From assembly GCA_009695535.1 (NCBI GenBank), contig SHZQ01000003.1, positions 1 through 41,179 of the forward strand: a DNA stretch of 41,179 nt. The letters are read 5' to 3'. Positions 1 through 41,179 of the stretch are shown piece by piece. The first letter of the stretch is position 1. Each line of letters opens with the position of its first letter. The DNA comes from Methyloglobulus sp. (lineage in GTDB: Bacteria; Pseudomonadota; Gammaproteobacteria; Methylococcales; Methylomonadaceae). The notes beneath the pieces are model-generated. The model saw nothing but the letters and a program-made list of their open reading frames with translations, had not been told where the DNA came from and searched no databases. Position numbers and translations under genes: made by a program.

Positions 1-356
1 TACAGAGTATTAAAATCATCCCCCAACATAAACATTACGAAACCCAGCATCCCAATACCTTCTATCATTACCATCGAGACAATAACGGTCAGCAAATACC
101 GGCTTTTTGCCGATTTGTTGCCCGGCATGGTTTGATTTAGCCGCAGCTGGATGTGGCGAATTAAATTGGTAATCGGAAAAACAATAATGGCAATGACATA
201 AAAGCTTGTCCTGAATACCACTCGCCGTTCTTCTGGCAAAGGTTCTTGCAACTCATAACCAAATTGGTAACAGATGAACAGATAAATCACCAACGTCACC
301 AGCATCATGCCGACAACAATCCAATGTGGTAAAAGCGCGTTTTTTTCTATTTTCAA
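1..356 (-). CDS. Hypothetical multi-TM membrane protein, truncated by window edge; probable TTG start at 354-356
   Basis: Minus-strand reading LKIEKNALLPHWIVVGMMLVTLVIYLFICYQFGYELQEPLPEERRVVFRTSFYVIAIIVFPITNLIRHIQLRL... is open to the edge, with AAGGGAG upstream of TTG; not in the ORF track. Confidence 0.6.
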   Translation of the reverse strand, partial: MKIEKNALLPHWIVVGMMLVTLVIYLFICYQFGYELQEPLPEERRVVFRTSFYVIAIIVFPITNLIRHIQLRLNQTMPGNKSAKSRYLLTVIVSMVMIEGIGMLGFVMFMLGDDFNTL

Positions 357-484
357 ACTGACACTCCCTTGATTTTGGACTGCTGATTATAACCGCATAA
401 TGCTTGAAATTAGTCTTAAAGCCCTAAGCTATTAGAATCAAAAGAGTCAGACTCACTGCTGTCCCGCAGTTTACTAAGAAAGCA

Positions 485-563
485 CGTAGGATGCGGTAAA
501 CGCGGTGAACCGCATCAATCGCGCAACACGAACGATGCGGTTCGTACCTGACTCCATCCTACG
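485..563. repeat. REP/MITE-like nested palindromic element
   Basis: cgtaggatgcggt...aaccgcatc / gatgcggttcg...catcctacg; outer and inner arms are complementary. Confidence 0.65.
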
Positions 564-579
564 GTAGCACACGCTACGG

Positions 580-808
580 GTTTCATCTGCGCGTCGAAGG
601 CCTGGCGCTCCAGGGTCAACTCCTGCTTGATCTCGATCTTGACCCGGGCGCACACGGTTTCGACGGCTTGGGATACGGTAGGCATGAAGACGACTAACAG
701 CAGCAGGCATAGGCAGTCGTAGTTCGGCAGGAACGCTCTAAGGCTACCTTGGCGAGCCAGGGCAACTTTCCGATAAGCGGTCAGCTTTTTAACTTTCATG
801 TTTTGCAC
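580..808 (-). pseudogene. N-terminal fragment of a secreted protein, running into the palindromic repeat
   Basis: MQNMKVKK...LCLLLLVVFMPTVSQAVETVCARVKIEIKQELTLERQAFDAQMK has a signal-peptide-like N-terminus; the last ~20 aa of the ORF are encoded by the repeat. Confidence 0.4.
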
Positions 809-837
809 CTTATCTCTACCAAGCCTCGTATCTTGTA

Positions 838-864
838 GATGGGTAGAGCAGAACGAAACCCATC
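838..864. repeat. Short palindromic repeat (gatgggt...acccatc)
   Basis: gatgggtagagcagaacgaaacccatc inverted repeat. Confidence 0.5.
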
Positions 865-1039
865 ACAACTATGCCAAACAACTTATTGTGACAAGACGAA
901 GTGCCTTTTCAAGGATTCCGACAATATCCATAAGCCGCAACATCAAAAGCATTCCCATATTATTCATAACCCAAATCCTCAGCCGTCCCCACCCAATCCA
1001 GGGGACAAATGTAATGGCCAACTAAAACAGGACACTTTA

Positions 1040-1259
1040 TTAAGCAGATTCCTTATAGAGTTCCCGTTCATATTGGATCGGGGATTGATAGCTTAGTTTT
1101 GAGTGTATGCGCTTACCATTATAAAAAGCTAACTAATCAATAATACTCAGCTTTGCCGACTCTTTAGTTTTAAATCTTTCGTAATTAAGTTGCTCATGCT
1201 TTAAGCTTCTGAAAAATCGCTCAGTAGGGCATTGCCCAACAGTTACCTTTGCGACTCAT
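1040..1259 (-). pseudogene. IS3-family (IS150-like) transposase C-terminal remnant
   Basis: Minus strand gives CW(x)NA(x)TERFFRSLKHEQLNYERFKTKESAKLSIID*LAFYNGKRIHSKLSYQSPIQYERELYKESA*, with two single-base deletions and one internal TAG. Confidence 0.85.
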
Positions 1260-1269
1260 ACTTTGTTGC

Positions 1270-1540
1270 ATCTTCACAAGATGCCGGTGCCGAACGGACT
1301 ATTTGGGCGTGGGCCGTATTGGGTGGTGATTTTCGGCTCTGTGGTGGCTTGCCCCTCACCCCAGCCCTCTCCCCCGCTATCTATCGGGCTGAGAGGGGGC
1401 GTTATTGCTTGCTGGCTTTCGGCGATCAAGCCTTCGTCGCTGTACAGGTAATAGCTGCGCTTGGGCTGGCTTAAGGCTGCACCGTCCTTGGTGCGGTAGG
1501 CTTCGGCGGCCGAACGGGTCGTAGCTGGGTGGAGTGGACT
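1270..1540 (-). pseudogene. RHS/YD-repeat core fragment, frameshifted
   Basis: Minus-strand pieces SYDPFGRR, YRTKDGAALSQPKRSYYLYSDEGLIAESQQAI and TTQYGPRPNSPFGTG lie in different frames. Confidence 0.6.
1364..1399. repeat. Hairpin repeat inside the RHS remnant
   Basis: ccctctcccccgctatctatcgggctgagaggggg. Confidence 0.55.
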
Positions 1541-1878
1541 ACGCTTTGCTGACCTCGCGGAACAAATCGGCGTTGCAAAAGACAGGTAAATACCTGCCTT
1601 GATACTCGGCTGAAAATGAGCCTAATCTTTTCCTGAAATACTACGAATCCCCAAGATAGACATGAAAACGAAATGGATGTGGGCGTTACCCATCAAAGAT
1701 ATGTAAAAATAGTTACCCCAAATACCAACTAAAATAACAACAAGTTAGATAAATGTATCTATTGCATTAGATGCTTATAAAATACTATTTTTTACTAATT
1801 CACAGCTTGAGCTATACTTGCTGGAAAGAACAAATCACTCACAAGCTAACAACAGTCAATGACCCATAGCCTATTAGA

Positions 1879-2856
1879 ATGTCTAACATGAATACCCAAA
1901 AGCCTACTCCTAATACCCGACAAATGCTTGGTGTTTTAATCCTCTCAAGCGCACTGTCCGCTTGCTCGACTATGCCCTCGCAAGATAAAAACGATCCTTG
2001 GGAAAGCTGGAACCGTGATGTGCATGATTTTAATAAGGATGTGGACGATGTTATTCTGAAACCGGTGGCGAAAGGCTATCAAGACATCACACCAAATCCA
2101 GTTGACGAAAGTATTAGCAATGTTTTCAGCAATATTAATGACATAGGTGTGACTATCAATGATTTTTTGCAATTGAAGCTTGTGCAAGGCGGTATGGATG
2201 CCAGTCGTTTTCTGATTAATACTACCGCAGGTGTAGTCGGTATTTTTGATGTTGCATCCATGATTGACCTACCTAAACATAACGAAGATTTTGGTCAGAC
2301 GCTGGGGTTTTGGGGCGTTCCATCCGGTGGCTATATGGTGCTGCCGTTCTTGGGAGCCAGTTCACCTCGAGATACCGTTGGCTTGATCGGCGACGCACTG
2401 TTTAACCCGTTGACGTATGTATCATTTTTTGGCGGCTTCGCAGCTAATGCTGCTTCCGCCGCCGCTACCGCTGTTGATGTAGCCGATACTCGGTCTGACT
2501 TGATGTCATCGGATAAAATCCTCAACGAAGCTTCGGTTGACCGCTATGATTTCGTCAAAAACGCCTATAAGCAACGCCGTGAATACTTAATCCATGACGG
2601 CAATCCACCTGAAGACACCAGTGATCCTTTATTGGAAGACGGTAGCGTAGATGGCACCAGCGATGGTTCTACGAGCAATTCCACGCAGAATAACCTAAGC
2701 AATACACCCACAGGCACAGGATCATCGGCAATCCACGACCCTAACGCCGTCACCATCATAAACAATTCCACTACCTTGCCTAAAGAAGGCGCTACCACTG
2801 CTCCTGTTATCGATAACTCAAAACATCTATTAGACTTATCACCCCCAGACGAATAA
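1879..2856 (+). CDS. mlaA: MlaA/VacJ outer-membrane lipid asymmetry lipoprotein
   Basis: Lipobox LSACS; DPWESWNRDVHDFNKDVDD...LPKHNEDFGQTLGFWGVPSGGYMVLPFLGASSPRDTVG. Confidence 0.93.
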   Translation: MSNMNTQKPTPNTRQMLGVLILSSALSACSTMPSQDKNDPWESWNRDVHDFNKDVDDVILKPVAKGYQDITPNPVDESISNVFSNINDIGVTINDFLQLKLVQGGMDASRFLINTTAGVVGIFDVASMIDLPKHNEDFGQTLGFWGVPSGGYMVLPFLGASSPRDTVGLIGDALFNPLTYVSFFGGFAANAASAAATAVDVADTRSDLMSSDKILNEASVDRYDFVKNAYKQRREYLIHDGNPPEDTSDPLLEDGSVDGTSDGSTSNSTQNNLSNTPTGTGSSAIHDPNAVTIINNSTTLPKEGATTAPVIDNSKHLLDLSPPDE

Positions 2857-2866
2857 GCATAACGCC

Positions 2867-5167
2867 ATGTCGAAAGCCACTTACCCTGATAATTGGTATG
2901 CAATAGACAAGGCGCTTTATAGCCGATCAGTACGGGTTTTCAGTACCGTCAAAAAAGTGCTGAGCGTCAAAATGAAGCTTCATGCTGAAACTCAGATTCA
3001 GCAGGGCGATATTTTCCTGTTCAACCATTTCTCGCGTTTCGAGACCTTCATCCCGCAATTTTTGATTTACGAACAAACCGGGGCTTATACCTGCGTTATC
3101 GGATCGGGTGAATTCTTCAAGCATGAAACCGTGCTGTCACGTTACTTACAGCAAGTCGGCGTGTTTCCTACCGATCATCACCGCTTATTTTCCTTATTGA
3201 CTGCCCAAATATTGCGCGGCCGCAAAGTTGTCATTTTTCCCGAAGGCGGCATGGTCAAAGACCATCGGGTCGTCGACGATAAAGGCAACTACAGTATTTA
3301 TTCGCGCATGACCGGACTGCGACGCAAGCAACACACGGGCGCGGCGGTGCTGGCGCAAGGTGTTGAAGCCATCAAAATCATCATCCGCCGCGCGTATCAT
3401 CAAAAAAATCATACCCAACTGGTCTGGTGGAAAGAGCAGCTTCAGTTGGGCAGTTTGGATCAATTGCTGGCTTCCGCACTCAAACCTACCTTGATTATCC
3501 CTGCCAATATCACCTTTTATCCGATTCGGACTTCGGAAAACCTGATGTTGAAAGCTGTCGATTTTTTCTCCGATAGCTTAAGTTTACGGCATACGGAAGA
3601 ATTGCTGATTGAAGGCAATATCATGTTGAAAAACACGGACATGGACATCCGCATGGGCGAACCGCTTGAACCCTTTGACCGCAGATTCTTCGGTAGTCAC
3701 TATCTTTTACAACAAGTGATGGACAAAGCGCAGTCGGTGGACGAGATATTTAACTTGCAAGCCCACCCCAAAGACTGGTATCAACGCTGCTTGGGTTATT
3801 ATTTCAAAAAAGCCGCCAATGCCACGCGCGACCAGTACATGGAGGCTATTTACCTCAATGTAACCATCAACTTAAGCCATCTGGCCTCAGCACTGATTAT
3901 GCATCTGATTAAGCACGGTCAGGCGCAAATCGAGCGGCAACAATTTTTCACCACGCTTTATATTGCCGTCAAATTATTGCAAAGCAATGCCAGCATCAAT
4001 TTGCACCGCAGTTTACTCAATCCCATTGATTACAGTGAGCTTATCAACGGCACTGGCACACGGTTTAAACATTTCATCGAAGAAGCCATAAACACCGACC
4101 TCATCTCCGCAGACAACACTCACTATCATTTATTGCCGAAACTGCTGGAGGAGCATGATCTTGACAGCATCCGGCTAGAAAACATGGTGGCAGTCTATGA
4201 TAACGAAGCCAAACCCATTACGCAGGTTTATGAAACCATTATTCATGCACTGGCAGAATCTGAGGATGTCGATCAGCAAGAACTCGCTGCCTGGTATTTT
4301 GAAGATGAATGCCGCGACCTTACCTGGGAACATCACGCTTATAACAAACCCGCTTACGATGACATCAACGCGCAGGAAACCGCCACTGCCGATGCCAATC
4401 CTTTTTTCCTCGATCCGACCGACAGTAAGGATAATGGCATCGGCGTACTGCTGATTCACGGCCTGCTTGCCAGCCCCGCCGAACTCAGGGGTTACGGCGA
4501 GTATCTGGTAAAACAGGGATACACCGTGATGGGTGTTCGGCTTAAAGGCCACGGCTCGTCGCCTTATGCACTGCAAAATCAAAGCTGGGAAGATTGGTAT
4601 CAGTCCGTGCTTCGAGGTTATAAAATCCTCAAGGCGCACTGTAAGCGTATTTTCGTGACCGGATTTTCCACGGGCGGGGCTTTGGCACTTAAGCTGGCTG
4701 CTGAACATTTTCCTGAAATCATCGGCGTAAGTACCGCAGCCTTGCCGATTAAATTCATCGATCCTTCTTTTATGCTAGTCCCCTTGCTGCATGGCACTAA
4801 TAAGCTGGTGGATTGGTTGTCATCCTTTGAGGGCGTTAAGCCTTTTATTGAAAACCCCACCGAGCATCCCGATATTAATTACCGTAACGTACCTGTCAAA
4901 TGTCTGTACGAGCTGCGCCAACTAATTGATAAAATGGATGATTTTGTACCGATTTGCACAATGCCAGTCCTGGTATTGCAAGGTGATAATGATCCTGTTG
5001 TGGCTTTTAAAAGTGCCGAGGAAATCATGGGCAAGCTCACCTGCAAAAAACAACTGAAAGTCATCCCATCAAATCGTCACGGCATCTTGATGGAAAATAT
5101 CGGCGGCACTTGGGAAAGCATTGATGGGTTTATGAAAGAGTGCGTAAGTGAAACGAATGTGAAGTAA
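2867..5167 (+). CDS. PlsC-like acyltransferase fused to C-terminal alpha/beta hydrolase
   Basis: N-term FNHFSRFETFIPQF and FPEGGMVKDHR; C-term VLLIHGLLASPAELRGYGEYLVKQGYTVMGVRLKGHG...GFSTGGALALK in one 766-aa ORF. Confidence 0.85.
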   Translation: MSKATYPDNWYAIDKALYSRSVRVFSTVKKVLSVKMKLHAETQIQQGDIFLFNHFSRFETFIPQFLIYEQTGAYTCVIGSGEFFKHETVLSRYLQQVGVFPTDHHRLFSLLTAQILRGRKVVIFPEGGMVKDHRVVDDKGNYSIYSRMTGLRRKQHTGAAVLAQGVEAIKIIIRRAYHQKNHTQLVWWKEQLQLGSLDQLLASALKPTLIIPANITFYPIRTSENLMLKAVDFFSDSLSLRHTEELLIEGNIMLKNTDMDIRMGEPLEPFDRRFFGSHYLLQQVMDKAQSVDEIFNLQAHPKDWYQRCLGYYFKKAANATRDQYMEAIYLNVTINLSHLASALIMHLIKHGQAQIERQQFFTTLYIAVKLLQSNASINLHRSLLNPIDYSELINGTGTRFKHFIEEAINTDLISADNTHYHLLPKLLEEHDLDSIRLENMVAVYDNEAKPITQVYETIIHALAESEDVDQQELAAWYFEDECRDLTWEHHAYNKPAYDDINAQETATADANPFFLDPTDSKDNGIGVLLIHGLLASPAELRGYGEYLVKQGYTVMGVRLKGHGSSPYALQNQSWEDWYQSVLRGYKILKAHCKRIFVTGFSTGGALALKLAAEHFPEIIGVSTAALPIKFIDPSFMLVPLLHGTNKLVDWLSSFEGVKPFIENPTEHPDINYRNVPVKCLYELRQLIDKMDDFVPICTMPVLVLQGDNDPVVAFKSAEEIMGKLTCKKQLKVIPSNRHGILMENIGGTWESIDGFMKECVSETNVK

Positions 5168-5271
5168 TTGGGTCAAAGCGGTAGGCATGGATATTATTCA
5201 ATAAGGCTTTGCCGCTCGTTGCTTAATCCGGTCAATGCGTTAAAGTGATATTGGTACAACAGGGAAATAAA

Positions 5272-6408
5272 ATGAACAATGTTGTTATTGCTGGATATTG
5301 CCGCTCACCCTTCACGCCAGCCTTAAAAGGCGCATTAGCACGAGTCAGGCCTGATGACCTTGCTGCACAGGTGATCAAGGGCTTGGTCAGTAAAGCGGGC
5401 GTTAATCCCGACGACATCGAAGACCTTATCTTAGGTTGCGCCTTCCCAGAAGGCGAACAAGGCCTTAATGTAGCACGATTGATCGTCTTCCTGGCTGGAC
5501 TGCCCAATACCATCGCCGGAATGACGCTGAACCGTTTCTGCGGCTCGTCCATGCAAGCCATCCACATCGCGGCAGGAGCAATCCAGATGAATGCAGGTGA
5601 GGTATTTATTTGCGCTGGTCTGGAATCCATGAGCCGTATTCCAATGGGTGGTTACAACAATATGCCCAATCCTGCTCTTTACGAGACCTTTCCGCAGGCT
5701 TATATCGGCATGGGCGATACGGCGGAAAACTTAGCTGCTAAATACCAAATCGACCGTAAAACCCAGGAAGCCTTTGCCTTGGAAAGCCAAATGAAGGCTT
5801 ACGCCGCCCAACAGAGCGGACGTTTTGACGATGAAATTATCCCGATAACGTCCAAGTACGGCACGGTGGATAAGGACGGATGTTTACGTCCTGATTCTAC
5901 AGCGGAAGGATTAGCAAGTCTTAGTCCCGCATTCCAAACCACTGGCACTGTAACCGCAGGCACATCTTCGCCCTTAACCGACGGCGCAGCCGCCGTGTTG
6001 GTGTGCAGCGAAGACTATGCTGATGCGCATAAGCTGCCTAAACTGGCGCGCATTCTTTCTTTCGCCGTGTCCGGCTGTGCGCCGGAAATCATGGGCATAG
6101 GCCCGGTTGCAGCAACAAATAAAGCATTGTCTCGCGCAGGATTGAAATTAGAAGATATTGACATTGTTGAATTGAATGAGGCTTTCTCTGCACAGTCATT
6201 AGCTGTTCTTAAAGAATTGCCAATTCCTGCCGACAAACTCAACCTTGATGGCGGTGCGATTGCCCTAGGTCATCCACTGGGTACAACCGGCGCACGGATA
6301 ACTGGAAAAGCCGCCAGCCTGTTGCAACGGGAAAACAAACGCTATGCGTTAGCGACACAATGTATCGGCGGAGGTCAGGGCATAGCCACTATTCTGGAGG
6401 CAATCTAA
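5272..6408 (+). CDS. fadA: Acetyl-CoA acyltransferase (thiolase)
   Basis: RFCGSSMQAIHIAAGAI, ELNEAFSAQ, GGAIALGHPLGTTGAR, CIGGGQG; ATG at 5272 preferred over upstream in-frame GTG. Confidence 0.93.
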   Translation: MNNVVIAGYCRSPFTPALKGALARVRPDDLAAQVIKGLVSKAGVNPDDIEDLILGCAFPEGEQGLNVARLIVFLAGLPNTIAGMTLNRFCGSSMQAIHIAAGAIQMNAGEVFICAGLESMSRIPMGGYNNMPNPALYETFPQAYIGMGDTAENLAAKYQIDRKTQEAFALESQMKAYAAQQSGRFDDEIIPITSKYGTVDKDGCLRPDSTAEGLASLSPAFQTTGTVTAGTSSPLTDGAAAVLVCSEDYADAHKLPKLARILSFAVSGCAPEIMGIGPVAATNKALSRAGLKLEDIDIVELNEAFSAQSLAVLKELPIPADKLNLDGGAIALGHPLGTTGARITGKAASLLQRENKRYALATQCIGGGQGIATILEAI

Positions 6409-8726
6409 TGAACATCCAAAAAGTGGGGGTCATCGGCGCGGGCGTAATGGGCGCAAGTATTGCAGCCCATATTACCAATGCGGGTATTCCTGTTTATTTG
6501 CTCGACATTGTTCCTGAGAGTGCAAGCAACCGAAACGGCGTTGCGGAAAACGCGGTCAAAAAACTGCTGGAAGCCGAACCTGCCGCGTTCATGGACAAAA
6601 AAAATGTCCGACTAATTACCACGGGCAACATCGAAGATGACTTACCCAAGCTAGCCGATGCCGATTGGGTGATTGAAGCCATCATCGAAAATCCACAAAT
6701 AAAACAGTCGCTGTACCAAAAGCTGGAAGCAGTTTGCAAAGCAGACTGCCTGATTTCCTCCAACACCTCCACCCTGCCCTTAGCCTTGTTGGTCAAGGAT
6801 ATGCCGGACAGTTTTAAGCGGCGTTTTATGATTACCCATTTCTTCAACCCACCGCGTTACATGCGGCTTTTAGAGCTGGTTTCAAGTGCAGCGACAGATC
6901 TCACGTTTGTTAAAGCGGTCAGCCAGTTTGCGGATATTAAATTAGGTAAAAATTGTGTTACATGCAAAGACACTCCAGGCTTTATTGGTAACCGCATCGG
7001 TATTTATTGGCTGTTATACGGCTTATTAGATGCTATAAAAAATGGCATAACAATTGAGCAAGCCGATGCGGTCATATCTGCACCATTCGGTATTCCCAAA
7101 ACAGGCATATTCGGTTTGCTGGATTTGGTCGGTCTGGATTTGATTCCGCCAATTTTGAAGGGGATGAAGCTCGCGCTGCCTTCACAAGATGCTTTCCATG
7201 AAGTTAATCGCTTGCCTGATATTGTGCAGAAAATGATTAATGAGGGTTACACTGGCAGAAAAGGTAAAGGTGGGTTTTACCGCTTGAATAAAGTGGATGG
7301 CGTTCGCATCAAAGAGTCGATAAATCTTGTTACAGGTGATTACGCCACAAGTGAAAAAGCCGATTTATCTGCGATCAAGGATGCCCAAAAAGCTGGGCTT
7401 CAAGTATTGCTTTCACATCCCGAACCCGTCGCCCAATATGCTTGGCGTGTGCTTTCAAATACCTTATGTTATTCCGCAAGCTTAGTCCCTGAAATCTCTG
7501 ATGACATCACAGAGATAGATGCCGCTATGCGCGATGGCTACAACTGGAAATTCGGCCCGTTCGAATTACTCGACAAGATCGGCGTATCTTGGTTTGTCGA
7601 TAAGCTGAAATCTGAAAACCGTCCTATCCCAACTTTGTTAGCCACTAATTCCAGCCTGTATTCAACAGATTCAGGTCGATTAGCGTTTGCTGACCTTAGT
7701 GGAAATTATCATCCTGTGCAACGGGCGGAAGGTGTCTTACTGCTATCCGACATCAAACAGCAAACTAAACCATTACTTAAAAATGGTTCTGCTAGCCTAT
7801 GGGACATCGGTGATAGCGTGGCTTGCCTCGAATTCCACAGCAAAATGAATACGCTGGACATGGATTCCATGGCGATGATTAACCAAAGCATCGACAAGGT
7901 TAGCAGAGAATTCAAAGCCTTGGTTATCCATAACGATGCAGAAAATTTCTCCGCTGGCGCTAACCTTGGCCTGTTGATGAAGGCTATCCATGAAAGCGAT
8001 TGGCCGACTGTGGAGTTGCTTATAAAGACAGGGCAACAGACTTATCAACGGCTGAAATACGCACCATTTCCTGTCGTAGCTGCACCTTCTGGACTTGCCT
8101 TGGGTGGTGGTTGTGAAATCCTTTTTCACTGCAATGCAGTCCAAGCCCATGCTGAACTTTACATGGGCTTAGTGGAAGTCGGCGTTGGCTTGATTCCTGG
8201 CTGGGGCGGCTGCAAGGAATATCTGCGCCGCTGCTTAATGCAACCGAAACGTCCCGGCGGCCCCATTCCGCCGATTATCAAAGCCTTCCAAACCATTGGT
8301 TTGGCGAGCGTGTCGAAATCAGCTTTCGATGCCAAAGAACTACTGTATCTAAGTACTAACGATAGCATCACCATGAATAAAGACCGGCTCTTGGCCGATG
8401 CTAAAACCAAAGCATTGGCTTTATCTAAAGATTACGCACCGCCTAAACCTTATCTCTATCCAATACCAGGTAAAACAGCCAAGGTATTGCTGAACATGGG
8501 TATCAAAGCCTTCCATCTGATAGGTAAAGCCACAGATTATGATGTGATCGTTTCTGGTCAACTTGCCCATGTTTTAAGTGGCGGTGAGAGTGATTTCACT
8601 GCGCCGCTTTCAGAAGACAATATCTTGGCTTTGGAGCTGGAAGCATTTCTTGCACTGGTTAAACGGCCAGGTACATTGGCGAGGTTGGATCATATGTTGA
8701 AAACTGGGAAGCCATTGAGGAATTAA
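6408..8726 (+). CDS. Bifunctional 3-hydroxyacyl-CoA dehydrogenase/enoyl-CoA hydratase (FadN-type order, HAD first)
   Basis: GVIGAGVMGASIAAHITNAG at N-term; ECH-like GLALGGGCEI in C-terminal half; ATG overlaps thiolase stop (TAATG). Confidence 0.92.
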   Translation: MNIQKVGVIGAGVMGASIAAHITNAGIPVYLLDIVPESASNRNGVAENAVKKLLEAEPAAFMDKKNVRLITTGNIEDDLPKLADADWVIEAIIENPQIKQSLYQKLEAVCKADCLISSNTSTLPLALLVKDMPDSFKRRFMITHFFNPPRYMRLLELVSSAATDLTFVKAVSQFADIKLGKNCVTCKDTPGFIGNRIGIYWLLYGLLDAIKNGITIEQADAVISAPFGIPKTGIFGLLDLVGLDLIPPILKGMKLALPSQDAFHEVNRLPDIVQKMINEGYTGRKGKGGFYRLNKVDGVRIKESINLVTGDYATSEKADLSAIKDAQKAGLQVLLSHPEPVAQYAWRVLSNTLCYSASLVPEISDDITEIDAAMRDGYNWKFGPFELLDKIGVSWFVDKLKSENRPIPTLLATNSSLYSTDSGRLAFADLSGNYHPVQRAEGVLLLSDIKQQTKPLLKNGSASLWDIGDSVACLEFHSKMNTLDMDSMAMINQSIDKVSREFKALVIHNDAENFSAGANLGLLMKAIHESDWPTVELLIKTGQQTYQRLKYAPFPVVAAPSGLALGGGCEILFHCNAVQAHAELYMGLVEVGVGLIPGWGGCKEYLRRCLMQPKRPGGPIPPIIKAFQTIGLASVSKSAFDAKELLYLSTNDSITMNKDRLLADAKTKALALSKDYAPPKPYLYPIPGKTAKVLLNMGIKAFHLIGKATDYDVIVSGQLAHVLSGGESDFTAPLSEDNILALELEAFLALVKRPGTLARLDHMLKTGKPLRN

Positions 8727-9162
8727 TAAGCCCTTACATTCGTATAACTAGAATACCCTATGAAGAGCCGTACCACATTCACTTAGCCTGGGAGGCTTGC
8801 AATGGAAATCAAAAATGGAATTTTGATTATTACGATAATGGAGATCCATTAATTAAATTTTCGGAAAAGCTTGAAGTTTTTCCGATACACATAAGTGATG
8901 TTTTTTATGGGAACTTGGATCAGAGTATCCAGAAGATCGTTGGGGTTATTATTTTAGATTTAGAGCTTTTGTTTGGAATTCTGCTGGACATTGCGCTATT
9001 CAAATTCGATTCAATAATAATAAAGTCCTTCCATATATTGAAGTTGTAGAGTTTTGTATCAAAGTTGATGCTGCTGAAATAAATCGTTTAGGTCGATTAT
9101 TTAGAGGTTTTTCAGAATTAAATCATAAGTTGCTTGTTTGGGGAGGTGAAAATGAAATTTAG
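8727..9162 (+). pseudogene. Small hypothetical protein split by one frameshift in a T6 tract
   Basis: ISPYIRITRIPYEEPYHIHLAWEACNGNQKWNFDYYDNGDPLIKFSEKLEVFPIHISDVF, then next frame LWELGSEYPEDRWGYYFRFRAFVWNSAGHCAIQIRFNNNKVLPYIEVVEFCIKVDAAEINRLGRLFRGFSELNHKLLVWGGENEI*. Confidence 0.6.
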
Positions 9163-9198
9163 ACCAACATTTCTAAACCTCATTGATTGGAGAAATAC

Positions 9199-11610
9199 AT
9201 GCTTTGGATAATCGCGTTTATTCTTGTCTTATGTATTTTGGCTTACCACAAAGCCTCAATACACTGGGCTACTCTCGCCATCGCGGCATTGCTGGGGGTT
9301 TACTTACTGGTGAATGGCGCTTCATCGTCGAGCAATCTCAGCTTGTGGATGACGTATTTAATCGTTTTCATCCCCTTAAACGTAATCCCCATCCGGCAAT
9401 GGCTTATTAGCCGTTGGGTTTTTAAATTTATGAAGGCCGCTTTGCCCGTCATGTCGCAAACCGAGCGGGAAGCATTGGAAGCAGGCAATACGTGGTGGGA
9501 TGCGGAACTGTTTTCAGGCAGCCCTAACTGGGACATCTTACAAAATCTACCCGTCGCAAAATTCAAGAAGGAAGAACAAGCCTTCCTAGACGGCCCTGTT
9601 GAAACGCTGTGCGCCATGCTGAACGACTGGGACATTACCCATAACCGTATGGATTTACCGCCAGAGGTTTGGGATTACATCAAAAAGCAAAAATTTTGCG
9701 GCATAATGATCCCCAAACAATACGGTGGGCTTGAGTTTTCGGAATCCGCACACTCGGAAATCGTCATGAAGATTTCCAGCCGCAGCAGCACGGCGGCAGT
9801 AACCGTGATGGTGCCTAATTCACTCGGTCCTGGGAAACTGTTGCTGAATTACGGCACGGAAGAACAAAAAAACTATTATCTACCGCGTTTGGCTAATGGC
9901 GTGGATATTCCTGCCTTCGCTTTAACCGGCCCACATGCTGGCAGTGATGCAGGTGCAATGCCGGATACAGGCGTCGTCTGTTACGGAAAATTCAACGGCG
10001 AAGACAAAGTGTTGGGGATTAAGCTCAATTGGGAAAAACGCTACATCACCTTGGGACCTGTCGCCACGGTGTTAGGGCTTGCGTTCAAGCTCTACGATCC
10101 TGACCACTTGATAGGCGGAAAAGAATACATCGGCATCACCGCCGCCCTCATTCCGACGAATACGCCTGGCATTTCCATTGGAAGACGACATTTCCCCTTA
10201 GATTCAGCCTTCCAAAATGGCCCCAACCGGGGCAAAGATGTGTTCATCCCAATGGACTGGATTATCGGTGGCGTAGCCCAAGCCGGCAACGGCTGGAAGA
10301 TGCTGATGCAATGCCTGACCACAGGACGCGCCATCTCGCTACCTGCCTTAAGCGTGGGCGCAGCAAAGTTTACCTGTCGCAACACGGGCGCATACGCCCG
10401 CATCCGCAAGCAATTCAACCTACCCATCGGTGAATTTGAAGGCATTGAAGAAGTGTTGGCGCGTATGGCAGGGGAAACCTACATCCTCGATGCCGCACGG
10501 CAAGTGACCAACGCCGCTTTAGACCAAGGCGAGAAACCCGCCGTCATCTCCGCCATCCTCAAATACGAATTAACCGAACGAATGCGGCGAGTGGTAAATG
10601 ACGGTATGGATATCCTCGGCGGCGCTGGGATTTGTTTAGGGCCAAAAAATTACCTGGGGCGTGTATATCAGGTTATTCCCGTCAGCATCACGGTTGAAGG
10701 CGCAAATATCCTTACCCGTACCATGATGATCTTTGGGCAAGGCGCTGTTCGTTGCCATCCTTATATCCAACAAGAAATGGCGGCGATTGCAGAAGGTAAC
10801 CTAAACGCATTCGACCAGGTTTTCTTCAAACATATTGGTCACTGGGGGCATAATAAAGTCGCTTGTTTGTGGCTGGGGCTGACCAACGCCCGTTTTCTAA
10901 CAACACCTGGAGACAAAGAAACCAAGCAGTATTACCGCCAGATTGCACGACTCAGTGTCGGCTTTGCCTTCCTTGCCGATTACACCTTATTAACCTTGGC
11001 TGGTGCGTTAAAACGTAAAGAACGCTTATCGGGTCGTTTTGCCGATGCCTTGGCTAACCTTTACCTGTGTTCCTGCGTACTAAAACACTATGAAAACCAA
11101 GGTAAACAAATAGACGATCTGCCGCTGTTACATTGGGCTTGCCAAGAAAGCATTTACCGCGCACAACTAGCATTGGCAGATATTTTGACCAAATTGCCGT
11201 TTCAGCCTATTCCCTGCATTTTGAACGCTATTATCTTCCCGCTCGGCAAACCCAACAAACCCGCCAATGACAAGCTAGTCCACCAATGTGCTGCATTGTT
11301 ACTGGCTGATTCGCCCGTACGTGACCGCTTAACCCAAGGTATTTACATCAACAATAAGCCGGATGATGCCACTGGCAGAATTGAAGTCGCCTTTAAAGCC
11401 GTGTTGGCTTCTGCTCCTATTGAAGCCAAGATAAAACAAGCGCAAAAACAAAAGCAGTTGGCTAAGGGCGAGATGTCAGAAGTTGCAAACGATGCACTGA
11501 CCAAAAACATCATCACCAAAGAAGAAGCCCAGTTGCTTGGCGCAGCAGAGCAGGCGAGATTGCAAGCGATTACGGTTGATGATTTTAGTGCTGAGGAGTT
11601 ACGGGGGTAA
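9199..11610 (+). CDS. fadE: Acyl-CoA dehydrogenase, FadE family with N-terminal TM helices
   Basis: FCGIMIPKQYGGLEFSESAHSEIV, FALTGPHAGSDAGAMPDTG, GANILTRTMMIFGQGA; ATG 9199 with GGAG upstream. Confidence 0.93.
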   Translation: MLWIIAFILVLCILAYHKASIHWATLAIAALLGVYLLVNGASSSSNLSLWMTYLIVFIPLNVIPIRQWLISRWVFKFMKAALPVMSQTEREALEAGNTWWDAELFSGSPNWDILQNLPVAKFKKEEQAFLDGPVETLCAMLNDWDITHNRMDLPPEVWDYIKKQKFCGIMIPKQYGGLEFSESAHSEIVMKISSRSSTAAVTVMVPNSLGPGKLLLNYGTEEQKNYYLPRLANGVDIPAFALTGPHAGSDAGAMPDTGVVCYGKFNGEDKVLGIKLNWEKRYITLGPVATVLGLAFKLYDPDHLIGGKEYIGITAALIPTNTPGISIGRRHFPLDSAFQNGPNRGKDVFIPMDWIIGGVAQAGNGWKMLMQCLTTGRAISLPALSVGAAKFTCRNTGAYARIRKQFNLPIGEFEGIEEVLARMAGETYILDAARQVTNAALDQGEKPAVISAILKYELTERMRRVVNDGMDILGGAGICLGPKNYLGRVYQVIPVSITVEGANILTRTMMIFGQGAVRCHPYIQQEMAAIAEGNLNAFDQVFFKHIGHWGHNKVACLWLGLTNARFLTTPGDKETKQYYRQIARLSVGFAFLADYTLLTLAGALKRKERLSGRFADALANLYLCSCVLKHYENQGKQIDDLPLLHWACQESIYRAQLALADILTKLPFQPIPCILNAIIFPLGKPNKPANDKLVHQCAALLLADSPVRDRLTQGIYINNKPDDATGRIEVAFKAVLASAPIEAKIKQAQKQKQLAKGEMSEVANDALTKNIITKEEAQLLGAAEQARLQAITVDDFSAEELRG

Positions 11611-11639
11611 TTTGAACGGTGGTCAAATCTGATTGTCTT

Positions 11640-11680
11640 TCGATATACTTCTTTCGACAGGCTCAGGACGAACGGTTTAT
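11640..11680. repeat. Copy of the interspersed ttcgacaggctcaggacgaacggt repeat
   Basis: Closely related sequence recurs at 23560-23640 as cgttcgtcctgagcttgtcgaagg. Confidence 0.6.
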
Positions 11681-11825
11681 GAGGGTAAAAACTTGTGTTG
11701 GTTCTGCTCCGTTGATAAAAAGCGCGCAAAACTTTCCAGAGTCCTGGAGAAAAGAGCGTTGAAAAGTTCCCACCCCAGGTTGTTTAATGACCGGCTTTTT
11801 GCCGGAGAACCCTGGAGTGCTAGAA

Positions 11826-11894
11826 ATGGACATTATTGCCGAAATTAGACGGCGTTTTCATGTGGAGAATGAGACGATCACGTCTCTTGCATAA
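11826..11894 (+). pseudogene. IS21-family IstA N-terminal remnant
   Basis: MDIIAEIRRRFHVENETITSLA* followed by unrelated sequence. Confidence 0.5.
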
Positions 11895-12244
11895 CCTGAT
11901 AATCTATTTTGTTCAACGGCATTGCCTACTCAACCTAATTCAACAAGTTTTTCTTTGATAGCATTTCAGTATAGACCTTATGAATAGGTTTGTGAAACAC
12001 ATCACATTACTGCAATTTAGTGGTAATTTTTGTGTTTTATTTAGTTGATAGGGTTTTGTAGTAGCTTGTTAAGCTCAAACGTAAAGAACTCTATTCATTT
12101 CGCAAGGTCTACCTCGTTAACGGTAAAAGTAACTGGCTTTGTTGCTGTTAAATCGCGACTTTGACTTGCTTGACGCTGATTAGTTTCGCATTATGTTACA
12201 ATGAAACGATGCGTTACTCCTTTGAATTTTAAACATTAGGGAAT

Positions 12245-12275
12245 CCTTCTCCCAATGGGAGAAGGAGCTTTTTAA
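12245..12275. terminator. Perfect hairpin with short downstream T run; terminator-like or REP
   Basis: ccttctcccaatgggagaagg agctttttaaattttt, located just upstream of moaA. Confidence 0.35.
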
Positions 12276-12304
12276 ATTTTTAGAAATCCCAATTACTGTG
12301 CAGT

Positions 12305-13312
12305 ATGACCATTAGTAACCAATCACCCCAGTTAATCGACCGCTTCGGCAGGAGGGTGGATTATTTACGCGTTTCCATTACGGATCGCTGTGATTTCCGC
12401 TGTGTGTATTGCATGTCTGAGAAGATGATATTTTTGCCGCGCGATCAGGTGTTATCGCTGGAAGAACTGTATACGATTACCAAGGCATTTGCGGAATTAG
12501 GGGTAAAAAAGATCCGAATTACGGGCGGCGAGCCTTTGGTTAGGCGCGGCGCATTAGAATTGCTGGAAAATATCGGCAAAATTGAGAGCTTGAACGAGTT
12601 GGTGCTGACGACTAACGGCTCGCAACTGGAGCACATGGCTGTGCCGCTAAAAAACGCGGGGGTTAAACGGATTAATATCAGCTTGGATACTTTGGATGTA
12701 GATAAATTTAAGGCAATTACTCGCACGGGTGATTTGCGGCAGGTTTTGCGCGGTATTGGTGCGGCTAATGCTGCTGGATTTGAGCGCATTAAGCTCAACG
12801 CGGTGATTCTAAAAGACAAAAACCATCAGGAAGTGGTTGATTTGGTGCAATTTGCCGTCGATAAGGGCATTGATATTAGCTTTATTGAGGAAATGCCACT
12901 GGGTATGGTGAGCCAGCATGATCGTTCTGCATCTTATTATTCCAGTGATTGTATTAAAGCGGACTTAGCGACCCAGTTCTCATTATTGGCATCTACTGAG
13001 AAAACCGGCGGGCCGTCAGTGTATTATAAGGTGCAAGGCACAAACACTAGAGTGGGCTTTATTTCACCACACAGTGCCAATTTTTGTAGCACCTGCAACC
13101 GTGTTCGATTAACGGTTGAAGGGCGGTTATTGTTGTGCTTGGGCAATGAGCATTCGGTTGATTTAAAACAAATTATTAGAGCCAATCCTGGCGACATGGA
13201 CATCTTAAAGCAGACTATTGTTGCTGCCATGCTAATCAAACCCGAAAAACACGAATTCAATATTCATGAGCAGGCGGTGATCCTACGGCACATGAGTGTT
13301 ACAGGGGGGTGA
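12305..13312 (+). CDS. moaA: GTP 3',8-cyclase MoaA
   Basis: DRFGRRVDYLRVSITDRCDFRCVYCM, RITGGEPLVRRG, C-terminal CSTCNRVRLTVEGRLLLCL. Confidence 0.95.
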   Translation: MTISNQSPQLIDRFGRRVDYLRVSITDRCDFRCVYCMSEKMIFLPRDQVLSLEELYTITKAFAELGVKKIRITGGEPLVRRGALELLENIGKIESLNELVLTTNGSQLEHMAVPLKNAGVKRINISLDTLDVDKFKAITRTGDLRQVLRGIGAANAAGFERIKLNAVILKDKNHQEVVDLVQFAVDKGIDISFIEEMPLGMVSQHDRSASYYSSDCIKADLATQFSLLASTEKTGGPSVYYKVQGTNTRVGFISPHSANFCSTCNRVRLTVEGRLLLCLGNEHSVDLKQIIRANPGDMDILKQTIVAAMLIKPEKHEFNIHEQAVILRHMSVTGG

Positions 13313-13342
13313 TGTCCCAATGCCATTAAGTTAAGAAAGAAA

Positions 13343-13449
13343 GCCCCTCTCCTGCTGGAGAGGAGAAGAGTGGGGCGAGGAGAATTGAATTAATGAAAAT
13401 TTCTTTAACCCCCCCCCTCATCCTAACCTTCTCCCTCAAGAGAGAAGGA
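13343..13449. repeat. Pair of REP-like hairpins
   Basis: ccctctcctgctggagagg and ccttctccctcaagagagaagg. Confidence 0.55.
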
Positions 13450-13565
13450 ACTAAACGACTTAACTTACCGATACCGGGCTAATATTCGTCGCCTTTTTAT
13501 CAAAGCTGACAGCTATCTCAAATAAGCGCAGCAATTTATCAACTATTTCTCAAACTAAGGTTTTC

Positions 13566-14870
13566 ATGTCATTTGACTCACTCGGTTTATCGGACGCACT
13601 ACTAAAAGCAGTTGCTGACCAAGGTTATACAACACCCACGCCAGTTCAGGTTAAGGCGATTCCGCCTATTCTTGCTGGTAAGGATATTATGGCAGGCGCA
13701 CAGACCGGCACGGGCAAAACCGCCGGATTTTCTTTGCCACTGCTGCAACGGCTTGCGAATAGCACTGATTTAAACGCCCGACCAAGAAGGGTTCGTGCTT
13801 TGGTATTAGTGCCTACCCGCGAGTTGGCAGCTCAAGTTTATGAAAGCATTGCAACTTATGGAAAATATCTGCCCTTGCAGACCCAGGTCATTGTCGGCGG
13901 GGCAAGTATCAATATGCAAATCAGGCAGTTACGGCACGGTTGCGATATTGTGGTCGCCACGCCAGGTCGATTAATGGATCATATCGGTCAAAAAACCATA
14001 TCTCTAGGCAATATAGAAATATTGGTGCTAGATGAAGCCGACCGTATGCTGGATATGGGCTTTTTGCCAGAAATTCGCCGAATTATGGCTTATTTGCCTA
14101 AAAATCGACAAAGCTTGCTATTTTCTGCCACCATGCCCGGCGTGATCAAAACGCTGGCTGCAACGATTCTTAACAATCCTGTCGAGATTGAAGTTGCCAA
14201 GCAGAATATCACGGCGGATTTGGTTTCCGAATGCGTGTACGGCATTAACAAAGATAACAAACGCGAACTACTGTCTTACTTAATCGGCAGCAATAATTGG
14301 AAGCAAGTGCTGATTTTCGTACGCACCAAACACGGTGCTGACCGCTTAGAAAAGCAGTTGGTTAAAGACGGCATCCGTTCGGCTTCGCTGCATGGCGACA
14401 AAACCCAAGGTGCGCGAACAAAGGCACTGGACTATTTCAAAAATGGCAAGGTTACGGCTTTAGTCGCCACTGATATTGCCGCTCGTGGACTGGATATAGA
14501 AGAATTGCCGCATGTGGTCAATTACGATCTACCGCAAGTCGCTGAAGATTATATACATAGGATAGGACGAACCGGACGCGCAGGTTCAAGTGGTAGTGCG
14601 CTATCTCTGGTCTGCCCTGAAGAAGCGTATTTGTTGGAAGCTATCGAGAAACTGTTAAAGCGGCAAATTCCACGAGTGGGTGATACCGGTTATGAACCGG
14701 TTTCGTTAAAAGTTATGGATGCACCGAAAAAAGTTGCTCCTTCCAAAAATTCGGGTAAAAAAGATTATCGGCATACCGACAAAAAAACACCCCAACGTGA
14801 ACGCGGCAATGGAGCTAACTTTAATCCACGTAGCAGTAAACCCAAAAATCGTTCAAGCTCAAGACCATAA
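13566..14870 (+). CDS. rhlE: DEAD-box RNA helicase, RhlE-like
   Basis: [37 protein letters not shown], basic C-terminal tail. Confidence 0.92.
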
Positions 14871-15121
14871 GCCTGAAACTGCTGAATAAATCAGAGAATT
14901 CTTTTGATTTATTAATGGATTAAGCACAAGGTAATACTGAAAATGCGAAGCCCACAACACTCTGATTTTGCAAGCTCCATCTGTGCAATTAGCAAATCCT
15001 AAAGCACTTTGCTTGGCAAAGTTTTGGTTTTTCGGGTATCAGGTAACATTACCCTACTAAAAATGGACTATTATTAGCCCAATAACATCACGATAAATCA
15101 ATTAACCAGGAGAATTCAATC

Positions 15122-15985
15122 ATGTCGTTTTTCGCATCGCTCACAAAAAAATCCAAACTCGATGCTGCCGTAAAAAAAGCCGATAAAGCACGCAAAAACG
15201 AAGGCAGTGCTGCAGATCAATTATTTAAAGAAGCTTATCAAGAGTATGCCGATGTGTTGACTGGCGATTCTTTGCGCGCCGCCGCACTTTATCATTGGGG
15301 CGTTACTTTACTGCGGCAAGCAAAAACCAAAACGCCGCCGGAATCGATTAATATCTACCGAAACGCGATTGCGAAATTCTCATTTTGCACGACTTTAGAC
15401 CCCAGCTACCTTGCTGCGGCGATAGATGCGGGTGTTGCCTGTATGGATTTAGCCCGCGCTAGAGGGGTCGAAACCGATGATGAGCTTTATGAAATGGCTA
15501 AACGGCAGTTTGAGAAGGCCAATTCAATTCAATTCGGCGTAGCTGCGTTTAATCTTGCCTGTGTTCATGGCGTACGCGGTGAAAATGACAGCTGCCTTGA
15601 AGCCTTGAAAACAGCAAAAGACAAGGGAAATTTGCCAGAAGATGCTGATATTCTTGCGGATCCAGACTTGGCTACGGTTACAAAACAGGCTTGGTTTAAA
15701 GAATTCATGAACTCTTTGGTAGAAGATAGACGGCTAGACGAAGAAAAACGTTTAGCGGCGAAAGCCGCCGAAGAAGAAGCCAAGAAACCAAAACCCAAAG
15801 ATCCTAATGAATTCGATCCTTATCATACGCCAGATAAGGACGTTAAGGAGAAAGCCGGGGTTAAGGCGAGTGCGCCAAAAGCCATTGAAGAAACAACAGA
15901 GGTTGCAAAAGATTCACCGAAAACGCTAGCCAAAAAAGCCAGTGAGGAATCTACCAATGAAGAAGCCGAGCCATCAGATGACTAG
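15122..15985 (+). CDS. TPR-type repeat protein with charged C-terminus
   Basis: Helical repeats in the N-terminal two thirds; Lys/Glu-rich tail; GGAG upstream of ATG. Confidence 0.7.
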   Translation: MSFFASLTKKSKLDAAVKKADKARKNEGSAADQLFKEAYQEYADVLTGDSLRAAALYHWGVTLLRQAKTKTPPESINIYRNAIAKFSFCTTLDPSYLAAAIDAGVACMDLARARGVETDDELYEMAKRQFEKANSIQFGVAAFNLACVHGVRGENDSCLEALKTAKDKGNLPEDADILADPDLATVTKQAWFKEFMNSLVEDRRLDEEKRLAAKAAEEEAKKPKPKDPNEFDPYHTPDKDVKEKAGVKASAPKAIEETTEVAKDSPKTLAKKASEESTNEEAEPSDD

Positions 15986-16084
15986 CACTGATTTTCAATT
16001 AAGGCATCATTGCAAAGTCATTCAACAAGTTCAGTAGTCGAGGGGGGGCAAAACGCACTCTACATGCTGTACAAAATTAAATAC

Positions 16085-16116
16085 TGGGAGTACCAAGCCT
16101 AGGCTTGGTACTCCCA
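16085..16116. repeat. Perfect 32-bp palindrome
   Basis: tgggagtaccaagcctaggcttggtactccca equals its reverse complement. Confidence 0.9.
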
Positions 16117-16276
16117 ACTATGCTGCACCTTCTCCAGTCCACTGAGTAGTGCTATTTTGCCCACTATTTACCATCCCATTCCAGCCCCGCTTCGCGTGGA
16201 CACAACCAGACTAAAAATCAAACGGATTACCAGAAGTGTGCATCGCACACCTCATGCATACCCCTAAGCGGATATT

Positions 16277-16693
16277 TTAGATTTTGCTTTGCTCATCATC
16301 GCCGTCTTGCTCGTGCATGATAGCGGTATAACAATCCATAATGCTTTCAGTGTAATTGGTATGGGCTTTTGCAAGTTCTTGCGGTGAGCCGAATTCTTTA
16401 CCCAGTTCTTCAAAGGCCTTCTTCGGATCTTTCGATTTAGCCAAGGTCAGCATTTTTGCGTAATTACGATAAGCTTGCAATCTATCTGGATCGAAAACAA
16501 AAAAGCCGGGCATCTTTAGGTACGTTGTGTCAATAACACACTTAGCCATGTGAGCAGGGTCTATTTTATATTCTTTAATTTCTTGCTCTTTTTCCATTTC
16601 CTCTAAAACGACTTGCTCATAATGATTTTTATCAGCACAAGCCACGAGAAATACGGGTAATAGGAGAATCAACAACAGTTTTTTCATATACAT
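16277..16693 (-). CDS. Small hypothetical lipoprotein
   Basis: MKKLLLILLLPVFLVACADK lipobox. Confidence 0.75.
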   Translation of the reverse strand: MYMKKLLLILLLPVFLVACADKNHYEQVVLEEMEKEQEIKEYKIDPAHMAKCVIDTTYLKMPGFFVFDPDRLQAYRNYAKMLTLAKSKDPKKAFEELGKEFGSPQELAKAHTNYTESIMDCYTAIMHEQDGDDEQSKI

Positions 16694-16796
16694 AACACCA
16701 TCTAAATATTTAAACTCACAACAAAGAGTTGTGCATTATACGCATTTCGCGGATTTTCATGTAATTGCAATAGGAAGCTCGGTAAAGGAAAGCTAA

Positions 16797-17513
16797 TTAT
16801 TGGCCGATTTGCAACATCGCCAATTTGATCCAATCTTCCGCTTCTTTGTTAATATCGGCGGTTTTTCGGCCTTCGCTTGCAATGCGCGGGCCGATTTTTA
16901 CTTTAATCGTCCCAGGGTATTTTAAAAAACTGTAACGCGGCCAATATTTTCCCGCGTTAAGCGCAATAGGAATCACGGGGTACCCTGATTTTTGCGCCAG
17001 CATCGCGCCACCCGCGCTAAAACTACCCAATTTATCAACTGGCATCCGCGTTCCTTCTGGAAACACCACTACCCACAGACCTTCCTTCAATGCTTCAGTT
17101 CCTTGGCTGATTAATTTCCGCAAGGCGTTTTGTTTGCTGTTTCTGTCGATTGCGATGGGTTTTAAGGTCGCCATCGCCCAGCCCCAAAACGGCAGCCACA
17201 ACAAAGATTTTTTGAATAACGACGTTTGCGGCGGCAAAATATACCGAAAGGCAATGGTTTCCCAGGCCGATTGGTGATTACTGAGGACAATGACCGCGCT
17301 ACCGATTGGAATATTTGCCAAACCCTCAACTTCATAGCGAATACCACAGCACCATTCAGCCAGTTTAAGCACCGTTCCCGCCCACACTTTGCCTATGTTA
17401 TAGCGAATTAGAAACGGCAAAGGAAGGCACAATATTATAAAAGGCGCGAACAGTATGGGTGAAACCATGAGCCCTAAGAAGAATACCGAAGAACCAATAT
17501 AAACTCGTAACAT
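16797..17513 (-). CDS. plsC: 1-acyl-sn-glycerol-3-phosphate acyltransferase
   Basis: NHQSAWET (NHX4D/E-type) and FPEGTRM; ATG at 17511-17513 preferred, since the longer ORF overlaps gmhB. Confidence 0.9.
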   Translation of the reverse strand: MLRVYIGSSVFFLGLMVSPILFAPFIILCLPLPFLIRYNIGKVWAGTVLKLAEWCCGIRYEVEGLANIPIGSAVIVLSNHQSAWETIAFRYILPPQTSLFKKSLLWLPFWGWAMATLKPIAIDRNSKQNALRKLISQGTEALKEGLWVVVFPEGTRMPVDKLGSFSAGGAMLAQKSGYPVIPIALNAGKYWPRYSFLKYPGTIKVKIGPRIASEGRKTADINKEAEDWIKLAMLQIGQ

Positions 17514-17520
17514 ATTGTTT

Positions 17521-18057
17521 TTAAATGATGTATTTAGCTGCACCATAAAGATTTTCAAAGACAGGAATGTTGAGGTTAGGATTTTGAGCCAGTGTTTTTT
17601 GACCTTTACCGGTTTTGACCAAGATCGGGTTTGCGCCAACGGCTAGTGCCGCTTGTATGTCACGCAGGGAATCTCCAATCAAAAACACTGACTTTAAATT
17701 AACATTTTTTTCTAAGGCAAATTGTTCCAATAAGCCAGTTTTTGGTTTACGGCAGTTGCATAAGCTGTCAGGACCGTGCGGACAATGGTAAATCGCGGCA
17801 ATTTCGCCGCCCTGCTCGGCAAGCAGGCTATACATTTTTTGATGGATTGTTGCCAGCATGGCTTCATCAAACAAACCTCGTGCAATGCCGGATTGGTTAG
17901 AAATCACCACCACATCGTAACCCTGCTGGTTTAGCAGGGCAATCGCTTCAAGGCTACCTTCAATAGGAATCCATTCATCGGGCGATTTTATGAAGTCGTC
18001 GGAATCGAGGTTGATAACCCCATCCCGATCTAATAGCACATAACGGCGTTGCTCCAT
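17521..18057 (-). CDS. gmhB: D-glycero-D-manno-heptose-1,7-bisphosphate 7-phosphatase
   Basis: LLDRDGVINLDSDDFIKSPDEW, SNQSGIARG, CPHGPDSLCNCRKPKTGL, GDSLRDIQAA. Confidence 0.93.
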   Translation of the reverse strand: MEQRRYVLLDRDGVINLDSDDFIKSPDEWIPIEGSLEAIALLNQQGYDVVVISNQSGIARGLFDEAMLATIHQKMYSLLAEQGGEIAAIYHCPHGPDSLCNCRKPKTGLLEQFALEKNVNLKSVFLIGDSLRDIQAALAVGANPILVKTGKGQKTLAQNPNLNIPVFENLYGAAKYII

Positions 18058-18066
18058 GCCTATCTT

Positions 18067-20133
18067 TTAAGATTGCAGCTTGGAGATGTCGGCAATTTCC
18101 AAAAATTGATTAGACAACATAGTTAGCAAAGCCAAGCGTCTGGCACGTAAATCAAGGTCATCAGACATGACCATAACCTTATCGAAGAAAGCATTGACGG
18201 CAGGTTCGGTTTTAGCAAGACGGGAAAGTGCTGATTGGTAATCCTTATTTTCCAGGAACGGCTGGATGTCAGTCGCTGATTGTTTGGCGGTATCAAACAA
18301 ATCGCGTTCTTCGGCTTCTACCAGCTCACCTACTTGCGCGGCAGCTGCGGTATCGGATTTTTTCAGGATATTGCGTATGCGCTTATTGGCGGCAGCTAAA
18401 CTTTCAGCTTCCGGCAGTTGGCGGAAAGCCTTGACCGCTTGCAATCTTTTCATGAAATCCAAGGGTTGTACGGGATTAGCAGAAATAACTGCATCAAACT
18501 CATCAGGTGCGAAACCGCGATCCAGGCAATAGCCTTTCAACCGGTCAAAAATAAAATCAATGACTAGTTTGCGGGTTTTCTCACGGTCAAACGCATGGCT
18601 GTACTGTGCCAGCGAAGCATCGACTAAGGCAACTATATCAAGGCCCAACTCATTTTCAATGATGATTCTCAACGAACCTAACGCCGCTCGTCGCAACGCA
18701 TAAGGGTCTTTATCGCCTGTGGGAATCAATCCGGCACTGAAAATTCCGGTTAAGGTATCAAGCTTATCTGTCAGCGCGACAATCTGCCCAGTTTGGCTGG
18801 AGGGTGTCTGGCTACCTGATTGTTTGGGAAAATAATGCTGTTCGATGGCAACGGCAACTTCTGCTGACTCATTGTCAGCCAGGGCATAATAACACCCCAT
18901 AATGCCCTGTAGATTGCCAAATTCACCAACCATATCGGTCATCAAGTCTGCTTTAGCCAAGTGCGCCGCACGTTTTGCCCAAGCCACATTCGCGCCGAGT
19001 TGGGTCGCTATCAATTCTGACAGGGTTATCACCCGCTGGGTCTTGTCTGCAAGCGTACCTAACTTTTCCTGAAATACGATATTGGCTAGGCTTGCAACGC
19101 GATCTGCCAAGGATTTTTTCCGGTCTTGTTTCCAGAAGAATTCAGCATCAGTCAGGCGCGGCGTAATAACGCGCTCATTGCCTTGCTTAATGGATTCAGG
19201 ACGGCTACTTTCGATATTGCTGAACGTAATAAAATAAGGCAATAACGCACCGCTGGCATTTTTAACCGGAAAATACTTCTGGTTGGTTTGCATGGTAGTA
19301 ATCAGCACTTCCGCTGGTAATTCCAGAAAGCGTGGATCAAATGTTCCGGTAACAGGCACCGGCCATTCATTCAGCGCGGCAATTTCTTCCAGCAAATCGT
19401 CTTCAATATACGCTATGCCATTGACTGCTGATGCCGCTTGGTTAGCCTTGCCCCGTATGATGGCTTTTCTCTGTTCAATATCAACAATCACCTTACCCTG
19501 CTGATATAAGACATCGGCATAACTTTCTGGGCTATTGATTGTAATGGTTTGAGGGGCATGAAAACGATGTCCTAATGTCGCCATTCCCGTTGTTAAGCCC
19601 AGGATTTCACATTCAATGATTGAATTTCCATACAGCAAAACCGCCCAATGCACAGGGCGAACGAATTCGGTGGCAAAACTGCCCCAGCGCATTCGCTTTG
19701 CTATAGGCAAAGCTGAAATACTTTGGCGAACAATGTCAGGAATTAATTGCTCGGTAGCTTGACCTTTGACCGCTTGCTTATAAATCAGCCATTCGCCTTT
19801 GTCAGTTTTAAGTCGTTCCAATTGGTCGAAAGTCGTCCCGCAACTGGCGGCAAAACCTTCTGCGGCTTTGCTGGGTTTACCATCCGGCGCAAAAGCCGCC
19901 TGAATCGCTGGGCCTCGTTTTTCTACGATTTTGTCGGGTTGTTGGGTAGATAGGTTTTCTACGAATACCGCCAACCTTCTTGGCGTGGCGTACGCCTTAC
20001 TGCCAGAATAGGTAAGTTCTGCGTCATTAAGCCCTTGTAACACGCCATCTAACAATGCTTGACTCAATTTCACCAAGGTTTTGGGCGGTAATTCTTCTGC
20101 GCCTAACTCGAACAACAAATGTTTTGCAGCCAT
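18067..20133 (-). CDS. glyS: Glycyl-tRNA synthetase beta subunit
   Basis: LLFELGAEELPPKTL, GKVIVDIEQRKAIIRG, TNQKYFPV, DPYALRRAALG. Confidence 0.95.
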   Translation of the reverse strand: MAAKHLLFELGAEELPPKTLVKLSQALLDGVLQGLNDAELTYSGSKAYATPRRLAVFVENLSTQQPDKIVEKRGPAIQAAFAPDGKPSKAAEGFAASCGTTFDQLERLKTDKGEWLIYKQAVKGQATEQLIPDIVRQSISALPIAKRMRWGSFATEFVRPVHWAVLLYGNSIIECEILGLTTGMATLGHRFHAPQTITINSPESYADVLYQQGKVIVDIEQRKAIIRGKANQAASAVNGIAYIEDDLLEEIAALNEWPVPVTGTFDPRFLELPAEVLITTMQTNQKYFPVKNASGALLPYFITFSNIESSRPESIKQGNERVITPRLTDAEFFWKQDRKKSLADRVASLANIVFQEKLGTLADKTQRVITLSELIATQLGANVAWAKRAAHLAKADLMTDMVGEFGNLQGIMGCYYALADNESAEVAVAIEQHYFPKQSGSQTPSSQTGQIVALTDKLDTLTGIFSAGLIPTGDKDPYALRRAALGSLRIIIENELGLDIVALVDASLAQYSHAFDREKTRKLVIDFIFDRLKGYCLDRGFAPDEFDAVISANPVQPLDFMKRLQAVKAFRQLPEAESLAAANKRIRNILKKSDTAAAAQVGELVEAEERDLFDTAKQSATDIQPFLENKDYQSALSRLAKTEPAVNAFFDKVMVMSDDLDLRARRLALLTMLSNQFLEIADISKLQS

Positions 20134-20134
20134 C

Positions 20135-21070
20135 TTAGGCCCCCTGTCCTGCACACATCGGAAAACCCAGCGATTCCCTACGTTGATAATAGGCTTCTGC
20201 TACCGCCCTTGATAGCGTCCTCACCCTTAAGATATAACGCTGCCTTTCCGTAACTGAAATGGCATGACGGGCATCCAACAAATTAAACGTATGGGAAGCC
20301 TTTAGCACCATTTCGTAGGCTGGCAGGGGAAAATCCAGCGCGATTAATTTTTGGCATTCCTGTTCATACGTATCAAAGCATTGGAACATAAACGGCACAT
20401 TGGCATGATCGAAATTATAAGCCGACATTTCCACTTCATTTTGGTGAAACACATCGCCGTAAGTCACGATTCCGTGCGGGGTCTTTGTCCAGACCAAATC
20501 GTAAACGCTTTTAACGCCCTGCAAATACATGGCAAGGCGCTCCAGACCGTAGGTTATTTCTCCCGTTATCGGTCTACATTCCAGTCCGCCGACTTGCTGA
20601 AAATAGGTAAACTGAGTGACTTCCATGCCATTTAACCAAACTTCCCAGCCCAAGCCCCACGCGCCTAAAGTGGGCGATTCCCAGTTGTCTTCAACAAAGC
20701 GAATATCGTGTTCGAGCAGATCGAAGCCTAACTGACGTAAGGATCCGAGATAAAGTTCTTGGATGTTGTCTGGCGAAGGTTTTAGCGCAACCTGATACTG
20801 GTAATAATGTTGCAGACGGTTAGGGTTTTCGCCAAAACGCCCGTCAGTCGGGCGGCGCGAAGGCTGCACGTAGGCGACATTCCAAGGTTCTGGCCCTATC
20901 GACCGCAAAAAAGTGGCAGGATGGAAAGTGCCAGCACCTACCTCCATATCCAATGGCTGCAACAAGATACAACCTTGGGCAGACCAGTAATCTTGCAAGG
21001 CCAGGATAAGTCCCTGAAAAGTAGATACATCGTAGTTTTGGCTAGACACGTCGTGTTTGTAGATGGGCAA
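20135..21070 (-). CDS. glyQ: Glycyl-tRNA synthetase alpha subunit
   Basis: [75 protein letters not shown]. Confidence 0.97.
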
Positions 21071-21258
21071 TAAAAGGTGGGAAATTATAACGTAAAAACA
21101 CCTTTTTTAGCAGAACCCTTCACGCCCATAAAATAATGCATTAAGGTGATTGATTTTTTATCTGCTGCATTTAGGTATCCGGCTTATCTTCATCCTTAAC
21201 GATAGATTGCAGTGACAGACCCGCTGCCGCGCCGCTTTTTGATGACTCTGCCGATCTG

Positions 21259-21507
21259 CTACGGTGATGTCGAGCCAAGCCCCTCGCTCGAATTAATCTT
21301 CAACTTGAGATTATTAGGTAAATCAGAGTTTTGCATGGCTTCGTCCAGTGAAATTACGCCTTCTTTATATAACCTGAGTAAGTGGCTGTCGAACGCCTGC
21401 ATACCGATGTTTTCAGATTTTTCCATGGCTTCCTTGATTGCATGTATATCGCCTTTATGGACTAAATCCCTGACTAACTGGGAAGCCAGCAAAATCTCAA
21501 TCGGCAT
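21259..21507 (-). pseudogene. C-terminal fragment of a PilU/PilT-type ATPase
   Basis: IEILLASQLVRDLVHKGDIHAIKEAMEKSENIGMQAFDSHLLRLYKEGVISLDEAMQNSD; no Walker A/B region upstream. Confidence 0.7.
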
Positions 21508-21605
21508 AAAGAATTTTACTAATCTACCAACATACCGCGATATTTTTTGTTAACCTCAGCGATTCGCCAGTTGCAGTTATTAATCGGGCGTATTCTGACA
21601 GCTCT

Positions 21606-23516
21606 TTATTTCCCAAAAATCCACAAAACATGCTTAACCATATCCTTAACCGAATTTTCCTTGATTGTCTTGATTAACTCATCGACCTTGAACTCATGAT
21701 GCTGCTCATAAGCCACGCCATGTTGTGGCGCATCGGCCAAGCCGATTTCCCTGGCGTGCTCGACAAAGCCCTTGTTCTTCCAGAAAAATGCGCCCGGCAT
21801 GGTGGTTGGGATGACCAACACGAAGAATAAGGAACGCCCGAATGCTGCCATGACGAACATGGTTATGACTAATATCAGTCCCAAGATAGTGCTAGTAGCA
21901 CCTGATAAACCTGCCATTGCTAAGGTAACGGCTAATGCCAGATTAAAGCCGAGCAGGCAGTTACGAAGGATGTAGGACTTTCCGTATTCGGTAACTTGAT
22001 AATAGTAGGAGGCTGCGCCCTCGTGTTCCGCACCGTGCATAGCTTTGGCATGGGCGATATGTCCGATTCCTTCGATAGCCAAGCCAACAACCATAACTGC
22101 GGCGAGACTTTGTATCAGAAACTGGACTCCAACCATTTCCAGTGGTAACAGGCATACGCTGACAACCGCAATTATCAATGCACCAAAACTGAGCATCGTG
22201 CCAAAAAAGGCAGTACCTGTTTGCCAGTGATTCCAGAACGGACGGGCAGGGATGCGGTACAGTTTGTACATATAATACAAACCGATTGCTCCGCTCAGCA
22301 CTCCAATGACAGCAAAGCCGTTGGCAATCATGCTTATTACGGGGTTGTCAAATAAGCCAAAAACCGCATAACCCAGCAACCCCGTGTAAAACATGGAAAC
22401 TCCGGCAATCTCACGGCTAACGGGTGATAATCTTAAGTTATTAAAGCCACGATAAAAGCGGTGTGGTTTACCTAAGTGCATATTTAATTTGAACAAACCC
22501 CAGGTGCTTATGGTAACTATGACAAGGATTAGCGGGATAAACGCATTCGTATTTTTGAGCATAACAATGGCGCTTACATTTAGCCAGTTACCCAACATCA
22601 GCATAGCGAATGCCCCAACAGTAGCCTGTGTGCATAAGGTAAAAATAACGTGGGCGCTTTCGTGACTGGTCAGCAGCTTACGAAAATTCCAATGCTGTTT
22701 TTGTCCTTGCTTTTCATCAACAACGGGCTTGAACTTGCCTTCCTCGTCGTTGCGATGATATTTCAGCGGCATATCGTCGGTGCGCGTCATTTCCCGGTGC
22801 GTGGTGCGGGTTTGCTGGAAACGGATGTTGGGATGGGTAATGTCGGTCGTCGGAAATCCTGGGATTTCCGTATTTGCCTGAATGCGGTTCTCAGGGATGT
22901 TTTCGATCACACCGAAATCCAGCGCATTGCCCAAACAAGCGGCAACACAGGCGGGTTTCAGGTTAACCTCCAGGCGGTCTACGCACATATTGCATTTCGA
23001 CACCTCGCCCTTGACGGGATCAAGCTGCGGTGCATTATAAGGGCATACCCAAGTACAATAGCCGCAGCCGAAACAAATGTCAGGGTCTTGCAATACCGCG
23101 CCGTATTCGGCAAATTTCGTGTAGGCGCGGGTGGGGCAGCCCGTTAAGCAAACTGGGTCGTCGCAATGGTTGCATGCCATTGAAATATTGATGCGTTGGT
23201 AATCGGGATACGTACCGCCTTCGACAAAGCCCACGGAACGGAACGCGATATGCGCGGGGACATCGTTCTTTTCGCTACAAGCCGATTCGCAAGCATGGCA
23301 GCCGATACAGTTGTCGGCATTAAAATAGAAACCGTGTTGTTTATAGCGGTCTGGATTTTCACCAATAGCCGCATCACCGTTGATATTCAGGCTTTTACAC
23401 CGCAACTCGCTGCTGGCATCGGTTAATTCGATGTTAAGGTTGTAGCGGTTTTTTTCCTTGCTTTCTGCGTTGTTCAGAAAAGCGTATTTTGGTTCGTCGT
23501 CACGTACTTCAAACAT
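21606..23516 (-). CDS. Fused DmsB-like four-[4Fe-4S] ferredoxin and DmsC-like membrane anchor
   Basis: CIGCHACESAC, CNHCDDPVCLTGC, CFGCGYCTWVC, CNMC...CVAAC, then a multi-TM C-terminal half; downstream of nasA on the same strand. Confidence 0.88.
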   Translation of the reverse strand: MFEVRDDEPKYAFLNNAESKEKNRYNLNIELTDASSELRCKSLNINGDAAIGENPDRYKQHGFYFNADNCIGCHACESACSEKNDVPAHIAFRSVGFVEGGTYPDYQRINISMACNHCDDPVCLTGCPTRAYTKFAEYGAVLQDPDICFGCGYCTWVCPYNAPQLDPVKGEVSKCNMCVDRLEVNLKPACVAACLGNALDFGVIENIPENRIQANTEIPGFPTTDITHPNIRFQQTRTTHREMTRTDDMPLKYHRNDEEGKFKPVVDEKQGQKQHWNFRKLLTSHESAHVIFTLCTQATVGAFAMLMLGNWLNVSAIVMLKNTNAFIPLILVIVTISTWGLFKLNMHLGKPHRFYRGFNNLRLSPVSREIAGVSMFYTGLLGYAVFGLFDNPVISMIANGFAVIGVLSGAIGLYYMYKLYRIPARPFWNHWQTGTAFFGTMLSFGALIIAVVSVCLLPLEMVGVQFLIQSLAAVMVVGLAIEGIGHIAHAKAMHGAEHEGAASYYYQVTEYGKSYILRNCLLGFNLALAVTLAMAGLSGATSTILGLILVITMFVMAAFGRSLFFVLVIPTTMPGAFFWKNKGFVEHAREIGLADAPQHGVAYEQHHEFKVDELIKTIKENSVKDMVKHVLWIFGK

Positions 23517-23539
23517 AATGAATCCAGGGGTTTATGTAA

Positions 23540-23648
23540 TGCTGTTAAGTTATGGCTTAACCGTTCGTCCTGAGCTTGTCGAAGGGTGAATGGTTAAGTC
23601 GCCCATGGTTCGACAAGCTCGCCACGAACAGCTTAACCTGACAGCATC
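23540..23648. repeat. About 109-bp imperfect inverted repeat containing the cgttcgtcctgagcttgtcgaagg element
   Basis: atgctgttaagttatggcttaaccgttcgtcctgagcttgtcgaa ... ttcgacaagctcgccacgaacagcttaacctgacagcat. Confidence 0.8.
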
Positions 23649-23683
23649 GTGGTCTTGTAAATTTGCCATGAATAGTCCTAATA

Positions 23684-25876
23684 CTAATAAGTCCGCAACT
23701 CCTTGCTCAATTGCGCTGCAAAATCCTGGTCAACGTGCTCAATATTCACCGCCGATTGCTTAAATGCTGGCTGCCTTGAATGAGGATCGAGCAATCCCAA
23801 GGTCAAGCGGTTAACACAATCAAAAAAATGGAAGGGGATAAACACCATGTTTCTCGGTACGCGATGCGTTAGCATCACCATAACGACCGCATCGCCACGG
23901 CGGGAGGTAACGCGCACATAAGACTGATGTTTGATGCCTAAATCTTCTGCCGCATCGGGACTCATTTCCATGAACGGGATAGGGCTGAATTTGTTGTTGT
24001 TGCCAATCTTCCCCGTTTTAGTACGGGTATGCCAATGCTCAACAAGGCGACCGGAGTTCAGCCAAAATGGGAACTGCTCGTCCGGTACTTCGTTATTGTT
24101 GATGAAGGGCAGGGGAATCAATTTTGCCCTGCCATCGGGATAACAATAAGTCGCAGGCTTTGTATATAACCGTTGCGCACCTTTAGCACCCTGTGCAGCT
24201 TGCTCTTCAGTGTAAGGCCATTGGATGCCGCGTTGCTGCTCGATCAAGTCGTGGCTCATGCCACTAATGTCGCATAAGCGGCCTTTGCTTAGCTGTTTCA
24301 TTTCTTCAAAAACGTCTTCCGGTTTTTCCGGAAATTTAATGAGCTTGCCATTATCGAACCGCTTCGCCAGCTCATTAAAAATCTGCATGTCCGATTTGGA
24401 ATCGGCATAAGGCGGCTTGACCTGGCGGGTCAGGTTGACGCGCCGTTCGGTATTGGTGAACACGCCTTCTTTCTCTGCCCAAATCCCGGCGGGTAAAAAG
24501 ATGTGCGCGTATTGGCTGGTTTCGACATCGGTATACGCATCTTGTACGACCAAACATTCCAACTTTTCCAGTGTCTTGCGGATTCGTGGCGTGTTAGCCA
24601 TCGAGGTCATGGGGTTGGTGGCGACCAGCCACAGGCCCTTGATTTCGCCCGTTTCTATCGCAGGGAAAATATCGGTTTCCGTTAGGCCGCGTTTCTTGGG
24701 GAAGAACTCAGGGTCTATGCCCCAAAACTTGGCTATTTCCTCGCGGTCTTCCGGCTTCTCCAAGGCACGATAGCCAGGTAAGCCGGAGCAGGATGACCAC
24801 TCGCGCGTCCCCATCGCATTGCATTGGCCGGTAATCGACAGGCTGGTGCCGCCGGGCTTGCCGATATTGCCCGTCACCAAGTTCAGGTTGTTGATGCCGA
24901 CAACCCCATCGGAACCGTGGGTGCTTTGATTAATGCCCATCGTCCAGATACTCATAGCGCGATTCGCTTTGCCGTACAGCCGTGCAACCGTACGGATGGT
25001 GTCTTCGTCTATGCCGCACAATTTGGCGGCGCTGGTCGGATCGTAGTTTTCAACCTCTTTCGCCAGCTCCTCAAACCCGTTGGTGTTGGCGTTGATATAA
25101 TCGCGGTCTTCCAGCCCTTCTTTGAGGATGACATGGATCAAGGCGTTTTGCAGCACGACATCGGTACCTGGCGTAATCGGCAAATGGATGTCGGCATTTT
25201 GGGCGAAGATGGTGACACGAGGATCAACGACAATTAATGGAAACTTGCGTTTTTCCAAAGCTTCTTTCAACCGCCAATAGATGATCGGATGTTGCTCTGG
25301 CAGATTGGAACCCCAGGCGATCAGGCAATCGGTATGTTCAAAATCTTCATAGCAACCCGGCGGGCCGTCCGATCCGAACGAACGCTTATAGCCCGATACC
25401 GCCGAAGCCATACATAAGGTGGTGTTGCCATCATAGTTATTGGTGCCGATTGCACCCCGTGCGAGTTTGCCCAGGGTATAAAATTCTTCGGTGAGGATTT
25501 GCCCAGTCGAAACAATGGCAAAGGAATCGCGTCCATACTTGGCCTGGATACGCTTGATTTCTGAGGCCATCTTGTCCAGTGCGGTATCCCAATTGGTTGG
25601 GTCGTAAGGCTCATGGATGTAATCCCGTATCATCGGTTTGCTGGCGCGACCCGTGGCCTCAAACACTTCGTACTCAAAAATCCCTTTCAGGCATAACTTG
25701 CCACGGTTGACATCCGCACCGCCCACGCCACGCGAAGCGACAGGCTGTCCTTGGGCATTCGTGCCGATTTCAATAGAGCAGCCAGTAGAGCAATAACCGC
25801 AAGTCGAATACGTCCACTTGACCACGCCCTTATCGGCCATTTTGATGGGGTTTTTTATATTTCTTCCAAATAACAT
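23684..25876 (-). CDS. nasA: Assimilatory nitrate reductase catalytic subunit (NasA/NarB-type molybdopterin oxidoreductase)
   Basis: TYSTCGYCSTGCSIEIG Fe-S motif, GKLCLKG, WGSNLPEQHPI, NSGRLVEHWHTRTKTG; no twin-Arg signal. Confidence 0.92.
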   Translation of the reverse strand: MLFGRNIKNPIKMADKGVVKWTYSTCGYCSTGCSIEIGTNAQGQPVASRGVGGADVNRGKLCLKGIFEYEVFEATGRASKPMIRDYIHEPYDPTNWDTALDKMASEIKRIQAKYGRDSFAIVSTGQILTEEFYTLGKLARGAIGTNNYDGNTTLCMASAVSGYKRSFGSDGPPGCYEDFEHTDCLIAWGSNLPEQHPIIYWRLKEALEKRKFPLIVVDPRVTIFAQNADIHLPITPGTDVVLQNALIHVILKEGLEDRDYINANTNGFEELAKEVENYDPTSAAKLCGIDEDTIRTVARLYGKANRAMSIWTMGINQSTHGSDGVVGINNLNLVTGNIGKPGGTSLSITGQCNAMGTREWSSCSGLPGYRALEKPEDREEIAKFWGIDPEFFPKKRGLTETDIFPAIETGEIKGLWLVATNPMTSMANTPRIRKTLEKLECLVVQDAYTDVETSQYAHIFLPAGIWAEKEGVFTNTERRVNLTRQVKPPYADSKSDMQIFNELAKRFDNGKLIKFPEKPEDVFEEMKQLSKGRLCDISGMSHDLIEQQRGIQWPYTEEQAAQGAKGAQRLYTKPATYCYPDGRAKLIPLPFINNNEVPDEQFPFWLNSGRLVEHWHTRTKTGKIGNNNKFSPIPFMEMSPDAAEDLGIKHQSYVRVTSRRGDAVVMVMLTHRVPRNMVFIPFHFFDCVNRLTLGLLDPHSRQPAFKQSAVNIEHVDQDFAAQLSKELRTY

Positions 25877-25931
25877 ACGTCGATAGCAAATCTAAATTAA
25901 TAGCATTATGAGACATTATGAGAGATGTATA

Positions 25932-25985
25932 GTTCCCACGTTCCTGCGCGGGAACCCATGCAGCAACGCTCTGGCGTTGCATGAC
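25932..25985. repeat. REP-like hairpins
   Basis: gttcccacgttcctgcgcgggaac and gcaacgctctggcgttgc. Confidence 0.65.
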
Positions 25986-26045
25986 GCTGGATTAACATAC
26001 ATCGCTCCCACGCTCCAGCGTGGGAGCGATGTATGTTAATCCAGC
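25986..26045. repeat. 60-bp palindrome, 29-bp perfect arms and 2-nt loop, overlapping the phzF stop codon
   Basis: gctggattaacatacatcgctcccacgct cc agcgtgggagcgatgtatgttaatccagc. Confidence 0.95.
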
Positions 26046-26953
26046 AAGTCTATCGTGCCCTGGGCAAACAACACCGCTGCACCCCCGACCCGCAACGACA
26101 AAGACTCATGCCCTTTATTGTCCATTTCCAGGTTGATAACACTGCGGCGACTGTTAGCATCGCCCCTATCTACTGCGAAAACATGCGTACCTTTTTGGGT
26201 ATGCTCAAATGAACAGAGGTAGGAGGCAAATGCTGGCATGGCACTACCTATTGGCGGATCATCGTAAAGTCCAATGTGCGGCCCTAACAAACGGGCGTTG
26301 AAGTCAGAATCAGCAAAAGGCGTTTTGGGTGCGAACAGCAAGATTTCCTGTGCGGCGGTTTGTGGCGCAATGGATTGACTCCAAGCCTCGCTGTTAAACT
26401 TTGCCTGCCGGACAGTCTCGTAATTCCACACCGGAACTATTAAATAGGGAAAGCCGCACGATACCAATCGTGGCGAGTATTTTTTATGGTCTAATTCAGT
26501 TTGCTTGATGCTCAAAAAACTAGCCAGTTCTTCATCCGCTGGCGCAAATCGGTCAATGATGGAAGCCACATTACGGGCAAATTGTACAAACGTGGGCTTA
26601 CCATCTACAACAGTAATATTAACATCAATCGGCCCTATATTCTGTTCGAGAACAATAGGCGTAATCCCGGATTTCAAAGAAATGTCTCCGCACAATCCCA
26701 AAACATAAGCCGTCGCAATAATCGGATGCCCAGCAAAATCGATTTCTTTTTTAGGGGAAAAAATCCGCATTTTGCGTTTTGCATCACTCCCTTCTGGATG
26801 AAAAACGAAGACGGTTTCGGACAAGTTCAGCTCTCTTGCCAAGAGCTTCATAGTTGCGTCGCTTAAGCCATCGGCATTAGGAAATACGGCTATCTGCGCG
26901 CCATTAAACAACTGAGTGGTGAACACATCCGCGATGTAGTAATCAATTTTCAT
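26036..26953 (-). CDS. PhzF-family isomerase-fold protein
   Basis: IADVFTTQLFNGAQIAVFPNADGL, LSETVFV, EIDFAGHPIIATAYVL. Confidence 0.9.
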   Translation of the reverse strand: MKIDYYIADVFTTQLFNGAQIAVFPNADGLSDATMKLLARELNLSETVFVFHPEGSDAKRKMRIFSPKKEIDFAGHPIIATAYVLGLCGDISLKSGITPIVLEQNIGPIDVNITVVDGKPTFVQFARNVASIIDRFAPADEELASFLSIKQTELDHKKYSPRLVSCGFPYLIVPVWNYETVRQAKFNSEAWSQSIAPQTAAQEILLFAPKTPFADSDFNARLLGPHIGLYDDPPIGSAMPAFASYLCSFEHTQKGTHVFAVDRGDANSRRSVINLEMDNKGHESLSLRVGGAAVLFAQGTIDLLD

Positions 26954-27324
26954 ACGCTGACCTTTTCATGCACGATATCAGCACTAATACCAGTCGTCGT
27001 GACTTGGATTTCTACCTTGCTATTCTCAATACGAACTGGATAAACAAGCACACTGAACTGTTCATCTTCAATGCAAAACCCTGTTTTTAAACTAAAATGC
27101 TGCTTGTATAAGGGTGATGCCACCACAGGCTCACCTTTGATGTCACCTATCACGCCACGCGATAATACATTGGCACAACCAATAGGATCGTAGTTATGGA
27201 GAGCATAAACCGCATTTTCTTTGACCATGTAAAAAATCGCCACCTGCTGACCTTCGACTAACGCACATACGCCAGAATTCGGTTGTAAATCATCCGTGTT
27301 ACAGACCTGTCGCCACACAGCCAT
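26950..27324 (-). CDS. nirD: Nitrite reductase small subunit NirD
   Basis: CNTDDLQPNSGVCALVEGQQVAIFYM...VYALHNYDPIGCANVLSRGVIGDIKGEPVVASPLYKQHFSL; overlaps nirB stop. Confidence 0.92.
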   Translation of the reverse strand: MAVWRQVCNTDDLQPNSGVCALVEGQQVAIFYMVKENAVYALHNYDPIGCANVLSRGVIGDIKGEPVVASPLYKQHFSLKTGFCIEDEQFSVLVYPVRIENSKVEIQVTTTGISADIVHEKVSV

Positions 27325-29861
27325 TAAGCAACCTCCATCATTTTGAAACGCTTGCGCTCTTCTTCGTCCGCAGGGCGAAGCTGTCCGCGTTCTTCCACAA
27401 ACACCACGTTATCGTCGGGCTGATCGCTGTTGATAAAATGCCGGAAGCGCTTCAGTTTGCTTTCATCTTCAATCGTGGTTTTCCATTCGCATTGATAAGT
27501 GTTGAGGACGTGTTGCATCTGATGTTCGAGTTGTTCGCACAACCCCAGCTTATCTTCAATAACCACTGACTTCAGATAATCCAAACCGCCTTCCATGTTC
27601 TCCATCCAAACTGATGTCCGTTGCAGACGGGCTGCGGTGCGTACATAAAAAATCAATAACCGATCAATGTATTTGATTAAGGTTGCTTTATCTAAGCTGG
27701 TTGCAAATAAATCCCCATGGCGCGGTTTCATGCCGCCATTTCCGCAGACATATAAATTCCAGCCTGATTCAGTCGCTATAACACCGATGTCTTTACTTTG
27801 TGCTTCCGCACATTCGCGTGTGCAGCCAGAAACGGCAAACTTGAGCTTATGCGGAGATCGCAAGCCTTTGTAACGATTTTCCAGCTCTATCGCCAAACCC
27901 ACGCTATCGTCGATTCCATAACGACACCACGAACTGCCAACACAGGATTTTACCGTGCGTAAAGACTTGCCATAAGCGTGACCGGATTCAAATCCGGCAT
28001 CAATCAACTCTTTCCAGATGTGCGGTAATTGGTCAACGCGTGCGCCGAACAAGTCCACACGCTGCCCACCGGTAATCTTAGTGTAGAGCTTATATTTCTT
28101 GCCTACTTGCCCCAATGCAATCAACATGTCGGGGCTGATTTCTCCGCCCGTAATGCGCGGCACGACGGAGTAAGTGCCGTCTTTTTGCATGTTTGCCAGG
28201 AAGGTATCGTTGGTATCCTGCAAGCCCAAATGGTCATTGGATAACACGTATTCGTTCCAATAAGATGCCAAAATAGAGCCTATAGCTGGTTTGCAAATAT
28301 CACAGCCTTTGCCTTTACCGTGGGTTTCCAGCAGATCATCAAAAGTTTTAATTTGCTCGACGACGACGAGGTTATACAAATCCTGGCGTGTATAGGGGAA
28401 GTGTTCGCAAATATCCGTGTTGACTTCAATACCGTGTTTGAGCAATTCGCAATCCATCACTGACTTTAACAATGCCGCACAACCGCCGCAGCCTGTAGAA
28501 GCTTTGGTCTCCGCTTTTAACGCACCTAGCGAGGTACTTCCTGCTTCTATCGCTTGGCATATTGCACCTTTAGTCACGTCATAGCAGGAACAAATTTGCG
28601 CCGACATCGGCAGGGCATCGGGCCCTAAGCCAATAGATTCATCAGAACGCGGGGGTAAAATCAACGCGTCAGGATTTTCTGGCAGTTCGATACCGTTTAA
28701 GCAGTATTGCAATAAAGTGCCGTAGCCCGAAGCGTCACCAACTAACACCGCACCCAGTAATTGCTTTTTGTCATGACTGACCACCAGCCGCTTATAGACT
28801 TCGCTGGCACCATTTTGGTAGGTGTACACCAATGCGCCTTGCGACTTGGCGTGGGCATCGCCAATGCTGGCGACATCAACACCCATCAGTTTAAGCTTGG
28901 TACTCATATCCGCGCCAGTGAAACTGCCATTTCCTCCGAAAAGATCAGCAACAACGGCACGCGCCATCGCGTAGCCTGGCGCGACCAAACCGAAGATCAT
29001 GCCATTCCACAACGCACATTCGCCGATGGCGTAAATAGCAGGATCGGAAGTCTTGCATTGGTTGTCGATGACGATACCACCACGCTGCCCTACCTCTAAG
29101 CCGCAAGCACGGGCAATATCATCACGCGGACGAATACCAGCAGAAAACAGCACGATGTCAGTTTCCAATTCTTCGCCATCGGCAAAGCACATTTTGTTCA
29201 CACACTGATCGCCATCGGTAATCAAAGTAGTGTTTTTGCCAGTGTGAACCTTTACACCTAAATCTTCGATCTTATGCCTGAGCATCGCGCCGCCAGCTTC
29301 ATCTAACTGCACCGCCATCAGGCGTGGCGCAAACTCGACAACATGGGTCTCCAAGCCCAAATCTTTAAGCGCATTGGCCGCTTCCAAGCCCAACAAACCA
29401 CCGCCTACTACGACACCAATTTTACTTGATTTTGCTGCACTCGCCATCGCCTCAAGATCTTCAATGGTGCGGTAAACCAAACAGTTAGCTCTGTCATGAC
29501 CTGGCACAGGCGGCACAAAAGGATAAGAACCCGTCGCCAAAACCAAGATGTCATAGGCAATGGTTACGCCTTTTTCCGAAGTGACGGTTTTGTTATCGCG
29601 ATCAATGTAATCAGCCTTGTCACCTAAATGAATGGTGATGCCGTTGCTGGCAAAAAAGTCTTCATCGACCAAAGCCAGATCGGCTGCGGTTTTACCTGAG
29701 AAAAAAGCGGACAGATGGACGCGATCATACGCCGCCCGTGGCTCTTCGCAGAACGTCGTAACGTGATAGCTGTCTTTGCACTGGCTTGCCATTAGACTGG
29801 TCAAAAAATTCTGACCCACCATGCCATTACCGATAACAACCAGTGACTTTTTTGTACTCAT
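27324..29861 (-). CDS. nirB: Nitrite reductase [NAD(P)H] large subunit NirB
   Basis: FAD/NAD domain VVIGNGMVGQNFL, BFD-like CSCYDVTKGAI, GCGGCAALL, siroheme motifs CVGSSWCRYG and CTRECAEAQSKDIGVIATESGWNLYVCGNGG. Confidence 0.96.
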   Translation of the reverse strand: MSTKKSLVVIGNGMVGQNFLTSLMASQCKDSYHVTTFCEEPRAAYDRVHLSAFFSGKTAADLALVDEDFFASNGITIHLGDKADYIDRDNKTVTSEKGVTIAYDILVLATGSYPFVPPVPGHDRANCLVYRTIEDLEAMASAAKSSKIGVVVGGGLLGLEAANALKDLGLETHVVEFAPRLMAVQLDEAGGAMLRHKIEDLGVKVHTGKNTTLITDGDQCVNKMCFADGEELETDIVLFSAGIRPRDDIARACGLEVGQRGGIVIDNQCKTSDPAIYAIGECALWNGMIFGLVAPGYAMARAVVADLFGGNGSFTGADMSTKLKLMGVDVASIGDAHAKSQGALVYTYQNGASEVYKRLVVSHDKKQLLGAVLVGDASGYGTLLQYCLNGIELPENPDALILPPRSDESIGLGPDALPMSAQICSCYDVTKGAICQAIEAGSTSLGALKAETKASTGCGGCAALLKSVMDCELLKHGIEVNTDICEHFPYTRQDLYNLVVVEQIKTFDDLLETHGKGKGCDICKPAIGSILASYWNEYVLSNDHLGLQDTNDTFLANMQKDGTYSVVPRITGGEISPDMLIALGQVGKKYKLYTKITGGQRVDLFGARVDQLPHIWKELIDAGFESGHAYGKSLRTVKSCVGSSWCRYGIDDSVGLAIELENRYKGLRSPHKLKFAVSGCTRECAEAQSKDIGVIATESGWNLYVCGNGGMKPRHGDLFATSLDKATLIKYIDRLLIFYVRTAARLQRTSVWMENMEGGLDYLKSVVIEDKLGLCEQLEHQMQHVLNTYQCEWKTTIEDESKLKRFRHFINSDQPDDNVVFVEERGQLRPADEEERKRFKMMEVA

Positions 29862-29913
29862 GCCTTTCCTCGTAACCCAGTTTATATTTTTTTCGATCTC
29901 ACTGAGGAACTAT

Positions 29914-29929
29914 AGCAAATCTTATGCCA
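29914..29929 (-). promoter_or_regulatory. Sigma54-type -24/-12 promoter facing nirB
   Basis: Minus strand TGGCATAAGATTTGCT (GG-N10-GC), about 50 nt upstream of the nirB ATG. Confidence 0.65.
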
Positions 29930-29981
29930 TAAATACAAGCAACTGACATCACTGTTATTTTTCATCAAAAATACAAAAACC

Positions 29982-30073
29982 GTGCAGACCTACGCATTAA
30001 AACGGTGCAATAAGTTCACTCGTGGTGCATGGTGTCGTTTATTACAGAGGAAATCCCATCACATTTAGTGCAG
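29982..30073. promoter_or_regulatory. Cluster of four GTGCA half-sites, possible activator (NtrC-like) array
   Basis: GTGCA at 29982, 30005, 30025 and 30068. Confidence 0.3.
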
Positions 30074-30276
30074 AGGAACTACCTAGCAAGATTAATTTGA
30101 TGATTATTTAAAGCCCGGCTTTTGTTGATGGCCTTGTCGGCTTCATGCCTGTGAGTCGCATGTATTTTGGAATGCAAACCGAGGTTTGCAGCTCCACCCC
30201 ACCAATCGAGTTACCGCCTTCACTCGCTAACGCTATTTAAAATGCAGCGACATAAAAGTTTAATGCTTTACTAAAA

Positions 30277-30292
30277 TGGCACGACTATTGCT
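30277..30292 (+). promoter_or_regulatory. Sigma54-type -24/-12 promoter facing the nitrate transporter
   Basis: TGGCACGACTATTGCT matches TGGCACG-N4-TTGCW, 42 nt upstream of ATG 30335. Confidence 0.8.
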
Positions 30293-30334
30293 TATTACTC
30301 AATAACACCACTTTATTTAGGAAAGCTATCCGTA

Positions 30335-31825
30335 ATGTCATCACCAAAATTTAACCTGTTCTCATTTTCGGGGAACATGAAAATCCTCCACATGACCTGG
30401 ATGGCGTTTTTTATCAGCTTTGTCGTGTGGTTTAACCATGCGCCGTTAATGTTGACGATTGCCAAAACCTTGCACTTAAGCCAGTCGGAAATAAAAACCA
30501 TCCTGATCTTAAACGTGGCGATAACCATTCCGGCGCGGATTATTATCGGTATCCTAGTTGATAAGTTTGGCCCCAAGCGGACTTACTCGACGTTACTTGC
30601 GCTTGGCAGCATTCCTTGTTTTATGTTTGCGAGCGCGGATAATTTTCAACAACTAGCCCTTGCCCGATTCCTGATGGGCTTTATTGGTGCGGGTTTTGTG
30701 ATAGGCATCCGCATGGTTGGCGAGTGGTTTCCGGCGCGGCAAGTCGGGATTGCCGAAGGCATATATGGCGGTTGGGGTAATTTTGGCTCGGCGGCCGCCG
30801 CTATCGCATTGCCATCGCTTGCACTGCTTTTTGGCGGTGATGAAGGCTGGCGTTATGCGATAGCGTCCACAGGCATTATCGCACTGCTTTATTCCGTCGT
30901 GTATTTCTTCAGTGTGACAGACACACCCAAGGGTTCAACTTATTTCAAACCCAAAAAAGCAGGGGCTATGGAAGTCAGCAGCATCTGGGATTTGTTCTTT
31001 TATGTCGCAATGAACATTCCTTTGTACGCCACCTTAAGTTTGCTAACTTGGAAGCTGTCATCATCCGGCAGCGCAAACTACACCAATCTGTTATCAGACA
31101 CGGCCGCCATCTTCATCCATATCGGTATCTGGTGCTTATTCGTGTACAACGTCTACAAAATCATCCATGTCAATGAGGAACATTTACAAAAGCCAGTAGC
31201 AGAGATTCACAAATACAAGTTCAAACAAGTTGCGGTTCTGGACTTGGCGTATATGATTGCCTTCGGTTCAGAACTGGCGGTGGTATCAATGTTGCCGATG
31301 TTCTTTTTTGAAACCTTTCATCAATCTCAAAATATTACGATGGTGCAAGCAGGCTTATTGGGCGGGTGTTTTGCCTTTATCAACCTCATCGCCCGTCCGG
31401 CTGGCGGTTGGTTAAGTGATAAATTTGGGCGAAAATTATCCCTGTCTGTTTTTATCGCAGGGATGTCCGTCGGTTATTTCATCATGTCGTTCATTGATTC
31501 CTCATGGTCTATTCCAGTTGTCGTATTGCTTACCATGTCTTGCTCGTGCTTTGTGTCCGGCGGTTGCGGCGCAGTTTACGCCATCGTGCCGCTAATTAAA
31601 CGCCGCATGACTGGGCAAATCGCCGGTATGGTTGGTGCTTATGGTAATGTTGGTGGGGTATTATTTTTGACGGTTTTATCTTTTGTTACGCCAAGCATCT
31701 TCTTTTTGGTAATGCACGGGGTCGCTTTGGTAGTGCTGGTAGCCGTGCAATTTATTGATGAACCCAAAGGTCACATGGCAGAAGTGCAGGAAGATGGTAC
31801 GATTGAGATGATTGAATTAAATTAA
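30335..31825 (+). CDS. narK: MFS nitrate/nitrite transporter, NarK/NasA-transporter family
   Basis: 12-TM-like hydrophobicity; ITIPARIIIGILVDKFGPKRTYS, MGFIGAGFVIGIRMVGEWFPARQVGIAEGIYGGWGNFGSA, GGVLFLT. Confidence 0.9.
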   Translation: MSSPKFNLFSFSGNMKILHMTWMAFFISFVVWFNHAPLMLTIAKTLHLSQSEIKTILILNVAITIPARIIIGILVDKFGPKRTYSTLLALGSIPCFMFASADNFQQLALARFLMGFIGAGFVIGIRMVGEWFPARQVGIAEGIYGGWGNFGSAAAAIALPSLALLFGGDEGWRYAIASTGIIALLYSVVYFFSVTDTPKGSTYFKPKKAGAMEVSSIWDLFFYVAMNIPLYATLSLLTWKLSSSGSANYTNLLSDTAAIFIHIGIWCLFVYNVYKIIHVNEEHLQKPVAEIHKYKFKQVAVLDLAYMIAFGSELAVVSMLPMFFFETFHQSQNITMVQAGLLGGCFAFINLIARPAGGWLSDKFGRKLSLSVFIAGMSVGYFIMSFIDSSWSIPVVVLLTMSCSCFVSGGCGAVYAIVPLIKRRMTGQIAGMVGAYGNVGGVLFLTVLSFVTPSIFFLVMHGVALVVLVAVQFIDEPKGHMAEVQEDGTIEMIELN

Positions 31826-31831
31826 TTATCC

Positions 31832-33568
31832 ATGACCACATCTTCACTTAAAGCCACTTTAGGTTTTGCCACTGATAAAGGCTTAAAAGCCGACAATGAA
31901 GATTTTGTTGGCGCAATTATCCCGAACGAACCGCAATTGACCCACAAAGGCATCGTCGCGGCGATTGCTGATGGCATGAGCGGCAGCGATGCGGGTAAAT
32001 TGGCAAGCCAATCTTGTGTCGGCAGCTTCCTCAATGATTATTTCAGCACGCCGGATTCCTGGTCGGTTAAGCAAGCTGGACAAAAAATCCTTTCTGCCAC
32101 TAATTCCTGGCTGTATAGCCAAGGGCAAATCCGCTACCAATCGACCAAAGGCATGGTCAGCACCTTGAGCATCATCGTCTTAAAATCCACCACAGCCCAC
32201 CTCTTTCATGTCGGTGACTCCCGTATTTACCGCTTACGGAAAGGCAATCTTGAGCAAATCACCCGCGACCATCGCATCTGTATTTCCCAGGATAAAAATT
32301 ATCTTAGCCGAGCAATGGGCATAGAACCCAGGCTGGAAGTCGATTACAAATCTTTGCCGCTTGAGCAAAACGACTTGTTTTTGATGACCACGGACGGAAT
32401 CCACGATTTTATCGACGACAAAACCCTTAAGGCATTGCTGACAGAAAGCACCGACCTGACTTTGCTTGCTGAAAAAATTCTACAGCAAGCAAAAGCCAAT
32501 AACAGCGATGATAATCTGACTTGCCAATTGCTTAAGGTGGATGCGTTACCTGATGCAAAGGAAGATGAAATCCTGCGCCGCCATGCCAACTTACCGTTTC
32601 CCCCGCCGTTGCAAGCTGGCGCAATACTTGATGGCTATCGTATTGAGGAAGAATTACATGCCAGCAAGCGCACCCAGATATACCGCGCTTTGGATACCCT
32701 TACCAACACGCAAGTCATCTTAAAAACACCTTCGATACTCTACGACGACGACACCCATTTCATCGAACATTTTCTGCATGAAGAATGGGCTGGAAAACGG
32801 ATTAACCATGACAATGTTCTAAAAATCATCACACAAAATCGCCCCAAAAGTGCGGTGTATTACGTCACCGAATATCTGGAAGGGCAAACTCTCAGGGACT
32901 GGATGATGGCAAACCCCAAAGCCGACATCATCACAGCTAGGAAAATAGTGGGGCAAATAGCCAAGGGGCTTCGCGCATTCCACCGCAAGGAAATGTTGCA
33001 CCAAGACCTAAAACCAGAAAACATCATGTTTGACAAAAATGGCGTGGTCAAAATTATCGACTTTGGCTCGGTAAAAATTGCCGGCATCGCTGAAATTACC
33101 CCCACTGATCTTGACGGAGCAGATAATATACTTGGCACCTTGAATTACACCGCGCCGGAATACCACACGGGGCAACGCGGCAGCATAAAATCAGACCTGT
33201 ACTCGCTGGCGGTAATTACCTACGAAATGCTCAACGGCAGTTTACCTTTTGGTGAGGATATGCCGGAAAAGCCCAGCCAAGGCTATCTCGCCAATTTACG
33301 CTATGTCCCTAGTTTTCATCACAACCCTATGACACCCATCTGGATTGACGGCGCGTTGAAAAAAGCCACTTCAATTACGCCAGGGCTGCGTTATGAGGAA
33401 TTATCGGAATTTCTTTACGACCTCAACACCCCTAACCCTAGCTTTATACGAACTGAAGACGGTATTCCTCTAATACAACGCAATCCTTTACGATTCTGGC
33501 AGGGTTTATCTGCGATTCTCATCATTATTAATCTGGTCTTGTTGTATTTAATGACTTTAATGCAGTAA
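31832..33568 (+). CDS. PP2C-type phosphatase/Ser-Thr protein kinase fusion with C-terminal TM
   Basis: VAAIADGMSGSDAGKLAS, LFHVGDSRIYRL, MTTDGIHD; kinase motifs LHQDLKPENIMF, IDFGSVKI, TLNYTAPEY; C-term LSAILIIINLVLLYLMTL. Confidence 0.9.
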   Translation: MTTSSLKATLGFATDKGLKADNEDFVGAIIPNEPQLTHKGIVAAIADGMSGSDAGKLASQSCVGSFLNDYFSTPDSWSVKQAGQKILSATNSWLYSQGQIRYQSTKGMVSTLSIIVLKSTTAHLFHVGDSRIYRLRKGNLEQITRDHRICISQDKNYLSRAMGIEPRLEVDYKSLPLEQNDLFLMTTDGIHDFIDDKTLKALLTESTDLTLLAEKILQQAKANNSDDNLTCQLLKVDALPDAKEDEILRRHANLPFPPPLQAGAILDGYRIEEELHASKRTQIYRALDTLTNTQVILKTPSILYDDDTHFIEHFLHEEWAGKRINHDNVLKIITQNRPKSAVYYVTEYLEGQTLRDWMMANPKADIITARKIVGQIAKGLRAFHRKEMLHQDLKPENIMFDKNGVVKIIDFGSVKIAGIAEITPTDLDGADNILGTLNYTAPEYHTGQRGSIKSDLYSLAVITYEMLNGSLPFGEDMPEKPSQGYLANLRYVPSFHHNPMTPIWIDGALKKATSITPGLRYEELSEFLYDLNTPNPSFIRTEDGIPLIQRNPLRFWQGLSAILIIINLVLLYLMTLMQ

Positions 33569-33605
33569 TCTTTAGCTCAATGTGCCAACTAATATTGAGC
33601 TTGCA

Positions 33606-34604
33606 ATGCCCAACAAATCAACTTTTCAACCCGCTTGGTGGCTACGTAATTGCCACTTACAAACGATTTATCCGGCATTATTGAGGAATAATGCCAATCC
33701 ACCCGATTACCATCGAGAAAGACTGGTAACGCCTGACGATGATTTTATTGACGTTGATTTCTGCGGAATCGGCGATCAACCGCTGGTCATCTTGCTGCAC
33801 GGATTAACTGGCAGCTCCCAATCAGGCTATATTAAAGGTCTGCAACATAGCTTGCAAAAGCAGGGATTGCGGAGTGCTGCACTTAATTTTCGTGGCTGCA
33901 GCGGTCAGTCGAATAACCGAGCGCGGTGCTATCATTCCGGCGAAACGGAAGATATTCAGTTTCTCTATCAAACCTTACGGCAACGCGAACCCCATACACC
34001 CATCGCAGCCGCCGGTTTTTCTTTAGGTGGTAACGTTCTACTAAAGTGGCTGGGCGAGCAAGGACAACACGTCAACTTGTTTGCTGCCGTGGCGGTTTCC
34101 GTGCCTTTGCTGCTGGGAATTTGCGCAACAAAACTGGATAGCGGCTTTGCAACGCGCTACCGCAGTAATCTACTGAACGAATTGAAAGCCTATCTACACA
34201 ACAAACTCGCGCATTTGGAAACCATAGGTCACACAGAAGATGCGCTGAAAATTAAAGCACTGGGCGATTTATCAACGATCAACTCATTTTGGGAATACGA
34301 TGACAAGGTCGTTGCTAAATTACACGGGTTTGCCGATGTCCACGACTATTACCAGCGATCCAGTTCCAGGCAATACCTTAAGTCGATAACGGTACCCATG
34401 CTCTTAATTCAGTCAATTGACGATCCGTTTATGACATCCGATGTCTTACCTAGGCTCGCTGAAATATCGCCATCTGTGCAACTCGAATTCACCCAACATG
34501 GCGGTCATGTCGGCTTTATAACTGGACGCATTCCATTTAAGCCGCAGTATTGGCTAGAGCAACGGATACCAGAATTTTTGCTTAACTTTGCACCTATCGA
34601 ATGA
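33606..34604 (+). CDS. YheT-family alpha/beta hydrolase
   Basis: PAWWLRNCHLQTIYPALLR, ILLHGLTGSSQSGYI, GFSLGGNVLLKWLGE, HGGHVGFI. Confidence 0.9.
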   Translation: MPNKSTFQPAWWLRNCHLQTIYPALLRNNANPPDYHRERLVTPDDDFIDVDFCGIGDQPLVILLHGLTGSSQSGYIKGLQHSLQKQGLRSAALNFRGCSGQSNNRARCYHSGETEDIQFLYQTLRQREPHTPIAAAGFSLGGNVLLKWLGEQGQHVNLFAAVAVSVPLLLGICATKLDSGFATRYRSNLLNELKAYLHNKLAHLETIGHTEDALKIKALGDLSTINSFWEYDDKVVAKLHGFADVHDYYQRSSSRQYLKSITVPMLLIQSIDDPFMTSDVLPRLAEISPSVQLEFTQHGGHVGFITGRIPFKPQYWLEQRIPEFLLNFAPIE

Positions 34605-34652
34605 AATGCTAAACCTGTTATAGCCCAATCCAATCATAAACACCGGAAAAAC

Positions 34653-35105
34653 ATGACCTTGCAAATATGGATAGATGCTGATGCCTGCCCCAATGTTATC
34701 AAAGACATTTTGTTTAAGGCAGCAGAACGCAGGCAATTACCCTTAATATTGGTTGCGAATCGGTTTTTAGCAACGCCGCCTTCCCTGTTTATTAAAGCCA
34801 TACAGGTTGCCGGTGGATTTGATGTGGCTGACAACTATATTGTCCAGCAGTGCAAAGCCAATGACTTAGTGATTACCGCCGATATTCCCCTGGCAGCAGA
34901 AGTGGTCGCCAAACACGCATTCGCGCTAAACCCCAGAGGCGAGTTATACACCAAAGAAAACATCAAAGAACACTTAGCGATGCGTGATTTTATGACCGAA
35001 ATGCGCGATACCGGACAAACTTCCGGCGGCCCTTCTGCATTTGGACAACGAGATAAACAAGCCTTTGCCAATGCGCTGGATCGGTTTTTGGCGAGACGTT
35101 GTTAG
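34653..35105 (+). CDS. YaiI/YqxD (UPF0178) family protein
   Basis: [101 protein letters not shown]. Confidence 0.95.
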
Positions 35106-35240
35106 TAGCTATTGCATTTAGAATAATTAGCGTAGGGTGCGTTTTGCGCCCCCAAAAACATTAGTGTTTTAAGCAACCTTACCAAATCAACAACCAACCG
35201 ATTTGTCGTTTTTCGGTGCATGGAATGCACTCGACATGGC

Positions 35241-36186
35241 TTACGTTTCTATCTCAACCCGATTTCGACCCTTTTGCTTCGCGCTGTACAACGCCATATC
35301 CGCTCTGTGCAAGCAATCTTCGATGCCTTTGTCTTGATCTATACATAGCAACGCCGATGCTAATCGTACAATTAACTTCAATGCCGTGAATGGAATGCGT
35401 ATGCTCTGCTATGCCTCGCCTTAAGCGTTCGCCCAATTGGGCAGCTTGGTTTAACGCCGTTTTTGGTAACAATACGGCAAATTCCTCGCCGCCGATTCAC
35501 GCGAAAATCTCCGAACCATCGATTCTACCAAAAACGTCAACCTGCCTTAGTGAGGCACTGATGCTTACACAAACCGATTTCAACACTTCGTCACCCATTA
35601 GATGACCATAGTTATCATTTATTTGCTTGAAATGGTCGATATCTAAAATGCCGACGGGCAATGGGTTTGAGTAGCGTTTGCTACGTTCAACCTCCAAATT
35701 TGCCCGTTCAAAAAAATATCGCCGATTGGCTACGCCAGGCAGGGGATATTGAAAGCTTAGGTCTTTAAGCTTTATTTCAATTTCTTTTTGTGCAGTGATG
35801 TCGCGGAAAAACCACACTCGTCCAAGATATTTGCCTTCTTTACTGAATAACGGCATTGTTTGCCGTTCTACAGCTCTCCCATCTAATAATTCAACTTCAC
35901 CTTGATTGCTTAGATGGTGATTTTCCTGCAATCCCTGAACTATTGTCAGAATCTCATCCTGATTTTTCATCTGGGTGAGGGCTTCCGATAATATCGGCTC
36001 ATTTTCGAGTCCAATGGCGGTACCGGGTTATGAACCTTGTAATAACTCGTGGTCTATGTGCCAAATATCGACAAATTTACGGTTATGAGAAACAATAATA
36101 TTGCGTTCATCAACAACCATAATACCAGTGGGTGATGACTCGTAAATTGCTTTTATGAGTGTGTTCTGAAATTCTACATCGTTCAT
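35241..36186 (-). pseudogene. PAS-GGDEF diguanylate cyclase, two in-frame stops and one frameshift
   Basis: MNDVEFQNTLIKAIYESSPTGIMVVDERN...LLQGS*PGTAIGLENEP...ILDIDHFKQINDNYGHLMGDEVL...FGRIDGSEIFA*IGGEEFAVLLPKT...SIGVA, then frameshift to CIDQDKGIEDCLHRADMALYSAKQKGRNRVEIET*. Confidence 0.9.
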
Positions 36187-36304
36187 GCAAACTCCACGTT
36201 TTTAACCCATTCACACGATGCCCTGTGCCAGCCTTAGAATACGCCGAGATACGAGTTACATCAACCAACAATACGGCCCTTCGCTCAGCGCATCTAGCAT
36301 TGAA

Positions 36305-37471
36305 TTACTTCGCCGTCGCCCGATAATACTCAATCGCTGCCGCCACGCCACTGCCCGGTTTAATATCAAAACCATTATCCAGCAACGCCATTTCCACCCC
36401 GGCAATCGCGCCTAACATAGATACATCGTTCATGTCGCCGACGTGGCCGATACGGAAGGCTTTGCCAGCCAATTCCGACAAGCCTGCGCCCAGGGAGATA
36501 TTGTATTTGCTGAACGCCGTGCTGATGACGTGACGGGCATCCTTGTCTTCCGGCACCATGATGGCGGTGACGGTATTGGATTCAAATCCTGGCTGGGCGC
36601 ATTGCTTTAAGCCCCAGGCGGCAACGGCTTTTCTTGTGCCTTCTGCCAAGCGGTGATGACGGGCGTAGACATTTTCCATGCCTTCTTCCAGCAATAAATC
36701 CAGCGCCTTACGTAAGCCATACAGGATAGGCAGGTTGGGAGTATAAGGCGTGTAGCCATCCTTATTAGCATTCATTTGATCGCGTAAATCTAGGAAACAA
36801 CGTGGGTAAGTGGATGTTTCGGTAGCTTTTAAGGCTTTTTGGCTGAACGCCAAAAATGCGCCACCCGCAGGCAGCATGAAACCTTTTTGCGATCCGCTGA
36901 TCGCGCCGTCCACACCCCATTCGTCCATACGGAAATCCAGGCTGGCAATGGAACTTACTCCATCTACAAACATGAATGCAGGATGCTTTGCCGCATCCAT
37001 TGCTTTGCGAACTCCAGCAATGTCGCTGGTTACGCCTGTGGCGGTTTCGTTATGGGTAGCGAGAAATGCTTTGATCTCGTGGTTTTTATCTTCTTTCAGC
37101 CGCGCTTCAAGATGGTCTAGCGGGATGCCTTTACCCCATTCGACTTGATGGATTTCGACATCAAAACCTAAGCGCTTTGCCATTTCGGCCCAGAGATGGC
37201 CGAATTGCCCAAAGCGATAGATCAGCACTTTATCGCCAGGATTTAAGCAGTTGGTCAACGCAATTTCCCAACCTGCTGTTCCAGTTGCGGGGAAGATGAA
37301 GCACTGCCCAGTTTCGGTGCGGAAAATCTTTTTTAGATCCTGCAACAGTGGAGTCAGCAGTTTGGGGAAGATTGGAGAACGATGGTCTTCCATCGCAATG
37401 TGCATCGCATTAAGGACTTCGTTGGGTACGTTGGTGGGGCCTGGAATATACAGGTGATTACGACCAGCCAT
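36305..37471 (-). CDS. sgaA: Serine-glyoxylate aminotransferase
   Basis: AGRNHLYIPGPTNVPNEVLNAMHIAMEDHRSPIFPKL, FPATGTAGWEIALTN, FVDGVSSIASLDFRMDEWGVDGAISGSQKGFMLPAG. Confidence 0.95.
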   Translation of the reverse strand: MAGRNHLYIPGPTNVPNEVLNAMHIAMEDHRSPIFPKLLTPLLQDLKKIFRTETGQCFIFPATGTAGWEIALTNCLNPGDKVLIYRFGQFGHLWAEMAKRLGFDVEIHQVEWGKGIPLDHLEARLKEDKNHEIKAFLATHNETATGVTSDIAGVRKAMDAAKHPAFMFVDGVSSIASLDFRMDEWGVDGAISGSQKGFMLPAGGAFLAFSQKALKATETSTYPRCFLDLRDQMNANKDGYTPYTPNLPILYGLRKALDLLLEEGMENVYARHHRLAEGTRKAVAAWGLKQCAQPGFESNTVTAIMVPEDKDARHVISTAFSKYNISLGAGLSELAGKAFRIGHVGDMNDVSMLGAIAGVEMALLDNGFDIKPGSGVAAAIEYYRATAK

Positions 37472-37614
37472 GGTGTTGCCTCTAAGGTAGTTGTTAAATG
37501 GGGTTTGGTGATTTCTGGTGCAGTGAAAAACTGATTTTATCTGTAATACTGCACCTTAATGTCGGTAATAATGACATAGCCAAAAATAATCGGCAATCAC
37601 TCGCACGTTAAAAA

Positions 37615-37642
37615 TTGACTTTACTTGCACTAAACGTAGAAT
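37615..37642 (+). promoter_or_regulatory. Sigma70-like promoter upstream of mcl
   Basis: TTGACT-N16-TAGAAT, about 84 nt upstream of ATG 37726. Confidence 0.45.
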
Positions 37643-37725
37643 GGTGGGTTGATTTTGATATGGATTTTGTGATGATAGCTCGAACTGTCCTCCAAATTCC
37701 CCCAGTTACAAATTAGGATTATTTA

Positions 37726-38676
37726 ATGAGTCATACTTTATACACAGCGTCTGTACAACGCGTTCAACGCTGTGAATTAGCGGTTCCGGGTTCAAGCCCT
37801 GAAATGTTTGAAAAAGCGTTGAAGAGTGGTGTAGATTTCATTTTTCTTGATTTGGAAGACGCGGTTGCACCGGACGATAAGCTGCAAGCACGTAAGAACG
37901 TCATCCAAGCAATCAACGATATTGACTGGAAAAGCCGCGGCATCACGGTTTCTGTCCGCATCAATGGCTTGGATACGCAATATATGGTGCGTGATGTCGT
38001 CGATCTGGTCGAACAAGCAGGTGCGAAAATAGACACGATACTTATCCCAAAAGTCGGGGTTTATGCCGATGTGTATATGGTGGAAGCTATGCTTAACCAA
38101 TTAGAAATGCAGCAAGGCTTAAAAAATAAAATCGGTATTGAAGCCCTGATTGAAACCGCCCTGGGTATGGCGAACGTTGAAGACATCGCACGTAATGGCG
38201 CATGTGGTCGGCTTGAGGCATTGCACTTTGGTGTTGCTGATTACGCCGCCAGCAATCGAGCCAGGACGACTAATATCGGCGGCCTGAACCCTGATTATCC
38301 TGGTGACCAATGGCATGCAGCCATTAGCCGGATGACAGTAGCTTGTCGTGCATTCGGTCTGCGGCCTATTGATGGGCCTTTTGGCGACTTTAAAGATCCC
38401 GACGGCTTCAAGGCTGCTGCAAAACGGGCAGCGGCATTAGGATGTGAAGGCAAATGGGCGATCCATCCCTCACAAGTCGAATTGGCTAATGAAGTGTTCA
38501 CGCCACCTGCTGCTGAAGTCGAAAAAGCCAAACGCATCCTTATTGCATTGCAAGAAGCCGCAGCGCAAGGCAAAGGCGCAGCCGCCTTGGATGGTCGCTT
38601 GATTGATGCTGCTTCCGAAAAAATGGCGAACAATGTCGTACGGGCAGCAGAAGCTATTGCTGCAAAAACCAAATAA
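37726..38676 (+). CDS. mcl: Malyl-CoA lyase (L-malyl-CoA/beta-methylmalyl-CoA lyase)
   Basis: RCELAVPGSSPEMFEKALKSGVDFIFLDLEDAVAPDDK, LIPKVGVYADVYMVE, KWAIHPSQV. Confidence 0.94.
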   Translation: MSHTLYTASVQRVQRCELAVPGSSPEMFEKALKSGVDFIFLDLEDAVAPDDKLQARKNVIQAINDIDWKSRGITVSVRINGLDTQYMVRDVVDLVEQAGAKIDTILIPKVGVYADVYMVEAMLNQLEMQQGLKNKIGIEALIETALGMANVEDIARNGACGRLEALHFGVADYAASNRARTTNIGGLNPDYPGDQWHAAISRMTVACRAFGLRPIDGPFGDFKDPDGFKAAAKRAAALGCEGKWAIHPSQVELANEVFTPPAAEVEKAKRILIALQEAAAQGKGAAALDGRLIDAASEKMANNVVRAAEAIAAKTK

Positions 38677-38700
38677 CCACAGAAACACGAGGAAGATGCC

Positions 38701-39885
38701 GTGGATATTCATGAGTATCAAGCAAAAGAATTATTAAGCGGCTACGGCGTTAAAATTGCCGAGGGCGCGTTGGCTTACAGCCCCGAAGATGCGGTGCAAC
38801 GCGCACGCGATATTGGCGGTCATATCTGGGCTGTGAAAGCACAAATTCACTCTGGCGCACGCGGCAAAGCTGGCGGAATTAAAATCTGCAAAACGCACGA
38901 AGAAGTTGCCGAAGCGGCGGAATATTTATTAGGCAAACGCTTAGTTACCCATCAAACCGGCCCTGCGGGAAAAGTTTGTAGCCGATTGTATATTGAAGCC
39001 GGAACGGAAATCGCCAAAGAATTGTATTTTTGCTTCCTGGTTGACCGCGGCTCAGAACGTATCGTCATGGTCGGCTCCTCGCAAGGCGGCATGGATATTG
39101 AAGAGTTGGCGGAGACTAATCCCGATGCCATCACCAAAATTTACATCGAACCCGCCGTAGGATTGCAGGATTATCAAGCGCGGCAAATGGCTTTTGCGAT
39201 GGGTTTGGATGCAGAAATTATGAGCCACGCGATCAAAACCATCCGAGGCTGCTACCGCGCTTTGCGTGAGTTAGATGTCAGCATGCTGGAGATCAATCCA
39301 CTGGTCGTGACCAATCATCACGAACTGATTGCGCTAGATGCAAAAATGAGCTTCGACGACAACGCTTTGTTTCGTCAGCCGAAAATTGCCGAATTACGCG
39401 ACAAAACCCAAGAAGATCCCCGCGAAATGGCAGCAGCCGACCGTGGTTTAAGCTATGTCGGCTTAGATGGCGACATCGGCTGCATGATTAACGGCGCTGG
39501 CTTGGCAATGGCGACAATGGACATGATTAAACTGGCAGGTGGCGAGCCCGCAAACTTTCTTGACGTGGGCGGCGGCGCATCCGCAGAACGCACCGAAAAA
39601 GCATTTCGCTTAGTACTAGCCGATGAAAATGTAAAAGCCATGCTAGTGAACATTTTTGCAGGTATCAACCGTTGCGACTGGATTGCTGAAGGAGTCGTCC
39701 ATGCCGTACAAAAACTGGATATGAAAATTCCGCTCATCGTCAGGCTTTCAGGCACAAACGTAGAAGAAGGTCGTCGCATTATTGCGGAAAGCGGCTTGCC
39801 GATTATTACCGCAGACACCTTGGCAGAAGCGGCTGAGAAAGCCGTGCAAGCTCGAAATGCTGCCGTTACTAAGGGAGGCTGCTAG
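38701..39885 (+). CDS. mtkA: Malate-CoA ligase (malate thiokinase) beta subunit
   Basis: [17 protein letters not shown] (GTG start), [60 protein letters not shown]. Confidence 0.93.
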
Positions 39886-40772
39886 TGGCTATTTTAATCA
39901 ACGAAAACACCCGAATCCTTGTCCAAGGTTTTACCGGAAAAATCGGCACTTTCCATGCTGAGGACATGATGAAGTACGGCTCTAAAGTCGTCGGCGGCGT
40001 AACGCCTGGCAAAGGTGGGCAGAAACACTTAGGCTTACCCGTGTTTAATACCGTTAAGGAAGCCGTACAGGAGACCCAAGCGGATGCAAGTATCATCTTT
40101 GTACCACCCGCGTTTGCGGCAGATTCCATTATGGAAGCGGCGGATGCTGGGATTAAATACTGCGTGGCGATTACCGATGGTATTCCAACGCAAGACATGA
40201 TGACTGTCAAAAATTTTCTGCGGCGTTTCCCCGATGATGAACGCATGATCTTAACGGGACCCAACTGTGCAGGCACGATTAGCCCAGGGCGCTCCATGTT
40301 AGGCATCATGCCTGGACATATCTATATGCAAGGCAATGTCGGCATCGTAGGCCGCTCAGGTACTTTGGGTTATGAAGCGGCTGCACAAATGAAAGCCTTG
40401 GGGATAGGTGTCAGCACCTCGGTTGGTATTGGTGGCGACCCCATCAACGGCAGCGCACATCAAGTCATCCTGGCAAAATTCGAGAAAGATCCAGAAACCA
40501 AAGTGATTATAATGATCGGTGAAATCGGCGGCCCGCAGGAAGTGGAAGCGGGAATTTACGCCAAAGCCAATATGACTAAGCCGGTCGTTGCTTATATAGC
40601 TGGTTTAACTGCGCCCGAAGGTCGTCGTATGGGCCATGCTGGCGCGATAATCTCATCCGCCAGCGAAGGCGCAGCCGAAAAAGTCGCCAGGCTGAAAGAC
40701 TTGGGCGTCATCATCTGCCCTACGCCTGCAGCAATGGGGGAAACTATTGCCAAGGTGTTGGCAGGGTTGTAA
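39885..40772 (+). CDS. mtkB: Malate-CoA ligase (malate thiokinase) alpha subunit
   Basis: ILVQGFTGKIGTFHAEDMMKYGSKVVGGVTPGKGG, GPNCAGTISPG, GNVGIVGRSGTLGYEAAAQM, AGLTAPEGRRMGHAGAII. Confidence 0.93.
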   Translation: MAILINENTRILVQGFTGKIGTFHAEDMMKYGSKVVGGVTPGKGGQKHLGLPVFNTVKEAVQETQADASIIFVPPAFAADSIMEAADAGIKYCVAITDGIPTQDMMTVKNFLRRFPDDERMILTGPNCAGTISPGRSMLGIMPGHIYMQGNVGIVGRSGTLGYEAAAQMKALGIGVSTSVGIGGDPINGSAHQVILAKFEKDPETKVIIMIGEIGGPQEVEAGIYAKANMTKPVVAYIAGLTAPEGRRMGHAGAIISSASEGAAEKVARLKDLGVIICPTPAAMGETIAKVLAGL

Positions 40773-40798
40773 AAATGACTATTTTTAGTTAGAGCAGA

Positions 40799-41023
40799 AT
40801 GGAGAATCCAGACACACGGGAAAAACGAATACGATTTGGTTGTGGATTTGTATTTGTATTTGGCTTTATCTTTGGTGGACACAGCAGTTTTCGTCATCTA
40901 ATACTAATGGATATTGCTTATTAGCGGTTGCTCTGTTTATTGGGCTTCTATGTGGTTTTTATCCCAATGAAAAATGGCGATGAATTCTGGTATTCTTTAA
41001 TGCCGTGGAAGTGGTGGCGGTAG
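40799..41023 (+). pseudogene. Small putative membrane protein with one in-frame TAG
   Basis: MENPDTREKRIRFGCGFVFVFGFIFGGHSSFRHLILMDIAY*RLLCLLGFYVVFIPMKNGDEFWYSLMPWKWWR*. Confidence 0.4.
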
Positions 41024-41179
41024 GTGTCGGTACTGATCAACGAAAAACGCTTCGAATTAATCGGCTGGCTCGGTTTCATCCTAATCATCAGCGCGTATTT
41101 GTTTGTGACTATCAAACTGGTAGCAATCAGCTCTGCTAGCTATCACCTGATGAATTTAGCAGGGGCTTTGTGCATGGTC
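41024..41179 (+). CDS. CBU_0592-like small membrane protein, N-terminal part; truncated by window edge
   Basis: VSVLINEKRFELIGWLGFILIISAYLFVTIKLVAISSASYHLMNLAGALCMV (GTG start); open to the edge. Confidence 0.5.
   Translation, partial: MSVLINEKRFELIGWLGFILIISAYLFVTIKLVAISSASYHLMNLAGALCMV

What the first reader, a model, noticed from the sequence alone, without database searches (positions are those of the whole stretch)
21606..25876. NarB-sized assimilatory nitrate reductase paired with a single-chain DmsB-DmsC fusion: possible quinol-driven nitrate assimilation
Seen: nasA (730 aa, no twin-Arg signal, too short for the extra C-terminal 2Fe-2S region of long NasA proteins) is followed on the same strand by one 636-aa ORF with 16 cysteines in a four-cluster DmsB pattern joined to a multi-TM DmsC-like domain. 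Established: assimilatory nitrate reductases normally take electrons from ferredoxin/flavodoxin or an NAD(P)H-dependent partner, while DmsB and DmsC are usually separate subunits moving electrons between quinol and a molybdoenzyme. Inference: electrons could reach cytoplasmic NasA from the quinol pool through one fused partner. No NasB/NasC-type reductase was seen in the window.
Basis: partly seen in the sequence, partly recalled or inferred. Interest (0 to 1): 0.72.

Follow-up and report, generated by a model that had tools for sequence, protein, structure and literature searches.

The report
Nitrate reductase with quinol-oxidising membrane partner
In many methane- and sulfur-oxidising bacteria the enzyme that starts nitrate assimilation appears to draw its electrons from the membrane quinone pool, through one fused iron-sulfur and membrane protein, instead of from NAD(P)H or ferredoxin, a pairing that I did not find described for this enzyme family.

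Summary
A 730-aa Nas-type nitrate reductase (23684-25876, minus) is followed by a 636-aa single chain that joins a DmsB-type four-[4Fe-4S] domain to an eight-helix DmsC-type anchor (21606-23516). Upstream lie phzF, nirD and nirB; narK diverges. The window is from a Methyloglobulus-like methanotroph MAG. In 80 named gammaproteobacterial records, 75 have the same short nasA directly upstream of the fusion; the other 5 are cut by contig ends. In 301 genomes of the order, fusion and short NasA co-occur (57 both, 3 and 2 single) and largely avoid the long 2Fe-2S NasA. All 16 cluster cysteines and both DmsC quinol-site residues are invariant in 85 fusions. Loop charges put the iron-sulfur domain in the cytoplasm, the reverse of E. 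coli DmsC. The catalytic subunit groups with Nas/Nap, not with DmsA-like or formate enzymes. None of 22 fusion-bearing genomes lacking long NasA has a NasB reductase; none has NapA, 13 have no NarG. Best reading: a membrane-anchored, quinol-driven cytoplasmic nitrate reductase for assimilation, a new Nas + DmsBC module combination. A 2020 phylogenomic survey states that no member of this clade has such partners. Electron flow itself is untested.

The parts
21606..23516 (-). Single-chain DmsB-DmsC fusion, 636 aa: proposed quinol-oxidising, iron-sulfur electron-transfer and membrane-anchor subunit
22896..23339 (-). DmsB-type domain (residues 60-207): 16 Cys for four [4Fe-4S] clusters (70,73,76,80,115,118,123,127,148,151,154,158,175,178,190,194)
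   Evidence: TIGR02951 and Fer4_11 matches; one-to-one with E. coli DmsB; invariant in 85
21801..22664 (-). DmsC-type anchor (residues 285-572), eight transmembrane helices
   Evidence: PF04976; helices in both models; charge asymmetry
22476..22478 (-). Codon of His347, equivalent of E. coli DmsC His65 (quinol site)
   Evidence: 85 of 85
22410..22412 (-). Codon of Glu369, equivalent of E. coli DmsC Glu87 (quinol site)
   Evidence: 85 of 85
23684..25876 (-). Short Nas-type nitrate reductase catalytic subunit, 730 aa, no twin-Arg signal, no C-terminal 2Fe-2S region
25412..25414 (-). Codon of Cys155, putative Mo ligand, in the motif LCM(A/S)S of nitrate reductases (formate dehydrogenases have C-H or another residue here)
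26036..26953 (-). PhzF-family protein, conserved between nirD and nasA in many Methylococcales and Cycloclasticus; role unknown
26950..27324 (-). nirD, nitrite reductase small subunit
27324..29861 (-). nirB, NAD(P)H nitrite reductase large subunit
30335..31825 (+). narK-type nitrate/nitrite transporter, divergent from nirB
31832..33568 (+). PP2C phosphatase-Ser/Thr kinase protein, often beside narK in these clusters (possible regulator)

Best explanation
The two genes encode one membrane-anchored quinol:nitrate oxidoreductase on the cytoplasmic face. The DmsC-type part oxidises quinol near His347/Glu369, the four [4Fe-4S] clusters of the DmsB-type part pass electrons to the [4Fe-4S] and Mo-bisMGD of the short NasA, and NasA reduces nitrate to nitrite, which NirBD reduces to ammonium with NAD(P)H. 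The complex replaces the NasB / C-terminal 2Fe-2S route and spares NAD(P)H in bacteria for which NAD(P)H is costly. Shown: genes, domains, ligands, linkage, distribution, clade and charge-based topology. Inferred: physical complex, electron donor, direction, assimilatory role, NAD(P)H-sparing benefit.
For: Operon nirB-nirD-phzF-nasA-fusion with narK divergent, conserved in relatives. Short nasA directly upstream of the fusion in 75 of 80 named records; the other 5 begin 206 bp or less before the fusion; 5 of 5 more at phylum level. 301 genomes: both 57, fusion alone 3, short NasA alone 2. Long NasA in 10 of 60 fusion genomes against 170 of 241 others. No NasB in 22 fusion genomes lacking long NasA, present in all 9 controls; no NapA; no NarG in 13 of the 22. 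16 Cys, His347, Glu369 invariant in 85 and equivalent to E. coli DmsB/DmsC. Lys+Arg on the Fe-S side 16.6 against 0.8 opposite in the fusion, 3 against 6 in E. coli DmsC. Short NasA lies with nitrate reductases, support 98/97; joining it to DmsA-like enzymes is rejected, p 0.02. NasA/NapA active-site motifs.
Against: No biochemical or genetic evidence. The iron-sulfur domain of the model is low-confidence and fold matches are weak (best E 2.8e-3). Ten of 60 fusion genomes also carry long NasA, so the routes are not strictly exclusive. The co-occurrence test ignores shared ancestry. Nitrate could be respired as well as assimilated.
Confidence: 0.75

Rival explanations
1. Same complex, different purpose: a respiratory or redox-balancing nitrate reductase (electron sink under low oxygen, NirB making ammonium) rather than an assimilatory one.
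For: Quinol coupling is typical of respiration; NirBD can also act in nitrite ammonification (general knowledge); carriers include methanotrophs and sulfur oxidisers, many from oxygen-poor habitats.
Against: Catalytic side and quinol site face the same (cytoplasmic) side, so no charge separation is expected; 9 of 22 fusion genomes carry a separate NarG as well; the fusion tends to replace the long assimilatory NasA; no denitrification gene in the cluster.
Confidence: 0.14
2. NasA takes electrons from a soluble ferredoxin or flavodoxin, like NarB, and the fusion has another partner or only tethers NasA.
For: NarB-sized NasA proteins accept ferredoxin (established for cyanobacteria); no complex was demonstrated.
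Against: Strict adjacency and co-occurrence; full conservation of all cluster and quinol-site residues; no other molybdoenzyme beside the fusion in the window; the window genome's second relative is a formate dehydrogenase elsewhere.
Confidence: 0.07
3. The catalytic subunit is not a nitrate reductase but a formate dehydrogenase or other CISM-type enzyme feeding quinone.
For: The best NCBIfam bit score is Fdh-alpha (563.5, below its cut-off 666.25), above NasC (511).
Against: C-M at the Mo ligand and Nas/Nap motifs GCYxD and NAMGxRE; tree places it with nitrate reductases and apart from formate dehydrogenases; nirBD and narK neighbours.
Confidence: 0.03

Closest known systems
Assimilatory nitrate reductase NasA/NasC/NarB
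   Same: Cytoplasmic, N-terminal [4Fe-4S], Cys-Met at the Mo site, next to nirBD and narK; size of NarB/NasC (~710-730 aa)
   Different: Partner is a quinol-type DmsB-DmsC chain, not NasB, a C-terminal 2Fe-2S domain, a CPR-like domain or ferredoxin; own clade within Nas/Nap
DmsABC (E. coli DMSO reductase) and other CISM enzymes
   Same: Four-cluster DmsB module and eight-helix DmsC module with the same His and Glu; 37% and 24% identity to E. coli DmsB and DmsC
   Different: DmsB and DmsC fused; catalytic subunit Nas-type; no twin-Arg signal; topology reversed, facing the cytoplasm
SoeABC sulfite dehydrogenase (from general knowledge)
   Same: Cytoplasm-facing molybdoenzyme with DmsB- and DmsC-like subunits
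   Different: Separate genes, a ~950-aa SoeA of another clade, and the opposite electron direction (into quinone)
NarGHI (from general knowledge)
   Same: Quinol-driven cytoplasmic nitrate reduction
   Different: NarG is Asp-ligated and of another clade; NarI is a haem b protein; conserves energy

Membership tests
Assimilatory nitrate reductase (Nas) | N-terminal [4Fe-4S] motif and Cys-ligated Mo with C-M signature | tested here: met
Assimilatory nitrate reductase (Nas) | Phylogenetic place among nitrate reductases | tested here: met
   With Nas/Nap 98/97; no cyanobacterial NarB or B. subtilis NasC sequence was available
Assimilatory nitrate reductase (Nas) | Score over the curated cut-off of an existing Nas model | tested here: not met
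   NasC 511 of 1100, NasA_Halo 476 of 1000; those are narrow equivalog models, not definitions of the whole family
Assimilatory nitrate reductase (Nas) | Nitrate assimilation gene context (nirBD, nitrate transporter) | tested here: met
Assimilatory nitrate reductase (Nas) | NAD(P)H or ferredoxin donor route (NasB, C-terminal 2Fe-2S, CPR domain) | tested here: not met
   No such gene or domain; a soluble ferredoxin cannot be excluded. This is a trait of known members, not of the catalytic family itself
CISM (DmsABC type) | Four-[4Fe-4S] electron-transfer subunit | tested here: met
   16 Cys invariant
CISM (DmsABC type) | DmsC-type membrane anchor with quinol-site His and Glu | tested here: met
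CISM (DmsABC type) | Catalytic subunit of the DmsA-like clade | tested here: not met
   Joint clade rejected, p-AU 0.02
CISM (DmsABC type) | Twin-Arg export of the catalytic subunit | tested here: not met
Quinol:nitrate oxidoreductase | Quinol-dependent nitrate reduction in membranes | not testable with these tools
   Needs an assay
NapA | Score over TIGR01706 cut-off and export signal | tested here: not met
   412.8 of 930.55; no twin-Arg

The most novel reading that the evidence does not exclude
A Nas-clade nitrate reductase recombined with a DmsBC quinol module gives a widespread non-electrogenic, quinol-driven entry to nitrate assimilation that replaces NasB/ferredoxin in methanotrophs, sulfur oxidisers and their animal symbionts, and so moves the first two electrons of nitrate assimilation from NAD(P)H to the respiratory chain.
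Probability: 0.65. Interest if true: 0.75.

Novelty: new variant of a known kind. Interest (0 to 1): 0.64.

Why it matters
If right, one of the two reductive steps of nitrate assimilation is powered by the quinone pool in a large set of methane- and sulfur-oxidising bacteria, including symbionts of mussels, clams and tubeworms. That changes NAD(P)H budgets in their metabolic models, shows what can supply electrons to nitrate reductases that lack NasB, and contradicts the published statement (PMC7331816) that no Nas/Nap-clade enzyme is tied to four-cluster and membrane-anchor subunits. It is directly testable in cultured methanotrophs.

Tried and rejected
First structure model from 10 sequences: iron-sulfur domain unusable; 72 sequences helped the anchor only. 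PDB fold search gave only weak matches to PsrC, alternative complex III and bd oxidase. NasA plus fusion as one complex could not be modelled (too long, one chain only). B. subtilis NasC and Synechococcus NarB could not be fetched; the control genomes ring but give no loci. PMC4013037, on methylotroph nitrate genes, concerns NasA-CysJ fusions, not this one. Plasmid records hold no place covering 80% of the fusion. The formate dehydrogenase reading was dropped after the active-site and tree tests. Pairwise distances of NasA and fusion correlate (rho 0.73), but shared descent alone would give that. No Rfam element in the window. Two fusion genomes without detected short NasA (G197, G297) have the fusion at a contig start; in G187 a 423-aa ORF that I read as a transposase lies 0.8 kb upstream.

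Full report
Observation. The upstream protein is a molybdopterin oxidoreductase of 730 aa; the downstream one joins a Fer4_11 domain (112-203) to a DmsC domain (285-566) in one 636-aa chain. Upstream on the same strand are phzF, nirD and nirB; divergent are narK and a PP2C-kinase protein. The closest named records are Methyloglobulus MAGs; the genome held is 1.59 Mb, 88% complete.

Is the fusion real and is it tied to nasA? In 301 genomes of the order the fusion is found in 60 and the short NasA in 59, together in 57 (tally and Fisher test). Of the exceptions, fusion or nasA lies at a contig end in G197, G297, G250 and G002; in G187 a 423-aa ORF that I read as a transposase sits upstream of the fusion. 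Among the 80 best named records across Gammaproteobacteria (Methylococcales, Cycloclasticus, Thiotrichales, Chromatiaceae, Sedimenticola, Solemya and Lamellibrachia symbionts and others), 75 have short nasA directly upstream and 5 begin 206 bp or less before the fusion. Median spacing is 65 bp. In 399 genomes of the phylum, five more full fusions appeared, two of them outside the class, all with short nasA upstream. The distant DmsB/DmsC hits that I opened there are split genes or lack NasA, and sit beside other molybdoenzymes.

What replaces what? The long NasA with a C-terminal Cys-rich tail is the usual form in this order (180 of 301) and is under-represented in fusion genomes: 10 of 60 against 170 of 241. 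This is a count of genomes and is not corrected for kinship. In 22 well-assembled fusion genomes without long NasA, no NasB-type reductase was found beyond NirB itself and distant flavoproteins, whereas all nine control genomes with long NasA have one at 55-100% identity. None of the 22 has NapA and 13 have no NarG, among them single-contig genomes (G116, G019). One of the 22 (G140) has a NasA-CPR-like ORF elsewhere. Two genomes (L062, L063) carry both systems back to back: short nasA-fusion-nasB-long nasA.

What is the catalytic subunit? It has the C-M signature at the Mo ligand and the GCYxD and NAMGxRE blocks of nitrate reductases, where the formate dehydrogenases compared have C-H or C-Q. 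In a tree of 36 proteins the short NasA proteins form one clade (100/100) inside a clade of nitrate reductases (98/97), apart from formate dehydrogenases and from DmsA-like enzymes; forcing them together with the latter is rejected at p 0.02. The best existing NCBIfam model is a formate dehydrogenase one, below its cut-off, so automatic annotation may mislead.

What is the partner? All 16 cysteines align one-to-one with E. coli DmsB, and His65 and Glu87 of E. coli DmsC, known from general knowledge as quinol-site residues, correspond to His347 and Glu369. All 18 are invariant in 85 fusions. Both models show eight long helices. On the side of the iron-sulfur domain the loops carry 16.6 Lys+Arg on average, against 0.8 on the other side, the same way round in 85 of 85 sequences; in E. 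coli DmsC the counts are 3 and 6. By the positive-inside rule the iron-sulfur domain is cytoplasmic, as the lack of a twin-Arg signal on NasA also suggests, and opposite to DmsABC.

Mechanism. The simplest reading is quinol to DmsC part, to four clusters, to NasA, to nitrate, with NirBD taking nitrite onward. Thermodynamics favour this direction (nitrate/nitrite about +0.42 V, general knowledge). With both half-reactions on one side no charge separation is expected. The carriers seen are largely methane and sulfur oxidisers, in which NAD(P)H is expensive; a quinol-driven first step would spare it. This last point is inference.

Known or new. [quoted passage not shown] PMC4378227 reports NasC proteins without NasB and an unclear donor in Sulfobacillus, so the question of alternative donors is open. 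Searches of open-access papers found no description of a Nas enzyme with a DmsB-DmsC partner; subscription papers were not searchable. Quinol-driven nitrate reduction serving assimilation is not new in principle (NarGHI in some bacteria, general knowledge), but this enzyme combination appears to be. I rate it a new variant of a known kind.

Limits. No assay, no complex model, weak model of the iron-sulfur domain, no authentic NarB or B. subtilis NasC in the tree, and a MAG as source.

Noticed in passing
L062:8483-16653 and L063:7367-15603: Two methanotroph genomes carry both nitrate reductase systems in tandem (short nasA, fusion, nasB-type reductase, long nasA); a natural comparison of the two donor routes.
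   Followed up: partly
L080:6672-10988: A 1438-aa NasA fused to a flavodoxin/FAD-reductase-like (CysJ-like, read by eye) tail in a Methylococcales genome, a third electron route in the same order.
   Followed up: no
window 26036-26953: A PhzF-family isomerase gene sits between nirD and nasA in many Methylococcales and Cycloclasticus clusters; no obvious role in nitrate assimilation.
   Followed up: no
window 31832-33568: A PP2C phosphatase-Ser/Thr kinase protein is conserved next to narK across many of these clusters and may regulate nitrate uptake or assimilation.
   Followed up: no
L078:9832-10687: In one genome (G143) the fusion gene is split between its iron-sulfur and anchor domains by an element of about 0.85 kb with inverted ends (TAGGGGCTGTTGCC); that genome also has NarG.
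   Followed up: partly
L203 (G546): A 1215-aa ORF appears to join a DmsA-like molybdoenzyme to a DmsB-like domain, another kind of CISM fusion.
   Followed up: no
window 36305-40772: An aspartate-glyoxylate-type aminotransferase, a malyl-CoA/citrate lyase-like protein and both subunits of a CoA ligase form a cluster resembling serine-cycle genes.
   Followed up: no
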